DNA of 64,000 nt from Paracoccaceae bacterium (GTDB lineage Bacteria > Pseudomonadota > Alphaproteobacteria > Rhodobacterales > Rhodobacteraceae), in assembly GCA_958296035.1 (NCBI GenBank), contig OY282431.1, positions 682,001 through 746,000 of the forward strand, read 5' to 3'. The notes below the pieces were generated by a model. The model did no database searches. It was not told where the DNA came from and saw only the letters and a list, made by a program, of their open reading frames with translations. Position numbers and translations under genes: made by a program. Positions 1 through 64,000 of the stretch are shown here, one piece after another (the stretch's first letter is position 1; each line of letters begins with the position of its first letter).

Positions 1-350
1 ACAGAAACGAATTCAGCAAAGGCGCCGGGGCGCGGTGGCATTGAAATGATCTGGCGATGGACGCACAGGTTTTGGCGGCCGGCGAGGCAGGCGACACACT
101 CGCCACAAGTTACGAGCGGATTGATCGTAACCGGTTTATTGGCGAAGGGTCCGTGCAAGGCAGTGCCGGCGGCCTCGTGTCCAAGGATCAAAGGCGGCGG
201 CCGTCGCTCGTCATGACCCATCCAGGCATGCATGTCGGACCCGCAAATCCCGACATGAGCCGTACTGATCAGGGTTTGACCATCAATCTCCGGCACCGGT
301 GCATCGCGGTAATCAAGTTTTCCCGGTCCAGTAAGAATCAGGGCCTTCAT
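1..350 (-). CDS. Zinc-dependent alcohol dehydrogenase, N-terminal part (HpsP-like), cut by window edge
   Basis: Reading the minus strand from an ATG at 350 gives 116 residues of a medium-chain zinc alcohol dehydrogenase before the window ends. Visible zinc ligands are C36 in GICGSD, H58-E59 in LGHEAAG, and the structural-zinc cysteines C82, C85, C88 and C96. The start codon overlaps the stop of the SDR gene upstream as ATGA, so the two are translationally coupled and this is the last visible gene of the TRAP operon. The family oxidises polyols and sugar alcohols with NAD(P). Next to a HisD-like gene, an SDR and a TRAP transporter it best fits HpsP, one of two dehydrogenases thought to interconvert the enantiomers of dihydroxypropanesulfonate (inference). 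An idonate or threonine-type dehydrogenase is the main alternative. Confidence 0.8.
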   Translation of the reverse strand, partial: MKALILTGPGKLDYRDAPVPEIDGQTLISTAHVGICGSDMHAWMGHDERRPPPLILGHEAAGTALHGPFANKPVTINPLVTCGECVACLAGRQNLCVHRQIISMPPRPGAFAEFVS

Positions 351-1114
351 TTTGCTGTAAACCCACCATCGACGAACAGCACCTGTCCGGTGACATAGGC
401 GGAAGCATCTGAGCACAGGAATAGTATCGGACCTTCCAGGTCCGCCATGCGGCCATTCCTGCCGATGCAAGTCTGCTGGGCGTTGCATGCCGCAATTTCG
501 GCGTCTTCAAACACAGATTGCGTAAGTTCAGTCGGAAAAAACCCTGGAGCGATCGCGTTTGTGTTGACGCCGTGACGCGACCAGGCTTCGGCCATGGCTC
601 GCGTAAGCTGCGCAATGCCCCCCTTTGATGCACCATAGGCGATGCCCAGGTGGAAGGCCCGCTGGCTCTGGAGCGAGGCCAGATTGACTATGCGGCCCCA
701 GCCTCGAGATTTCATTGCTGGAACCAGCAGTCTGGCAAGAAAGAAAGGAGCACCAAGATTGAGATTGAGCGTTAGATTCCATCCCTCCAGCGAAACGTTT
801 TCGGCCGCCTGCCTGATGTTGATTCCTGCAGCGTTGATGAGAATATCCGGAGGGCCGAAGGGGGCTGCCACCTGGCGACAAATGGCCGGCAGGGATTCAT
901 GTCCTGAAAGATCGGCACAAACCTTCGCAGTCACGCCATCCGTCTCTGTTTGCCAGGCGTCAAGCTCCCGACTGCGGCGGGCTACACCGATTACTCTGGC
1001 ACCGTGTTCGGCCAGAACCCTGGCGAGCGAACGGCCGATTCCCGAACTCGCTCCGGTTACGCAGGCAATGCGGCCTGCCACCGCAAATGGTCCGTCGAAG
1101 GCTTCGGTGTTCAA
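347..1114 (-). CDS. Short-chain dehydrogenase/reductase (HpsO-like)
   Basis: A 255-residue classical SDR. The Rossmann motif TGASSGIGR is at residues 20-28, NAAG near 95-97, and the catalytic Ser147, Tyr160 and Lys164 are all present (YGASK). The C-terminal end VLFVDGG is typical of sugar-acid and polyol dehydrogenases such as gluconate 5-dehydrogenase. The start lies 5 bp after the stop of the HisD-like gene and the end overlaps the following alcohol dehydrogenase as ATGA, so it sits inside the operon. In the proposed dihydroxypropanesulfonate pathway it would be HpsO. An IdnO-like role cannot be excluded from sequence alone. Confidence 0.85.
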   Translation of the reverse strand: MNTEAFDGPFAVAGRIACVTGASSGIGRSLARVLAEHGARVIGVARRSRELDAWQTETDGVTAKVCADLSGHESLPAICRQVAAPFGPPDILINAAGINIRQAAENVSLEGWNLTLNLNLGAPFFLARLLVPAMKSRGWGRIVNLASLQSQRAFHLGIAYGASKGGIAQLTRAMAEAWSRHGVNTNAIAPGFFPTELTQSVFEDAEIAACNAQQTCIGRNGRMADLEGPILFLCSDASAYVTGQVLFVDGGFTAK

Positions 1115-1119
1115 GGTCG

Positions 1120-2439
1120 CTAGTTGGTTGCAGAGAGATCAAAGGTTTCGTCGGGGAAATACTTGGCAAGCCGGATGTCGGCTGTGCGGGCATGCCCTTC
1201 CATTCCTTCAAGCCGAGAAATGCGTGCCGTTGCCGTTGCCAATGACTTGGCAGCCTGGCGAGTGGCACTCTGCCAAGTCACGACTTTCATGAACTTGTGC
1301 ACCGAAAGTCCCCCCGTATAGCGGGCTGCACCACTGGTCGGTAGTACATGGTTGGGGCCGGAGGCCTTGTCGCCGAATGCAACCGTGGTTTCCTCACCGA
1401 GAAATAACGATCCGTAACATCGCAACCGATCCAGAAACCAGTCGGTGTCGGTGGCCTGTACATGCAGGTGTTCCGGCGCATATTCATCGGCAATCCGGAC
1501 CAATCCCTGCCGATCGTCCACGACCATGACTTCGCCAAAGTCGCGCCATGCCGCGGTCGCGTTCTTGCGATTGGTCGAGGGCAGGGTAGCAATCAGCACA
1601 GGCACGTGGTCAAGAACCCGAATAGCAAGTTCGCGGTGGGTGGTGGCTAGCCAAACCGGTGAATTGTAACCATGCTCGGCCTGTCCTACCAAATCCCAGG
1701 CAACAATCTCCGGATCAGCAGTCTCGTCAGCAAGTATCAGGCTGTTTGTCGGCCCGGCAAGAATGTCAATCCCGACTCTTCCAAAGAGAATGCGCTTGGC
1801 CTCTGCAACATATTGGTTGCCGGGGCCCACAAGAATGTCGGCGCTGGGTAGTCCCAGCAATCCGAATGCCATCGCTGCAATGGCCTGCACACCACCAAGC
1901 GCAAGTATGGTGTCAGCTCCGCATAAATTGGCAGTGTAGATGATAGACGGCGAGACGCCGGTTTCGGGTCTTGGCGGTGAGCAGGTGACAATGCGATCAC
2001 AACCCGCCACCTTGGCGGTTGTGACGGTCATCATTGCTGACGCGATATGGCTATACCGACCGCCCGGCGTGTAGCAGCCTGCCACCGTGCACGGGATCAT
2101 CTTCTGTCCGGCCATCTGGCCGGGAGCCAGTTCGATCGCCATGTCTCGAATGGTCTCCTTTTGTGCCTCGGCGAAGCGACGCACGTTATCCCAGGCAAAG
2201 TGGATATCGTCCTTGAGCCGCCTCGGGACCTGATTGGCCGCGGCTTCGATTTCATCGCGCGTCAGAACAATATTGCCATCGAATCGGTCGAATTGCTTGG
2301 CGTATCGGCGCACTGCTTCGTCACCAGCAGTCTCGATATCTTCCAGGATCCTCTGCACAGCAGAGTGAACCTGGCCAATTTCAATTGTGGATGGTTCGAC
2401 TGCCTTCTTGAGGTGCTCGACGCTAAGTACCGCGTTCAC
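1120..2439 (-). CDS. hpsN: Histidinol-dehydrogenase-family protein, probable sulfopropanediol 3-dehydrogenase
   Basis: A 439-residue HisD-fold protein, the usual family length. The zinc and catalytic residues of histidinol dehydrogenase are kept: Gln253 and His256 in GQAEHG, Glu323-His324 in APEHLH, Asp357 in GDKASG and His416 near the C-terminus. The start is GTG, overlapping the DctM stop as GTGA. Catabolic HisD paralogues encoded with TRAP transporters include HpsN, which oxidises (R)-2,3-dihydroxypropane-1-sulfonate to (R)-sulfolactate with two NAD+. Position between a TRAP transporter and an SDR/ADH pair, away from his genes, supports that role over histidine biosynthesis. The substrate remains an inference. 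Confidence 0.65.
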   Translation of the reverse strand: MNAVLSVEHLKKAVEPSTIEIGQVHSAVQRILEDIETAGDEAVRRYAKQFDRFDGNIVLTRDEIEAAANQVPRRLKDDIHFAWDNVRRFAEAQKETIRDMAIELAPGQMAGQKMIPCTVAGCYTPGGRYSHIASAMMTVTTAKVAGCDRIVTCSPPRPETGVSPSIIYTANLCGADTILALGGVQAIAAMAFGLLGLPSADILVGPGNQYVAEAKRILFGRVGIDILAGPTNSLILADETADPEIVAWDLVGQAEHGYNSPVWLATTHRELAIRVLDHVPVLIATLPSTNRKNATAAWRDFGEVMVVDDRQGLVRIADEYAPEHLHVQATDTDWFLDRLRCYGSLFLGEETTVAFGDKASGPNHVLPTSGAARYTGGLSVHKFMKVVTWQSATRQAAKSLATATARISRLEGMEGHARTADIRLAKYFPDETFDLSATN

Positions 2440-3767
2440 TTGTAAATGTCGGGCAACAACAGGGTCGAGAGAACGGGCAGATAGGCAATTAGTAGCAATA
2501 CCATAAGCATGAATATTACAAACGAAACGGCGCGCGCTGCGATCTTGAGAATCGATTCACCGGTAAGCCCCGAGACGACAAACAAATTGAGACCCATGGG
2601 CGGAGTAATGAAGCCTACTCCAAGAGCTGTAATCATCATGATGCAGAACTGGATTTCGTTCATGCCGATCTGGTCCGCCAGCGGTTTTAGAATCGGGGCC
2701 AGAATGACGATGTTCGGTGTGGTCTCCATGACGCACCCGGCGGCAATCAGGATGGCGATCATGAGAAGGATCAGCACGTAGGGATTGTCGGTCAGCGAAG
2801 TTACGGCGAAAACAAATCCCTGTGGGACACCGAGGGCGGCCATTGCCTGGGCCAGCGGCAGAGACAATGCAATGATTGGCAGTATCACTCCGTTCACCTT
2901 GGCAGAACTGACAAGCATCGCCGGGAAATCGGATAGCTTAAGTGTCCCCAATACGAAGCCAAGGAATATTGTAATGACCACGGCTGTTGCGCCCGCTTCG
3001 GTGGGCGTTAGCCGGCCGGAAAATATGCCCCAGAATATTACTGCCGGGACTAGGAACGCATACCAGCCGCTGCGGATTGACTGCCACAGGTTTGCAGCCC
3101 ATTCGCGTGTAGTAATGAGGCCGCCGCCCTCATAGGCATAACGCCGATTTACGACAATGTTCGTGATAAGGATAGAGCCGAGTATCAGCAAACCGGGAAT
3201 CAGCGCCGCCTGAAACAGTGTCGACGCAGAGATTCCGAGCACCAGGCCAATCACGATATACGCAATCGAGGGTGGAATGAGAATGCCGGTACAGGCTCCT
3301 GCGGCCACAAGGGCGCAAGCGTAGGGACGTGGATAGCCGGACTCGACCAGCCTGTCGATCGTCATGCGACCAACGGCTGCGGCCCCTGCAGCGTCTGAAC
3401 CGGATATCGCCGAAAACATGCCGCAGACGAGCACCGTAGCCGAGCCAAAGCCGCCTCGCGCCCAGCACGTCAATGCTTCGGCCACATCAAGGAACTTGCG
3501 TGACAGCCCGGTTCGTACCAACACATCTCCGGTCAGTATGAACAGTGGAATGGCAGTTAGTGCAAAATGATCGATACCGTCAAAAAGGCTTTCGCCCAGC
3601 AATGAAAGAGGGAGAACACCCGAGATCACCAACATGGAGACTGCGCCAACACCGATCGAGGCCCAGATCGGCACTCCCAGGGCGATCAACAGCCCAAACA
3701 GTATTACGGGGCCATAGAAATCCCAGCCAATGGCTACGGCTTCCTGCTGTATCTGGTTCCAAAGCAT
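2436..3767 (-). CDS. TRAP transporter large permease (DctM family)
   Basis: A 443-residue polytopic membrane protein with about 12 hydrophobic segments, the size and pattern of DctM subunits. It is the ion-coupled translocation subunit of a tripartite ATP-independent periplasmic transporter. Typical family stretches are visible, such as FLAL-like hydrophobic runs, PPSIAYIVIG near residue 170 and ITPPMGLNLFVVSGL near 385. It begins 7 bp after the DctQ stop and ends overlapping the HisD-like start. It would import the organosulfonate or polyol used by the downstream dehydrogenases (HpsM in the hps scheme). Confidence 0.93.
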   Translation of the reverse strand: MLWNQIQQEAVAIGWDFYGPVILFGLLIALGVPIWASIGVGAVSMLVISGVLPLSLLGESLFDGIDHFALTAIPLFILTGDVLVRTGLSRKFLDVAEALTCWARGGFGSATVLVCGMFSAISGSDAAGAAAVGRMTIDRLVESGYPRPYACALVAAGACTGILIPPSIAYIVIGLVLGISASTLFQAALIPGLLILGSILITNIVVNRRYAYEGGGLITTREWAANLWQSIRSGWYAFLVPAVIFWGIFSGRLTPTEAGATAVVITIFLGFVLGTLKLSDFPAMLVSSAKVNGVILPIIALSLPLAQAMAALGVPQGFVFAVTSLTDNPYVLILLMIAILIAAGCVMETTPNIVILAPILKPLADQIGMNEIQFCIMMITALGVGFITPPMGLNLFVVSGLTGESILKIAARAVSFVIFMLMVLLLIAYLPVLSTLLLPDIYK

Positions 3768-3774
3768 GAGCGGC

Positions 3775-4281
3775 TCAATCGAATAGTTTCGTACCCTCGA
3801 ATACGGGTCGTCCGGAGATGAAATCCCCGATATCGCGGCGAAGCGATTGGATCAGACGGAAGATCATCAACGAGAACCCGATGGGTACTGCGGCGAGAAA
3901 CCATACCATGGAAATGCGCAATCCGTGACTTACGGAGCCGAATGTCCATGATACCGAGAGTGTTTCAAACGACCAGCGTACGGCTAGCAAGGCAATAGCC
4001 AGCATGACGAGGTCGCCGAAGATGTAGAGGGCAGCCTTGGTGCGTTGCCCGACATAGTTGTAGAGGACATCGATCCGGATGTGGGCTCGTTCCCGTACCG
4101 CTGCTGCGGCACCGATCCATGCCAGGTATATGAATGCGTAGCGCACAACCTCCTCGCCCCAGATGGATGAGAACGAAAATACCTCCCGGCGCACGACTTC
4201 TACCGCCATGGTTACAACCAGCATGGCGTAGAAGACTAGCAGGGCCCAACGCTCGGCATTTCGGTTAATGATGTCAAACAT
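3775..4281 (-). CDS. TRAP transporter small permease (DctQ family)
   Basis: A 168-residue protein with four predicted transmembrane helices. The conserved WGEEVVRYAFIYLAW region follows helix 1 and RAHIRIDVL lies in the middle loop, both hallmarks of DctQ. It is encoded between the binding protein and the large permease and forms the membrane complex with the latter. A gap of about 100 bp containing a strong hairpin separates it from dctP. Confidence 0.92.
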   Translation of the reverse strand: MFDIINRNAERWALLVFYAMLVVTMAVEVVRREVFSFSSIWGEEVVRYAFIYLAWIGAAAAVRERAHIRIDVLYNYVGQRTKAALYIFGDLVMLAIALLAVRWSFETLSVSWTFGSVSHGLRISMVWFLAAVPIGFSLMIFRLIQSLRRDIGDFISGRPVFEGTKLFD

Positions 4282-4344
4282 ACCGGTAACTGCCTTCCAA
4301 TGGTCTCATCTAATGTCGACTTCCGGCCAGTTGAGGAGGTGGTT

Positions 4345-4369
4345 GCCCGGCACCGCAAAGGTGCCGGGC
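4345..4369 (-). terminator. Strong intercistronic hairpin between dctP and dctQ
   Basis: Perfect 10-bp GC-rich inverted repeat, GCCCGGCACC / GGTGCCGGGC, around a GCAAA loop, 15 bp after the dctP stop and about 64 bp before the dctQ start. No run of T follows, so it is more likely a partial terminator or an mRNA-stabilising structure that keeps binding-protein levels above permease levels, as is common in binding-protein operons (inference). Confidence 0.6.
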
Positions 4370-4383
4370 CGTGACTGAATCCA

Positions 4384-5538
4384 TCAGGCGTCGTGGACGT
4401 AATGTCTGCCTGTTGTGCCGGCCGCCTCGACCAGTTTATCGAAGGCATCCATGGAGCCGGCGAGATCGGTCTTGAAGCTATCCCATTCGGATAGCTGGTA
4501 TCCACCGGCTGCCTGCCATTCGGCCAACTGATCATCACTGAGAGAATGGAACTCGACACCGGACTTGCGCAGTTCGGCCATGGCAAAGCCACGGGCTGCA
4601 GGCACCTTGGCGAGATTTTGTTGCGATGTGATCTCCGCCGCAAATTCAATTCCTTCCTGCACGTCGCCGGGAAGTGACTCAAACCACTCCAGATTGCAGG
4701 AATAAACCTGGCTGTCCGGCACCGCCTGTGTAAAAGTAACGTGACTAAGGATATCCTTGAAACCAAACACGTACAGTGCTCCAACCGCCGGATCGAGCGC
4801 ATCGGCAACACCCTGCTTGATAGCAGAAGGTGTTTCGCCCCAGGCAACAGGTGTCGGATTGGCGCCGACCATCCTGTAATACTGCTGCAGCATCTTTGAA
4901 CCGGGAACGCGGAACTTCACACCCTTCAGGTCTGAAGGAACGATCACCGCGTCTCCACCTTTGCGGACAGCCACAACACGTGGGTCTATTACAATGTAGA
5001 AAAGTGGCTTGAAGCCACGTGCTTCCACCTGTGGGTGTACCGTTGCTTGCCAGTAGTCGGAAGTGACGAGGTTAACAAACCGCTGATTCGCACCACAAAG
5101 ATAGGGCAGGTTGATCAAATCAACGACCGGTGCAAACGGAGCAAAGTTGGACAGCGAGTGCTGGGCAGCCTGAATCGTTCCACCCTGGACTTTCTGGGCC
5201 AGGGCTCCGCCAACGCCGAGCTGCCCACCCGAGGCTAGCTTGACATAAACCTTCCCATTGGTGGCGTTCTGAATGTTCTCTTTGAAGTCAAGCTGCATGA
5301 TCGGATAACTGCGATCAGCGGTGAGGACGTAGGCAGTTGCTACTGTCATGATATGATCGGCTGCCTTTTCGCGTTCCGCCTCTTCCTTGGCGGTTTGCGC
5401 GGCTGCCTGCGATGACCAAAGTGTTCCTGCGGCACCGGCGACCGCAGCTGCAGTGAGACTGCCGGCGCCGGCAAGTTTCATGAAATTCCGGCGCTCCAGT
5501 GAAGCAATTTCGGACCTTGTGCTGATATCCTCAGGCAT
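4384..5538 (-). CDS. TRAP transporter substrate-binding protein (DctP family), Tat-exported
   Basis: A 384-residue periplasmic TRAP binding protein. The N-terminus has a twin-arginine motif, ERRNFMKLAG at about residues 15-24, followed by an Ala-rich hydrophobic segment and a likely cleavage after AQA near residue 48. This is the Tat-type export seen in many DctP proteins. The mature part has family features such as GGALAQKVQGG near 150 and KFRVPGSKM near 210. It is the first transporter gene of the operon and delivers substrate to DctQM. The ligand is not determinable by eye. A C3 sulfonate or short polyol fits the downstream enzymes. Confidence 0.93.
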   Translation of the reverse strand: MPEDISTRSEIASLERRNFMKLAGAGSLTAAAVAGAAGTLWSSQAAAQTAKEEAEREKAADHIMTVATAYVLTADRSYPIMQLDFKENIQNATNGKVYVKLASGGQLGVGGALAQKVQGGTIQAAQHSLSNFAPFAPVVDLINLPYLCGANQRFVNLVTSDYWQATVHPQVEARGFKPLFYIVIDPRVVAVRKGGDAVIVPSDLKGVKFRVPGSKMLQQYYRMVGANPTPVAWGETPSAIKQGVADALDPAVGALYVFGFKDILSHVTFTQAVPDSQVYSCNLEWFESLPGDVQEGIEFAAEITSQQNLAKVPAARGFAMAELRKSGVEFHSLSDDQLAEWQAAGGYQLSEWDSFKTDLAGSMDAFDKLVEAAGTTGRHYVHDA

Positions 5539-5552
5539 ATTGTTTCCTTGAA

Positions 5553-5765
5553 TTATTTTCCTTGTTCACGACGACGCACGGCCGTCTCCCGCAAAAGCAC
5601 CCCGACAACAAAGAATATTGTTGATACAAGGAGCAGAACCATCTCGCCAACGTCACCGAGCGGCGCACCAATTCTGGCCGCGCCCAGCATCACATTTCCG
5701 AAAAACAGGACAAAACACAGCAGAGCTACGAGCAACAGAGATTGTCCGCGCATGTTAACCACCAT
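5553..5765 (-). CDS. Small two-helix membrane protein at the head of the TRAP operon
   Basis: About 70 residues from ATG at 5765. Alternative starts are ATG at 5753 and an in-frame TTG at 5813, which would sit inside the operator. Two hydrophobic stretches are visible, SLLLVALLCFVLFFGNVML and VGEMVLLLVSTIFFVVGVLL, with a basic C-terminal tail (RETAVRRREQGK). It ends 14 bp before dctP and lies on the same strand. I do not recognise the family. It may be a leader gene or a small accessory of the transporter. Start choice is uncertain because an AAGGA motif lies only 2 bp before the 5765 ATG. Confidence 0.5.
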   Translation of the reverse strand: MVVNMRGQSLLLVALLCFVLFFGNVMLGAARIGAPLGDVGEMVLLLVSTIFFVVGVLLRETAVRRREQGK

Positions 5766-5813
5766 CTTCCTTGTCTCGGCTGTCACCAACCGATTCTTGC
5801 GTGCAGGCACCAA

Positions 5814-5827
5814 TGTAAGCGCTTACA
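5814..5827. promoter_or_regulatory. LacI-family operator palindrome
   Basis: TGTAAGCGCTTACA is a perfect 14-bp palindrome with the central CG/GC step typical of LacI/GalR-family sites. It lies about 50 bp upstream of the first gene of the minus-strand TRAP operon. A LacI-type regulator gene lies at 12686-13750. It would be the divergent neighbour if the intervening insertion sequences were removed, so it is the likely ligand-responsive repressor (inference). Confidence 0.7.
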
Positions 5828-6092
5828 CTGTGGAGCACAACCAAGAAAAGGCTTTCACCGGAGAAAGACATTCTTAACCACCAAGACATCAAACAAGCCT
5901 CAACCGAGACCGGATTTCGGTGGTTTCTCACAAGGCGGATCTTTCGAAGCGCGGCCGAATACGGTTCGGTAGCTCTGGAATGCACCCGAGAATTCAGCAA
6001 TTCTCATTATGGGCTGATCCACTGATTGTTTCACTATTCGGGCAATAAAGGTGCCAGAAGGGATTCCAGTTCCCGCTCGCTCCTGATTCAAC

Positions 6093-6438
6093 ATGGGGAT
6101 GCAAGCCCTCGAGAATCATATCGGGTTTCTGAAACGCCGTTGCGCCGCCATGCCCGACAGGCGCACCGGCAACAACGCCCGCCATACCATGGCCGATGCC
6201 GGTATGGCCGCCTTTGCCGTCTTCTTCACACAGTGCCCCTCCTTCCTCGCCGCACCGCGGGAACTCGAACAGCGCTCCAACGCCCACGCCCTGTTTGCCC
6301 TCGACAGCATCCCCACCGACAACCACATCAGAAACCTCCTCGACGGCGTGCCGCCCCGACACTTCGATCCCGTCTGCCTGCACCGCCTCGAAGACACGCT
6401 GCAACAGGGTGGCCTGGCTACCATGCAGCGCCTCAAGG
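6093..6438 (+). pseudogene. Transposase of the outer IS, N-terminal fragment
   Basis: From ATG 6093 the frame encodes about 115 residues typical of the N-terminus of a DDE transposase (MADAGMAAFAVFFTQCPSF, SIPTDNHIRNLLDGVPPRHF). It is cut at codon CTC-AAG-G by the IS66 insertion. The gene resumes at 11450: joined, it reads RLKGHTLIALDGTGSFRSR and so on, with the first catalytic Asp in ALDGT. Not functional in its present form. Confidence 0.85.
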
Positions 6439-6697
6439 GTAAGCGGGCAAACTGGTACGTCATCGAGTCATTCCTAATCGTGAATACAGTGCTCGTCGAC
6501 ATCTTGCATAACTTTGTTAGAGACATAATAAGGGCTAGTTAACTTCCATATATTGTGGTTCTAGAGAATATTTCTGCTTGACACCTCTGCCCCTTCGTGC
6601 TAGAGAACGTCATGCTCAAGTTCGACAGTACATCACCGTATCCAGCCCCGTTCGGGCCGCTTTTCCAGCCCCGAAAAGCGCCATCGGGAGGTCGGTC

Positions 6698-8380
6698 ATG
6701 ACACCGAAACGGGCCCTCGAAAAGGCACTGGCTGAACGGAATGCAGCACGAAAAGACGTCACCTCTCTCACACAAGAAATTGCCTCTCTCAGGCGTCAGA
6801 TAGAGTGGTTCAAGCGCCAGCTCTTCGGCGCCACATCCGAACGGCAGACGGTCAGGACGCCCGAGCAGGGACGCGACATGTTCGAGGCCGCCGGCGTCGA
6901 GTCCGGCGCCGAGACCGCCCCGTCATCCGATGATGACGCGCAGGATGACCCGTCGACTGGTGCCGGTCAGGCCGAGGAGAAGAAGAAACGCAAGCGCGGC
7001 AAGAAGAAGCGTGGCCCTGCCGTCAATGACAGCGGTCTGCGCTTTGATGCCGATGTTCCGGTCCAGGATGTGTATCTTGAACCGGAGGGTCTTGACGGCA
7101 TTCCCGGGGACGAACTCGAGAAGGTCGGCGAGCATGTGGTCTGCAAGCTGGTCACCCGTCGCGAGACCTCGCACGTCGCCCGCTTCATCATGCCGATCTA
7201 CAAGCGCCGCGAGACCAACGCCTTCCTCCCGGTTCCGACGCCCCCGTCGGTCTTCGAGAGCAGTTGCGTCGATGTCAGTTTCATCGCCCGTATGCTGATC
7301 GACAAGTTCATCTGGCATATGCCCCTCAATCGCCAGCACCGGCGTCTGTCTGCGGACGGCATTGAGGTCAGCCGCTCGAGCCTCAGGGGCTGGGTGCGAC
7401 GTGCGATTGACCTTCTCTGTCCGCTGGCCGAGGCGCAGTGGCGCTCTGTCCTGGCGAGCGATGTCATCATGATGGACGAGACATATCTCCGGGCCGGCCG
7501 GATATCACGGGGCAAGATGCGCCGCGGCGTGTTGTGGCCGGTGCTGGGCGACCGGGGCGAGATTGTGTTTCATTACCGGCCCGATCGCCAGCACCATCAT
7601 GTGGGGGGCATTCTGGGCGACTGGTCCGGGGTTTTGCACAGCGATGGCTATGGGGCTTATGCGGCCTGGTCGGAGGCGATGTCGGGACGGGTTGCGCATG
7701 CGTTGTGCTGGGCGCACACCCGTCGCAAGTTCGAGGGCTGCAAGGATCATGAGCCCGAGCATGCGGGGCGTGCTCTGGCGTTGATTGCCAAGATGTACCT
7801 GACCGAGCGGGAGGCGCGTGCGGACGGCACATCGGGGGTTGCGTTGCTGGCTGCCCGTCATAAGCTGCTGGCGCCGGCGATGGCGGCCTTCTGGGAGTGG
7901 CATGGGACGATGCTGGCGCGTGACTGGTTGCCGAAGGATCCGTTCTACCAGGCTCTGTGTTATGCCGGAGAGCGGCGTGCCGGGCTTGAGGTGTGTCTGG
8001 GTCATGCCGGTGTTCGTCTGGATACCAACGAACTGGAGCGCCAGATCCGCCCCATAGCGACGGGTCGCAGGAACTGGCTGTTTGCCTGGAGCGAGGCCGG
8101 TGCCCGCGACATCGCCACCATCCAGTCCTTGCTTCTGACCTGTCAATTGCAGTGTGTTGATGCCTGGACCTGGCTGGTCGATGTCCTGCAGCGTGTGGCC
8201 CTGCATCCGGCCCGGCTGGTCGAGGAGTTGACGCCCCGCCGCTGGCCAGACGTGTTTGGTGCGGCGCCCTTGGGCTCGGTTGTCAGTCAGCGGCCCTTCG
8301 GCGGTTCGGCCGGCGTCTATACCCCGGACCCGGAACGGCCCTGTGCATCTCCCCGGGCCGGCATGGCGGCGCCGGGATAG
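6698..8380 (+). CDS. tnpC: IS66 transposase (TnpC)
   Basis: About 560 residues from ATG 6698, chosen because GGGAGG lies 6-7 bp upstream. Order: coiled-coil/leucine-zipper N-terminus with the IS66 hallmark IEWFKRQLFGATSER, a Lys/Arg-rich linker (KKKRKRGKKKRG), the zinc-finger-like segment degraded, then the DDE core. Catalytic residues are visible as the Asp in MMDETYLRAG, the Asp in HSDGYGAYA, and the Glu in TNELERQIRPI. It catalyses cut-and-paste of the element. The frame is intact and could be active. It converges on tnpB, with about 100 bp between the stops. Confidence 0.95.
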   Translation: MTPKRALEKALAERNAARKDVTSLTQEIASLRRQIEWFKRQLFGATSERQTVRTPEQGRDMFEAAGVESGAETAPSSDDDAQDDPSTGAGQAEEKKKRKRGKKKRGPAVNDSGLRFDADVPVQDVYLEPEGLDGIPGDELEKVGEHVVCKLVTRRETSHVARFIMPIYKRRETNAFLPVPTPPSVFESSCVDVSFIARMLIDKFIWHMPLNRQHRRLSADGIEVSRSSLRGWVRRAIDLLCPLAEAQWRSVLASDVIMMDETYLRAGRISRGKMRRGVLWPVLGDRGEIVFHYRPDRQHHHVGGILGDWSGVLHSDGYGAYAAWSEAMSGRVAHALCWAHTRRKFEGCKDHEPEHAGRALALIAKMYLTEREARADGTSGVALLAARHKLLAPAMAAFWEWHGTMLARDWLPKDPFYQALCYAGERRAGLEVCLGHAGVRLDTNELERQIRPIATGRRNWLFAWSEAGARDIATIQSLLLTCQLQCVDAWTWLVDVLQRVALHPARLVEELTPRRWPDVFGAAPLGSVVSQRPFGGSAGVYTPDPERPCASPRAGMAAPG

Positions 8381-8479
8381 CCCATTCCGATGTCACCTCT
8401 CAAGCGGTCATGGCGACAATCCTGACCACACGACACATCCCTGACCTGGCCTGAGGCGAGGCCGGCCGGCCCGGCGCCG

Positions 8480-8833
8480 TCAGGCGGCCCGGGCGTACCG
8501 TTTGCGTTGTCTTGACTTGATGATGTCGATGCCGTCGACCAGCGCCATGAGCCCGGTGGCCGAGGCCGGCTCGGCCGGATTGCTGGAGATGAGCCGGGTA
8601 AAGAGGCCGCTCTCCAGGCGCTTGGACCAGATCCAGTAGCCGCCCCGGTCGAAGGCGATGACCTTGAGCATGGTGCGGCGTCGATTGAGGAAGACATACC
8701 AGTCCCCCGAGATCGGGTTGCGGCCGAGGCGGTTGCGCACCAAGGCCGAAAGCCCGTCATAGGACAGGCGCATGTCGGCGGGTTCGGTGGCCAGCCAGAT
8801 GCGGCCCCGGCCGGGAAAGCCGGACCCGATCAT
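8480..8833 (-). CDS. tnpB: IS66 accessory protein TnpB
   Basis: 117 residues from ATG 8833, which overlaps the tnpA stop as ATGA. Family signature is clear: IWLATEPADMRLSYDGLSAL, DWYVFLNRRRTMLKV and SKRLESGLF. TnpB (Orf2) is needed for efficient transposition of full-length IS66 elements. Its exact biochemical role is unsettled. It lies on the strand opposite to tnpC, which is atypical. Confidence 0.93.
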   Translation of the reverse strand: MIGSGFPGRGRIWLATEPADMRLSYDGLSALVRNRLGRNPISGDWYVFLNRRRTMLKVIAFDRGGYWIWSKRLESGLFTRLISSNPAEPASATGLMALVDGIDIIKSRQRKRYARAA

Positions 8834-9156
8834 GACCGGCGCATCCGCAAGACAACATCGGGCCCGAGCGTGAGCTCGATCTCCCAGTGCGGCTGTGCAG
8901 CTGGTCCGAGATTGACAAAGGGCGGCGTGACCGGGGCGGCGGCCGTGTGGCTGCCGGTGTCTTTGCGGAAGCGCTGGCACCATCTCCGGAACGTGCTGTA
9001 GCGGAGACCCTGTGTGTCGCAAAAGTCCCGGCGTGTCAGCGCCGATGATTGCCAGGTGTCATAGATGTCCCGCCACTGATCACGGCTCCGCACAGGAGCG
9101 CGCTGTGGGGTGGGTGGTGATTGTGAAATGCCGTTCTCCATGGGCCTTGTCTCCAT
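8830..9156 (-). CDS. tnpA: IS66 accessory protein TnpA
   Basis: 108 residues with a helix-turn-helix-like region (RDQWRDIYDTWQSSALTRRD, then YSTFRRWCQRFRK), matching the IS66 Orf1/TnpA family, which has a DNA-binding-like fold. The end overlaps tnpB as ATGA. Possible starts are ATG 9156 and ATG 9141. It reads inward from the right end of the IS66 element. Confidence 0.88.
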   Translation of the reverse strand: METRPMENGISQSPPTPQRAPVRSRDQWRDIYDTWQSSALTRRDFCDTQGLRYSTFRRWCQRFRKDTGSHTAAAPVTPPFVNLGPAAQPHWEIELTLGPDVVLRMRRS

Positions 9157-9264
9157 CTGTTGTCACGGGATTGACCGAATTCAGATGATCGGAGAACAGA
9201 TGCTGATCGTCAACAGCTAATCGGGACGTACCAGTTTGCCCGCTTACCCTCAAGGGGCACACGC

Positions 9265-11449
9265 CAGGGCGATTCAAAAGTCCTGCGTTTTCTGATTGCC
9301 ATGTAATGTGGTTTCTGTGTGTCAGCCAGGCCATTATTTTGCCGGATTTATTGACCTCAGTACCGTAAGCCTGCTGGCCATTCATATGTCATGATGCTAT
9401 GGGGCCAGGCATCATGACTGTATCTGCTTCAGAGACTGATATTCCGCTTCGTGAGGTCGAGGTCCACCTCGTGCGCAGCATGGATGCGAAGAGGCGCTGG
9501 GATGCGCTGGTCCGGGCCCATCATTACCTGCCCTGGCAGCGGCTTTTCGGCAAGGCCCTGCATCATGTTGCCGTCCATGACGGCCGCTGGCTGGCTCTGA
9601 TTGGCTGGCAGGGCGGGGCCTTCAAGGTCGGTGTCCGCGACCGCTGGATCGGCTGGTCCCCGCACCAGCAGTTCGCCCGCCTGCATCTGGTTGCCAACAA
9701 CGCCCGCTATGTCCTGCTCGGGCCGAGGCGCCCCCGCAACCTGGCCTCGCGGGTGCTGGCCCTCAGCCTGGCACGCCTGTCTGCCGACATGCAGCACATG
9801 CATGGCTACCCGGTCTACCTGGCCGAAACATTCGTCGATACGGCCCGTTTCCACGGCACCTGCTACCGGGCCGCCAACTGGCGCTCGCTCGGCCTCACCC
9901 GCGGGTTTGCCCGCCGGCCGGGCCGATCACCCCGCTGGCACCACCATGGACAACCCAAGGAGGTCTTTGTGTATCCCTTGCATGCCGAGGCCCGGCAGAA
10001 CCTGTGCGCTGATTCGGCCCCCCACGCCATGAAGGGTGACAAGGCGGCCGCACTCCCCGATGCCCGGACCCTGGGCAGCCTCCATGACCACCTTGCCGGC
10101 ATGCCCGATTTTCGCCGCGCCCGGGGACAACGCTACGCCCTGGCCTGCTACTTCACCATCATGATCGCCGCCCGGCTCTGTGGCTATCGGGGCTATACCG
10201 CCTGTGCCGAATTCGCCGCCCGGCTCGACCAGGACCAACGCGCCGCCATCGGCGCCTTCCGAAGCCCGAAGCAGCAACGCTTCACCGTGCCGGTGGCCGC
10301 CTCCTTCCACAACATCCTGCGTGGGATGCCGCCCGATACCCTCGATACGGTGTTTCGAGAATATTGCTTGTCGCGTAGCGACAGTCAGGCTGCCCTGGCC
10401 ATCGATGGCAAGACCATGCGCGGCGCCTCCCGGCAACGCCCGGACAATGCGAACATCATCACCCTCGCCGCCATCGAACACGGTACCGGTCTGGTCGTCG
10501 GTCAGAACCGGGTTGCCGAGGGCAGCAACGAAATCCCGGCCCTGCGTGACCTTGTCGCTCGGGTCGGCGCCCGACAACGGGTCTTCACGGCTGACGCCAT
10601 GCATGTCCAGCAGGAGACCGCATCGGCTGTCGTTGATGCCGGGGGCCACTACGTTCTGACGGCGGTCAAGGACAACCAGAAAACAATGCACGATCAGCTG
10701 CGCCGCTTCGGTGGCTGGAGCGAGGCCGAAACAGTCCAGGACGACATCGACAAGCAGCATGGCCGCATCGAACAGCGCAGCTGTACGGTGGTCGATCTCT
10801 CCGACAAGACAGGGGACAGCTTCTGTCCCCTGTATGGCCGGCGCCAGGCCTTCCGCATCGAACGCTATCGTGAACAGGTCAAGACCGGCAAGATCAGCAC
10901 CGAAACCATCTACGGCCTGACCTCGCTGGCCCCCGGAGAGGCCGGCCCCCGGGAGATCGCCGATCATGTCAGGTCCCACTGGCAGATCGAGAACCGGCTC
11001 CACTATGTCCGCGATTTCACCTTCGACGAGGATCGCTGCCGGGCCCACACACAGAACATCCCCCAGAACCTGGCGGCCATCTCCAACATGGCCATCTCGC
11101 TCATCAGGCTTGACAGCCGCTTCGCATACATACCGCCAGCCAACCGGCATTTTGGTGCCAATCCCCAGGAGGCCCTTGATGCCGTCATGACATGACGGTT
11201 GCGTGTTGCCCCCCCGGTCAGGGTGGCACACGGGTCATCCTTCTGACCGCGTTTTCTGCGATCGTGACCTCTGGCGGGGCCTGCAGAGCCATGGGGTTCG
11301 GCACCTGTCCGATGCTGTCTGTGGATGGACATTGCCGCTGTCGGGCCGGACCTGCCCGCCAATCACACGACATGACAGCCAGATGATGGTTGAAGTTCAG
11401 AAACGAAGACTGGAATTAGGGCATGACCACTGACTATTGAATAGGCCTG
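9265..11449. mobile_element. ISAs1-family insertion sequence, 2185 bp
   Basis: Imperfect terminal inverted repeats: CAGGGCGATTCAAAAGTC at the left and CAGGCCTATTCAATAGTC (reverse complement of the right end). They are flanked by the 10-bp direct repeat GGGCACACGC at 9255-9264 and 11450-11459. It lies only 9 bp from the IS66 insertion, and both interrupt the same older transposase gene. It carries a single gene. The last 250 bp are non-coding. Confidence 0.9.
9399..11195 (+). CDS. ISAs1-type transposase fused to an N-terminal DruA-like (DUF4338) domain
   Basis: About 598 residues; an alternative start is ATG 9414. Residues 1-200 resemble DUF4338, the domain of DruA in Druantia loci (RWDALVRAHHYLPWQRLFG, WIGWSPHQQFARLHLVANN, YLAETFVDTARFHGTCYRA). 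Residues from about 225 on are a complete ISAs1 transposase: H-repeat-associated N-terminus (LAGMPDFRRARGQRYAL) and DDE residues in LAIDGKTMRGAS, VFTADAMH and HWQIENRLHYVRD. The element is bounded by repeats, so the fusion belongs to the mobile element and is not a defence operon. The role of the DUF4338 part in transposition is unknown to me. The frame is intact. Confidence 0.9.
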   Translation: MGPGIMTVSASETDIPLREVEVHLVRSMDAKRRWDALVRAHHYLPWQRLFGKALHHVAVHDGRWLALIGWQGGAFKVGVRDRWIGWSPHQQFARLHLVANNARYVLLGPRRPRNLASRVLALSLARLSADMQHMHGYPVYLAETFVDTARFHGTCYRAANWRSLGLTRGFARRPGRSPRWHHHGQPKEVFVYPLHAEARQNLCADSAPHAMKGDKAAALPDARTLGSLHDHLAGMPDFRRARGQRYALACYFTIMIAARLCGYRGYTACAEFAARLDQDQRAAIGAFRSPKQQRFTVPVAASFHNILRGMPPDTLDTVFREYCLSRSDSQAALAIDGKTMRGASRQRPDNANIITLAAIEHGTGLVVGQNRVAEGSNEIPALRDLVARVGARQRVFTADAMHVQQETASAVVDAGGHYVLTAVKDNQKTMHDQLRRFGGWSEAETVQDDIDKQHGRIEQRSCTVVDLSDKTGDSFCPLYGRRQAFRIERYREQVKTGKISTETIYGLTSLAPGEAGPREIADHVRSHWQIENRLHYVRDFTFDEDRCRAHTQNIPQNLAAISNMAISLIRLDSRFAYIPPANRHFGANPQEALDAVMT

Positions 11450-12361
11450 GGGCACACGCTGATCGCCCTTGACGGCACCGGGTCCTTCCGCTCCCGCAAG
11501 ATCAGCTGCCCGAACTGCTCCCGTCAGAAGATGGCCGATGGCCACCAGCAATACGTCCACCGCATGCTGGCCGCCACCAGGGTCGCACCGGGACATGCCA
11601 CTGCCCCCCCGAATTCATCGTCCCCCAGGACAGGGCCGACAAGCAGGACTGTGAACGCAACGCCGCCCATCGCCGGGGTGAGCGCATCGGCAGCCGCCTC
11701 GCGGCGCCCGGTCTGTCCCGGCGATGCCCTGTTCGCCGGCCAGCCCCTGGCCGCCCGCATCAAGGCACGCGGCGCCGACTTTCTGCTGGTCGTCAAGCCG
11801 AAGCGGCACCAGACCCTCGACAAGCAGGTCGACAGGGCCACCCATTGCAGACGACGCACCGTGACCCGCGGCAAGGGCAACAGGAGGCGTCTCTTCCGCT
11901 ATCGCTGGTGCAACACCCTGCCGCTGCGGGCCGATAACGATGCCATGCCTGTCAACGGGCCCCGCAGGCGCTTTGCCTTCATCACCAGTCTCGACATTGA
12001 TGCCAGCAATGTCGGCGAACGGGCCGCCTGTGGCCGCGCCCGCTGGAAAATAGAGAACGAGGCCTTCAATACGCCAGGGAATTTCGGCACCAGTCTGGCG
12101 CACAGTTTCGGGCATGGCCAGGACACGCTGTCAACGGTGCCGGTGACGCGCAACCGCCTGGCCTTCGCCATGCACGGCAGGTGCGACATGGCACAGGACC
12201 TGTGGCAGCAGGCGCGCACCGTGGTCGGCACCCGCAAGGCGATGGTCCAGCACATCCCGATCATCACCCGGTATCACCTGTTTGGCAACTGGACCGAGAT
12301 GCTGCTGGTCATGGCCGGCCGCAAGGCCGTCCCGTCGCTGCCGGTCGAGAAGCCGCCGTGA
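11450..12361 (+). pseudogene. Transposase of the outer IS, C-terminal fragment with frameshifts
   Basis: Continues the fragment at 6093. Just after the ISAs1 end the sequence reads HTLIALDGTGSFRSRKISC and CPNCSR. From about 11600 to 11720 the matching frame shifts (PPEFIVPQDRADKQDCERNA lies in another frame) and then returns for GDALFAGQPLAARIKARGAD, AACGRARWKIENEAFNT and the C-terminus. Two compensating frameshifts show decay that is independent of the two insertions. Confidence 0.8.
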
Positions 12362-12685
12362 CCCGGCCTGGGTCCCGGCGCGTCCTTACACCACCGCCCC
12401 AATTGCAATCTCGAAAACCGGTACAACCGCTGACAGGACAAGATAATTGCCATAATGAGAATTGCTGCCGAGAATTATGAAATGCTGTTTGAATATTGGC
12501 CTGAGGAGGGAAATAGACGGTCCGGCGGGACAAAAAACTGTATTCTAGAGGTGAAGTCCTGTTGCGTTGGACACAGGCAAACGCCAGTATTGTCGGTCAG
12601 ACCACTAGAACGGGATGCAGACGCCCTCACAAGGTCGAAGACCAGTGCTATCCGTGAACCGGGACATCGCTAGACTCGAACTGCA

Positions 12686-13750
12686 ATGAAGAAGACAGGC
12701 AAGCCGACAACCCGAGGGCGGAGAAAGACAAGGCAACTACCCACACACCAGGATGTTGCACGGTTGTCAGGTGTATCGACCGCAACGGTTTCGCGCGTGT
12801 TGAATTCTCCCGGTCTGGTCAGGGATGTGACGCGCAAGAGGGTTGAGGAGGCGATGACCCGTTTAGACTATACGCCTCACTTCGGAGCCCGCGCGCTGGC
12901 ATCAAATCGAACCAACACCATCGGCGCGGTGATTCCAACTATGGAGAACGCCATCTTTGCGCTCGGGTTGCAGGTCCTGCAGGAAGAGCTAGCCGAGGCT
13001 GGCGCTACCTTGCTGGTGGCCACATCAAACTACGATTGCGAGCGAGAGTTGCAGCAAATCCGAGCGCTTGTAGGCCGCGGGGTCGACGGCATCGTGCTCA
13101 TTGGCGAGGCTCGCAAACCGGAAGCATACCGAATGTTGCAGCGTCGCGACATTCCGTTCGTTCTGGTCTGGAGTTGGCGTCAGGACTGTACTTGGCCCTG
13201 CGTCGGGTTTGACAATTTTTCCGCAGCTCGCGCTATTGCCGAACGTGTAGTCAGCGCTGGTCATCGTCAAATTGCCATGATCGCTGGTATAAGAACAGGC
13301 AATGACAGAGCCAATGCCCGTGTCCTCGGCGTTCGCTCGGCATTGAAAGCCAAAGGCCTGCAGCTGGAGTCCAGATTCTTGGTCGAGGCGGAATATACCC
13401 TCAATGCCGGAGCCAACGCCGCCCGCCTCCTCTTGTCCACAGGCGACAGGCCGACAGCAATTGTTTGTGGAAACGACGTGCTGGCCGCCGGTGCATTGAC
13501 TGCTATCCGCTCGGTCGGACTTGAGGTACCAAGGGACATATCCCTGACGGGGTTTGACGATATCGAGCTGGCCCGTCTGCTGACGCCGCCACTTACAACC
13601 GTACGTGTTCCACACCGCCGAATGGGGCAAACCGCTGCGCGGCTGCTCTTGCGTCTACTGGATTCACGGAAGGATGCGACTAGCGTGGCTTTCGAGACCA
13701 AGGTTGTTGAGCGTGCTTCTCTTGCATCCCCCCCAAACTACCTAGATTGA
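12686..13750 (+). CDS. LacI/GalR-family transcriptional regulator
   Basis: A 354-residue protein of normal family length. The N-terminal basic tail is followed by the LacI helix-turn-helix (DVARLSGVSTATVSRVLNSP, about residues 24-43) and the hinge region (YTPHFGARALASNRT). A periplasmic-binding-like effector domain follows from about 75 (IGAVIPTMENAIFA, SLTGFDDIELARLL). If the nested IS block at 5995-12467 is removed it lies divergently about 0.4 kb from the TRAP/dehydrogenase operon and its palindromic operator, so it probably senses that operon's substrate or a metabolite (inference). Only 200 bp remain between the IS and its start, so its own promoter may be altered. Confidence 0.92.
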   Translation: MKKTGKPTTRGRRKTRQLPTHQDVARLSGVSTATVSRVLNSPGLVRDVTRKRVEEAMTRLDYTPHFGARALASNRTNTIGAVIPTMENAIFALGLQVLQEELAEAGATLLVATSNYDCERELQQIRALVGRGVDGIVLIGEARKPEAYRMLQRRDIPFVLVWSWRQDCTWPCVGFDNFSAARAIAERVVSAGHRQIAMIAGIRTGNDRANARVLGVRSALKAKGLQLESRFLVEAEYTLNAGANAARLLLSTGDRPTAIVCGNDVLAAGALTAIRSVGLEVPRDISLTGFDDIELARLLTPPLTTVRVPHRRMGQTAARLLLRLLDSRKDATSVAFETKVVERASLASPPNYLD

Positions 13751-13928
13751 GTGTCCCGGGGTTGGCGTGGGCTCCAGGAAGTCAGGCCACGTTCAGTTTC
13801 AAATCAAACTCGCGTGCTGTGCACAAATGGTACAGTAAAGTGCCGATAGACCTCAAATGCGAGCTTGTGCCACTGGTGCAATCCAGCTGTCTTGCAATCG
13901 CGTGTCCCTCAATTCCGAGAGGGCGAAA

Positions 13929-14600
13929 TTATGGAGTGGTCTGGCGCGCATTCGCTATGCTCATCCGCAAGAACTCGCAGAAGGCCTGTGCCGGAGCGCT
14001 CATTTCGACATTGGCGGCCCACGCAAGACCGACATCCATCGAGGGTATGTGGCTCGCCAAGCCTCCTGCTTCGACACGGCGATCCTCCAGCGACCGGGGG
14101 CGATAAACCATATCGGACAATATGGTTATCCCCATTCCATTGGCGACCATGGACCTAACCGCTTCCACCGAGGAAGTTCTTACAAAATCTGCGGTCGGAA
14201 TCCTGATTGCCTCCAATACCTTTGAGCGGTGTTGGCTGTTTCGTCGACTGTCAGCATGATGTAGGGTTCTTGCACCAAATCGGTGAGGTAGATTTCTCCT
14301 CGGTCAAGTAGGCGATGGCTGGTGGACAGCCACAGGCGTCTCGGCGAGCGAAAGAGCGTCTCAAAGCCAAGTCCTTCCTGATCCGCGATGTTCGAGGTCA
14401 GCAAGACGGCGACGTCGTAAACCCCGGCGACAAGCCCGGCTTCGACTTCGGAACGGGTAGCCTCGAGCGGTTGCAATACGATCTTGGGTAAGGCCCGCAC
14501 AGGACTCTCGAGAAATGATGGAAGAAAGTAGCCGGCCACGGTGTAGCTCATAGCGAGCCGAAGGTTACCCTCTAACCTGGACTGCGCATCAGGTTCGGTC
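13929..14600 (-). pseudogene. LysR-type regulator remnant, effector domain only, frameshifted
   Basis: Minus-strand reading gives a LysR substrate-binding domain in two frames: [17 protein letters not shown] through YWRQSGFRPQIL (14590-14180), then FVRTSSVEAVRSMVANGMG through the C-terminus (14216-13929). The DNA-binding N-terminus is absent and a stop lies just before the first segment. The remnant abuts a biotin carboxylase fragment, so an old deletion joined the two. Confidence 0.8.
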
Positions 14601-14741
14601 GCTTATGAGGGTGCCGCTACTGTCGGGTTCCTTTTCGAGAAACAGTCGGGCAGCTTCTTTTTCATTGAAATGAACACTCGAATTCAGGTTGAGCATCCGG
14701 TCACCGAGATGGTGAACGGGATTGACCTTGTCGCCGAATGA
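14595..14741 (+). pseudogene. Biotin carboxylase C-terminal-region fragment
   Basis: About 47 codons ending in TGA at 14741 encode an unmistakable biotin carboxylase stretch: [13 protein letters not shown], then [19 protein letters not shown], then NGIDLVAE. This is the ATP-grasp active-site region with E-x-N-x-R-x-Q-V-E-H. Everything before is missing and the real protein should continue beyond. Its stop overlaps the ATG of the pxpC-like fragment as ATGA. It suggests a lost biotin-dependent or oxoprolinase/urea-carboxylase-like operon. Confidence 0.8.
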
Positions 14742-15738
14742 GCGAAGTGACCTTTGACCTCCAAGCCTTCAATTCCGACATAGATGGTACAAACGCGCAG
14801 CTATGGAGGCGCTCCATGCCAATTAACGTAAACACTCCGGGCATTCCGATGGGAGGTGCGATGGACCGGCTGGCCCTTCGTGCGGCCAATCTACTTGGGG
14901 GCAATCCGGAGGGTGCTGCAGGTCTCGAAGCCGTGTTCATGGGTCCGGAGCTTGAGTTCACTGAGAATTCCATTGTTGCAGTGTGTGGCGCAGACCTGCC
15001 ACCGAATGTCAATGGTAGAGAACAACCGGGTTGGACAGCTTTCAAGATTAGGGCTGGTGACGAGCTCAGTTTCGATTTTCTACGAGGCGGCGCCCGAGCT
15101 TACATCGCCGTAGCAGGTGGAATCACAACGCCCAGTTCGCTCTGCAGCAGGTCCACCTATGCGATCGGTGCTCTTGGCGGAATTGACGGGCGAGCGTTGC
15201 AATCCGGCGACAGTCTGCCAGTCGGTGATGACAAGGCAGCTGACCGGGAAGGCAGATCGGTACCCCGGGCGCTCCGCCGTGCTCCCGGGGAACTGCTGAA
15301 TTGCGCATGATGCCGGGGCTTTACGGCATCGCACAAGCCCAGAATCACGACGGGCCTTCTTTGAGGATACCTGGTACTTAGCCAATGAGGCCGACAGGAT
15401 GGGCTGCCGATTCCATGGAGGTCGAAAACTGGAATTTGTGCGGCGCGGACAGCCGTTTGGTGCAGGGTCGGATCCATCAAACATTACCGATGCCTGTTAA
15501 CCCCAACGGCTCCATACAGGTCCCGAGTGGAACGGAACCTATCATCTTGCACCGGGACGCTGTGTCCGGTGGTGGTTATTTCATGATTGGCACGATAATT
15601 TCGGCTGACCTGGACTTGATCGGCCAGATGCAACAAAATACGCCAACGCGCTTCTTGGATGTCGATTTGAACGCCTTGCTCGAGGCAAGGGAATCCCGCA
15701 ACTCAATACTGGCCGAACTGCGCGAGTTGCTTGCCTGA
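14738..15738 (+). pseudogene. Biotin-dependent carboxyltransferase / 5-oxoprolinase subunit C-like (PxpC), frameshifted
   Basis: The AHS2/KipA family is recognisable across three frames. The first 190 codons contain GIPMGGAMDRLALRAANLLG, GADLPPNVNG and AYIAVAGGI. A middle piece in another frame reads ARAFFEDTWYLANEADRMG and GAGSDPSNITDAC. The end is in a further frame (GSIQVPSGTEPIILHRDAVS, GGGYFMIGTIISADLDL). Full-length proteins run continuously through these motifs, so this copy has at least two frameshifts and is dead. Confidence 0.82.
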
Positions 15739-16089
15739 GGCCGAATCCGGACAAGTATCGAACTGTGCCAAACAGAAGGGCCTCCCGAGGCTGGAAAAAT
15801 GGAAACACTGGCCAGTCGACAATGTCTTACTCCACATCAAGTTCTTCTTGGTCACCTGTATGTCGAGCAGTCCACGTATCAAAATACAAAATGATTTGGC
15901 CAGTCTTTAGTCACAGTTCGGACCGTCACACCTGAGCGGCGGGGCCAGGTCTCCAAACCTGCACATCCCGGTCTCCATTTGCTTGGAAACACCGGGCAAA
16001 TGGGCAAGAACAGACTCGGCCAACCTTTACTCGGTTGCGGTTGGTTGTCCGTTACAAATTACGCCTGTTCGAAAGTGCCAGGAATCTGT
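15739..16089. other. Intergenic region, no gene seen
   Basis: About 350 bp between the decayed carboxyltransferase and the aminotransferase stop. No credible reading frame, RNA gene or repeat was recognised. The AT content is somewhat higher around 15870-15910. Confidence 0.5.
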
Positions 16090-16959
16090 TCAGGTCTTGG
16101 CTTGAGCCCACTGCCAGTAGAGTTCCCTTGCCCGCATTGCCACACTGCCATGGTAATGCGTATCTTCAAAACGCGTGACTGAAGTGACTTTCGACATGTT
16201 ACCGGTCGCAAACACCTCGTCTGCACTGTGAAAGTCCGCAAAGGTCAGTATCGATTCGCGAACGTCAAAGCCGTCCCCCTTAAGTAATGTGAGAATCCGT
16301 TTCCTGGTAATGCCAGCCAGAAATGTTCCATTGGCGATCGGCGTATGAACCACATTGTCCCTGACCATGAATATGTTCGAGGTGGCGGTCTCGGCAACGT
16401 TGCCCATGGCGTCGGCGACCAGCGCGTTGTCAAAACCCTTTGCCAAGGCCTCGCTCAACATGCGGGCGTTGTTGGGATACAAACAGCCGGCTTTGGCGTT
16501 GACCAGCGCCGTGGCCAGAATCGGCCGATGAAATCTCGTCGTGGTCAGGCTCAATGTCTGGGTGGCAAGGGCCATTGGAAGCTCTTCGAGGCAAATGCAG
16601 AAACCGGTGACACTCCTTTCGGGGACAATTGCCATGTGGCCGCCATGCGTAGCCCAGTACATTGGACGAATGTATACGGTGGCCTCCTGTGGATATAGCT
16701 TGAGCCCGGCGCAGGTTATTTCCAGCATTTCCTCCACACTGTGCGTGGGTGAGATGCCAAGCGCCAATGCCGAATCGTTTACCCGTTGGCAGTGCTCGTC
16801 AAGATCAGGAGTCAGACCATAGGCATACCTGGCACCGTCAAACACGGTTGTACCGAGCCAGGAGCCATGGTCAGCAGCCCGCATGATGAGGACGTCTTCT
16901 TCGTGCCACTCACCTTGAAAGTATGTCTTGATGTTGGTGCCTGTGGGCATGACAGTCAC
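16090..16959 (-). CDS. Class IV (branched-chain-type) aminotransferase
   Basis: A 289-residue PLP enzyme of fold type IV. The catalytic lysine lies in VNAKAGCLYPNNARM (about residue 159). PLP-phosphate and substrate-binding motifs are present as AETATSNIFMV and GTFLAGITRKRIL. The N-terminal LGTTVFDGARYAYG matches branched-chain amino-acid transaminases rather than D-amino-acid or aminodeoxychorismate enzymes. Length is normal and the frame intact. It stands alone among decayed genes, with no ilv neighbours, so it may serve a catabolic or scavenging role (inference). Confidence 0.87.
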   Translation of the reverse strand: MTVMPTGTNIKTYFQGEWHEEDVLIMRAADHGSWLGTTVFDGARYAYGLTPDLDEHCQRVNDSALALGISPTHSVEEMLEITCAGLKLYPQEATVYIRPMYWATHGGHMAIVPERSVTGFCICLEELPMALATQTLSLTTTRFHRPILATALVNAKAGCLYPNNARMLSEALAKGFDNALVADAMGNVAETATSNIFMVRDNVVHTPIANGTFLAGITRKRILTLLKGDGFDVRESILTFADFHSADEVFATGNMSKVTSVTRFEDTHYHGSVAMRARELYWQWAQAKT

Positions 16960-17185
16960 ATTCCTTTTCTCATTCCGAAAGGGTCCAACCCAGGTTGGCT
17001 GATGCCTGGCACCTGCTGTTTCAGGAACAGCAAGGTCCGGTTGCTGAGATTACGCTGAGTTGACCCGGCACTGAAGCAATGTGTCATCACGGCGCCAAGT
17101 CAATTGCACGTACTGAATCGAGGCGTTTCTCCTGCCATGCCGTGTAGCACAGCGTGAACCTCATGTCCTGGCAAAACTCCCCGGT

Positions 17186-18544
17186 TTGATCGGCAAAATG
17201 CGGAAAGTGTCGAGTCTATGCTGGCCACCCATTCAGTCATGTTCTGGCGGCGTCCAAACGAATGCCGTACCTGCGGCCATTTTGCTGGCAGGAGGCATCG
17301 CATTGGCGGCACCGTCCGGTGTGCTTGTCATCGTAGAAAACGAAACACCGGAGAATCTTGACCCGGCCAACGCCACAAATTCTACCGTGGACCAGCTCGT
17401 GACTGGTCCTTATGATACGCTGGTGCAGTTCACTGCTGGAGAGACCTCGGTAACTCCGCGCCTGGCAACCGATTGGAGCGTGTCCGAAGACGGGCTCGAA
17501 TACACGCTGAACCTGCGCGAGGGCGTTGTGTTTCACGACGGCAGTCCTCTGACAGCGGAGGACAGCAAGTTTACGCTGGACAGGCTGGGCGCTGCCTCGG
17601 CCGCCGTGCTGAATGACGCCGGGCCCATTGCGGGTGCCGAAATCGTCAACGACCATACGATCAGGCTGATGCTGTCAGAGCCGTTCGGACCGTTTCTCTC
17701 GGCCCTTTCCCGAATTTACATTGTCAACAAGGATCTTGTTGAACCGAACATGGGCGATGACAACGGCCGCCAGTGGCTGGCTGTCAACGAGGCTGGATCG
17801 GGTCCGTACCAGATCAAGTCCTACAAGCCCACTGAAGCCGTTTCAATGATCGCTTTTGCTGACTATTGGCGAGGCTGGAACGGAAACCATGTTGCCGAGG
17901 TCGTGTTTCAATATGTGTCCGAGCCGTCAACCCAATTGGCACTTCTCAAGAACGGCGAAGCCCACATTGCGCCTGACATCACTGTCGAGGACAAACTCGC
18001 ACTGATGGAACACGATGGATTTGTTGTTGATATCGGTGCTGCTGCAACACCGCTTTACTTTCAGTTCAATACTTCCAGCGACGGACCCACGGGCAACAGC
18101 GAGTTTCGCAGGATGCTGGCCATGTCGTTCGACCGCCAGTTGCACCTCGATCTCGTATTGCAAGGATTCGGGACGCTTCCCGATGGACCGCTGCCGTCAG
18201 ACTGGGTTGGTCACAAGTCAGGCGCGGAAACCGGGTTTGATCTCGAAGCGGCTGGTCAGATGGTCAAGGACAATGGCTGGGAGGAAACGGAGCTGCTAGT
18301 GCGCTATCTGCCGGCGATCCTAGAAGAAAAGAACGCTGTCGAACAGCTGCAGTCAAACCTGGAGAGCATCGGCATCGTACTCAATGCCGAAGGCATGACT
18401 TGGCCAGCTCAGGCTGCGACCGTGCAGGACCTGGCCACCACGTCCGACATCAACATGATTTATAATTTCCCGAGTTTTCCCGACGCCCACGCCAACCTGA
18501 ACATCTGTGCAGACTTCGCATCCGCACCGTTTACGAAAATCTAA
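17186..18544 (+). pseudogene. Family 5 ABC substrate-binding protein (peptide/opine type), truncated
   Basis: About 450 residues of a DppA/OppA-like periplasmic binding protein: ENLDPANATNSTVDQLVTG, LATDWSVSEDGLEYTLNLRE, GVVFHDGSPLTAEDSKFTLD and GSGPYQIKSYKP. The C-terminus breaks off at ICADFASAPFTKI, some 60 residues short of the family length, exactly where a convergent ImmA/IrrE fragment begins. The signal peptide region is also odd: the hydrophobic stretch (AAILLAGGIALAAPSG) is preceded by an out-of-frame Met/Arg-rich start. No permease or ATPase genes accompany it. Probably non-functional. Confidence 0.75.
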
Positions 18545-19146
18545 GGAGCGTAACGATCCGAGAGTGCAAGACCGCGAAACTCCGTTACTTGGAACCGACG
18601 GTGCGTATTATTGCCGACCACGCCGTTGATAACCGCCATCACGCCAAGCTTCTCGATCATGCGGCGCAACCTGTTCACGGCATTCTGCCAAGTGCCGACT
18701 CCCGCTGCCCAGCCCTCCTCTAGGCCGAGCGTGCGCCGCATTTCGCGACCTGCCGCATCGGGGTCGTCTGCAAGACGAGCACTTGCCACGAAGGTCAGTG
18801 GCACAGCGTCGTTTTCCAGGAGGTGTTCACGCAGCCACCATTGCCGCCGCTGCATAGGCTAGAGCGTGTCGAGCAGATCCGGGCTGGGCCTGGCGTCTGC
18901 TTTGTCCGCGACCGTGCGGAAGTCGGAAATCGGGAGCCGTTCTTCGGGAGGCTCCGAGAGAAACAGGTAACCGAAGGGTACATGGACGGCGTGGGCGAAC
19001 GCTTCCAACTGCTTGAATGTGGGCTGTGTCTCCCCGCTCTCCCATTCGGGCAATTTACTGAATCTCGCCGGGAGATTTTCCGGTTCGACCCCCGCGCGCT
19101 CGCACGCCCGGCGCAGAAGCTCGGGATTGACGGGATCGCGGATCAA
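18541..19146 (-). pseudogene. XRE-ImmA/IrrE-type regulator remnant with an in-frame TAG and no protease domain
   Basis: The minus strand encodes the N-terminal helix-turn-helix half of an ImmA/IrrE (DUF955) protein: WESGETQPTFKQLEAFAHAV, VPFGYLFLSEPPEE, PISDFRTV. At 18856-18858 a TAG interrupts the frame, which then continues without shift (MQRRQWWLREHLLE, MAVINGVVGNNTHRRF). It stops at 18541, before the HExxH metallopeptidase motif. Such proteins are antitoxin- or phage-repressor-cleaving regulators. This copy lacks the catalytic part and its end coincides with the break of the binding-protein gene, marking a deletion junction. Confidence 0.82.
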
Positions 19147-19574
19147 GGGTGATCAGGCGACTGGTCGTTCAGGGACATGTTAAGTCCATGTGCCACGGCA
19201 CAGCCGAATTCGGCAAACCATTCGAAAGCAGCGATCGAATTGCCTGATTGAACACTTGTAGTCATTGAGGAGTTTGAGTTGATCTGTGATGCGGAATCAA
19301 TGACGGCCACACTGCTGGCCTGGAGATCCCGAATGGCAATGATCAGTACTGCGCGTTCTGCGAAAACTGGATCGGTTCACAAATCAGGCTGAAATCACAA
19401 CCGTGCGTGGAGTCACTGATAGGTTGCGAAATCCACGATTCAGCAGCAATTATCAATTGGAGATGTCGGCAACATATGGTTCGCACACAATTCGGCACCT
19501 GAAGCTAAATCGGATTGTGCGTTAACCTTTGGGAGCTTCCAACCATTTCCAACTCACTGCAGAAAATCAGCGCT
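19147..19574. other. Intergenic region, no gene seen
   Basis: About 430 bp upstream of the ImmA/IrrE remnant and downstream of the PhyH gene. Short reading frames only, none with recognisable motifs. Confidence 0.5.
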
Positions 19575-20363
19575 TCACTTGACGGAATAAATACAGGGAA
19601 AGTGCTCGCTCACATAAGGTGCTCCCGGCGCAATGGTGTCATCTATCAACCAGTCTGCTACCCCCTGATTTGGATCATAGACTGCCCTGTCCAGCGCAAA
19701 GCGCACGGCATATCCTCGCCTCCGCCTGGTGGCAGTTCGATTTCCCATGGCTGAATGAACCATGAAGCCATCAAACGCTAGCAGATCACCAGGCTCAAGG
19801 TCCCAATTCACAATGTCGTACCGATCTCGCTCGGCTTCAAAATTGGGCATGTCGCAATACTGGGGATCGTCCTTGCAGATATATTCCACAAACTCGCCTG
19901 CCTGATCTGTCAGGAACGGCCTGAATTTCTTGCCCCAGGCATGGGAGCCGCGTATAAACTCCATGGCGCCATTGTCGGCGTCAACCGGGTCGAGTGCAAT
20001 CCAGGTCGTAATGATCGGTCCGGCGATCGGCCAGTAGGGTTGATCCGTATGCCAGCCTGTTCGCGTCTGGCTGCCGGGTTCCTTGACGAAAATTGTGTCA
20101 AATACCAACGAAGTCCAGCTAGATCTGCCAATTTCGGCCACTAGGCGACCCACTCCGGATTCCAGGCAAAAATCCTTGAACGAGCCAGGTTTTGTCCGCA
20201 GGTTTCGGTAGGCGAAATAGCGCTCTCCACGTTTCAACTCCGCGTCGGTGGCACATCGCAACCGTTCCAGCCACTCGCCAGATAACGCCTGCCGCACCAC
20301 GACAACGCCATCTTTCTGATATGTGTCCGCCAGTGCAGTGCCACCCAAATCTTGCAATCTCAC
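19575..20363 (-). CDS. Phytanoyl-CoA dioxygenase (PhyH) family protein
   Basis: About 262 residues from a GTG at 20363, chosen because GGGAG lies 8 bp upstream; an earlier ATG at 20405 is possible. It is a Fe(II)/2-oxoglutarate-dependent oxygenase. The iron-binding facial triad is visible as His105 and Asp107 in GWHTDQPYWP and His203 in GFMVHSAMG, with Arg residues further on for 2-oxoglutarate. Substrates of bacterial PhyH proteins are diverse (ectoine, lipids, natural products, phosphonates) and cannot be assigned here. The neighbour upstream on the same strand, 365 bp away, is an SDR. Confidence 0.88.
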   Translation of the reverse strand: MRLQDLGGTALADTYQKDGVVVVRQALSGEWLERLRCATDAELKRGERYFAYRNLRTKPGSFKDFCLESGVGRLVAEIGRSSWTSLVFDTIFVKEPGSQTRTGWHTDQPYWPIAGPIITTWIALDPVDADNGAMEFIRGSHAWGKKFRPFLTDQAGEFVEYICKDDPQYCDMPNFEAERDRYDIVNWDLEPGDLLAFDGFMVHSAMGNRTATRRRRGYAVRFALDRAVYDPNQGVADWLIDDTIAPGAPYVSEHFPCIYSVK

Positions 20364-20728
20364 GATGCATACTCCCGCTTGTTGCCGCAGTCCGGGTTGT
20401 ACCAATAACTGCCAGCTTCCTAGACAGGTCCAACACTACCACCTCCACCACCGGACGTCACCACAGTCAGAGCCCGTCGAGGTGGCGGCTGGAAAGTCAT
20501 TTCTCTCGGTTTGCCGAGCGGTGTTTCACAAACCTCAATCCCACCCTTTATGATTGGGTCTTGTGCGACACCGGCTTTTCGTGTGATCGACCTCCAGCGC
20601 CTATTGCTTGTTGAAGCCCGGAGACCTCCTGTTAGTCGTTTAGTCGCACGGAGATATCCCATTTCGAATCGTTCGCTCAATCATTGCGGTGCATGTTGGC
20701 CGAGCGTCCGGCGTTAGATTTGGCGGGT
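20364..20728. other. Intergenic region, no gene seen
   Basis: 365 bp between the PhyH start and the SDR stop. It contains a Gly/Pro-coding low-complexity patch around 20440-20500 but no supported gene. Confidence 0.45.
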
Positions 20729-21478
20729 CTAATAGGTCGCCCGGCCGCCTGAGATGTCAAACACGGCGCCGGTTGCAAAGCTGTTCTCAAGTGAGACCAG
20801 CCAGGAAATCATTGCCGCAATCTCATGCAGAGCAAGAAAGCGCCCCCTGGGAATCTTTGACAGCATGTAATCGATGTGCTGTTCCGACATTTGGTCGAAG
20901 ATACGCGTACGCGCCGCCGCAGGCGTTACGCAGTTCACGGCAATGTTCAAATTCGCAAGTTCCTTGCCCAGCGACTTGGTGAAACCAATGACGGCAGCCT
21001 TGGAGGCAGAGTAAGCGGATGCATTCGGGTTACCCTCTTTGCCGGCGATTGAAGCTATGTTCACGATACGGCCATAGTTCTGTTCGGTCATCAGTGGAAC
21101 AACGGCCCTGTTCGTATGAAATGTGCCAAGCAGATTGACTTCCACGATACGCCGGAACTCATCGATATCATACGAGGCGACTTGAGCATTGCTGCCGGCC
21201 ACACCGGCTGAATTCACAAGAATGTCGATCTTACCCCAATAATCGCATGTCTTGCGACAGGCGGCCGCAACTTCACTCCAGTTGGAAATGTCGACCTCCA
21301 GGGAAATTGCCTGACGGCCGAATTCGTCGGCTGCCTCCTCTGCCAGGGTCTTGTCAATATCCCAAATCGCGATGCGGGCACCCCCGGCCAAGAGATTCTC
21401 GGCGACGGCACGTCCGATTCCCTGTGCTCCGCCGGTTACGACCGCGATCTGTTTTTCAAATCTGGATTGATTGCGCAT
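20729..21478 (-). CDS. Short-chain dehydrogenase/reductase, sugar-acid type
   Basis: A 249-residue classical SDR: TGGAQGIGRAV for cofactor binding, NSAGVAG, Ser in NIASIAG, and the catalytic YSASK. The stretch CVTPAAARTRIFDQMSEQHI followed by SKIPRGRF is characteristic of a subgroup annotated as 2-keto-3-deoxy-sugar-acid (for example L-fuconate) dehydrogenases. That points to a sugar-acid pathway rather than fatty-acid synthesis. Asp41 after the second strand (IWDID) suggests NAD+ preference. No pathway partners lie next to it. Confidence 0.85.
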   Translation of the reverse strand: MRNQSRFEKQIAVVTGGAQGIGRAVAENLLAGGARIAIWDIDKTLAEEAADEFGRQAISLEVDISNWSEVAAACRKTCDYWGKIDILVNSAGVAGSNAQVASYDIDEFRRIVEVNLLGTFHTNRAVVPLMTEQNYGRIVNIASIAGKEGNPNASAYSASKAAVIGFTKSLGKELANLNIAVNCVTPAAARTRIFDQMSEQHIDYMLSKIPRGRFLALHEIAAMISWLVSLENSFATGAVFDISGGRATY

Positions 21479-21588
21479 GTTGCAATCCCTCGTTTCAGGC
21501 GCCGGAATCTAGAGCGGGGTTCGCAGCCAGGAATTCCCACCGCCAACTGAGGTCCTTGAGCCAAGGACTGATAGAGGACCTACCACCT

Positions 21589-22617
21589 TCAAGGACGTCG
21601 TGATTGGAGCAAGCCGACGATATCATAGGTTTTCTGCAAAACGGGTTCGGCTACGGATGTGGCCCGTTCAGCACCGGAGCCGAGAATACGGTCCAGCTCT
21701 GTCGGGTCATCCGCAAGGCGCTTCATTTCTGAAGAAATTGGCTCCAAGACCGCCACCGCAAGCTCTGTTAATTCTGACTTGAGCTGAGAAAACATTTTTC
21801 CGCCAAACCTGTCCAGGACGCTTTCCATGGATGAATTTGCTAGCAACGCATATATTCCCAAGAGATTCCGGGCCTCCGGCCGACCGGTCAGTTCGAACTC
21901 TGATCCCGGCAGCGGATGTGGATCCGATCTGGCCCGCCTTATTTTTTTGGCAATCTGCTCTGCGGTATCTGTCAGGTTGATGCGGCTGTAGTCCGAGGCG
22001 TCGGACTTCGACATCTTCCTTGTTCCATCTCGAAGACTCATGATGCGTGTGGTTTCACCCTCAATTATCGGCTCAATGACCGGAAAGAAGTCTAGCCGGT
22101 AGTCGTGGTTGAACTTGATTGCGATGTCACGAGTCAGTTCGAGATGCTGCTTCTGGTCGTCGCCAACCGGGACATGTGTGGCATGATACACGAGAATGTC
22201 TGCCGCCATCAGGCTCGGATAGGTAAACAGACCGACCGAGGCATTTTCACGATCCTTTCCAGCCTTCTCCTTAAACTGCGTCATGCGCCCCATCCACCCC
22301 ATGCGAGCAACGCAATTCAGTATCCAGGCCAGTTCCGCATGGGCCGGCACTTGGCTCTGATTAAAAAGGATGGAACGTTGAGGATCAATTCCAGCTGCCA
22401 GGAATGCCGCCGCGGCATGCCTGATCGCATTCCTCAACGCAACAGGTTCCTGCCAAACGGTCATGGCATGAAGGTCCACAACACAGTACACGCACTCGTG
22501 TCCGGCATCCTGCAGTTCAACAAAGCGCTTAAGTGCACACAAGTAGTTTGCCAGTGTCAGTATTCCACTGGGTTGAATACCCGAAAAAATGCGCATCTTT
22601 TCGGTCGGGTTGTTCAT
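21589..22617 (-). CDS. trpS: Tryptophan--tRNA ligase
   Basis: About 342 residues from ATG 22617. Class Ic aminoacyl-tRNA synthetase. FSGIQPSG and the HIGH-region LTLANYL are near the N-terminus. [33 protein letters not shown] and KMSKS ([12 protein letters not shown]) follow in order. The HIGH-like motif is TLAN where the bacterial consensus is T/H-I/L-G-N, a Gly-to-Ala change worth noting. Charges tRNA-Trp. A core gene divergent from the rhomboid-like gene, with 80 bp between the starts. Confidence 0.95.
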
Positions 22618-22697
22618 TGAATATGTTCCACACTGGTAATAGGTCGGAACCGCAATAACCACCGCCGACAATTGACGTCAACCTAAGGCTGCAATCG

Positions 22698-23387
22698 ATG
22701 AACCAAGGACCACTCGACAAAGTTTCACCAAGACCTATGCCCAGGGTCGTTTTGGCACTGGTGACGGTGATTGGTGGTCTTGAGCTGCTGTTTTCAGCTG
22801 CCGAGACCGGTCTTGCTGCCGGGTTGATCAGTGTGGATTCACGACAGGCTGCAATTCAGGGGTTTTCCTTTTACGAACCGCTGCTTGTTCAGCAATTCTC
22901 AGTTAGTATTCTGGGTGTTGAGTGGTATCGGCTGATTTCATATGCTTTTGTTCATTCGCATTTTACGTCCGCAGTGTTTTCAGCCGTCTTTGTCCTGGCG
23001 TTCGGAAACTTACTGGCGCGCAACATGCCAGCTTTGCATGTTTTGGGAATATTCTTTGCAGGTACAGTTGTCGGAGCACTGACGTTTGCTCTGTTTCTGG
23101 ACGCTCGTTATCCGCTTCTAGGTTCATCACCCGGTTTCTTTGCCATGTTTGGTGGCATTCTCGGGGTCATGTTCGTCACGTCTGGCGGTCAGGTGGATCG
23201 GCGCTTGCTCTCAATTCCGCTTTTCTTGATCGGTCTGCAGGTAATTGCTCGCCTGGTATTCGGCGGCCCTGACTACTGGCTGGCAGACATAGCAGGTTGC
23301 TTGGCAGGGCTGATCGGTGGTGTCTTCTCGCGTCTTGGAATTCGACCGGGGTTGCGTTTCCTTTTCCAGCGCATAATGCGGCGCTGA
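22698..23387 (+). CDS. Rhomboid-like intramembrane protein lacking the catalytic dyad
   Basis: A 229-residue six-helix membrane protein with rhomboid topology: YAFVHSHFTSAVFS in helix 2, GSSPGFFAMFGGILGV where GxSG is expected, and WLADIAGCLAGLIGG where the AHxxG motif is expected. The catalytic His is replaced by Asp and the Ser context is altered (SSPG rather than ASG), so protease activity is doubtful. From memory, similar proteins occur in other alphaproteobacteria and keep the same Asp, which suggests a conserved pseudoprotease group (inference). The gene is divergent from trpS. Confidence 0.8.
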   Translation: MNQGPLDKVSPRPMPRVVLALVTVIGGLELLFSAAETGLAAGLISVDSRQAAIQGFSFYEPLLVQQFSVSILGVEWYRLISYAFVHSHFTSAVFSAVFVLAFGNLLARNMPALHVLGIFFAGTVVGALTFALFLDARYPLLGSSPGFFAMFGGILGVMFVTSGGQVDRRLLSIPLFLIGLQVIARLVFGGPDYWLADIAGCLAGLIGGVFSRLGIRPGLRFLFQRIMRR

Positions 23388-23956
23388 CCACCAGAAAATA
23401 TATCGTCTGGAAAGGCAACGCAGTCCAGTACGCGATTCTGCCGGCACCTAGGTGTTGTAGGCAATTGGACAATTGGCGAGCAAGAAGCCAACCTGCCTCG
23501 CCCGTAGTGTTGTCACATGTGAAACAGTCAGACTGGAGTCTAACTTCCGTTGCAGGCTTGCGAGAAGCTGGGTTTCATCCATCGAAGCGGCAGCCACTAC
23601 AGAGGACGCAGAGGCTGTGGGAAGGGTTGCAGATACTGTCCAACGCGGTGCTTGGTTACCACACCATCAGGGAATGCAAGGAACAATCGATAGTCGGGTC
23701 AAGAGTGATACATTGATATACCGGTTGCCGGCGAGGCTACGCACCGAAATTCCGCTCGGGTCAAGATTGACCAGCCTATCATGACATGGAGCGCCCGGTG
23801 TTATGCAGGTGTTGATCCCCGAAGTGCGACACATTGCTTCCCAAGATCCGAATATTCATACCCAATGGGAACGCGGAGAATCAGAAGTTGTTGGCAAAGA
23901 AAAGTCATAACCATCATGACGAGCGAAAAAAGGATGTGTGCAATCGGTTGGGTTAG
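23388..23956. other. Intergenic region, no gene seen
   Basis: About 570 bp between the rhomboid-like gene and the left end of repeat element A. Several short frames exist but none shows family motifs, a good ribosome site or consistent codon use. Confidence 0.45.
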
Positions 23957-24111
23957 GACGCTCTTGCAAAACCCGTATGATCAGGGGGTTCCTGCCTGAT
24001 TATCATTGCTCTTGTGAGGCTCAGAAGGCCAGGGATCGTTGCTCTGGTCTCTGGCAAGTAGGTATATGCTAATGGTCCACAGACGGAGGAACACGGATCA
24101 TAAGTCCTGAG

Positions 24112-24127
24112 ACACAGGGTCCTGTGT
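24112..24127. promoter_or_regulatory. Conserved palindrome upstream of the coiled-coil gene (element A)
   Basis: ACACAGG-GT-CCTGTGT: 7-bp arms with a 2-bp centre, 73 bp before the GTG start of the coiled-coil gene. The same site is kept upstream of the array in element B (59339-59354). Candidate operator; no regulator identified. Confidence 0.4.
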
Positions 24128-24200
24128 GCTGACCGCAATTCCGGCACGATCCGCGCGCCTTGTTGGCGATTGACCTGGCGGCCACGAGGTCCTGTCTTCT

Positions 24201-24536
24201 GTGACATCGCTCGGACATTCAGGCAGTCACCCGATGCAATCTGCAACTCCAGGAGACGCCTTCACGCCAGAACAGGTTGTTTGGCTTGAGAAACGCATCA
24301 ACGCGGCCTGGTCACAGGCCGAGCGAGGATTCGACAAGGCTACGCTCATGTGGATTATTGGCGGGCTGACCGCTCTGGGGGTCGCCGCGTCCGCCATCCT
24401 CTACAATGAGATTGGCTCTGTCCGCGATGAACTGCGCGTCGAGATTGGTACTGTCCGGGCGCAGGTATCCGACAATCGCGCCTCGCTCGCCCGCATAGAG
24501 GCGGTCTTGAACGAGCGACTGTCCCGCAACGTGTGA
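24201..24536 (+). CDS. Small membrane-anchored coiled-coil protein (single copy)
   Basis: 111 residues from GTG 24201; a start at ATG 24234 is also plausible. Order: a conserved soluble segment (FTPEQVVWLEKRINAAW, FDKATLMW), one transmembrane helix (IIGGLTALGVAASAILY), then a charged coiled coil built on EIGTVRDELR-type 11-residue units and a tail (RASLARIEAVLNERL). It is almost the same as the five tandem genes at 57004-59265 but has only one DELR unit. I do not recognise a named family. The architecture resembles small phage or plasmid membrane proteins of the XhlA kind, without a clear match. Confidence 0.75.
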   Translation: MTSLGHSGSHPMQSATPGDAFTPEQVVWLEKRINAAWSQAERGFDKATLMWIIGGLTALGVAASAILYNEIGSVRDELRVEIGTVRAQVSDNRASLARIEAVLNERLSRNV

Positions 24537-25102
24537 CCCGGCAAGCGGGCTGACCGGAGTTTTACGCACGGCTGTAGATGCCTGTCGGCTCTGCTTCTTC
24601 AAGGCCATTGCCCAACACAGCCGGGCATCGTCTTTGCTGTCAATCCACGCACCATCAAGGTGCTGGCGCAGCGCAGGAATGCGGCCCTTGCCCTTCGCTG
24701 GAGCGGCCATGCCGTCCCGAGCGCGGAGCGTGACAAGACCCACTCGACAGTCGGGCGTGTCAACGGGCAGTTGACGGACACTCAGGGTCCGCGGTCCTGC
24801 CACCGCATGTTCGGCATCCTGGTCATGACCGCCGAGCAACTGGTGGCTCCCGATTGACCCACAACTCCGGGCTGACCGGACAGCGGCCGCCAGGCTGATC
24901 GCCACCGTCCCCCTTTCGAGGACGGTGCGGTCAGGCATGCCTCCCAGGCAGGGCATTCGTGCAACAAGTGGGCACATCCACATTCAAAATGCGCAAACGT
25001 CAGTCACTGGCCCGCCGCCACTGAATTCAATGCAATTGCCGTTATCATGATGCTGCAACAGCATTGACAATGAAATTGCTGCAATAAACTTGAAAGAGGC
25101 TC

Positions 25103-25496
25103 GAGAGTATAGACATTTCTTGAAATGTCTCAGGAATGCCGCCGCACTTTCGTATTGATGAGTGAGGTCCTCGCGATGAACAGGATGAGCCTGGTTTATG
25201 GCGTTCACAAGTGCTTTCCGAACTTCGCGCGCATCATTTCCAAGTCGGTCTGCGTGCCCATTGTTAACGTAAGCTCGCTCAACGATGGCAGCGTCTTCCA
25301 AAGCGCGGACCACCACTTCAAAATCCCTGGTATCCAACAAATCAGTAAGTGCCTTGATTGTGCTTCCTTCTTCAAGCTTGGCTGAATCAAGAAGGCTTGA
25401 GTAGCTGAAGCAATGGGCTGAAAGGCCATACCCGATCAGAAGGACTCTGTCATCTGTGCAATTGATTGCATCTTGAAATGGGATGACGTCAGGCAT
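25103..25496 (-). pseudogene. DUF4917-family gene cut by element A
   Basis: The minus strand from ATG 25496 encodes about 131 residues like the N-terminus of DUF4917 proteins: VLLIGYGLSAHCFSYSSLL, TRDFEVVVRALEDAAIVERA, REDLTHQYESAAAFLRHFKK. At YS|R-A-S the sequence enters the right end of element A (25102). The remaining frame to 24984 is element sequence. The family normally continues with an LNYDLLL-type core, which is absent here. The insertion therefore truncates the gene. DUF4917 function is not established to my knowledge; a SIR2-like fold has been suggested for similar proteins (uncertain). Confidence 0.72.
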
Positions 25497-25572
25497 GCGC
25501 CCGTCCGAAAAATTTCTGTTGGTTCCTTCGATGTCAATTGCCGGGACTCAAGGGTCCGACAGTGAATTCCTC

Positions 25573-25611
25573 TTGACATTCAATACATATGATGTTTGAT
25601 ATCATCATATG
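25573..25611 (+). promoter_or_regulatory. Promoter and autoregulatory operator of the FadR-type regulator
   Basis: A consensus -35 TTGACA lies at 25573-25578, with a -10-like TGATAT 18 bp downstream (25597-25602). An inverted repeat CATATGATG-N8-CATCATATG (25586-25594 and 25603-25611) covers the -10 and includes the ATG start. No Shine-Dalgarno lies before the ATG, so the mRNA may be leaderless and the regulator probably represses itself (inference). Confidence 0.6.
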
Positions 25612-26367
25612 AATGAGCTTTTGTATTACGACCTCAAGGACACAAGCGGCTTTGCGCCCAACCTGGCAACACAGGTATGTCGTGAGCTCGGGCGCAGAAT
25701 TGTGGGAGGACATCTGCGTGAAGATGCCGTGATCGACGACGAATCGAAACTGGCAGACAGGTTTGGCGTAAGCAAGACGGTGATTCGCGAGGCAGTAAAG
25801 CTGTTAGTCGGCAAGGGTTTGCTTGAGGTCCGCCGCGGAAGTGGAACACGCGTCAGAAGGCGCGGCAGCTGGTCGTTGCTCGATGATGATGTCCTCGCAT
25901 GGCATCTTTCTGTTGAGCCTAAGCCAGATTTCCTCCGTCAGTTGATGGATGTCCGCCGCATCTTTGAGCCGAAGGCAGCTGCATGGGCCGCCAGATTCGG
26001 GTCCGCTGAGCATCATCAGGTCATTACCGATGCGCAATTGCGCATGGAACAAGAAGGCATTTCGGTAGAGCAGTTCGTGTTGGCGGATGCGCAGTTCCAT
26101 CGGGCAGTCCTGCAGGCAGCCAACAACGAGATCCTGCTCTCTATGGAAGGCGTCATATTTTCTGCGCTGTTGAGTTCCATCAGGATTACCAACACTGACC
26201 CAAGAGAGAATTTGTTGTCGATTCCAATCCACCGGGAAGTTCTGGAAGCAGTGCTGAACCGGGATCCGGATACAGCTGAGGAAAAGATGCTTCACCACCT
26301 TCATGACACCAGCGAACGGCTCGCCGCAGTTGTAGAAGGGTATGGCACGCAAGAGCAGGTGAGATGA
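25609..26367 (+). CDS. GntR-family regulator, FadR (FCD) subfamily
   Basis: 252 residues. The N-terminal winged helix-turn-helix (LATQVCRELGRRIVGGHL, ESKLADRFGVSKTVIREAVK, GLLEVRRGSGTRVR) is followed by an all-helical FCD effector domain from about residue 105. That domain has metal-site residues typical of the subfamily (D in VLADAQFHRAV, H in IPIHREVLEAV, H in MLHHLHD). It lies 195 bp upstream of a sugar ABC transporter operon on the same strand and is likely its ligand-responsive repressor, as DgoR/LldR-type regulators are for sugar acids and hydroxy acids. An inverted repeat overlaps its own start codon. Confidence 0.92.
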   Translation: MNELLYYDLKDTSGFAPNLATQVCRELGRRIVGGHLREDAVIDDESKLADRFGVSKTVIREAVKLLVGKGLLEVRRGSGTRVRRRGSWSLLDDDVLAWHLSVEPKPDFLRQLMDVRRIFEPKAAAWAARFGSAEHHQVITDAQLRMEQEGISVEQFVLADAQFHRAVLQAANNEILLSMEGVIFSALLSSIRITNTDPRENLLSIPIHREVLEAVLNRDPDTAEEKMLHHLHDTSERLAAVVEGYGTQEQVR

Positions 26368-26562
26368 CGGATTTCAGCACTCAGATTGCCGGTCACAGAT
26401 TTTGCGAGAGATTTCACATTTTACGATATTCGGTTGGTGGTCGAATAAGTGGCTCCGACGCAGCAAGGGCCGCCAACCCTTGGTATGGAGTCATGCCGCC
26501 CAGGCTAGTCCACCAGAAAATGGTGCCGGATGGTGCCGAACATCTAGATCAATAAGGAAGTT

Positions 26563-27624
26563 ATGATGTTAGCCAGATTTAAGATATTGCTTGCCTCGGG
26601 TGCGTTTGCAGCCGTCGCCATGACCGGCGGCAGTGTACTTGCCCAGGATATGGTCGCGCTCTTGCTGCCAGAAAACGTAAACCCGCGATGGGAACAACAG
26701 GATGCCACAGCATTCGTGTCGACCATGGCAACCGTCGCTCCCGATGTTAAGGTCGAGGTATTCAATGCAAACAATGACACCTCGGTACAACAGCGACAGG
26801 CCGAACAGGCCCTGACTCAGGGAGCCAAGGTGCTCATAGTAATCCCGATTGACGGTGAAAGTTCGGCAATAATTGCTGACACTGCTGCCGAAGAGGACGT
26901 GCCGACCATTGCCTATGACCGGATGGTCAACTCCCAGAATACGACATTCTGGGTTCAGGCCGACCTTGAGGGAATGGGATACGATCAGGCTATGCATGTG
27001 ATCGAAAATACCAGGGACGGTGACACACTGGTCATGCTCAAAGGCTCACCGACCGACCCCAATGCAGCTGTCATACATAATGGACAGTTGCGGGCCCTGA
27101 CACCGCTTTATGAAAGTGGCGCCCGTATCATGGGCTACGAAAACTGGACCCCCGGTTGGGACCCGGCTATTGCCCGTCGTTCAATGGATCAGGCACTTAC
27201 GCAACTCAACAACAACGTTCAGGGTGTAGTTTCATCCAACGATGGTAATGCCGGTGCTGCGATTGCTGCATTGGAGGAACAGGGTCTGGCCGGAACAATG
27301 CCGGTCTCTGGTCTTGACTGCACGGTCCAGGCCCAACAACTGATGTTGCTTGGCAAGCAGACCCAGTGCGGATGGCGTCCACTTGCTGATATGGCGGCTG
27401 CCGCTGCGCAGGTCACTGCCCGCCTGGTCAAGGGTGAAGACTTCTCGGATCTTGCACCGCAAACTGTCGTAAACGGGGTTGGTGCCACGGTGGCCTATGT
27501 GCCGGTAGGGTCCTATTCGGCGGTGGGTGCCGAAGGCGTTGCCTATGTGATAGAGAATGATCCGTCGATCACCAAGGAAATGATCTGCCAGGGTGAAGCC
27601 GCCGCAACGGAGTTCTGCCAGTAG
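26563..27624 (+). CDS. Sugar ABC transporter periplasmic binding protein (XylF/ChvE-like)
   Basis: 353 residues with a cleavable signal peptide (KILLASGAFAAVAMTGGSVLA, cut before QDM). It is a Peripla_BP_4-type sugar-binding protein with the typical order: LLPENVNPRWEQQD, VLIVIPIDGESSAIIAD, VPTIAYDRMV, VVSSNDGNAGAAIAALEEQG, PVSGLDCTVQA. These motifs are closest to xylose-type and multiple-sugar-binding proteins. AAGGA lies 5 bp before the first of two adjacent ATG codons. First structural gene of the operon. Confidence 0.92.
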   Translation: MMLARFKILLASGAFAAVAMTGGSVLAQDMVALLLPENVNPRWEQQDATAFVSTMATVAPDVKVEVFNANNDTSVQQRQAEQALTQGAKVLIVIPIDGESSAIIADTAAEEDVPTIAYDRMVNSQNTTFWVQADLEGMGYDQAMHVIENTRDGDTLVMLKGSPTDPNAAVIHNGQLRALTPLYESGARIMGYENWTPGWDPAIARRSMDQALTQLNNNVQGVVSSNDGNAGAAIAALEEQGLAGTMPVSGLDCTVQAQQLMLLGKQTQCGWRPLADMAAAAAQVTARLVKGEDFSDLAPQTVVNGVGATVAYVPVGSYSAVGAEGVAYVIENDPSITKEMICQGEAAATEFCQ

Positions 27625-27635
27625 TAAGGGTTGCC

Positions 27636-28451
27636 TTGACTGACTCAGGTAATGCGGTGGGGAATTCAACCCCACCGCCACATCTTCGCGTCAGCCGAAT
27701 TCACAAGCGTTTCGGTGGTGTCCAGGCATTGACAAATGTGGATTTCGAGGTTGCCCGCGGGGAGGTAATGGCGCTAGTCGGTGACAATGGCGCCGGCAAG
27801 TCCACGCTCATGAAGATTCTCGCCGGAGCATATACGGCAGATGAAGGCCAATTCTGGATGGATGATCGCCAGGTAACTGTTAACAGTCCAAATGATGCGG
27901 CAGACCTAGGTATCCAGATTGTCTACCAGGACCTGGCATTGTGCGAGAATCTTGATGTCTCGGCCAACCTGTCGCTTGGAGCAGAACCGGTAAGACCGGG
28001 ATGGGGGTTTGTTCCCCGAATGCTGCGTCCGATTGATGAATTGGCAATGGAGGTCAAGGCAAAGAAGGCCACCGACCAGCTCGAGGTCAGAACACTGAAG
28101 TCAGTACGCGCCAAGGTAGGTGGACTATCAGGCGGTCAACGGCAGGCAATCGCCATCGCCCGGGCCGTTGGTGCCGAAAGTTCGGTCGTTTTGTTGGATG
28201 AACCTACTGCTGCACTTGGCGTGGCGCAGACCGGCCAGGTACTTGATGTTGTGAAACGACTGCGGGATACCAACCATGCAGTTGTCTATATATCACACAA
28301 CTTGCGGGAAATTTTCAAAATCGCAGATCGTATCTGTGTCTTGCGCCATGGAAACAATGTTGCAACCTGGAATATTGCTGATGTCAGTGCGGACGAAATA
28401 GTTGTCGCCATGACCAGGGGTCTGGACGAGGGTTCTGATTTTGCAGCCTGA
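27636..28451 (+). CDS. Sugar ABC transporter ATP-binding protein, single ABC domain
   Basis: 271 residues starting at TTG 27636, supported by AAGGG 7 bp upstream and an 11-bp gap from the binding-protein stop. One ABC domain: Walker A GDNGAGKST, Q-loop IVYQDLAL, signature LSGGQRQ, Walker B VVLLDEP, and the H-loop in YISHNLREI. Many XylG/MglA proteins have two fused ABC domains. This one has a single domain, as in the FrcA-like group, and probably works as a homodimer with the permease below. Confidence 0.92.
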   Translation: MTDSGNAVGNSTPPPHLRVSRIHKRFGGVQALTNVDFEVARGEVMALVGDNGAGKSTLMKILAGAYTADEGQFWMDDRQVTVNSPNDAADLGIQIVYQDLALCENLDVSANLSLGAEPVRPGWGFVPRMLRPIDELAMEVKAKKATDQLEVRTLKSVRAKVGGLSGGQRQAIAIARAVGAESSVVLLDEPTAALGVAQTGQVLDVVKRLRDTNHAVVYISHNLREIFKIADRICVLRHGNNVATWNIADVSADEIVVAMTRGLDEGSDFAA

Positions 28452-29664
28452 GTCTCGACCATCGCTGGTAGACCGTCTGCGCGAATTACGACAGACCCGA
28501 TTTGGTGCTTTTGTACCTGTGCTGCTCGCCTTGGCAGTGATCTGGACTTATTTCGGATTGGCGGTACCAATCTGGGAATATTGGACGAACCCCGACGCTG
28601 AAAGTCTGCGGTTCATTTTCCTGAGTCCACGCAACATTTACAATCTTTTCATGCAATCGGCAGTTATTGCAACGTTGGCCGTTGGGATCACGGTTGTATT
28701 GCTCTTGGGTGATATCGATCTTTCTGCGGCTGCAACTGCTGGGGTATGCGCCGCTCTGCTCGGTGTGCTCGTGCTTCAGGGTGTGCCAGCCTGGCTGGCT
28801 TGCCTTGTCGTGATGGTCGTTGGCGTATTTATGGGTGCCGCACAAGGTCTCCTTGTCGCATATGTTGGCATCCCCTCTTTCGTTGTGACGCTCGCCGGCC
28901 TGCTTGGCTACCAGGGCCTGATGCAGAAGATACTGCCCACCGGCAATCTCAATATCGGCGACCCATTCGTAAGGTCGATCGCCCGGGTTCTGATTCCAGA
29001 CTTATGGGGGCTGGTGCTTGCCGCCCTGCTTGTCCTGTTATTGATAGCTGCACTCTTGCGCAGGCAGACACTGCGCCGCGCGATGGGACTGGAACTCGAC
29101 ACTCAAATCGTGGTGTGGGGGCAGGTTGTCTTCTTCGCCGCACTGGTCTTTGGCGCCGTTATCACAATGAACAGCTATCGCTCGCTGCCGTTGATGATTT
29201 TGCTGCTTGTGGCTTTGACTGCGTTGGTAGGTTGGGTAACCACCTCAACGCCGTTTGGACGTTCGATTTTCGCGGTCGGTGGCAATGCGGAAAGTGCGAG
29301 GCGCGTTGGCATGAATGTCAGGCGAATTCGGGTCGCCTGTTTCGGGATCGTGGGGCTGATGGCAGCAATTGGAGGAATCTTCGGAGCTTCACGCTTCGGT
29401 TCCGTCTCGTATACGGCATTTGCCGGCGGGTCGTTGCTGCTGGAGAGCATAGGAGCAGCAGTTATCGGCGGCACGTCCCTGTTTGGTGGGCGGGGATCGG
29501 TGTGGAATGCAATTCTAGGTGCACTGGTTATCGGTTCGCTGGGGAATGGATTGGACCTTTCAGGTGCCAGTGCCGCGGACAAGCTTATGTTTTCAGGTGC
29601 CATTCTGCTTCTGGCGGTCGCAATCGACGCATTGTCAAGGCCACCAACCGGATCCGTGAGATAG
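28441..29664 (+). CDS. Sugar ABC transporter permease (XylH-like)
   Basis: 407 residues, about ten transmembrane helices, BPD_transp_2 family. The start is TTG 28441, overlapping the ATPase gene by 11 bp with GAGGG 7 bp upstream. Family signs: VVLLLGDIDLSAAATAGVCA, GIPSFVVTLAGLLGYQG, FAVGGNAESARRVGMNV and AAVIGGTSLFGGRGSVW. The length and long N-terminal helix match XylH more than RbsC. It forms the transmembrane pore. Confidence 0.92.
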   Translation: MQPESRPSLVDRLRELRQTRFGAFVPVLLALAVIWTYFGLAVPIWEYWTNPDAESLRFIFLSPRNIYNLFMQSAVIATLAVGITVVLLLGDIDLSAAATAGVCAALLGVLVLQGVPAWLACLVVMVVGVFMGAAQGLLVAYVGIPSFVVTLAGLLGYQGLMQKILPTGNLNIGDPFVRSIARVLIPDLWGLVLAALLVLLLIAALLRRQTLRRAMGLELDTQIVVWGQVVFFAALVFGAVITMNSYRSLPLMILLLVALTALVGWVTTSTPFGRSIFAVGGNAESARRVGMNVRRIRVACFGIVGLMAAIGGIFGASRFGSVSYTAFAGGSLLLESIGAAVIGGTSLFGGRGSVWNAILGALVIGSLGNGLDLSGASAADKLMFSGAILLLAVAIDALSRPPTGSVR

Positions 29665-29673
29665 GTCTGCCCC

Positions 29674-30120
29674 ATGTGGTCTGAGGCAGAATTGAGGGTA
29701 TTGTCCAGCATATTGGACGAATTGATTCCCGCCAGTCCGGATGGAAGGGTCCCGGGAGCCGGGGCAGTGGTTGCTGCTGAGTTCTTTCGATCTGCAGCAC
29801 AATATGCTGTCGACCCCGTTGGTGCCATAGATGTCGTACTTGCCGGTGTGTCAGCCATGACCGAGGATTTTTCAGCGCTGGATAGGCCTGAGCGCATAGA
29901 AATCCTGAAAGTTGTTGAAACCGAAACGCCTGAAAATTTCGCCCTGCTCGTTCGCCTCGCCTATATGGGGTACTACAGTCGACCAGAGATTCGCCCCTTG
30001 TTTGGCCCTGGTGCCCAGCCGGTACATCCACGAGGATATACGGTGCCGGACGAAAGCAGTGAACTCATCGATAGACTGACCAAGCCCGTTCGCCAGCGCG
30101 GCCGGTGCTACCGCACCTAG
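29674..30120 (+). CDS. Gluconate 2-dehydrogenase subunit 3-like small protein
   Basis: 148 residues of the gluconate_2-dh3 family (LSSILDELIPASPDGRVPGA, LVRLAYMGYYSRPEIR). Such subunits pair with a GMC flavoprotein, here the next gene. Usual members carry a Tat signal that exports the folded pair. This one starts directly with the domain (MWSEAELRVL) and has no signal, so the complex is probably cytoplasmic. It begins 9 bp after the permease stop, inside the operon. Confidence 0.8.
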   Translation: MWSEAELRVLSSILDELIPASPDGRVPGAGAVVAAEFFRSAAQYAVDPVGAIDVVLAGVSAMTEDFSALDRPERIEILKVVETETPENFALLVRLAYMGYYSRPEIRPLFGPGAQPVHPRGYTVPDESSELIDRLTKPVRQRGRCYRT

Positions 30121-30142
30121 TCTACATGTCCAGGGGTTGAAC

Positions 30143-31762
30143 GTGCAGAACGATCCGGTTGACGTACTGGTTGTCGGTGCCGGCGCGTCAGGGGCAGCTG
30201 TCCTCTGGTCCCTGCTGGAGACACGTATGAAATTCCTGTGCCTGGAGCAGGGCCTCCGAATCAGTGACATGGATTTTCCGAGTCGTGATGCGGATTATGA
30301 ACTGGCGCGTTATGGCAGGTTCTCTTGCGACCCAAATGTACGAGGATTGAAGCAGGACTATCCGATTAATTCGGATGAGAGTTGCATTACACCGGTGAAC
30401 TGGAACGGTGTCGGCGGTTCAACAATCAATTTTCTGGCGCACTGGCCGCGGATGAAACCATCGGATTTTCGGACTGCAACACTGGACGGTGTGGCGGAGG
30501 ACTGGCCGGTCGACTACGCCAGGCTTGAGCCTTTCTACGAGATGAATGACCGAAACGTCGGCGTGTCCGGACTGGGCGGCAATCCCGCCTACCCAAACTA
30601 TGCCCTTGATTTGCCACCCATCCCGATCGGGAAACTGGGCCAGACTTTGGCGAATGGGTTCAATCGGATGGGCTGGCACTGGTGGCCATCGGATGTTGCC
30701 ATCCTTTCGCAGGATCATGAAGGACGTCAGAAGTGTGTAAATGCCGGCACCTGCGACCTGGGCTGCGCTGCCGGTGCCAAGGGTGGGGCAAATTTCACCT
30801 ACTGGCCAATTCTGGAAAATGCTGGTGTAGAACTGCGTACGGAATGCCGGGTAAGGGAAATTCTTGTGGATAAGGGCACCGGCCTGGCAACCGGTGTGCT
30901 TTATCATGGTCCCGACGGTCGGGTGCACGAGCAAAGGGCCGAGCTTGTCATCATGGCCTGCAACGGTGTTGGAACACCACGATTGCTGCTCAATTCCAGG
31001 TCCGGCATGTTCCCTGAAGGCGTGGCAAACCGCTCCGGCATGGTGGGAAGAAACCTGATGTTTCATCCACTGACCGGTGTCTCAGGCGTGTTCGATGAAC
31101 CGATGAAGGGACACGAGGGCCCCATGGCCTGCTCAATACTTAGCCAGGAATTCTATGAAACCGATCCCGACAGGAATTTTGTACGCGGCTACGGACTGCA
31201 CTCGGGTCGGTCCACAACTCCAATGACCTTCGCACTGGGTGGCTACGGAATTGATGATCCAATCCCGTGGGGAAATCAGCACCGATTTATCATGGATGAT
31301 ATATACCCGTATCTCGCCGGATTGACCGTTGTGACAGAAGATCTGCCCGAGGGTCACAACCGTGTTACACTGGACCCGGTTCTTACGGACAGTGATGGTA
31401 TACCAGCTCCCAAGATCTCCTACCGTTTGGGCGAGAACACCAAGAGAATGCTGGAACATGGCAAGGAAAGGGCAAAGGAGGTGCTTCTGGCTGCCGGAGC
31501 CAGGAAATTGCTGTTCAAAGACGATAACACCGTCTGGTGGCGGGCAGGTTGGCACCAGATGGGGACCTGTCGCATGGGACATGACCCCCGGAATTCAGTT
31601 GTCGACGGCTGGGGCCGTTGCCACGACGTCAAGAACCTGTTCATCGTGGACGGATCAATCTTTGTCACCTCCGGAGCGGTCAATCCAACCTCCACCATCC
31701 AGGCACTGGCACTGTACGTCGGTGAGTGCATCAAGGACAATATTTACAATTTGTTCGAGTAA
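30143..31762 (+). CDS. GMC-family FAD-dependent sugar/polyol oxidoreductase
   Basis: About 539 residues. GTG 30143 is preferred because AGGGG lies 6 bp upstream; a TTG at 30137 is in frame. FAD-binding VVGAGASGAAVLWSLLE is at the N-terminus, then NGVGGSTINFLAHWPR. The catalytic region near the end has His in WHQMGTCRMG and Asn in GAVNPTSTIQAL. A Cys cluster (KCVNAGTCDLGCAAG) lies in the middle, as in gluconate- and pyranose-dehydrogenase-like proteins. With the small subunit above it would oxidise the imported sugar or its acid, perhaps at C2 or C3 (inference). Confidence 0.9.
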   Translation: MQNDPVDVLVVGAGASGAAVLWSLLETRMKFLCLEQGLRISDMDFPSRDADYELARYGRFSCDPNVRGLKQDYPINSDESCITPVNWNGVGGSTINFLAHWPRMKPSDFRTATLDGVAEDWPVDYARLEPFYEMNDRNVGVSGLGGNPAYPNYALDLPPIPIGKLGQTLANGFNRMGWHWWPSDVAILSQDHEGRQKCVNAGTCDLGCAAGAKGGANFTYWPILENAGVELRTECRVREILVDKGTGLATGVLYHGPDGRVHEQRAELVIMACNGVGTPRLLLNSRSGMFPEGVANRSGMVGRNLMFHPLTGVSGVFDEPMKGHEGPMACSILSQEFYETDPDRNFVRGYGLHSGRSTTPMTFALGGYGIDDPIPWGNQHRFIMDDIYPYLAGLTVVTEDLPEGHNRVTLDPVLTDSDGIPAPKISYRLGENTKRMLEHGKERAKEVLLAAGARKLLFKDDNTVWWRAGWHQMGTCRMGHDPRNSVVDGWGRCHDVKNLFIVDGSIFVTSGAVNPTSTIQALALYVGECIKDNIYNLFE

Positions 31763-31770
31763 GAGCAGGA

Positions 31771-31992
31771 ATGCTGGCGGGAAGTGATCTCAGCATGCAA
31801 GACCTTTCCCCGGGTGTATCGGGAACCTGCGAAGCTGTCGCTCATTGGGTTCGCCGGTGGACATTGCCGGATGCTCGTATCCAGTTTGCGGGCATTCAGC
31901 CAGTTGCCCGGTCCGCTGCGCATCAAATAATACGGCAGGCCGTGGCAGAATATTCTGACATTGCCTGCGGCCTGAATTGTGGGGTTGCATGA
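31771..31992 (+). CDS. Possible small protein between GMC oxidoreductase and enolase-family gene
   Basis: A 73-codon frame from ATG 31771 ends in TGA overlapping the next gene's ATG (ATGA). GCAGGA lies just upstream of the start. No family motif recognised. The coupling-like overlap is the main support; it may equally be a degenerate remnant or a leader. Confidence 0.25.
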   Translation: MLAGSDLSMQDLSPGVSGTCEAVAHWVRRWTLPDARIQFAGIQPVARSAAHQIIRQAVAEYSDIACGLNCGVA

Positions 31993-33158
31993 AGATCACC
32001 AGTGTCAAGAGCCATGTATTGCAGTACAATTTGCCGGAAGAACTGGGGTACTCGCAGCAATTCTACAATCGACGTACTGCCAATATCATCGAGATAGGAA
32101 CAGATGAGGGTATAACCGGTTGGGGCGAGTGCTTTGGTCCCGGAAACGTTGCCATTGCCAACAAGACCATCGTTGAGCGGGTCATCCAGCCCATGGTGTT
32201 AGGAGATGATCCGCTGGACCGGGATGTAACATGGCACAAAGTATACAATCTGCTGCGTGACCATGGACAGAAGGGAATGCCCCTTCAAGCCCTGTCCGGC
32301 GTCGATATCGCCCTTTGGGACATAACCGGCAAGGTTGCTGGCCTGCCGCTGCACAAGCTGATTGGTGGTGCCCATAGAACAAGGATCAAGACCTACGGCT
32401 ATGGGATGATGCTGAAGCAAGAAAATGTTTCCGATCATGCCGCCCGGTTCCGTGACGAAGCGGCCGCAATTCGTGATATGGGATTCTGTGCAGTCAAGAT
32501 GAAGGTCGGGCTTGGAGCAAAGTTTGATGTCGAGTTGTGCAAGGCGGTCCGTGAAAGTGTTGGGGAAAACTACGATTTCATGGTCGATGCCAACCATTGC
32601 TACACGACTTCGGATGCATTCTACGTTGGCCGGGGCCTTGAAGAACTTGGTGTGTACTGGTTCGAAGAACCGGTGGCCCCGGAAGACCTTGACGGCTACT
32701 GCGAGCTGCGCGCCGGACTGAATGTCAATATTTCCGGTGGAGAAGCAGAGTTCAATCGCTGGGGTTGGCGCCAGCTCCTGGAGAGACGCTGCCTGGACAT
32801 TGCCCACCCGGAGGTTTGCGCTGTTGGCGGCATCAGTGAGTACCTGCGTATCCTTGCCTTGGCACATGCCCATTTCACGCCAGTTATCAACCATGTCTGG
32901 GGGTCAGCGATTGCAGTGGCTGCCAACCTGCAGCTATTGGCTGCTATACCTCCGATTCCAGGCGGCATGTATCAGTGGGAACCCCTGCTGGAATTCGATA
33001 CGACAGACAACAGGTTCCGGGACGAGTTGCTGGAAACGCCGCTGAACATCCAGGAACAGGTCAGGTCTTCCGGTGGCTATGTCAACGTGCCTGCAGAACC
33101 AGGCATCGGTGTTGAACCTGACAGGGAGTTCCTGAACTTTCACGAACTTGATCTTTAG
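31989..33158 (+). CDS. Enolase-superfamily enzyme (mandelate racemase/muconate lactonising type)
   Basis: 389 residues from ATG 31989. N-terminal capping domain (TDEGITGWGECFGPG), then the TIM barrel with acid/base Lys in VKMKVG, metal ligands Asp in VDANHCY, Glu in WFEEPV and Glu in GGE, and a His in VINHVWGS matching the mandelate-racemase His. The active-site set fits sugar-acid dehydratases of the MR subgroup. Encoded last in an operon with sugar uptake and an FAD dehydrogenase, it probably dehydrates an aldonic acid to a 2-keto-3-deoxy acid (inference). Confidence 0.88.
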   Translation: MKITSVKSHVLQYNLPEELGYSQQFYNRRTANIIEIGTDEGITGWGECFGPGNVAIANKTIVERVIQPMVLGDDPLDRDVTWHKVYNLLRDHGQKGMPLQALSGVDIALWDITGKVAGLPLHKLIGGAHRTRIKTYGYGMMLKQENVSDHAARFRDEAAAIRDMGFCAVKMKVGLGAKFDVELCKAVRESVGENYDFMVDANHCYTTSDAFYVGRGLEELGVYWFEEPVAPEDLDGYCELRAGLNVNISGGEAEFNRWGWRQLLERRCLDIAHPEVCAVGGISEYLRILALAHAHFTPVINHVWGSAIAVAANLQLLAAIPPIPGGMYQWEPLLEFDTTDNRFRDELLETPLNIQEQVRSSGGYVNVPAEPGIGVEPDREFLNFHELDL

Positions 33159-33263
33159 TGGACCTTTCGACACCGACCAATCCATCCCTTCCAGAACGCG
33201 ATACGGGGCTTTCTGCTGCTTGCCCCTGCCCAGGCTCCGAACGAGTCAGTGCAACTTAAGCGA

Positions 33264-34760
33264 TTACCGTGTCCACATCTTTAGCAACAGGAAGACTCCT
33301 GCGTAGATCGCTATTCCGGAAAATGTAAGCAGTGTCACCGCGACGTATCGAATACCTGGCATGAAGAAAAACTCGCGGCCCCACAAATAGGCTGCAAACA
33401 GGGCACCACCCATAGCTGCGGATGCCAGGAGAATTCTCGGAAATGACCACCAGAACTGTCGGTCGAGGGTGGCTGCCTGGCCCAGGCGTCGTGCCCTGTG
33501 CATGAATAGAATCAGCAGAACCCATCCTGATGCGGTTGTACCCAGTGCGGCGGCAACATAGCCAAGGGTTTGCATGAGGCCGACAGCCACCACGGCGTTG
33601 GTAACCATGGCCACCAGAGAGAGCTTGAATGGTGTCCGCGTATCCTCGCGTGCAAAGAACAGTGGCTGGTATGCCTTCTGGAAAACAAAGGCTGGGAGAC
33701 CACATGCATAAATCATCAGTGCCAGTGCTGTGCGGGACGTATCATGCTCACCAAACGCGCCGCGCTCGAACAAGACGCTAACGATGGGTACCGAAAACAC
33801 TGCAAGCGCCACCGCAGCGGGAATTGACAGAGCCAGGCTGATTTCGCAGCAACGGTTGAACAAGTGGTTGCCGCCAGACACGTCGCCCGCGGCCAGCTTG
33901 CGAGACAGGGCCGGTAACAGGACGACGCCTACAGCAACTCCGACAATTCCGAGTGGGACCTGCACCAGCCTGTCGGCATAATTGAGCCAGGCAACGGCCC
34001 CTTGCTCGAAGCTTGCCACTTGGCGGCCGATCAGCAGGTTCAGCTGTATTACTCCTCCGGTCATGGCAGCTGGTGCGGCAATGACCAGCAAGTGCCGTAT
34101 ATCAGGTGTCAATCTTGGGAGTCGCAGCTCAATCCTGATTCCGGCGCGTCGTATTCCCATGAACACAAAGAGTAACTGTGCAAGCCCGGCAACCGGTACC
34201 GACACTGCCATGACTAAACCAATGTCGTAGGAGGCCACATAGGACACAGCCAGAACATGAACAAAAATAATGTTGAGCAGGACCGGAGCAGCAGCAGCTA
34301 CCCAGAAACGACGATGCGAGTTCAGGATTCCAGAGAGGAGGGCGGCCAGTGCAATGAAGAAGATATAGGGAAAGGCTATGCGGCCAAAGAGTGTTGCCGT
34401 GTTAAATCGGGTGTCGCCGAAATAACCACTGGCCATGGCGAAGACCATGGCCGGCATGATCAACTGGGCAACAAGGACCAGCAGAATAAGCACAGCTGCC
34501 AAGGTTGACACGGCCTGGCTGGCAAATTCCTGGTGGTTCTTCCCGGTCTCAAGCTTTTTCGAGTAAATGGGTACAAAAGCCAGATTTAGCGCGCCCTCGG
34601 CCAGAATTCGACGAAACATGTTGGGAAGGCTGAATGCTACCAGGAAAGCATCTGCAACAGGTCCAGCACCAAGCACCGCAGCAAATAAGACGTCGCGGAC
34701 GAAGCCAAGAAGCCGGCTGAGGCCGGTCCACGCGCTTACAGTAAACAGGTTCTTTAGCAT
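33264..34760 (-). CDS. murJ: Lipid II flippase MurJ
   Basis: 498 residues, about 14 transmembrane helices, MviN/MOP superfamily. N-terminus LFTVSAWTGLSRLLGFVRDV and PNMFRRILAEGALNLAFVPI are the family signature, with conserved arginines. FFAREDTRTPFKLSL is in the second half. It moves lipid II across the inner membrane for peptidoglycan synthesis. Core gene, convergent with the sugar operon. Confidence 0.96.
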   Translation of the reverse strand: MLKNLFTVSAWTGLSRLLGFVRDVLFAAVLGAGPVADAFLVAFSLPNMFRRILAEGALNLAFVPIYSKKLETGKNHQEFASQAVSTLAAVLILLVLVAQLIMPAMVFAMASGYFGDTRFNTATLFGRIAFPYIFFIALAALLSGILNSHRRFWVAAAAPVLLNIIFVHVLAVSYVASYDIGLVMAVSVPVAGLAQLLFVFMGIRRAGIRIELRLPRLTPDIRHLLVIAAPAAMTGGVIQLNLLIGRQVASFEQGAVAWLNYADRLVQVPLGIVGVAVGVVLLPALSRKLAAGDVSGGNHLFNRCCEISLALSIPAAVALAVFSVPIVSVLFERGAFGEHDTSRTALALMIYACGLPAFVFQKAYQPLFFAREDTRTPFKLSLVAMVTNAVVAVGLMQTLGYVAAALGTTASGWVLLILFMHRARRLGQAATLDRQFWWSFPRILLASAAMGGALFAAYLWGREFFFMPGIRYVAVTLLTFSGIAIYAGVFLLLKMWTR

Positions 34761-34871
34761 AGATTTCAGGTCCAGCCAGCGGGTCGCCCTCGCGCAGAAC
34801 CAACCACTTCCTGAATCGATGGTATCCTTAATCGCCCTGGTGCTGGCAGTCGCAATTCGAAACAGTTGTGG

Positions 34872-36077
34872 TCAGTTGGCGCGGTTGGAACGCATTCCCG
34901 AGCCGTGAAGTGTTACCGATGCTACTGCGAGCGGGTGATCGCGCAATATTTCCAGTTGCTCGTCGATAATGGTTCCGATCACCAGATTGCGTGTGGTGCC
35001 GCCTCCCGGCGACAGCCGTAATTCCCCTGATGCTCCGCGTACAGCGACGACCTCTTGAGCGCCGCGCCTTCGGGAAATGCGTCGATTGGTCGACAACGCG
35101 TGGACCACAGCGACGCTATCGTAGCCGAGCAATGCAAACGGATGTGGCAGGGTACCATAATGTGCCTCATAGCGCGCGCTGAACCTGTTGACCAACACAG
35201 GATCAGGGAGCGGAAACCATGCGCCCTGAAATGCACTGTGCTCCAAGGCTGCCGGGGGTATGTCCCAGCGCGAGATTCCGGCATATTGAATCCCGTTGTT
35301 CCGTAGGTTCCGGTCATCCAGCAAGCGCGTTATAACCGGCAGTGATCCGGCAGAGTTGCCGGTAAAGTAAATGATATCGGGCTGATAATTTTCGGCTGCC
35401 TCCAGAACCCGCCCGATCGCGTCGACGATTCCCATTTGTGAGAACTCGTGATTTACAACCTCCGGGACACTTTGACCGTACTTGGTGGCAGCTGCCAACA
35501 ACGCCTCTCTCGCCGCCTCTCCTGACTTTGTATTCTCGCTTACGATAATTGCCGTTCGCATTCCTCGCTGAACTGCGTGACCGACCAGACGGTCAGCGAG
35601 ATTCTGAAATGATTGACCAAGAATGGTAACGTTGCCACCAGCAACCGCCCGATCATTGGAAAAACTGAATACCGGCACGCTTGTCGCATCTGCAAGTGGC
35701 GCTACTGCCTTGGTTGTCACCGAAAATGCCGGGCCCAATACGGCATCGGCGCCGTCATCCAGCGCTGCCTGCATAGCCAATTTCGCTTTCGGCACTCTGC
35801 CGCCGGTAGCATATACCGTTAGTTGGCCCTGCCCGATGCCGAGGTCATCCAGCGCCAGTCTGGCTCCTTGTTCAAGGTTTGTCGCAAGCACATTCCATTC
35901 GGGGATCTCGGATTCGTATGGCACCAGCAAAGCGATACTGTTGGCATCAAATGCGTCAGCCAAGACAGGCTTGAATGTAGGGACGGAAGTTATCTGCTCG
36001 TCCGTTGGTGTACACGAGCCCAGCCAACCCAGCAGAGCTATGGCCGCAAGCAGGAATGAAAGAAACAGTCTGGTCAT
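34872..36077 (-). CDS. Penicillin-binding protein activator, LpoA-like lipoprotein
   Basis: 401 residues. Lipoprotein signal MTRLFLSFLLAAIALLGWLG with lipobox LGSC, Cys at about 22. The mature part is a type I periplasmic-binding fold (IALLVPYESEIPEWN, GADAVLGPAFSVTTKAVAPL, VPVFSFSND, GYDSVAVVHALS) as in the LpoA C-terminal domain and alphaproteobacterial penicillin-binding-protein activators. Outer-membrane anchored, presumed to stimulate PBP1. Divergent from rsmI, the usual neighbour. Confidence 0.87.
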   Translation of the reverse strand: MTRLFLSFLLAAIALLGWLGSCTPTDEQITSVPTFKPVLADAFDANSIALLVPYESEIPEWNVLATNLEQGARLALDDLGIGQGQLTVYATGGRVPKAKLAMQAALDDGADAVLGPAFSVTTKAVAPLADATSVPVFSFSNDRAVAGGNVTILGQSFQNLADRLVGHAVQRGMRTAIIVSENTKSGEAAREALLAAATKYGQSVPEVVNHEFSQMGIVDAIGRVLEAAENYQPDIIYFTGNSAGSLPVITRLLDDRNLRNNGIQYAGISRWDIPPAALEHSAFQGAWFPLPDPVLVNRFSARYEAHYGTLPHPFALLGYDSVAVVHALSTNRRISRRRGAQEVVAVRGASGELRLSPGGGTTRNLVIGTIIDEQLEILRDHPLAVASVTLHGSGMRSNRAN

Positions 36078-36181
36078 GGAGGGGCCTGAGATAGTGTTCG
36101 AAAGACGGAGGCAGGTTGCTATAATGAATACACCCGAAGTTCAAACCTGCAATCGCCTTCGTTTCGCTGGGATTTAAAGTC

Positions 36182-37075
36182 GTGCCAGGTCCACAGGAGA
36201 TTGTGCCGGGCCTTTATGTTGTTTCAACACCGCTCGGCAATGCCCGCGACATCACGTTGCGAGCACTTGACGTGTTGAGGCTCGCGACGGTCATCGCGGC
36301 AGAAGATACGAGGACCACGCGCAAGCTACTTTCAATCCACGCCATTTGCCTTTCCGGTCGGCAGCTTGTGTCATATGGCCAGCACAACGCCCGAAGGCAG
36401 CGAAGCCGGATCCTCCGGCATCTCGACCGGGGAGCCTCGGTCGCGCTGGTGTCCGAAGCCGGCACGCCGCTTGTTGCCGATCCGGGAAATCGCCTGTTGC
36501 GAGAGGCAATTGCCCGGGGACACGACTGCTTCCCGGTTCCGGGGGCGTCAGCGGCAGTTGCAGCCTTGACCGTTTCAGGTCTGGCCAGCGACAGGTTCAT
36601 GTTTGCCGGATTTCTTCCGTCAAAATCGGGGCAGCGGAGAAAAGCACTCGCCGACCTGTCTTCCATCCCGATAACCATGATTTTCTTCGAGGCTCCTCGC
36701 CGAATTTCGTTCACGTTGAGGGACATGGAAACGGCGTTTGGTGGCGACCGAGGGGCAACGGTTTGTCGGGAACTGACCAAGCGCAATGAAACGACGTTGC
36801 GCGGAACACTCTCACAACTCGTAATCTGGTTTGAACAGACACCTGCGATCGGGGAGTGTTCAATTGTTGTGGATGGTGCGTCTCCGGTCGAAACCGCTCC
36901 GGGCGGAATTGAAAATCATCTGGCAGCAGCAATGACGCGGCTAACCCTGCGTGATGCCGTCGCCGAAGTGGCACAGGCCCATCAAACCAGCCGCAGGGAA
37001 GTGTATGCCCTTGCAGTTGACCTACAGCGCCGGGGGCCGGCTGCGGCAGGGCGTGGAACTGAGAACGCAGATTGA
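36182..37075 (+). CDS. rsmI: 16S rRNA (cytidine1402-2'-O)-methyltransferase
   Basis: 297 residues from GTG 36182. Tetrapyrrole-methylase fold: GLYVVSTPLGNARDITLRAL, IAAEDTRTTRKLL, LVSEAGTPLVADPGNRLLRE, PVPGASAAVAALTVSGL, FIFFEAPRRI-like region at about 160-166. Methylates C1402 of 16S rRNA. Starts 105 bp from the divergent lpoA-like start. Confidence 0.95.
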   Translation: MPGPQEIVPGLYVVSTPLGNARDITLRALDVLRLATVIAAEDTRTTRKLLSIHAICLSGRQLVSYGQHNARRQRSRILRHLDRGASVALVSEAGTPLVADPGNRLLREAIARGHDCFPVPGASAAVAALTVSGLASDRFMFAGFLPSKSGQRRKALADLSSIPITMIFFEAPRRISFTLRDMETAFGGDRGATVCRELTKRNETTLRGTLSQLVIWFEQTPAIGECSIVVDGASPVETAPGGIENHLAAAMTRLTLRDAVAEVAQAHQTSRREVYALAVDLQRRGPAAAGRGTENAD

Positions 37076-37267
37076 ATAGAGCTACCCCGCAACCCTTCGA
37101 ACCCGGCCACAATCAACCGCGGATATCCTTGTGTTCCCATCTGCCAATGTGGTCGAACTCTGTTCGAAGGATAGAATCAGGATGGAAGTTTGCTACAGGC
37201 ATCCATGTTGCAATCGGAAATGTCTCGTATAGTCTGCGGAAGATTGTAGATCTCGGAAGGGCCTGCG

Positions 37268-38215
37268 ATGGGGATCAAGGTAGCATTCCAAATGGACCAT
37301 ATAGGTGGTATCGACCTTGAAACTGACGGCACGTTCAGGATCGCCTGGGAGGCACAACAGCGCGGGCACACGCTATTCCACTACCTGCCCCAGGACCTGT
37401 TCCTCGACTGTGGTCGAGTGAGGGCGGTCGGCAATTCCGTTTCGATCAGGTACGACAAGGCAGATCACTATAGTCTTGGTGAAAGTAGAACTGTCGATCT
37501 AGCAGATTTGGATGTTGTCTGGTTGCGCCAGGACCCCCCATTCGACATGGCCTACATAACAACCACGCACATCCTCGAACTGGCATCGACCAACACATTG
37601 GTTGTCAACGATCCGTTCTGGGTTCGGAACTTCCCGGAAAAGCTCCTCGTGCTCCGGTTTCCTGAACTCATACCGTCTACCATGATTGCGAGAAGCAGGG
37701 ATGTGCTGAAGCGATTCCGCGAGCAACACGGCGATATTATCGTGAAACCACTGTACGGCAACGGTGGCGCCGGAGTCTTCCTGTTGCGAAGGTCTGACCC
37801 GAATTTCAACTCGCTCTGCGAGATGTTCTTCGAACACAGCAGAGAGCCGGTGATTGCTCAGGAATTTCTCCCGGAAGTTTCCGCTGGCGACAAGAGAATC
37901 ATCCTCGTCGATGGCGAGGCTGTAGGGGCAATCAACCGGATTCCGCCTGCTGGTGAGGCACGATCGAATCTACATATCGGAGGGCAGGCCGAGCCTTGTG
38001 GTCTGACCATGCGCGACAAGGAGATATGTGCTGCGGTCGGGCCGTTTCTCCAGAAACACGATCAGGTATTTGCCGGTATCGATGTCATTGGCAACTATTT
38101 GACCGAGATTAATATCACGTCTCCAACCGGCATCGTCGAGCTCGAAAGATTTGACGGAATCAACGCTGCCAAATTGATGTGGGATGCAATTGAACGCCGT
38201 TTGGGCGCTTGCTGA
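37268..38215 (+). CDS. gshB: Glutathione synthetase
   Basis: 315 residues; GGAAGG lies 7 bp before the ATG. ATP-grasp enzyme: IKVAFQMDHIGGIDLETDGT at the N-terminus, WLRQDPPFDMAYITTTHILE, DIIVKPLYGNGGAGVFLL for ATP binding, and AGIDVIGNYLTEINITSPTG near the end with metal ligands. Joins Gly to gamma-glutamylcysteine. In many proteobacteria yraN sits between rsmI and gshB; here the 190-bp gap holds no yraN. Confidence 0.96.
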   Translation: MGIKVAFQMDHIGGIDLETDGTFRIAWEAQQRGHTLFHYLPQDLFLDCGRVRAVGNSVSIRYDKADHYSLGESRTVDLADLDVVWLRQDPPFDMAYITTTHILELASTNTLVVNDPFWVRNFPEKLLVLRFPELIPSTMIARSRDVLKRFREQHGDIIVKPLYGNGGAGVFLLRRSDPNFNSLCEMFFEHSREPVIAQEFLPEVSAGDKRIILVDGEAVGAINRIPPAGEARSNLHIGGQAEPCGLTMRDKEICAAVGPFLQKHDQVFAGIDVIGNYLTEINITSPTGIVELERFDGINAAKLMWDAIERRLGAC

Positions 38216-38715
38216 TGTCAGGGCGTTGGTGAGCTTTCGAGAATGGAAGCTACGCGCCAATCCCGGCAGAATAGGTGAGACGCCGGGAATCGTGGCTGCC
38301 CGGCAGCACAGCGCAGCCATGGAGACGCATTCTCGAGACCTGGTCCGGAAATCCCGACATTGTTGACAGAAAGGAAGGATGAACCCGAAGCTGCCTGAAA
38401 GTGCTCGGTGCAGGACGCCGAATCGGATCAGGAAAGGCTTTCATATTTCGGGTAAGAATCGAGGGAGAAATGCACTGCGGTGTGAAGTTGCCGTCAGCCT
38501 CCAATGTCCGAAAATGTTGCCATGGTGCCTGTTTCGGTCCTGTTCAACCTGGGATGACATTGGGATGCGCGTTAGGCAGGTCGAAATAAGCCCGTAGAGG
38601 CCGGCACCAGGTCTCGCCGTTGAACAGCCGCAACCGATCTAGGCCAGGCATCCTGCCGCAATACAAGCTGTCCGATCCAAATGTTAACGACATCAGGAGT
38701 GAGCGGAGACCTGCA
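38216..38715. other. Intergenic region, no gene seen
   Basis: 500 bp between gshB and the phosphatase stop. I looked for a cobalamin riboswitch because cob-type genes are near, but saw none of the conserved boxes. Small frames (for example around 38379-38597) lack motifs. Confidence 0.45.
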
Positions 38716-39339
38716 TTAAAGACACTGCGCCGGTTGCCAGTCACCGACGTCATGAGGGAGAAGGTTGAGTTCGTGCAAATGCCACTTGCGATCCTTGACT
38801 GACAAATGCGTGAGCGAGAAATTCGATATCTCGCAACCCACCAACGTCGCAATTTTGCATCCCCTGGCCCGTTGGATCTGGCTCAATATTACACCGTAAT
38901 GGGCAACAGCGATTATATTGTGGCATTCGGTACAGGCACAGAACTCATCGACGAAGCCATCGACCCGCGCCTTCATGTTGCTCCACTGCTCACCGTCCGG
39001 CGGGCTTGCATCATCAGGATCGTTCCAGAACCTGGCTGCTCTTTCCTTGTCCCGTTCGGCGATATCGGACGTGGTCAGGCCTTCCCATCGTCCAAAGTTG
39101 ATCTCGCGAATACGCTCGGTTGACAGCAGGTGGGGGCGCCCACCGCGGATTGCATCCGCCGTATGCCGTGCCCGTTGCAGGTCAGATGAAATCACGATGG
39201 CATCTTTGGGAAGGTACTGCCGCAGGAATTCGATGGTCTGCTGGTCATCAAGAATCACAGGAACATCGGTCCAGCCGTTCAACCTTGTTGAGTCCGTTGG
39301 GCCATGACGTACCCAGTACCAGTGGAGCGTTTTCGTCAC
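38716..39339 (-). CDS. Histidine phosphatase family protein, CobC-like
   Basis: 207 residues from GTG 39339, overlapping the cobU stop as GTGA. Phosphoglycerate-mutase fold: the phosphohistidine motif VRHGPTD is at residues 10-16, ISSDLQRARHTAD near 50, the conserved Glu in INFGRWEGL, and the second catalytic His in VAHYGVILS. Coupling to cobU points to alpha-ribazole-phosphate phosphatase (CobC) in cobalamin nucleotide-loop assembly, though general phosphatases look similar. Confidence 0.8.
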   Translation of the reverse strand: MTKTLHWYWVRHGPTDSTRLNGWTDVPVILDDQQTIEFLRQYLPKDAIVISSDLQRARHTADAIRGGRPHLLSTERIREINFGRWEGLTTSDIAERDKERAARFWNDPDDASPPDGEQWSNMKARVDGFVDEFCACTECHNIIAVAHYGVILSQIQRARGCKIATLVGCEISNFSLTHLSVKDRKWHLHELNLLPHDVGDWQPAQCL

Positions 39340-39857
39340 GAAATCTCCCCCTTGATCACGACAGGTAGGCCGGCCTTGATTTCAACAACGAGACCGGCCA
39401 AAGCTGCAAGCTGCTGGTTGAGATTTCCTAGCAGGTTCGTAAACTCCCGGGCCAGCGCATTATCCGGTACGATCCCGCATCCGACCTCTCCGGAAACCAC
39501 AATGAGCCTGCACTTGCAAGTCCTAATGGCCTCAAGGAATTTGCAATGATAATCCAGCGTGTCGATCCCGGAAACCAGAAGATTTGTAGTCCAGGTTGGC
39601 AAGCACTCAATCAGCAACAAGGAACCGCGATCGTATTTCTCGACCTCCCGATAGAGTTCGACTGGACACTCGACCGTTTGCCAGTTGGGGCCACGTCGCT
39701 GCCGGTGCAGGGCGATCTTTGCAGCCATTTCCTTATCAATCGCCCGGGCAGTTGCGACGTAGACCGGAAATGCGCATTGCCCAAGGGCAAACGTCTCGGC
39801 CCATTTCGATTTGCCCGACGCAGCTCCCCCGATCACCAGCGTGAATTGTTGTGGCAT
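39336..39857 (-). CDS. cobU: Adenosylcobinamide kinase / adenosylcobinamide-phosphate guanylyltransferase
   Basis: About 173 residues from ATG 39857 (GTG 39866 is also in frame). P-loop VIGGAASGKSKWAE at the N-terminus, VYVATARAIDKEMAAKIALH with the conserved RI-x-x-H-region His, LLIECLPTWTTNLL, and the late VVSGEVGCGIVPDNALAREF motif. Bifunctional enzyme of cobinamide salvage and cobalamin synthesis. Coupled to the phosphatase gene; no other cob genes are in the window. Confidence 0.9.
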   Translation of the reverse strand: MPQQFTLVIGGAASGKSKWAETFALGQCAFPVYVATARAIDKEMAAKIALHRQRRGPNWQTVECPVELYREVEKYDRGSLLLIECLPTWTTNLLVSGIDTLDYHCKFLEAIRTCKCRLIVVSGEVGCGIVPDNALAREFTNLLGNLNQQLAALAGLVVEIKAGLPVVIKGEIS

Positions 39858-40112
39858 GCAGGTCACGAAAACCGTCTTCCCTTCTTGGTCAGCATCTCAA
39901 CACACTGGGCAATCGCCAAATACATCAGGAGATGGCGATCAAACAGTTGATACTGCCTCATTTTCGAGAGTCTGACGACTGGACGGAAAGCGTTTGCCGT
40001 TCTTTATGGGTCGGCAAGTGATGGCTTTGCCCAAACGGTATTCTGATTGGAAATGTCCGAACATCGGCGTAATCTGCGCTTGTCGATACCCATATTGCAA
40101 TGGAGGTCAGAA

Positions 40113-40535
40113 GTGGGCGTGCATATCTGTTCCAACCTGATGGTTTCGGACCTGGGCCGTTCGGTCCGGTTTTACCAAGAGGTCCTGGGGCTTGAGGTCG
40201 TGTTCATAGTCGCTGCCGACAGGAGCACTGTCGACGACCCCGCGCAAGGAGTATTTTGCATGTTGCGCAGTGAGAACTCCGAGTTAATGTTGCAGCAGAA
40301 GGAAAGTCTGATTGAAGAAGTTCCAGTCTTTTCCATGGACCAACCGCTTTCGGCAACCGCGGCATTCTATTTTCGCGGGATTGATCCGGACACAGTCGTT
40401 AGCAGTCTGGACATGAAACACATTGTCAGGGAGCCTTTCACACAATGGTACGGGATGAGAGAGGTCTACATAACGGATCCGGATGGTTATCTGATATGCG
40501 CGGCAATGCCCGTGGACGATCAGGAAGCCGATTGA
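40113..40535 (+). CDS. VOC-superfamily (glyoxalase/bleomycin-resistance fold) protein
   Basis: About 140 residues from GTG 40113, preferred for the strong GGAGG 7 bp upstream; an earlier TTG or ATG near 40047-40053 would add a basic tail. VOC pattern: HICSNLMVSDLGRSVRFYQE, GLEVVFIV, FYFRGIDPDTVVSSL, YGMREVYITDPDGYLICAA. The Glu in REVYITDPDG is the usual metal ligand. The specific reaction is unknown. Divergent from cobU. Confidence 0.8.
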   Translation: MGVHICSNLMVSDLGRSVRFYQEVLGLEVVFIVAADRSTVDDPAQGVFCMLRSENSELMLQQKESLIEEVPVFSMDQPLSATAAFYFRGIDPDTVVSSLDMKHIVREPFTQWYGMREVYITDPDGYLICAAMPVDDQEAD

Positions 40536-40675
40536 GTGTCTTGGCCGATAGCATCGTATCATGCGTCGTTTGCATGTTGCGGTCACCTCGATGACCGCGT
40601 CTGATGATATATGGTGCAGCCTGATGCAGCACGATGAACTCCTGTGAATCCCCATATTGAGCTTTCCAGCGGGCA

Positions 40676-41887
40676 ATGAAGATTCTGCTAGTCATCGGTG
40701 GTGGAATTGCCGCTTACAAGAGCCTCGAACTGTTACGTCTCTTGCGCGAGCGCGAGGCCGAGGTGAAAGTTGTACTGACGGAAGCAGCCGCTCACTTCGT
40801 AACGCCACTCTCGGCATCATCGTTGTCTGGCTCCACAGTTTACGAGAACCTTCTTGATTACCGATCGGAAGCGGAGTTCAGCCATATCGAATTGGCGAGA
40901 TGGTCCGACCACATTGTTATTGCGCCCGCCACCGCGAATTTGATTGCCCGCATTGCTGGGGGTCACGCCAACGATCTTGCCACGGCCATCGTGCTGGCAG
41001 CTACGAGCCGGGTTTCCTTCGTGCCGGCGATGAATGTCCAGATGTGGCACAAACAGGCGACACAAACCAACGTTGCCAGGCTTCGAGACTTTGGCTATCA
41101 GCAACTTGGTCCCTGCGAGGGTCCCATGGCATGCGGCGAGTTCGGCCTAGGTCGAATGCTGGAGCCACCGGTCATTGCCCAAAGAATTCTTGCTGCCGAG
41201 GCGTCGTCTGAATTAGCAGGCATGAGGGCCCTCGTGACCTGTGGCCCGACGCGTGAGGCCATTGATCCGGTCAGGTTCATTTCGAATCGGTCCTCCGGCA
41301 AGCAGGGCGTTGCGATCGCTAACGAATTGGATCGGCGCGGAGCAGATGTAACCCTTGTGGCAGGGCCGGGAGTTGCCACCAATCCTGACAACATGCGGGT
41401 TGTGAATGTGGAAACGGCAGGTCAGATGCTTGACGCCACTCGCAAGGCCCTGCCTTTCGACCTTTTTGTCAGCACCGCGGCTGTCGCCGACTGGCGTGCT
41501 GCCCAAATCGCTCCCCAGAAGCTCAAGAAGAATGGAAAGCAGCAGCATACGCTGGAGCTCGTCAGATGCCCGGACATTCTTCGGCAAATTTCTCAACTTG
41601 ACGCGTCCCGCCCGCGGCTCGTGGTTGGTTTTGCCGCCGAAACAGAAAACCTGATCGATAATGCCAGTCGCAAGCTTGTGGCAAAGGGATGTGACTGGAT
41701 AGTCGCCAATGATGTGGGGCAAGGATCAGAGGTATTTGGCGGAGACAGTAATACGATCACACTTATCGGCAGCGATGGTACAACGCGGTCGTGGCCGAAG
41801 ATGTCAAAGCGAGACGTAGCAAAGGTCCTTTGCAATGTGATTGTCGAGGCGTTTGAAAGTGATGGATTTGAGGTACAAGTGGGTTGA
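40676..41887 (+). CDS. coaBC: Phosphopantothenoylcysteine decarboxylase / phosphopantothenate--cysteine ligase
   Basis: 403 residues, bifunctional Dfp of usual length. The CoaC part has GGGIAAYKSLELLRLLRE, the active-site His in EFSHIELARWSD, the substrate clamp PAMNVQMW and the catalytic Cys in ACGEFGLGRM. The CoaB part begins near residue 185 (VTCGPTREAIDPVRFISNRS, SSGKQGVAIANEL, STAAVADWR, KLKK). Coenzyme A synthesis. Overlaps dut by 26 bp. Confidence 0.96.
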   Translation: MKILLVIGGGIAAYKSLELLRLLREREAEVKVVLTEAAAHFVTPLSASSLSGSTVYENLLDYRSEAEFSHIELARWSDHIVIAPATANLIARIAGGHANDLATAIVLAATSRVSFVPAMNVQMWHKQATQTNVARLRDFGYQQLGPCEGPMACGEFGLGRMLEPPVIAQRILAAEASSELAGMRALVTCGPTREAIDPVRFISNRSSGKQGVAIANELDRRGADVTLVAGPGVATNPDNMRVVNVETAGQMLDATRKALPFDLFVSTAAVADWRAAQIAPQKLKKNGKQQHTLELVRCPDILRQISQLDASRPRLVVGFAAETENLIDNASRKLVAKGCDWIVANDVGQGSEVFGGDSNTITLIGSDGTTRSWPKMSKRDVAKVLCNVIVEAFESDGFEVQVG

Positions 41888-42323
41888 TGAGGCGGACCGC
41901 TCATTCGGACCACCTGCTGCAGCCACAAAAGGTTCGGCAGGTGTGGATGTAAGAGCAAATCTGCGGGTGGATGACCGCTGCCGGGGCATTATGCTTTGTC
42001 CTATGGAGCGAATTCTGATTCCGACTGGCTTGCGTATCGAAGTTCCTGTCGGGTTCGAATTGCAATTGCGCCCGAGGTCGGGACTTTCCTTGCATCATGG
42101 TGTATCGCTGATCAACTCGCCAGGAACCATAGACTGCGATTATCGGGGCGAAATCGGCGTAATCCTGATCAATCTCGGCAGATACAAGTACGTTGTTCGT
42201 CATGGTGACCGTATTGCACAAATGGTTCTGTGCCCGGTCACCAGCATTGAATTTGGAATTACAAACGAATTTGAAGAAAGTGAGCGCGGAAAAGGCGGGT
42301 TTGGATCAACCGGCCTGACCTAG
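41862..42323 (+). CDS. dut: dUTP diphosphatase
   Basis: 153 residues from ATG 41862, inside the end of coaBC, a common alphaproteobacterial arrangement; an upstream TTG at 41841 is possible. All five trimeric dUTPase motifs are present: GSAGVDVRANL, LRPRSGLSLHHGV, NSPGTIDCDYRGEIGVIL, GDRIAQMVLCPV and the C-terminal RGKGGFGSTG. Hydrolyses dUTP to dUMP and prevents uracil in DNA. Confidence 0.96.
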   Translation: MDLRYKWVDEADRSFGPPAAATKGSAGVDVRANLRVDDRCRGIMLCPMERILIPTGLRIEVPVGFELQLRPRSGLSLHHGVSLINSPGTIDCDYRGEIGVILINLGRYKYVVRHGDRIAQMVLCPVTSIEFGITNEFEESERGKGGFGSTGLT

Positions 42324-42458
42324 CGTGTAGATTTGCCCGCACCTGGGACCAGGTAGAGTGAGTGAACTGATTGCCAATATGAACTGCTCCAGCTCGAACT
42401 GCAGAAGCACGAATTTTGCGGGTCGGCAGGTGCCGTTAACGACGATGGAGGTCTCCAA

Positions 42459-43943
42459 TTGTCCATTCAGTGGATAGCGGTGCTCGTCATGCTGGCCCTG
42501 GTGGCCATCTACGTGTTTCTCATTATTGTCTTGCGCCGGAGAGCCAGAAGAAACAGAGAGACAACCGAGCATCACGACGCGGTGCCGTCGGTACAGGAAC
42601 TTCGGTCCGCGGAGTTGACCGGCACCAATTCATTGCCAGCCGGTAGCAGACAGATCAGGTCTCCTGCTGCACGTGTGGACAGGGACATTCCAGGCCCGAG
42701 CTTTGCGCCAGGCATACGTTCGAGAAGGCGTGATGGGGAAGGCCAGGGACCTGTTGTTCCTCACGAACTGAAACCTTCGAATCCTGTGTCGCGCCAACAA
42801 CAGGAGACCACCCCCGAAGACTTTAAGGAACACGATCCGGCCAGCGGTCGTTTCAGAAATCAGGCAGCAGTCCCGCGCAGGGCAAGGGATCTGGGAAACA
42901 ATATCGCGGATCGACCCTCCCACCAAGTTCCTCGGGAAACGAACCACGAGAGGGCGCGGGGGATGCCACGACATTCGCCGGTGGAACCGCGTTCGGCCAC
43001 CGATCAGAGGTGGCGCACACGGGTTCCCGAAGGTATCTCGGAACAGCCCCGCCGCAGACCCGGGATGAGGACGGAGCGCGGTATTGTCAACACAGAGCAG
43101 ACGCCGATGCCTGCACGTAAGTCGGCCGCGAGGGATGGCTCGCCGGACTTGGCAACTGACGAACTGCCAACCAAACCAGCCTTGTCACCCAGTGAGATCG
43201 AGCGCTATTCCCGGCATATCATACTGCGCGAAATCGGCGGCATCGGCCAGGCGAGGCTCAAGAACGGACGGGTCCTGGTAGTTGGAGCTGGCGGGTTGGG
43301 ATCGCCGGCGCTTCTTTATCTCAATGCCGCAGGTGTCGGGCAAATTGGTATCGCTGACGACGACGAAGTGGCGATCTCAAATCTCCAGCGCCAAATCATC
43401 CACGATAGCGAGCGCGTCGGCAGTGCCAAGGTATACAGCGCTCTTGTTGCTATGAGCCGGCAGAATCCATCGACGCGCATCAAGCCCTACGAATTGCGAC
43501 TGGGAAAGGAAGAAGCACAGCAGATCGTGCCACAATACGGTTTGGTCCTCGACGGCAGTGATAATTTCGAAACTCGACAAATCGTAAACCAGGCTTGTGT
43601 CGAGAACAAGGTGCCACTGGTCTATGCGGCAATCACACAGTGGGAAGGGCAGGTTGGCGTATATCTGCCAAATGCCGGAGTGCCCTGTTACGCATGCTTG
43701 TTTGACAAGATGCCCGCGCCGGAGACTGTTCCCAGTTGCGCCGAGGCAGGGGTATTGGGTGCACTGCCAGGCGTCCTCGGATCCATTATGGCCGTGGAAG
43801 CGATCAAGGTCATGGCCATGGCAGGCAAGACACTAGCCGGTAGACTGGTGATTTATGACGCGCTTGATTGCGAGTTTACGACCATTAGAGTTGGGAAGAA
43901 TCCCGCTTGCCCGGTTTGTCGACGAAACAAGGAGGAGGTCTGA
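42459..43943 (+). CDS. Membrane-anchored HesA/MoeB/ThiF-family adenylyltransferase with long disordered linker
   Basis: 494 residues from TTG 42459 (GGAGG 7 bp upstream). A single N-terminal transmembrane helix (WIAVLVMLALVAIYVFLIIV) is followed by about 210 low-complexity Arg/Pro/Ser/Gln-rich residues, then a full E1-like domain from about 240: YSRHIILREIGGIGQARL, VLVVGAGGLGSPALLYLNAA, ISNLQRQIIHDSERVG, the zinc Cys pairs in CYACLF and CPVC. MoeB or ThiF enzymes adenylate the C-terminus of MoaD or ThiS. Membrane anchoring is unusual for this family. It sits after coaBC-dut. Confidence 0.88.
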   Translation: MSIQWIAVLVMLALVAIYVFLIIVLRRRARRNRETTEHHDAVPSVQELRSAELTGTNSLPAGSRQIRSPAARVDRDIPGPSFAPGIRSRRRDGEGQGPVVPHELKPSNPVSRQQQETTPEDFKEHDPASGRFRNQAAVPRRARDLGNNIADRPSHQVPRETNHERARGMPRHSPVEPRSATDQRWRTRVPEGISEQPRRRPGMRTERGIVNTEQTPMPARKSAARDGSPDLATDELPTKPALSPSEIERYSRHIILREIGGIGQARLKNGRVLVVGAGGLGSPALLYLNAAGVGQIGIADDDEVAISNLQRQIIHDSERVGSAKVYSALVAMSRQNPSTRIKPYELRLGKEEAQQIVPQYGLVLDGSDNFETRQIVNQACVENKVPLVYAAITQWEGQVGVYLPNAGVPCYACLFDKMPAPETVPSCAEAGVLGALPGVLGSIMAVEAIKVMAMAGKTLAGRLVIYDALDCEFTTIRVGKNPACPVCRRNKEEV

Positions 43944-43945
43944 TT

Positions 43946-43973
43946 CTGGCCGGGCTCGAAGGTTTCCGGCCAG
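43946..43973. terminator. Hairpin between convergent genes
   Basis: CTGGCCGG, a 12-nt loop and CCGGCCAG form a perfect 8-bp stem directly after the moeB-like stop and before the convergent dehydrogenase stop at 43985. No T-run, so a bidirectional terminator is plausible but unproven. Confidence 0.4.
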
Positions 43974-43984
43974 GTACACGCGCC

Positions 43985-44971
43985 TCAGATCATGCTCGGC
44001 AACACAAGATCCGGAGGGCGATGACCGTCCTCGAAGTTCTTGATGTTGATTAGCACCTTTTCGCCCATTTCAATGCGGCCTTCAAGGGTTGCTGATCCTA
44101 TATGCGGCAGGAGGACAACATTGTTCAATTTGCGAATACGAGGATTGATCACATGGCCGCGCTCGAAAACGTCAAGCCCTGCTCCGGCAATCTTCCCTTC
44201 GCGCAGCATTCTCGTCAGTGCATTCTGATCTATCACTTCGCCGCGTGACGTGTTGACAATAACCGAATCAGGCTTTGCCAGCTTGAGACGTCTGGCGTTG
44301 AGCAGGTGATAGGTTGCGGGCGTGTGCGGACAGTTGACCGAAATGACATCCATTCGGGCAACCATTTGATCCAGACTTTCCCAATAGGTGGCTTCCAGTT
44401 CTTCTTCGAGGTCCGCGTGAACACGACGACGGTTATGATAGTGAATTTGCATGCCAAACACGCGGGCCCGACGCGCCACCGCCGACCCGATGCGCCCCAT
44501 ACCAAGTATGCCCAGCCGCTTGCCTCCGAGGCGAGTACCCATCAATGCCGTTGGTGCCCAGCCTGACCAGCTTCCGGTCGTCATTTCTCTCAGACCCTCG
44601 CGCAGCCTCCTGGTTACGGCCAGTATCAGGCAGATGACCATATCTGCGGTGTCCTCCGAATTGACACCGGGCGTGTTTGATACAAGGATGTCACGCTGTT
44701 GGGCAGCCTGGATGTCAATGTGGTCAAAACCGGCACCGTAATTTGCAATCAAGCGCAGATTCGGCCCGGCGCGTGCCAGCAGACTCTGATCGATAATATC
44801 GGTGATGGTCGGCACGAGCACATCGGCATCTGCCATGGACGTGGCCAGTTCATCCGCGGTCATCGGGCTATCGTCGTATCGCAATCGGACGTTAAACAAC
44901 TCCGACATCCGAGTCTCGACGATGTCCGGAAGCTTCCTGGTTAGTACAACTTTGAGTTTTGCTTTCGCCAT
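43985..44971 (-). CDS. D-isomer-specific 2-hydroxyacid dehydrogenase, glyoxylate/hydroxypyruvate reductase type
   Basis: 328 residues. Substrate-binding NYGAGFDHIDIQAA, NAD-binding GKRLGILGMGRIGSAVARRA, active-site Arg in VNTSRGEVIDQNAL, Glu in AGLDVFERG and His in LLPHIGSATLEGR. The sequence resembles the GyaR group (about 325-330 residues). The dinucleotide-binding loop ends HYHNRRR rather than with Asp, which suggests NADPH use. Reduces glyoxylate or hydroxypyruvate. Confidence 0.9.
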   Translation of the reverse strand: MAKAKLKVVLTRKLPDIVETRMSELFNVRLRYDDSPMTADELATSMADADVLVPTITDIIDQSLLARAGPNLRLIANYGAGFDHIDIQAAQQRDILVSNTPGVNSEDTADMVICLILAVTRRLREGLREMTTGSWSGWAPTALMGTRLGGKRLGILGMGRIGSAVARRARVFGMQIHYHNRRRVHADLEEELEATYWESLDQMVARMDVISVNCPHTPATYHLLNARRLKLAKPDSVIVNTSRGEVIDQNALTRMLREGKIAGAGLDVFERGHVINPRIRKLNNVVLLPHIGSATLEGRIEMGEKVLINIKNFEDGHRPPDLVLPSMI

Positions 44972-44995
44972 TTGACAGCCCGGTGCTTTGAATGC

Positions 44996-45553
44996 TCAGG
45001 TTTGTTTGCGCGTGACCGGCAAGTCGCAGTTCTTCCACCGGCAAACTCGGGCGCGGTTGTCGACGGGGAACACCGCAGCAGCATAGCACATGCTGATCGA
45101 AACGGGAATTTGTTCTCCCCTCGGTACTCGTCCGCAGGCAGTCAATTCGATTCCCGATGCCAGTGCGTACTGGAATCGTGGTCGCTCGTGACTGCTGCCG
45201 AACTCGAAACAGATAACGCCACCGCGAGTCACACAGTGCGGCGCACTCAACCGCGCAAATTCCGACTCCAACCCGGGAATGCCACTGAACTGGCAGTTGC
45301 CCTGTACTGCCAGGAACGGGACGCGAGCGGGGCCCTTAATTCTCGTGAAATCTTGTGGATCCAACCCCGACACCGCCGGTCCTGCGGCAAGTGGAGCCAC
45401 GATTGCGACGCCCGGTGCCCGGTAGATCGTCACGATGTCGGTCACGAGCAACGAAATTGCTGTCTCCACTCCCAGCGACGCTAGGCTGGCAACAGAAACG
45501 TCAAGGTTCAACGCGATCTGCAATTGACCGAAAAAATGCGGAAATTCCACCAT
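44996..45553 (-). CDS. Hypothetical protein downstream of the M3 peptidase
   Basis: 185 residues from ATG 45553; a TTG at 45583 would overlap the peptidase stop. Codon use fits the neighbours (ATC, GTG, GAC, CGG common) and the frame is open on this strand over the whole interval. There is a mixed hydrophobic N-terminal half (LQIALNLDVSVASLASLGVE, VAIVAPLAAGPAV) and a Cys-rich end (SMCYAAAVFPVDNRARVCRW). No family recognised. The 22-bp distance from the peptidase stop suggests co-transcription. Confidence 0.5.
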   Translation of the reverse strand: MVEFPHFFGQLQIALNLDVSVASLASLGVETAISLLVTDIVTIYRAPGVAIVAPLAAGPAVSGLDPQDFTRIKGPARVPFLAVQGNCQFSGIPGLESEFARLSAPHCVTRGGVICFEFGSSHERPRFQYALASGIELTACGRVPRGEQIPVSISMCYAAAVFPVDNRARVCRWKNCDLPVTRKQT

Positions 45554-45575
45554 CCGGCAGGCAATGTCGCCAAAA

Positions 45576-47609
45576 TCATGCAAATCCGCGCTTTCTGAGC
45601 AACGCGTCGGCGCTGGGGAGTCGGCCCCGAAAGTCAATGTACATGTCATCGGGTCGCCTCGAACCGCCTGCTGACAGTATATGTTGTTCAAGGCGTTGCG
45701 TAGTGTTGGCGTTGAACGGACCGCCCTCTTCGAGAAATGTTTCGAAGACATCGGCATCCAGCACCTCCGACCAAAGATAGCTGTAGTAGCCGCTGGCGTA
45801 ACCTTCCGTGGCAAATACATGGGCAAAATTCGAGGCAGAATGGCGCATCACGATTGCACGCGGCATTCCGATGTCGTCCAATACCTGTCGCTCGATCGAA
45901 AGCGGGGCAGAAATCTTGTCCGACGTATGAAATGTCAGGTCTACATATGCACTTGCAAGATATTCAACGGTGCCGAAGCCCTGATCGAAGTTGCGAGCCG
46001 CGAGCAGCGCAGCCAGCATGTCCTCGGGTATGGCGTCACCGGTTTCGGCGTGCCGGGCATGCTTTGACAGTACTTCCGGCAGTTCCATCCAGTGTTCAAA
46101 CAGCTGGCTCGGAAGTTCGACGAAATCGCGAGCTACCGCCGTCCCCGACACCTTTTCGTATCGCACATCAGACAGGAGAGCATGCAAGGCGTGCCCGAAT
46201 TCGTGAAACAGAGTTCTTGTGTCGTCAAATGACAGCAAGCAGGGTTGCCCCTGGGAGGGTTTGACAAAGTTGCACACATTGACAACCACCGGACGAGAGG
46301 TTCCTCCGTGCTTTTTCTGGTCAAGAAATGTCGAACACCAGGCACCGGATCGTTTCGACGGACGGGCGAAGTAGTCACCGATAAATATTCCGATATCATC
46401 ACCTTGCCGACTGACACGCCATGCCCGGCAATCCGGATGGTAGAGTTGCGGCAATATTTCCTCAAATTCCAGCCCAAACAACCTGCCGGCACAGTCCATT
46501 GCTGCCTCTATCATCCGCGGGAGAGGGAAGTATTGCTTGGCCTCCGATTGGTCGATATCAAACTCTCTGGAACGCCGGCGTTCAGCGTAAAGGCGCCAAT
46601 CCCACGGCATGAGTTGATCATCGACTCCATCGTCTTGCATCATGGCCTGCAGGACACTGGCATCCTTCCTGGCCTGGCCAAGGGCCGGTTTCCAGACTGC
46701 ATCCAGCAATTTGCGGACCTGCAACGGGCTCTTCGCCATTTCAGTTTCCAGTTTGTAATCGGCATAACACCGGTAGCCGAGAAGCTCGGCGAGTTCTTGC
46801 CGTAGTGCCAGAATCTCCTCGAGCAGTACGCTGTTGTCTGTCCTGGTGCCCGGCGCCCCGCGGTTGCACCACGCCTCGACAGCGACCTGGCGCAGTTTCC
46901 GACTTTCCGAATACTGTAGGAAGGGCACAATCAGAGATCTGTTCAGGGTGAGACAGTACCCCCGCAGACCGCGCTCACGGGCAGCTTCTTCAAGGGCCGA
47001 CACCAGGAACCCTGGCAGGTTTGAAACCTCATCGCCCGAGAGGTCTAGGGTCCAGTCTCTCTCGGATTTCAACAGGTTCTGGGCGAACGCGGTCCGCAAT
47101 TCTGCCAGTCTGACCCTGATGCTTGCGAATCTGTTACGGCTTTCCGGATCAAGACTGGCACCTGACCGTACAAAATCACGATAATGGAGCTCCAGTACCC
47201 GCTTCTGCTCTTCGTCCAGCGAGAGTTCGGATCTTGATTGCCACAGTTTGTCTATGCGTTGGAACAGGCCCTGATTCATGGCTACCTCGTTGGAAAAACT
47301 TGCCAATCTTGGGGCCAGGTCAGCCTGCAGCTTTTCCCGGATTTCATTGCTGTCTGCCGCTACGAGATTGAAGAACACGCTGCAGATACGATCCAGTTCC
47401 CACGAAGCCAGTTCCAGAGCTTCAACTGTATTCGCAAAGCAGGGTGCGTCGGGATTGGTGGCTATGGCATCAATCCGTTTTCTGGCTGATGTCAGTGCAG
47501 AATCAAACGAGTCTCTGAATTGATTGTCGGGATACGCTTCGAACGGCGGAATTGAAAAAGGGGTTTGCCATCCGGCGACAGTAGCAAGTGTTGACATCGT
47601 GCTCCTCAA
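45576..47609 (-). CDS. M3-family oligopeptidase (oligopeptidase A / Dcp type)
   Basis: 677 residues, the usual size. Thimet-oligopeptidase fold with zinc motif HEFGHALH in TLFHEFGHALHALLSD at about residue 463-478, the downstream Glu ligand in FVELPSQLFEHW, and substrate-side stretches GYYSYLWSEVLDADVFETF and GGPFN near the end. A cytosolic peptidase that degrades short peptides, including cleaved signal peptides. Confidence 0.94.
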   Translation of the reverse strand: MRSTMSTLATVAGWQTPFSIPPFEAYPDNQFRDSFDSALTSARKRIDAIATNPDAPCFANTVEALELASWELDRICSVFFNLVAADSNEIREKLQADLAPRLASFSNEVAMNQGLFQRIDKLWQSRSELSLDEEQKRVLELHYRDFVRSGASLDPESRNRFASIRVRLAELRTAFAQNLLKSERDWTLDLSGDEVSNLPGFLVSALEEAARERGLRGYCLTLNRSLIVPFLQYSESRKLRQVAVEAWCNRGAPGTRTDNSVLLEEILALRQELAELLGYRCYADYKLETEMAKSPLQVRKLLDAVWKPALGQARKDASVLQAMMQDDGVDDQLMPWDWRLYAERRRSREFDIDQSEAKQYFPLPRMIEAAMDCAGRLFGLEFEEILPQLYHPDCRAWRVSRQGDDIGIFIGDYFARPSKRSGAWCSTFLDQKKHGGTSRPVVVNVCNFVKPSQGQPCLLSFDDTRTLFHEFGHALHALLSDVRYEKVSGTAVARDFVELPSQLFEHWMELPEVLSKHARHAETGDAIPEDMLAALLAARNFDQGFGTVEYLASAYVDLTFHTSDKISAPLSIERQVLDDIGMPRAIVMRHSASNFAHVFATEGYASGYYSYLWSEVLDADVFETFLEEGGPFNANTTQRLEQHILSAGGSRRPDDMYIDFRGRLPSADALLRKRGFA

Positions 47610-47757
47610 GTGGTGCGGCCTCTGATTCTTGTCCGCTTCAGAAGTAATGGAAAGTCAGGCTTTGTGAACCAGAAAATCAATCAGTGAATTCCTGCAAGAG
47701 ATTGCATAAAGGCGAGGCTTGTCAATCCTGTGCGTTGGATTTGTTGAGGAAAAGTTG

Positions 47758-50259
47758 ATGAAATCTCATGTGAATGCCCTGGTTGTCGGGGGAGGTGTAG
47801 TTGGAACATCGATCGCCTATCATCTGGTCAAGGCGGGATACCAGGATGTGTTGTTGCTGGAACGCGATGCTCTGACAGCCGGTTCAACATGGCATGCGGC
47901 GGGGTTGTTGCCGTTGTTCAACATGAGCTACGCGACCAGTCACATACACGATTATTCGGTCAAGTTTTACAAATCTCTTCAAGAAGAGACCGGACTTGAT
48001 CCAGGTTTCCGGACTGTCGGAAACCTGCGTATGGCACAAAGCCAGGCCCGTATGGACGAATTCATGCTTTACGCTACCACCGCCGAAACAGTGGGCATTC
48101 CCTATGAATGGCTTTCACCGTCCGACATCAAGAGACGGTATCCACTTGTACGGACGGAAGATCTCAAAGGCGCCCTCTACCATCCGACCGATGGCTACAT
48201 TAATCCGGCCGATGTCACACAGTGCATGGCCAGGGGTGCCCGTCAGCGGGGCGTTGAGATCGTCACAAGGTATGAGGTTGATTCCTACCGGTATGCCGGT
48301 GGAGAATGGATTGTAGAAGGCGCCATCCTTGACGAAAAAGGGGGCATGCTCGTTGCCAGTGGCGAGAGATTCAGCATTCGCGCCGAGCATGTGGTTACCG
48401 CCACCGGCAACTTCGCACAACGGACATTTCGTCAACTCGGCATCAAGATGCCAGCTATACCAGTAGAACACCAATACATCGTTACCGAGCCGGACCCGAA
48501 ACTTGTTGATTGGCGAAAGTCAAACGGGGAGCATCCTGTCCTGCGCGATGCTGATGCCAAATGGTATGTACGTGAAGAACGCGGTGGCTGGATACTGGGC
48601 CCCTATGAACGCGGCGCACCGGCCCGCTTTGCCCACGACGTGCCGGACTGGTTTCGCGCTGACTTGTTCGAGCTCGATCTGGACAGAATTGAAGACGAAT
48701 ACTGGTCGATGATTCACCGTATTCCTTCAACGGAATCGGTTGGTCTGAAAGACGATTTCAACGGTCCTATCTGTTACACTCCCGATGGCAATCCGCTGGT
48801 GGGTCCGGCGCCCGGACTACACAACATGTGGCTTGCTGAAGGATTTTCGTTTGGCGTCACGGCCGCCGGAGGTACCGGGTACTACCTGGCCCAGATGATG
48901 ACCGAGGGCGAGGCAGAAATCGATATGGTTTCTCTGGACCCCAAGAGATACGGCGACTGGATGACGACGGAATACGGCCGGCGCAAGAATGAGGAGTGTT
49001 TCGAGCACGTCTACATTCTTCATCATCCTGACGAGGAGCGCGAAGCCTGTCGTCCGTTGCGCACCGCACCCTGTTACGATCGCATGCGTGAGCGAGGCGC
49101 ACAGTTTGGTCAGGTCAACGGTTGGGAAAGACCGAATTACTTCGCTCCCGACGGTTTCGACGATCACGCATCCCGCTCCTTCCGCCACGGGGGCTGGTGG
49201 CCCTTTGCGGTAGAAGAGGCACAGGCCGTGCGCCAGGACCTTGGTCTGTACGACGCGACGGCTTTTGCCAAACATCACGTGAGTGGTTCCGGTGCACAAC
49301 AGTTTCTCGACTGGTACACTTGCAATCGCCTGCCAGGAATTGGCCGTGTCAATCTGACTTATGCATTGACGAGGGCCGGCACGACCCGCACGGAATACAC
49401 GATTGCGCGCCTGGATGAGGATAGTTTCTACCTCGTATCGGCAGGCGCGTGGGCGGCATATGATGCGGATTACCTGCGCAAGGCGGCGGCCGAGAAGGAA
49501 GCCGATTTCGGACGTATAGACATTCACGATGTCACGACTCAATGGGGCGTGTTTGTTGTCGCAGGTACGAATTCTCGAAAGCTACTGGAATCGCTTGTCA
49601 GCGATGTCAGCCCGCAGGAAGCATTTGGAAACCGACGATTTCCGTGGTTGTCGGTTCGCGACATCGAGCTAGGTATGTGCCCGATACGTGCTTTGCGCGT
49701 GTCCTACACGGGCGCACTTGGCTGGGAATTGCACCATCCAATTGAAATGCAGAACTACCTTTTTGACCTGATAATGGGGAATTCAGCCAGTACTTCTCTG
49801 AAGCTGTTCGGAGCCCGGGCACAGAACTGGCTGCGCATGGAAAAGAGTTACCGTGCCTTCGGCACCGAATTGGGGCGCGACGCTACGCCACTTGAAGGTG
49901 GCCTCGAACGTTTTGTAAACCTTGGCAAGGTATTCTACGGCAAGGATCGTATGGTTGACACCGGCATTCGATCCAAATGCGTAACTCTTCTGATCGACGG
50001 ACCGAAAGATGCATCACCCTGGGGGCGGGAAGTACTCTTCAGCGGTGATAAGCCTGTAGGACGTCTGACGTCTGGCGGGTGGTCAGTGCATTTTGGCAAA
50101 TCTATCGGGATGGGTTACGTACGCCCCGATCTTGCATCACCCGGTACTCAGCTGGAAGTCAAGATGCTGGATAAGAGATGGCCGGTCGAGGTGACCATTG
50201 ATAGCCCCTATGATCCCGGAAATGCCGAACTTCGGCGAGATTACTCCGCCGCCGGGTGA
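47758..50259 (+). CDS. Dimethylglycine/sarcosine dehydrogenase-like flavoprotein with GcvT domain
   Basis: 833 residues from ATG 47758 (GAGGA 8 bp upstream). The N-terminal DAO domain has ALVVGGGVVGTSIAYHLVKA and GSTWHAAGLLPLF, where the His matches the covalent-FAD His of dimethylglycine dehydrogenase. A C-terminal aminomethyltransferase (GcvT) domain begins near 430, with YTGALGWELHHP and SYRAFGTELGRDATPLEGGL, and binds tetrahydrofolate. It demethylates an N-methylated glycine or similar amine and passes the one-carbon unit to folate. Marine alphaproteobacteria carry many paralogues, so the substrate is open. Confidence 0.9.
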   Translation: MKSHVNALVVGGGVVGTSIAYHLVKAGYQDVLLLERDALTAGSTWHAAGLLPLFNMSYATSHIHDYSVKFYKSLQEETGLDPGFRTVGNLRMAQSQARMDEFMLYATTAETVGIPYEWLSPSDIKRRYPLVRTEDLKGALYHPTDGYINPADVTQCMARGARQRGVEIVTRYEVDSYRYAGGEWIVEGAILDEKGGMLVASGERFSIRAEHVVTATGNFAQRTFRQLGIKMPAIPVEHQYIVTEPDPKLVDWRKSNGEHPVLRDADAKWYVREERGGWILGPYERGAPARFAHDVPDWFRADLFELDLDRIEDEYWSMIHRIPSTESVGLKDDFNGPICYTPDGNPLVGPAPGLHNMWLAEGFSFGVTAAGGTGYYLAQMMTEGEAEIDMVSLDPKRYGDWMTTEYGRRKNEECFEHVYILHHPDEEREACRPLRTAPCYDRMRERGAQFGQVNGWERPNYFAPDGFDDHASRSFRHGGWWPFAVEEAQAVRQDLGLYDATAFAKHHVSGSGAQQFLDWYTCNRLPGIGRVNLTYALTRAGTTRTEYTIARLDEDSFYLVSAGAWAAYDADYLRKAAAEKEADFGRIDIHDVTTQWGVFVVAGTNSRKLLESLVSDVSPQEAFGNRRFPWLSVRDIELGMCPIRALRVSYTGALGWELHHPIEMQNYLFDLIMGNSASTSLKLFGARAQNWLRMEKSYRAFGTELGRDATPLEGGLERFVNLGKVFYGKDRMVDTGIRSKCVTLLIDGPKDASPWGREVLFSGDKPVGRLTSGGWSVHFGKSIGMGYVRPDLASPGTQLEVKMLDKRWPVEVTIDSPYDPGNAELRRDYSAAG

Positions 50260-50696
50260 AGCGACGAATGACTGGCTGCCAATGGTCCTCATTCAACGGA
50301 ATCCTGACGCCGCGGAAGCAGCGTTGCCGCAATGAACTCAAGCGTGCGTGGCCATCGCTGACCGCCGAATCCGGGTGTTGGCAGGTGAGCACGGCAGATG
50401 TCCGAACAGGTGCAGAATTGATCCAGCGCAACCAGAGATTCCGGCCACTGGAGTCTTGCCTCGGCTGGCAAATTTCCTGGTAAAGCGAGTTGCCAAGCAG
50501 TTGGAGGGCGACAGAGGATGTACGCGCAACCATCGCGCGGCTCGCATCCTGTGACCAGTTGTATTCGTCGGAGTTGGTCACCGGCTTTTCTCCGATGGCG
50601 TCATATTGGCCGACTCTGGCGCAAGCGCCTGGCGCATGCGTTGTTGCCAAATGATAATTCTGCAGGTGTATCGAAAACCCGAGAGAAGCAATCTAC
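50260..50696. other. Intergenic region, no gene seen
   Basis: 437 bp between the flavoprotein and the ketopantoate-reductase-like gene. Short frames only, without motifs. Confidence 0.45.
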
Positions 50697-51650
50697 ATGA
50701 CGAAAAATCCAACCCTTTACGTGATAGGCGCAGGCGCAATGGGCAGCCTGTTTGGCGGATTGTTGTCGGAAGGAGGGCTAGGCGTAACGCTGATTGATCC
50801 CTGGAGGGAGCATGTGGATGCAGTCAATGCCAACGGGCTGAAAATGATCGGATATGGAGGTGACCGGGTCGTTCCGGTAAAGGCAGTTACAACTGCGAAT
50901 GGACTCCCTCCAGCTGATCTGGTCTTTGTGCAGTGCAAATCCTATCACACTGTTACAGCCATGGTGTCGGCCAGTCATGTTGTTGGTCCGCAGACAGCGG
51001 TGACCTCGTTTCAGAACGGCCTCGGGAACGAGGAATTGCTGGCAGAGATTGTCGGCAATGACAGGGTGCTCGGCGGCCTGACGGCTCAGGGGGCAAGCAT
51101 TGAGGGACCTGGCTTAGTCCACAACTACGCTGAATTGCCGTCCTGGATTGGTGAGATGCCGAAGGGTGACAGCGAGCGGGCCACCAATCTGGCTCGAATG
51201 TTGTCAGCTCATGGACTGCCGACTTCGGCGAGTGACTATATCCTCCAGGATATCTGGAAAAAGCTTATGGTAAATGTTGGCATCAATGCACTTTCGGGGA
51301 TTGCCAATCTCAAGATCAACGCTGTCATGAAAGTTCCTGAGATGCGCTTGACAGTTTATGAGGCAATAGACGAAGCAGTCACCGTAGCCAGGAAAACCGG
51401 GTTGGTCATTGATTCTCGTCAGGCACACGGAGTCCTGGACAAGATTGCCGGCCCAGACGGTAGTGGCGAGAACAGATCCTCGCTGTGCAATGACCTGCTG
51501 AAAAGGCGACAAACGGAGATTGATTACATCAATGGTGCAATCGTCAAGCTGGGAACCGGATACGGAATCGAGACACCAGTAAATTCAACGCTTGTCGCCG
51601 CGGTAAAGGGGCTGGAATCACATTTCGTACAGAAGAAAATCAATCCGTGA
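50697..51650 (+). CDS. Ketopantoate reductase family protein (PanE/ApbA)
   Basis: 317 residues. NADP-binding YVIGAGAMGSLFGGLLSEGG, VQCKSYHTVTA, SFQNGLGNEE, catalytic Lys in WKKLMVNVGINALSG, and the C-terminal helical domain with EIDYINGAIVKLG. The family reduces 2-dehydropantoate, but many paralogues have other 2-oxoacid substrates. No pantothenate genes lie nearby. The stop overlaps the next gene's GTG start (GTGA), so the pair is translationally coupled. Confidence 0.88.
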   Translation: MTKNPTLYVIGAGAMGSLFGGLLSEGGLGVTLIDPWREHVDAVNANGLKMIGYGGDRVVPVKAVTTANGLPPADLVFVQCKSYHTVTAMVSASHVVGPQTAVTSFQNGLGNEELLAEIVGNDRVLGGLTAQGASIEGPGLVHNYAELPSWIGEMPKGDSERATNLARMLSAHGLPTSASDYILQDIWKKLMVNVGINALSGIANLKINAVMKVPEMRLTVYEAIDEAVTVARKTGLVIDSRQAHGVLDKIAGPDGSGENRSSLCNDLLKRRQTEIDYINGAIVKLGTGYGIETPVNSTLVAAVKGLESHFVQKKINP

Positions 51651-52642
51651 TCCCCGACATCCGTCAGGCCACATTCTGGGAACCGCCGCTGCCGGAATTG
51701 GCAGCTGCCTTGCAGACTGGATTGCGGAAGGACTTCAAGGAAGTCGAAGTAGACATCCAAGCCTGTCCTGATCTGCGCCAGCTGGGCTGTGCCTTTGCGG
51801 GTCTTGGCGGGCGACCATTTCTCATTGAGCTTGGCGGCGAGCCTCTCGTTCACAATCCAAGGTACCGCCGTCACGGCAATTTTGACCTTGATGTGATTCT
51901 CGGTTGTCTATCAAGACAGAGCAGTTGCCTTCTTGGCGCCGGGTTTCCGTCGCTGGTCGTAACCGGGGGTAAGTGTGGCGAGCTAATCCCCTGTCTGGCA
52001 ATGAACGGACAGAACCTCAGCAAGCTCGCCCGCGTCGGCGAAAGGGGCCACTGCGTCGTGAAGAGCTATGCTTCGCACCTCCATGGGGGTCTCGGCAATC
52101 TGTACGTATGCGATGGCTTGCCAAGCGATGTCATTCGCCTCGAAGTTCAGCGCCGAAGTGGCGAACAAGCATCGCTTCCTCTGGCAATCCGCACTGCGCT
52201 GCACGACCGTTTCAGCGATTGTGGCAGGGGAGAAATCGCATTGGGAGGCGTGATCCGGATTGTCGCCGGCCAGGTGCGAGCCCACATTTCACCGGACTTC
52301 GAGTGCATCCGGTTTCCCTACTACGATGCGGATCGAAACGAGGTCTTTCGTCCGGACTTTCTCAGGTATTATCAGGGAATGGGCCCCGACCTGACCTGCA
52401 TGTCCGTGCTTTGGACAGGCGACCCGACGGGTGGTTCACTTCACCTGCGCCCAACCGGTGAGCACACTCATTTCTTCAGCACGGCGGGGCGTTCTGAAGC
52501 CGGTCACTATCACTTCGATGTCACACCCGACACTATCCACTACATCGGGTACTTTCATCCAGCCGGGCATGTCGCCAGAGTAGCGAATATCTACCGATTG
52601 CTCGAAACCGGAAGCGAAGTACAGGCCTGGTGGCATCAATGA
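51647..52642 (+). CDS. DUF1907 (C11orf54/PTD012-like) putative zinc hydrolase
   Basis: 331 residues from GTG 51647. The DUF1907 hallmark is near the end: EHTHFFSTAGRSEAGHYHFD, which supplies the three His ligands of the single zinc in the human homologue, followed by VTPDTIHYIGYFHPA. Earlier LLGAGFPSLVVTGGKCGELI and the Gly-rich GRGEIALGGV also match. The human protein has reported ester-hydrolase activity in vitro, and the physiological role is unknown. Coupling to a PanE-like dehydrogenase is suggestive of a shared carbonyl or ester substrate (inference). Confidence 0.88.
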   Translation: MIPDIRQATFWEPPLPELAAALQTGLRKDFKEVEVDIQACPDLRQLGCAFAGLGGRPFLIELGGEPLVHNPRYRRHGNFDLDVILGCLSRQSSCLLGAGFPSLVVTGGKCGELIPCLAMNGQNLSKLARVGERGHCVVKSYASHLHGGLGNLYVCDGLPSDVIRLEVQRRSGEQASLPLAIRTALHDRFSDCGRGEIALGGVIRIVAGQVRAHISPDFECIRFPYYDADRNEVFRPDFLRYYQGMGPDLTCMSVLWTGDPTGGSLHLRPTGEHTHFFSTAGRSEAGHYHFDVTPDTIHYIGYFHPAGHVARVANIYRLLETGSEVQAWWHQ

Positions 52643-52889
52643 GAAGGGCTAGCTGGTTTGCCTTCTTGCTTCGCCCGGCGACCTTATCGGGCTCAATCTA
52701 TTCCAAGTGGCGAGATTGCATGTCTGGCCAAGGCCACGGGTCATAACAACAAACGCGTACGGTTTTAACGAGCAACATTTCTAATTTCTACCGCGCAACC
52801 TGGAGATGGCTTGTGGCCGGACGCGGCGCGGCAACCAAACGCATCGTCGATCCAACGGCGCTGTCACAGCCTCCGATCTTGGCCTCACA

Positions 52890-53750
52890 TCAGTCTTGCT
52901 CGATCAGTTCGAACGAGCACCCCAGATCGGCAAGAAAAATCGTTATGGCCCGGAGGCATTCAGGCTCGTCGAGGAACGGACAATGCCCGCGTCCGGGTAC
53001 AGTACAATATACCATTCTTGGGCGCTTGCCACACATCTGAAGTGCTGTGCTTTCAGAAAGAAGGTCGGATCCTTCTCCGCGCAACAGCAAGAGCGGGATA
53101 TCTGGCACCCGGTCGAACAATTCCCACAGATCCAGCTGTTCAGATCTCACTGCTTCGAGAAACTGTTTTCGCAGGTTGGGATCGTATCGGAGTTGCAGTC
53201 GGTCGGAACATTCAATGTAGTTTTTCTGAACATCTTCCAGCCATCTCGAATGAGAAACATCTTCAAAACCAATGAGATTCAGAGGCAATAGTCTGGCAGC
53301 CTCGTCAAAGGAGCGGACATGTGGTCGGTGGCCGACATGGCCGGCGATTCTGTTTAGGCCGATAGCATCAATCTCTGGTCCGATATCATTGAGGATAATT
53401 GCTGGTATTCGACCACTGGTCGAGGCAGCAAGGATCATGGCAATAATGCCTCCCCTGGAGGTGCCCAAGACAGGTGCGGAGCCAATGTCCAGATGGTCTA
53501 GCAGTTCCACAACATCCTGCGCTTCCCTTGCAGCGTTGTAGTTGTCCGGATTACTGTCCCAGTCAGATTCTCCGCGGCCGCGATAATCAGGGCAAATAAA
53601 GGTAACGCCGCTCAGATGCCTTCGCAGGTAATCGAAATCGGTTGAATTCCTGGTCAATCCCGCCAGGCAGATAAGGGGAGGGCCTTTTCCGTCCAGCTGA
53701 TAGGCTAATCTGAGTCCATCAGAGTTCGTAAAGTACTTGTAGTGGGTCAT
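52890..53750 (-). CDS. Alpha/beta hydrolase
   Basis: 286 residues from ATG 53750, which overlaps the HAD gene stop as ATGA. Alpha/beta-hydrolase fold: PPLICLAGLTRNSTDFDYL (oxyanion region), CPDYRGRGESDWD, the nucleophile Ser in LGTSRGGIIAM, an acid Asp in LLLRGEGSDLLS and the His in GRGHCPFLDEPE. Specificity unknown. The coupled HAD hydrolase suggests a two-step degradation. Confidence 0.87.
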   Translation of the reverse strand: MTHYKYFTNSDGLRLAYQLDGKGPPLICLAGLTRNSTDFDYLRRHLSGVTFICPDYRGRGESDWDSNPDNYNAAREAQDVVELLDHLDIGSAPVLGTSRGGIIAMILAASTSGRIPAIILNDIGPEIDAIGLNRIAGHVGHRPHVRSFDEAARLLPLNLIGFEDVSHSRWLEDVQKNYIECSDRLQLRYDPNLRKQFLEAVRSEQLDLWELFDRVPDIPLLLLRGEGSDLLSESTALQMCGKRPRMVYCTVPGRGHCPFLDEPECLRAITIFLADLGCSFELIEQD

Positions 53751-54424
53751 GATGCTGCAATCAATTGCGGAACTCGTGACAATTCGTCGACAATGTGAAG
53801 TGGCCGCCAAGGCAAGCGGTCCACGGGTTCGCCGGCTCGATTTACCCAGGCCGACACAAATCCAAATCCTGCAGCTGCAGCTGCATCCCATCCGTTGGAC
53901 GAAACAAAGAAGACCTGTGAACGCAAACAACCGTATCTCTGTTCGACCAGTTCGTAAACGCTCTTGTGGGGCTTGAACACGCCGACTTCCTCAACGCTGA
54001 TCACGCTGTCAAGGCAGTCTTCTATGTCGGCAGCCTGGATTGCCGATTCCAGCATTTGGGGCGAGCCGTTCGATAACATGGCTGAGGTCAGCCCCGACTC
54101 ACGCAAATTGCGCAACACATCCTTCACTTCCGGATAAGCATCAAGCCTGGCATATAACTCGAGAAGTCGGTCTTTCAGTCCGGGCTCCCCTGCCAGACCA
54201 TGTCGCTCAAGTGCCCAGTCGAGGCTTTCACGGGTTACCTGCCAGAAATCGGCATGCTCGCCGGCAATGGCACGAATCCAGGTGTACTGAAGTTGTTTCA
54301 ACCGCCAGTCGTTGGCCAGTGACAGGCCAAGTTGGGGATCTATGTCAGCCATGGCTCTGCGGGCGGCCGCTGTTACGTCCAGCAAGGTGCCATAGGCATC
54401 AAATGCACAAATCTTGATTGACAT
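53747..54424 (-). CDS. HAD-family hydrolase, haloacid dehalogenase type II
   Basis: 225 residues from ATG 54424 (GAGGA 5 bp upstream). Motif I AFDAYGTLLDV with nucleophile Asp, motif II SNGSP, the Lys in VGVFKPHKSVYEL, and motif IV SSNGWDAAAAAGFGF in place of DD, all typical of L-2-haloacid dehalogenases. It would replace the halogen of 2-haloacids by hydroxyl, though natural substrates of many members are unknown. Coupled to the alpha/beta hydrolase. Confidence 0.9.
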   Translation of the reverse strand: MSIKICAFDAYGTLLDVTAAARRAMADIDPQLGLSLANDWRLKQLQYTWIRAIAGEHADFWQVTRESLDWALERHGLAGEPGLKDRLLELYARLDAYPEVKDVLRNLRESGLTSAMLSNGSPQMLESAIQAADIEDCLDSVISVEEVGVFKPHKSVYELVEQRYGCLRSQVFFVSSNGWDAAAAAGFGFVSAWVNRAGEPVDRLPWRPLHIVDELSRVPQLIAAS

Positions 54425-54583
54425 ATTTTTCCTCGTCACTAGGTTCAGCACGCTTCGCCGGGCTGTCGGTGATTCCAGAACGTCGGCACCTATCAATCGG
54501 AACCTGCCGAATTCAACCCAGAGCAGGCAATGAAATTCATGACACCTGTTGCGGCGGGCACTTTCCTTTAAGGAGAATTATTC

Positions 54584-54970
54584 ATGTCAACACAACCCGG
54601 AAAAGTCTGGTGGACTGAACTGAATGTAAGAGATTTGGAAAAAGCCAAAGAGTTCTATGGCACATTATTTGGCTGGGAATTCGAGGCACCTGAGATCGGA
54701 CAGGGCAACTACTTATTTGCACTGAAGGACGGCAAGCCTGTTGTCGGCGTGCTCAACACCGACAGCGTACCCAATGGAGAGAATATTCCACCCAACTGGT
54801 TTTCATATTTTGCCGTTGATGACATCATGGAAACAGTTGAAACCACCGAGGCCAACGGAGGTACCGTGATTCGTTCGCCTTGGGCAGTGCCTGGTATCGG
54901 AGTGATCGCCATAATCTGTGATTCGCTTGGCGCCGTTCTGGGATTGATCGAACCTGTTCCTGCCGAGTAG
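54584..54970 (+). CDS. VOC-superfamily protein
   Basis: 128 residues with AAGGAG about 8 bp upstream of the ATG. VOC pattern WTELNVRDLEKAKEFYGTLF, GWEFEAPEIGQGNYLFALKD, FAVDDIMETVETTEANGG, DSLGAVLGLIEP. This is the CFP-30-like single-module group of unknown specificity. Divergent from the HAD gene, 160 bp between the starts. Confidence 0.87.
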   Translation: MSTQPGKVWWTELNVRDLEKAKEFYGTLFGWEFEAPEIGQGNYLFALKDGKPVVGVLNTDSVPNGENIPPNWFSYFAVDDIMETVETTEANGGTVIRSPWAVPGIGVIAIICDSLGAVLGLIEPVPAE

Positions 54971-55273
54971 TGAGTCCAGCGTTAAACATTTCTTGCAAAC
55001 ATCGGTTCATGTTGATGACGTTGCGTGAGACGCAGGCTCCATCGTGGCAAGAGGGTAATCTGACTTCTTCCTGGTCTTGATGGAGAACTGTTTGCTGCAT
55101 GATGGAGTTGTCGCCGACATGGGGCGGAATTCCTGTACTGCCACCGCTGCAATTGGCGAGTTACCCAGTTAACGAACCGTTCGCTCAACTGACAAGTGCG
55201 GTGTTGGCTGTTCGAGGCCTCTTGGCGCCAAAGTATGGTACTGGCTGTACCTCTTGTTAATTCCAGTTAACCG
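54971..55273. other. Intergenic region before element B, no gene seen
   Basis: About 300 bp between the VOC gene and the left terminal repeat of element B. No gene or repeat recognised. Confidence 0.45.
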
Positions 55274-55296
55274 GAGCCTCTTGCAAATCTATTGCA

Positions 55297-56409
55297 ACCC
55301 GAATTATGGATAAGCGGGTCTATTTTTCACCTTGATGCCCGATGTGCGCAAACAGCAGGTGACCAGACTGGACAGCGCAGGTGGCATGGCATGGCCCACT
55401 TGGCGACGTCGGCTGTGTTGGCGATTGTGGAGTGGAAAGACCGGTCGTCTTCATGGCGAGACCTGGTTTGCCCAGCGTATAGGCGACCAGGCAGGACAGG
55501 ATGTGGAGAAAGGCATTGTCGACTGAACGGTGCCTTGTATGCTCAAGTTCCATATCTCGCTTCAATGTGCCGAACAGGGTCTCGATGGTGAAGCGTTGGC
55601 GCAGCAGCATCTTGTCGGCAATGGGCATGAGATAATTGCGCCTATTGATGCGAATACGAGTCAGCAACTGCAACCCGCGTCGCCACAGCCGGTCGAAGCG
55701 CGCCTTGGAGATATAGCCCTTGTCACCAGGGATCCTGCCCTGGAGCCCGACCGTCAGTGCCTCCAGCGGCACCCGGTCATCGGTATTGCCGGGTGAGAAC
55801 TGCACAGCCATCAACTGGCCCTTGCTGTTGATGACCACATGCATCTTGAAGCCGTAGAACCACCCCATTGCGGTTCGCCCACGGGCGGCAAGCCCCTTGA
55901 ACACCCGATGACGCGAGCTGCGGGCGTTGTGGCAGACCGCTAGCCTGGTGCTGTCGATGATATACAGGCCGGTCTTTTCGCTGCCTTGGCACAGGTGGTG
56001 GAGCAGCAGCATGTAGGGCGGCAGCAATCTTGGCATCAGGGCTACAAAGCGTCCATAGGAAGGGAGGTCGCCGAAGCAGTCGCGGTAATAGCCCTCTATG
56101 GCATGAAGCCAGAAGCGTTTGAAGTTGCGGTAGGGTGACAGGTGGAACAGGGTCATGATGAACATCATCTCGCCCAGTGTGAGCTTGGTCTTGCGGATGC
56201 GTTTTCGTGTGGTAGGGACGAGGCGATGTCTTTCCCATGCCTCGCAGAGGCAGCCAAAATCGTAGAGACAACAGAAGAGCGCTATGGTAGATGTGTTCAT
56301 GGGAGGGATCCTCTGGATTGTTGTTGTGAACAACCCATAGAATCAGACTTTATGGGAAAAGGGAATCCCTCCTACCCAAGAATCGACCCCCCTTATCCAG
56401 AATCGGGGT
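55297..56409. mobile_element. IS982-family insertion sequence, 1113 bp
   Basis: Imperfect inverted ends (ACCCGAATTATGGATAAG at 55297, ACCCCGATTCTGGATAAG reading in from 56409) flanked by a 7-bp duplication TATTGCA (55290-55296 and 56410-56416). When removed, the flanks restore the distal end of element B in register with element A. Confidence 0.92.
55320..56300 (-). CDS. IS982-family transposase
   Basis: 326 residues from ATG 56300, with AGAGGA about 8 bp upstream; an ATG at 56333 is also in frame. N-terminal RLVPTTRKRIRKTKLTLGEM, then the DDE core: Asp in LYIIDSTRLAVCHN, Asp in GDKGYISK, Glu in FTIETLFGTLKRDM, and the typical HRVFKGLAARGRTAMGWFYG. The frame is intact and possibly active. 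Confidence 0.94.
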   Translation of the reverse strand: MNTSTIALFCCLYDFGCLCEAWERHRLVPTTRKRIRKTKLTLGEMMFIMTLFHLSPYRNFKRFWLHAIEGYYRDCFGDLPSYGRFVALMPRLLPPYMLLLHHLCQGSEKTGLYIIDSTRLAVCHNARSSRHRVFKGLAARGRTAMGWFYGFKMHVVINSKGQLMAVQFSPGNTDDRVPLEALTVGLQGRIPGDKGYISKARFDRLWRRGLQLLTRIRINRRNYLMPIADKMLLRQRFTIETLFGTLKRDMELEHTRHRSVDNAFLHILSCLVAYTLGKPGLAMKTTGLSTPQSPTQPTSPSGPCHATCAVQSGHLLFAHIGHQGEK

Positions 56410-57003
56410 TATTGCAGTAATTTCATTTTCAATGCTGTTGCAGCATCATGATGACGGCAATTGCATTGAATTCAGTGGCGGCGGGCCATTGACTGACGTT
56501 TTTGCATTTTGAATGTAGATTTGCCCACTTGTTGCACGAATATCCTGGCAGGGAGGCATGCCTGGCTGCACCGTCCTGGAAAGGCGACAGTGGCGAACAG
56601 CCTGGCGGTCGCTGTCCAGTCAGGAGGGTATTGTGGGTCAATCGGGAGCCAACAGTTGCTCGGCGGTCATGACCAGGATGCCGAACTTGCGGTGGCATGA
56701 CCGCGGACCCTGAGTTGCGCTAGCAGCGCCTTGTTGGTGCGTGGATTGACAGCAAAGATCGGGACATGGCCCGATGACCGGCTGTGTTACGCAATGGCCT
56801 TGAGGAAGCAGAGTCGAAAGGCATCAACAGCATTGAGTTAAACACCGATCAGCCCGCTTTCCTACAGCGCTGCCGGTAGATTGCAGTATCGACCGGCGGC
56901 GATTGTCAGGGTTCGAAACGGGCCGCAGCGTCCATCTCGTGCCGCCTGGCGCGGGTCACTGGCCGCTTGTGCGGCCCGAGAGACACCAAATCGACTTGCC
57001 GGG
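56410..57003. other. Non-coding distal part of element B
   Basis: About 590 bp that match the non-coding part of element A (24540-25090) in inverse orientation with scattered differences. Short conserved patches exist, for example one that could encode VPIFAVNPRTNKALLAQLR on the minus strand, but no complete gene. Possibly eroded coding DNA of the ancestral element. Confidence 0.5.
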
Positions 57004-57372
57004 TCACATGTTGCGGGGCAGTCGCTCGTTCAAGATTGCCTCTATGCGGGCGAGCGAGGCGCGATTGTCGGATACCTGCGCCCGGACAGTACCAATCTCG
57101 ACGCGCAGTTCATCGCGGACAGTACCGATCTCGGTACGCAGTTCATCGCGGACAGAGCCAATCTCATTATAGAGGAAAGCGGACGCGGCGACCCCCAGCG
57201 CGGTCAGCCCGCCAATAATCCACATGAGTGTAGCCTTGTCGAATCCCCGCTCGGCCTGTGACCAGGCCGCGTTGATGCGTTTCTCAAGCCAAACAACCTG
57301 TTCTGGCGTGAAGGCGTCTTTTGCAGTTGCAGATTGCATCGGGTGGCTGCCTGAATGTCCGAGCGATGTCAC
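57004..57372 (-). CDS. Membrane-anchored coiled-coil protein, array copy 1 (distal)
   Basis: 122 residues from GTG 57372 (ATG 57339 also possible). Soluble N-terminal part FTPEQVVWLEKRINAAW, one transmembrane helix IIGGLTALGVAASAFLY, then two DELR-type 11-residue units and the tail RASLARIEAILNERLP. Unknown family. Ends in the last hairpin of the array. Confidence 0.72.
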   Translation of the reverse strand: MTSLGHSGSHPMQSATAKDAFTPEQVVWLEKRINAAWSQAERGFDKATLMWIIGGLTALGVAASAFLYNEIGSVRDELRTEIGTVRDELRVEIGTVRAQVSDNRASLARIEAILNERLPRNM

Positions 57373-57471
57373 AGAAGATAAGATCTCGTGGCCGCCAAGT
57401 CAATCGCCAACGACGGGCGCGGGTTACTGGCCGCTTGTGCGGCCCCAGAGATACCAAATCGACTTGCCGGG

Positions 57472-57840
57472 TCACATGTTGCGGGGCAGTCGCTCGTTCA
57501 AGATCGCCTCTATGCGGGCGAGCGAGGCGCGATTGTCGGATACCTGCGCCCGGACAGTACCGATCTCGACGCGCAGTTCATCGCGGACAGTACCGATCTC
57601 GGTACGCAGTTCATCGCGGACAGAGCCAATCTCATTATAGAGGAAAGCGGACGCGGCGACCCCCAGCGCGGTCAGCCCGCCAATAATCCACATGAGTGTA
57701 GCCTTGTCGAATCCCCGCTCGGCCTGTGACCAGGCCGCGTTGATGCGTTTCTCAAGCCAAACAACCTGTTCTGGCGTGAAGGCGTCTTTTGCAGTTGCAG
57801 ATTGCATCGGGTGGCTGCCTGAATGTCCGAGCGATGTCAC
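57472..57840 (-). CDS. Membrane-anchored coiled-coil protein, array copy 2
   Basis: 122 residues, the same protein as copy 1 as far as can be read, with two DELR units. Near-identity of gene and spacer points to recent duplication or gene conversion. Confidence 0.72.
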   Translation of the reverse strand: MTSLGHSGSHPMQSATAKDAFTPEQVVWLEKRINAAWSQAERGFDKATLMWIIGGLTALGVAASAFLYNEIGSVRDELRTEIGTVRDELRVEIGTVRAQVSDNRASLARIEAILNERLPRNM

Positions 57841-57939
57841 AGAAGATAAGATCTCGTGGCCGCCAAGTCAATCGCCAACGACGGGCGCGGGTTACTGGCC
57901 GCTTGTGCGGCCCCAGAGATACCAAATCGACTTGCCGGG

Positions 57940-58341
57940 TCACTCGTTGCGGGGCAGTCGCTCGTTCAAGATCGCCTCTATGCGGGCGAGCGAGGCGCGA
58001 TTGTCGGATACCTGCGTCCGGACAGTACCGATCTCGACGCGCAGTTCATCGCGGACAGTACCGATCTCGGCGCGCAGTTCATCGCGGACAGTACCGATCT
58101 CGGTACGCAGTTCATCGCGGACAGAGCCAATCTCATTATAGAGGAAAGCGGACGCGGCGACCCCCAGCGCGGTCAGCCCGCCAATAATCCACATGAGTGT
58201 AGCCTTGTCGAATCCCCGCTCGGCCTGTGACCAGGCCGCGTTGATGCGTTTCTCAAGCCAAACAACCTGTTCTGGCGTGAAGGCGTCTTTTGCAGTTGCA
58301 GATTGCATCGGGTGGCTGCCTGAATGTCCGAGCGATGTCAC
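57940..58341 (-). CDS. Membrane-anchored coiled-coil protein, array copy 3 (longest tail)
   Basis: 133 residues. Three exact-length 33-bp modules at 58021-58053, 58054-58086 and 58087-58119 encode three DELR units, one more than copies 1 and 2. The C-terminus is PRNE instead of PRNM. Confidence 0.72.
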   Translation of the reverse strand: MTSLGHSGSHPMQSATAKDAFTPEQVVWLEKRINAAWSQAERGFDKATLMWIIGGLTALGVAASAFLYNEIGSVRDELRTEIGTVRDELRAEIGTVRDELRVEIGTVRTQVSDNRASLARIEAILNERLPRNE

Positions 58342-58440
58342 AGAAGATAAGATCTCGTGGCCGCCAAGTCAATCGCCAACGACGGGCGCGGGTTACTGGC
58401 CGCTTGTGCGGCCCCAGAGATACCAAATCGACTTGCCGGG

Positions 58441-58830
58441 TCACTCGTTGCGGGGCAGTCGCTCGTTCAAGATCGCCTCTATGCGGGCGAGCGAGGCGCG
58501 ATTGTCGGATACCTGCGCCCGGACAGTACCAATCTCGACGCGCAGTTCATCGCGGACAGTACCGATCTCGGCCCGGACAGTACCGATCTCGGCGCGCAGT
58601 TCATCGCGGACAGAGCCAATCTCATTATAGAGGAAAGCGGACGCGGCGACCCCCAGCGCGGTCAGCCCGCCAATAATCCACATGAGTGTAGCCTTGTCGA
58701 ATCCCCGCTCGGCCTGTGACCAGGCCGCGTTGATGCGTTTCTCAAGCCAAACAACCTGTTCTGGCGTGAAGGCGTCTTTTGCAGTTGCAGATTGCATCGG
58801 GTGGCTGCCTGAATGTCCGAGCGATGTCAC
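58441..58830 (-). CDS. Membrane-anchored coiled-coil protein, array copy 4 (irregular tail)
   Basis: 129 residues. Two DELR units plus a partial 7-residue unit (AEIGTVR), which breaks the 11-residue register and gives a heptad-sized step. Otherwise as copies 1-3. Confidence 0.72.
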   Translation of the reverse strand: MTSLGHSGSHPMQSATAKDAFTPEQVVWLEKRINAAWSQAERGFDKATLMWIIGGLTALGVAASAFLYNEIGSVRDELRAEIGTVRAEIGTVRDELRVEIGTVRAQVSDNRASLARIEAILNERLPRNE

Positions 58831-58929
58831 AGAAGATAAGATCTCGTGGCCGCCAAGTCAATCGCCAACGACGGGCGCGGGTTACTGGCCGCTTGTGCGG
58901 CCCCAGAGATACCAAATCGACTTACCGGG

Positions 58930-59265
58930 TCACTCGTTGCGGGGCAGTCGCTCGTTCAAGATCGCCTCTATGCGGGCGAGCGAGGCGCGATTGTCGGATA
59001 CCTGCGCCCGGACAGTACCAATCTCGGCGCGCAGTTCATCCTGGACAGAACCGATCTCATTGTAGAGGATGGCGGACACGGCGACCCCCAGCGCGGTCAG
59101 CCCGCCAATAATCCACATGAGCGTAGCCTTGTCGAATCCCCGCTCGGCCTGTGACCAGGCCGCGTTGATGCGTTTCTCAAGCCAAACAACCTGTTCTGGC
59201 GTGAAGGCGTCTCCTGGAGTTGCAGATTGCATCGGGTGGCTGCCTGAATGTCCGAGCGATGTCAC
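58930..59265 (-). CDS. Membrane-anchored coiled-coil protein, array copy 5 (promoter-proximal)
   Basis: 111 residues, a single DELR unit. Small differences from the others (SATPGDAFTPEQ, AVSAILY, SVQDELR) are largely shared with the element A gene, so this is probably the least altered member. First gene after the conserved leader and palindrome. Confidence 0.72.
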   Translation of the reverse strand: MTSLGHSGSHPMQSATPGDAFTPEQVVWLEKRINAAWSQAERGFDKATLMWIIGGLTALGVAVSAILYNEIGSVQDELRAEIGTVRAQVSDNRASLARIEAILNERLPRNE

Positions 59266-59338
59266 AGAAGACAGGACCTCGTGGCCGCCAGGTCAATCGC
59301 CAACAAGGCGCGCGGATCGTGCCGGAATTGCGGTCAGC

Positions 59339-59354
59339 ACACAGGACCCTGTGT
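59339..59354. promoter_or_regulatory. Conserved palindrome upstream of the array (element B)
   Basis: ACACAGG-AC-CCTGTGT, the same site as 24112-24127 read from the other strand, 73 bp before the first array gene. Candidate operator or structured leader. Confidence 0.4.
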
Positions 59355-59733
59355 CTCCGGACTTATGATCCGTGTTCCTCCGTCTGTGGACCATTAGCAT
59401 ATACCTACGTACCAGAGACCAGAGCAACGATCCCTGGCCCTCTGAGCCTCACAAGAGCAATGATAATCAGGCAAGAACCCCCTGATCATACGGGTTTTGC
59501 AAGAGGCTCAACCAAGCCTACGGTATTGGGCACGCGATGCTTGAATTCCGAAGTTTTGCCTTATGCGATCCCTTCTCCAAGAAATTAAGGAAAGGATTCT
59601 TGAGTGACAATGCCCATTGTCGGATGCCTCGCCATTCACGCTAACCCGGCGCAGTTTTGTAGTCGCGACCAGGTTTAACTCAAGCCAAGGCGCCAGGATT
59701 CGCGTTTTGGGCACGGGTCCTGGAGATCCGTAG

Positions 59734-60153
59734 GGTCAGGTCGATGCACTATGGCTGGACCCGACAAGCTTTGCTCCTGGTCAGTCTGAATGGTGGTACT
59801 CCGATGGCCATCTTTCCAACGGTGTAACCCCTGTTGCATCCTGGCATTTGGAGATTGATGCACAGAGTAACGATCTACCCTTCATCACCGTCAAGTTTGC
59901 CGCAAGGGATAGGGCGATTCAGCACCGCAAGGTCCGCTTCGAGGCTTCAGAATCGAAGTTCGGTGGGGAATTCTGCGATGTCTCAGTTGGAAAACACTTC
60001 ATTCGCTCGGATGGCGGACTGAATCACATTTGGCTTTTTCGATCCAGACAAAATGACGGCCTTGGTCACCACCAAATGCTCGAACGCAAGGTGCATAGTT
60101 ACAGTCTTGGTCCGGACGACGGCAGAAATTCACCGGGACCCTGCTTCCATTAG
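59734..60153 (+). pseudogene. Lipocalin/CrtC-like fragment without a start codon
   Basis: An open frame follows a TAG at 59731 and has no good start. It contains SEWWYSDGHLSNGVTPVASW, which resembles the N-terminal lipocalin-type domain of hydroxyneurosporene synthase (CrtC/AttH) proteins (EWWYFDGHL), followed by a beta-rich stretch. The C-terminal half with its DHNWG-like motif is not found. Probably a remnant; the assignment rests on one motif. Confidence 0.35.
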
Positions 60154-60865
60154 GTCTGGGTAGTGCTCAAAGTCACATTGACTATTGACTCTACTGTGCA
60201 TGAGGTTGCCGGTTCGGGATATCACGACCACACCGAGTAACGCGCCAATGTCCGTGCTGGTCAAGGATTGGCACCAGGCGCCAGGTGAGACCGGAGAATA
60301 ACATACAATTGCAGCTTCTGTGTGCTCCAACAACTGAATTGAATTGCAAAACGATTTCGTTGCGAGCAAGTCAGGCGTACAGGTGGCCGCGTCAAGCCTG
60401 GCTGTTGGAATTGCCAATTTGGAAACTGCGGCTCAACCAAGTACCGGGTCAATGCATCGGCAGTGGCATTGGGCACCCGGTGGATAGTAAAGGAACCGTG
60501 AACTTTGCGGGTGGCAAGGCAAGCGCATCCCTCATCTGCGATGCCGACGCCAAGTGCGATTGGTGGTACACTCGCTTCGACTCTGCACCCGAGATCGATA
60601 TTGCCAGAAAGACAGGCACGATGTGGAGTCTGGACACGCAGTTCTTGGGCACATGGATTTTCGAGGTCAGCAGGCCTCCGGGTCACACTCGAGAGCTTCG
60701 CATTGGCGGAGGCCGGCAAGGCTCTGCCAATTCAGGTCTGACGGATAGTCGACACGGTAAGTGGCACGAATAGGTTAAATCGGGCTCGGCGTAGGGAGTG
60801 TGCTGCATGTCGCCTCCTTCATGCAAGATGTTTGGCTCCAGCCAGATCGGTGCAACAGTCACACC
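60154..60865. other. Decayed or non-coding region before IS630
   Basis: About 710 bp with open stretches on both strands (for example 60285-60773 plus) but no motif I can place. The region may hold further decayed parts of the gene at 59734. Confidence 0.35.
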
Positions 60866-60904
60866 TAGTGTCACGTCACAGTGATTATGACGGTTTGAAA
60901 CATA

Positions 60905-61189
60905 TCATTTCAGTACCGGGAGATCATCAGGATCAACGAGGACCCTGATGCTCCGGGCTTTCCCAGGGATCCGTTCGATAAGCCCGGCACGGTCGAGATT
61001 GAGAACCATCTGGTGGACACTCGGCGGGGTGACCTGGAAGTGTCTCTTCATATCAGCCTCGGCCGGCGCTCGCCCGAACATCTTCGTATAGGCATGGATG
61101 AAGGCCAGATACTGGCCCTGCTTTACAGTGAACCCTGTAGTTGGCGACTGGCAATTGTCGTTTGATTGATTCATCAGAGCATCCAACAA
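60905..61189 (-). CDS. LexA/MarR-like winged-helix protein carried by the IS630 element
   Basis: 94 residues from ATG 61189, or 89 from ATG 61174. Contains KQGQYLAFIHAYTKMFGRAP, EADMKRHFQVTPPSVHQMVL and NLDRAGLIERIPGKARSIRV, the winged helix-turn-helix seen in the LexA N-terminus, but no peptidase domain. It lies inside the terminal repeats and overlaps the transposase promoter region, so it may repress transposition (inference). Confidence 0.8.
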   Translation of the reverse strand: MLDALMNQSNDNCQSPTTGFTVKQGQYLAFIHAYTKMFGRAPAEADMKRHFQVTPPSVHQMVLNLDRAGLIERIPGKARSIRVLVDPDDLPVLK

Positions 61190-61203
61190 AAATGGAGGCA
61201 GAT

Positions 61204-62352
<1,149 letters not shown>

Positions 62353-62632
62353 CGTGACACTAGCCAGATGCGACCAGTGATCCCCAGGGTACACGATCTC
62401 TTGTGTACCTTCGGGTACAATAGGTATGCGGAAGAGATTGCCGTCAATGTTGGGCTGAGTCGGCCGAGCATATATGCAAGGCGTGTCTTCCGGAATCCAC
62501 ATGCAAACGGGACAAATGCCCAAGGCTCGGGCAGACAGCATTAAAGCCGCGAAAACGCCATAGATGAGTCACAGCCTCGATTCGCATCCTGGGATGCTTT
62601 GGGACGAGTTATCGCCAAACGACGGTAAGAGG

Positions 62633-63421
62633 CTAAATGTTGTCGCTTTGAGGCAGGCCCAGCACGTGATAACCGCCGTCCACCACTATGATTTCTCCGG
62701 TCGTGCACTTGCCGTGTTCCGAAGCCAGATAGACAGCTGTACCGCCAATGGCTTCCAGCGTCGGATTCGAGCGCAGGGGAGAATTGGCTTGCATGTGGCG
62801 AAATGTCTTTCTTGCCCCGCCAATGGCGGCGCCTGCCAGTGTCCGCATTGGCCCCGGACTGATGGCGTTCACCCGGATTCCTTCAGGACCAAGGTCGTTG
62901 GCCAGATACCTGACCGATGCTTCAAGTGCTGCCTTTGCAACGCCCATGACATTGTAGAATGGTGTGACACGGTTGGAACCCTGGAAGGTCACGGTCAGCA
63001 GCGTGCCTCCATCTGTCATCAGAGCATGGGATCTTCGGGCCAGCTCAATGAATGAATAGCAGGAAATGGAGAGCGAGTTGTTGAAGTTATCGTGGCTCGT
63101 ATTGATAAATCGTCCTGTCAACTCGTGACGGTCCGAGTAGGCGACGGCATGAACCATGAAGTCGAGCTTGCCCCATTTGTCGGCAATTTGTGCAAAGGCG
63201 CGGTCAAGTGAATCACTGTCCATAACGTCGGCGCGAGCCACAATCGGTGAGCCAAGCCTTCTTGACAGAGGCAGAACACGCTTGGCCAAGTTCTCTGTCT
63301 GATACGTAACCGCCACAACAGCACCATGCTCGTGCATCGCATTGGCAATTCCCCAGGCAATCGATCTCTCGTTGGCGATACCAACGACTAGCCCTCGTTG
63401 CCCTGCTAGCAGTTCTGACAT
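62633..63421 (-). CDS. fabI: Enoyl-[acyl-carrier-protein] reductase (NADH)
   Basis: 262 residues. SDR-like fold with the FabI pattern: GLVVGIANERSIAWGIANAM, VHAVAYSDRHELTGRF, and the active-site pair in FYNVMGVAKAALEASVRYLA (Tyr-x6-Lys), then GIRVNAISPGPMRTLA. Last step of the fatty-acid elongation cycle. Starts 5 bp after the fabB stop, as in fabA-fabB-fabI operons. Confidence 0.95.
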   Translation of the reverse strand: MSELLAGQRGLVVGIANERSIAWGIANAMHEHGAVVAVTYQTENLAKRVLPLSRRLGSPIVARADVMDSDSLDRAFAQIADKWGKLDFMVHAVAYSDRHELTGRFINTSHDNFNNSLSISCYSFIELARRSHALMTDGGTLLTVTFQGSNRVTPFYNVMGVAKAALEASVRYLANDLGPEGIRVNAISPGPMRTLAGAAIGGARKTFRHMQANSPLRSNPTLEAIGGTAVYLASEHGKCTTGEIIVVDGGYHVLGLPQSDNI

Positions 63422-63426
63422 TGAGG

Positions 63427-64000
63427 CTAACCTGTGTGCCTGCTCAGCGCCAAGGTGGCGTTTGTTCCCCCAAAACCAAAACTGTTGGAAAGTACGGTAT
63501 CGATATCAACGTCTTCGATGAGTGCAGTCGCAATTTCCCCTGGCTCGATGTCCGGATCAAGGTTGGTGACATTTGCCGAAGCTGAGATGAATCTCCCTTC
63601 CATCATGAGCAGTGAATAAATGGCCTCGTGAACGCCAGTTGCGCCCAGACTGTGTCCCGTCAATGACTTTGTCGAGCTGATCGGAGGCTGCCGAGTGTCG
63701 GCAAACACTCTTCTTACAGCCTGAACCTCGGAGACATCCCCAACAGGTGTCGAAGTACCATGTGCATTGATATAGTCGACCGTCCTGTCGCCCAGATCAG
63801 CCATGGCGAGACGCATCGCTCTTTCGCCGCCCTCACCCGAAGGAGCAACCATATCAAAACCGTCCGAGGTGGCACCATAGCCGGTGACTTCGGCATATAT
63901 CCGGCTGCCTCTGGCAAGCGCATGGTCCAATTCCTCAAGCACCACCACGCCGCCACCGCCGGCAATGACAAATCCATCCCTGGTGGCATCGAAGGGCCTG
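63427..64000 (-). CDS. fabB: Beta-ketoacyl-ACP synthase I, C-terminal part, cut by window edge
   Basis: About 190 residues to the stop at 63427; the gene runs past the window end. Reading in from 64000: [20 protein letters not shown], then the catalytic His in [11 protein letters not shown], Lys and His in [13 protein letters not shown], and the terminal [16 protein letters not shown]. Condensing enzyme for unsaturated and saturated fatty-acid elongation. The active-site Cys lies outside the window. Confidence 0.93.

Follow-up and report, generated by a model that had tools for sequence, protein, structure and literature searches.

Within the window, a stretch of 64,000 nucleotides, the minus strand carries five small genes (g1 to g5) in head-to-tail order from 57004 to 59265 (Table 1). 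Their coordinates are those of open reading frames with a GTG start; the true start of the array proteins is likely to be the ATG of residue 12. Both divergent paralogues of the same genome (3.12 and 3.17 Mb) also have a methionine close to this position, and use of the ATG start would lengthen the spacers from 99 to 132 bp. Three of the four spacers are identical, and the g1–g2 spacer differs by one base. The hairpin GGCCGC-TTGT-GCGGCC follows every array gene (n = 5), and its sequence has six matches genome-wide (the five in the array and one at 495,455) vs. one for a reversed-pattern control. TRF returned a score of 3498 for the array (period 468, 4.4 copies), far above chance.

Table 1. 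Positions in the window of the array genes, their spacers, the surrounding element, and the single-gene copy.
Feature	Position	Strand	Remarks
g1	58930..59265	-	111 aa; one 11-aa module
g2	58441..58830	-	129 aa; two 11-aa modules and one 7-aa module
g3	57940..58341	-	133 aa; three modules
g4	57472..57840	-	122 aa; two modules
g5	57004..57372	-	122 aa; two modules; same protein as g4
Spacer g1–g2	58831..58929	-	99 bp; hairpin and promoter-like TTGACT-17-TATCTT before g2
Spacer g2–g3	58342..58440	-	99 bp; hairpin and promoter-like TTGACT-17-TATCTT
Spacer g3–g4	57841..57939	-	99 bp; hairpin and promoter-like TTGACT-17-TATCTT
Spacer g4–g5	57373..57471	-	99 bp; hairpin and promoter-like TTGACT-17-TATCTT
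Fifth hairpin	56961..56976	-	after g5; then the 3' flank common to the array and the 495-kb copy
Whole IS-derived non-autonomous element holding the array	55274..59509	-	terminal repeats match the 1.5-kb IS
Terminal inverted repeat, gene-proximal (5') end	59495..59509	-	GAGCCTCTTGCAAAA; 15/15 positions shared with the intact IS at its left end
Terminal inverted repeat, other end	55274..55288	+	GAGCCTCTTGCAAAT; one mismatch to the IS left-end pattern, two to the right-end pattern
Transposase C-terminal remnants	56641..56801	-	in two pieces, of which one has a stop; E 1.1e-8 and 0.001 by tblastn with the intact IS transposase
IS982-family insertion inside the array element	55297..56409	-	228.8 bits vs. 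cut-off 130
Single-gene cassette copy	23957..25102	+	flank and terminal-repeat match
Passenger gene of the single-gene copy	24201..24536	+	111 aa, one module; sixth gene copy in the window
Transposase C-terminal remnant, single-gene copy	24603..24845	+	49% over 92 columns, E 2e-18

The five genes with exact 99-bp spacers, each holding a hairpin, that had been predicted from the sequence are borne out by the coordinates, the spacer alignment, and the hairpin count. The description of the units as near-identical holds for g2 to g5, which are 98.4–99.4% identical to each other (318 shared nt), but not for g1, which is set apart (95.6–96.5% identity to g2–g5) and stands slightly closer to a single gene at 24 kb (96.9%). 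Similarly, the array is present in the interval given for it (56961–59265), but the larger unit to which it belongs spans 55274–59509. After the motif NEIGSV, the rod insert measures 11 residues in g1, 29 in g2 (11 + 7 + 11), 33 in g3, and 22 in both g4 and g5; thus, the rods do differ by 11-residue (33-bp) modules, one to three in number with a partial one of 21 bp, as had been proposed, and none of the five units has lost the frame. Tandem repeats pose difficulties for assembly, and the genome is estimated to be 95.03% complete and 3.66% contaminated, which could speak for an array wrongly expanded during assembly. However, the genome is a single contig of 3.64 Mb, and the unit-specific bases and module numbers would be unexpected from artificial expansion of one unit; an assembly artefact is very improbable.

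All four amplified spacers carry the promoter-like site directly before the gene. Across the region, nine promoter-like sites were called vs. 1.5 (sd 1.4) expected, a figure inflated by repeats in that it comprises one spacer site counted four times and one within-gene site counted five times. Together with the five near-copies in tandem, these sites are what would be expected of dosage amplification, whereby extra copies provide more of one protein under some form of selection. Yet consensus matches are not function, and g1 is preceded by a variant (TTGACC...TGTCTT) that is absent from the calls of the promoter scan; we regard selection for dosage as unlikely. Between 56350 and 59600, two intrinsic terminators were called vs. 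2.7 expected and none is at a hairpin, and for this reason the hairpins are not termed terminators here.

The IS-derived element and its copies

The element that holds the array is 4236 bp long, or 3116 bp without the IS982-family insertion and one 7-bp duplication. A genome search with its two flanks (18 and 26 rows of matches to the cassette ends, 14 stretches examined) identified a related intact IS of ~1.53 kb that carries both cassette ends. There are five intact copies in the genome, 99.6–100% identical and each with a 397-codon, stop-free transposase frame; a 4-bp target duplication is perfect in four of them, and three of the four bases agree in the fifth. Two more distant IS relatives were also found, one with three of four bases (CATG / CATA) and the other with no target duplication. 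The transposase of the intact IS matches DUF772 and DDE_Tnp_1. Its best NCBIfam model is IS1182, at 109.9 bits vs. a cut-off of 270, and IS5_4 scores 69.9 bits vs. 140; it reaches the curated cut-off of none of the nine NCBIfam models listed, and a family is therefore not assigned. Domain content (DUF772 and DDE_Tnp_1) and best model are those of the IS1182/IS5 group, whereas the scores lie below the curated cut-offs; on this basis, the parent-type IS is a putative encoder of a DDE transposase of IS1182/IS5 type.

Compared with the intact IS, the array element retains the 5' end and the 3' part, but most of the transposase gene is gone, its place taken by the passenger gene. The cassettes have no functional transposase gene of their own: C-terminal remnants lie after the passenger in three of the four copies (array, 24 kb, and 495 kb), and a search of the shortened 1989-kb copy for a remnant gave nothing significant. 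Near one end of the array cassette, the IS982-family element (transposase ORF 55320–56333) is bounded by a 7-bp duplication, TATTGCA, at 55290–55296 and 56410–56416, and is judged to be a later insertion.

Four cassette copies were found in the genome, namely the array and those at 24, 495, and 1989 kb; IS terminal repeats occur at both ends of the first three and at one end only of the last, in which both gene and element are truncated. The array flanks match those of the 24-kb copy at 96.9% over 585 bp (g1 included) and at 90.6% over 308 bp, and because they match on both sides, the array and the 24-kb gene are copies of one larger element. In the 495-kb copy, the passenger is broken and another inserted ORF lies inside, with TCAC on both sides (a perfect 4-bp target duplication). 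For the array copy, a target duplication is seen only with a one-base shift (GGTT / C-GGTT), and the 24-kb copy has none (TTAG / GAGA). On visual inspection, the 24-kb copy has an altered form of the start codon of the parent's transposase, and the passenger there has no strong ribosome site upstream. The matching segments of the cassette copies are 77–97% identical to each other, gaps counted, and thus give no sign of recent movement. The 3' parts are 69–76% identical to the present intact IS, and with a difference of about 24–31% the parent or helper may have been an IS other than the five present copies. Neither a recent origin nor present-day mobility of the element follows from these values. 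An additional partial match to the passenger lies at 2965 kb.

Protein architecture, relatives, and selection

The array proteins have a single predicted transmembrane segment at residues 49–67 (the best 19-residue hydropathy window begins at 49, with a mean of 1.9–2.1). For g3, AlphaFold2 (alignment of six sequences) gives a helix over residues 46–128, with a mean pLDDT of 77.2 and a pTM of 0.36; block-mean pLDDT is 72–81 over residues 41–70 and 85–95 over residues 71–120. The predicted architecture is one transmembrane helix that runs on into a helical rod, and the protein probably sits in the membrane via this single helix. An 11-residue repeat corresponds to 98 degrees, and with the standard helix rise, 11 residues span ~1.65 nm. 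The hydrophobic moment of the tail, scanned from 80 to 120 degrees, has its maximum at 99–100 degrees, close to the value for an 11-residue repeat, and is counted with the AlphaFold2 rod in favor of the explanation preferred below. Of the transmembrane helix and coiled coil originally proposed for each protein, the hydropathy and the AlphaFold2 model uphold the former and a long helix; that the rod is oligomeric, and so a coiled coil proper, we only infer.

Among PDB sequences, g3 matches apolipoprotein E (E 1.4e-4) and, weakly, designed or viral helical proteins. We read these matches as an expression of common helical repeat composition, although in view of the apolipoprotein E match, the rod may be no coiled coil but an amphipathic helix of the apolipoprotein kind. 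The passenger proteins scanned against Pfam and NCBIfam gave nothing above a curated cut-off; sub-threshold Pfam matches for g2 and g3 include Baculo_PEP_C (E 0.0089) and CCDC90-like (PF07798; E 0.011). CCDC90-like proteins form a membrane-anchored coiled-coil family. The g3 rod reaches 16 bits vs. a cut-off of 33.5 for this family, over residues 72–118 (the repeat region) only, and the other passengers scanned have no match; membership is rejected. No similarity to transposases was found for the scanned passenger proteins in Pfam, NCBIfam, or PHROG, and the passenger appears unrelated to transposition.

The best PHROG match is phrog_9415 (E 6.4e-7 for g3), a family of unknown function, and it covers only the repeat rod. 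Rz-like spanins are among the weak PHROG matches (E 0.02 for g1, E 0.02 for one paralogue, and E 0.1 for g3), which raises the idea of a phage lysis protein or another prophage gene. Against this, a tblastn search of 50,697 phage and 72,556 plasmid records with the passenger found no match, the 27 viral-contig stretches picked up by pattern yielded no confirmed case, and the genes are set between IS ends and not among lysis genes. With neither a clear profile match nor a lysis-gene setting, a spanin or other prophage origin is scarcely credible.

Two divergent paralogues are encoded in the same genome, at 3.125 and 3.172 Mb, with ~0.42 kb in common at 88% identity in two blocks. Their rods differ by 63 bp, equal to three units of seven residues: the 3.125-Mb paralogue has four IGKNRA-type repeats, and the 3.172-Mb paralogue has one. 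Both lie near other IS remains, and near both the cassette terminal-repeat pattern has 4-mismatch matches only. Outside the genome, a clear relative was recognized in one of 201 pattern-matched stretches of genome contigs (43% identity in the best segment), on a contig labeled as a Rhodobacter sp. MAG; short inverted-repeat pairs around this relative and the two paralogues number 1, 0, and 4, respectively. A search with the single passenger protein found it in one of 101 genomes, its own. Alignment A1 retrieved matches in 5 of 385 genomes drawn from the class, 2 of 390 from the order, and 2 of 398 from the phylum, where each count includes the genome itself and overlap between draws is uncounted. 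Six other genomes gave weak A1 matches (E 9.0e-4 to 1.3e-8) to part of the model only; for three of these (L099, L100, and L101), the surroundings encode a hydrophobic segment and a helical, partly repeated tail, with a similar end (ILEERLPR) in L099. The passenger protein is very rare.

Across 20 deep comparisons (the six window genes against three divergent relatives, or one paralogue against L022), dN/dS is 0.22–0.45, which suggests purifying selection; these comparisons are non-independent, and most have a dS above 1, a range in which dN/dS is poorly estimated. For the close pair L013/L015, dN/dS is 0.71. Among the six recent copies, it is 0.38–0.51 in 12 of 15 pairs and 0, 0.23, and 1.36 in the other three, and because these copies show few changes, selection is poorly measured there.

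The deep values, the intact frame of all five units, the length difference in the second, divergent paralogue pair, and the fit of both 11- and 7-residue steps to a helical repeat would agree with a selected rod system, in which module and unit number are kept variable because differing rods or mixed oligomers serve the cell at its membrane or surface. However, repeats of 33 or 21 bp can slip with the frame preserved and without any selection, and the recent copies, with their few changes, add little. Furthermore, the gene is broken in one cassette copy and truncated in another, and no partner gene or conserved setting was seen among the few settings compared. Selection on rod length is possible but unlikely, and it is not needed to account for the layout.

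Origin of the array and comparison with known systems

The anatomy of the element shows that most of the transposase gene has gone from an IS of IS1182/IS5 type and that a small gene for a membrane-anchored helical rod protein now occupies this place between IS-type ends. This derivative would then have dispersed in the genome by means of transposase supplied in trans; one copy retains a perfect target duplication, and movement of this kind would have to be assumed for the others. In one copy, the gene and its flanks would have been duplicated once near the common sequence CGCGCC, as the shared joint implies, after which the tandem may have grown to five units by unequal recombination (homologous exchange). 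Within the units, the 33-bp modules would expand and contract via slippage or exchange, adding or removing 11 residues of rod with the frame intact.

The internal joints are the same in all four spacers, and CGCGCC is present at the joint in both parental flanks; the left parent flank, also seen at 24 and 1989 kb, precedes g1, and the right one, also seen at 495 kb, follows g5. Given four identical joints, the simplest account is that one duplication founded the array and unequal recombination then enlarged it, although simple joining would leave TT at the joint and not the CGTC seen there, and the fit is thus not clean. Differences between units are whole 33-bp or 21-bp steps, which, along with the four identical joints, lends support to the recombination-driven amplification that the original prediction had considered; its two other readings, dosage and a membrane ruler, are hypothetical. 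The slightly greater similarity of g1 to the 24-kb gene than to its neighbors indicates that the array did not come about just by copying g1; cassette copies may have exchanged sequence, or the array may predate the dispersal. A mosaic 24-kb gene, with a g1-like front and a g2–g5-like rod, is not claimed, as the site conflict rests on very few bases. It is decidedly doubtful that the cassette acts as a small diversity generator, by which a single cell would make a set of membrane-anchored rods varying in steps of 11 residues (7 in the paralogues), with reshuffling by recombination between units and copies and selection of the length variation itself.

We consider, with a probability of roughly 0.8, that the array is the amplified cargo of an IS-derived element resembling a mobile insertion cassette, multiplied in place; the 77–97% identity between cassettes counts against this explanation, as do the absent or shifted target duplications at 24 kb and in the array, the distance to the present intact IS, the position of g1, the CGTC at the joint, the dN/dS of L013/L015, and the changed start codon and weak ribosome site seen at 24 kb. 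Most likely, the array is a product of ordinary amplification in which rod length plays little or no particular part. The cassette accounts for the layout and not for the role of the protein.

MIC231 is a mobile insertion cassette of Bacillus cereus. Such cassettes are described as IS-type ends around a passenger gene that are non-autonomous and need an active transposase to move, and a qnrS2-bearing cassette in Aeromonas provides a comparison system (PMC5444012, PMC6542083). The array element shares with them the IS-type ends, the passenger, and the lack of autonomy, and it differs from MIC231 and the qnrS2 cassette in having another IS type, a transposase remnant left behind, and a passenger that is multiplied in tandem with varying rod length. 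The mobile insertion cassette would thus be the closest known kind, judging from these shared structural features. The original statement that no described system has this layout is too strong for the frame of the array, since the IS-derived cassette around it, with its terminal repeats and transposase remnants, belongs to a known kind of element. Of the findings that had been named as grounds for refutation, membership of a known kind applies in part, in that the kind is a known mobile one, and assembly error is unlikely. Among the literature matches listed, as represented by their titles and abstract openings, no tandem array of rod genes in an IS-derived cassette is described. What was amplified in place here is an IS-derived cassette's cargo and not the whole element, and one genome with one-unit, five-unit, broken, and truncated copies provides a set for studying cargo capture and multiplication. 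If rod length were selected, the array would additionally represent a new setting for variable-length membrane rods, on a simple transposable cassette.

Bdr proteins of Borrelia have a C-terminal membrane segment. They form a multi-copy, repeat-bearing family of unknown functions, in which repeat number varies between orthologues (about 9 vs. about 6 for bdrT), and their genes are carried on plasmids of Borrelia, among them the cp32 prophage plasmids (PMC3303823). The Pfam, NCBIfam, and PHROG scans, whose libraries may hold no Bdr family, named none for the passenger proteins. The array proteins resemble Bdr in being multi-copy with variable repeats, whereas the Bdr genes are plasmid-borne and not in IS cassettes, and in the array proteins the membrane segment precedes the rod.

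Divergent passenger paralogues

The two divergent paralogues of the passenger gene (listed below) encode rods built of 7-residue repeats, whereas the repeats of the passenger itself are of 11 residues, and the number of 7-residue repeats is unequal between the two. Immediately past the 3.172-Mb paralogue lies a stretch of ~100 bp (L082 ~5739-5838) that matches at many other sites in the genome and is perhaps a small dispersed repeat. The N-terminal part of the passenger is also matched weakly and partially (47% identity), with a stop in frame, at G000:C1:2964907-2965062 on the source genome's single contig; by eye, the neighbouring gene looks like a DNA methyltransferase gene.

Insertion sequences and transposase relatives

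The IS630-family ORF represents a third IS type in the vicinity of the array. More distant relatives of the parent transposase are encoded at G000:C1:2258732-2259568 (50% identity) and in one same-genus genome, G003 (50%).

Coordinates of passenger paralogues and insertion sequence features
Feature	Location	Detail
IS982-family insertion, within cassette	window 55297-56409	7-bp target duplication TATTGCA
IS630-family transposase ORF	window 61141-62352	NCBIfam 242.8 bits (cut-off 100)
Divergent passenger paralogue	L081 ~5700-6137	3.125 Mb of genome
Divergent passenger paralogue	L082 ~5352-5816	3.172 Mb of genome
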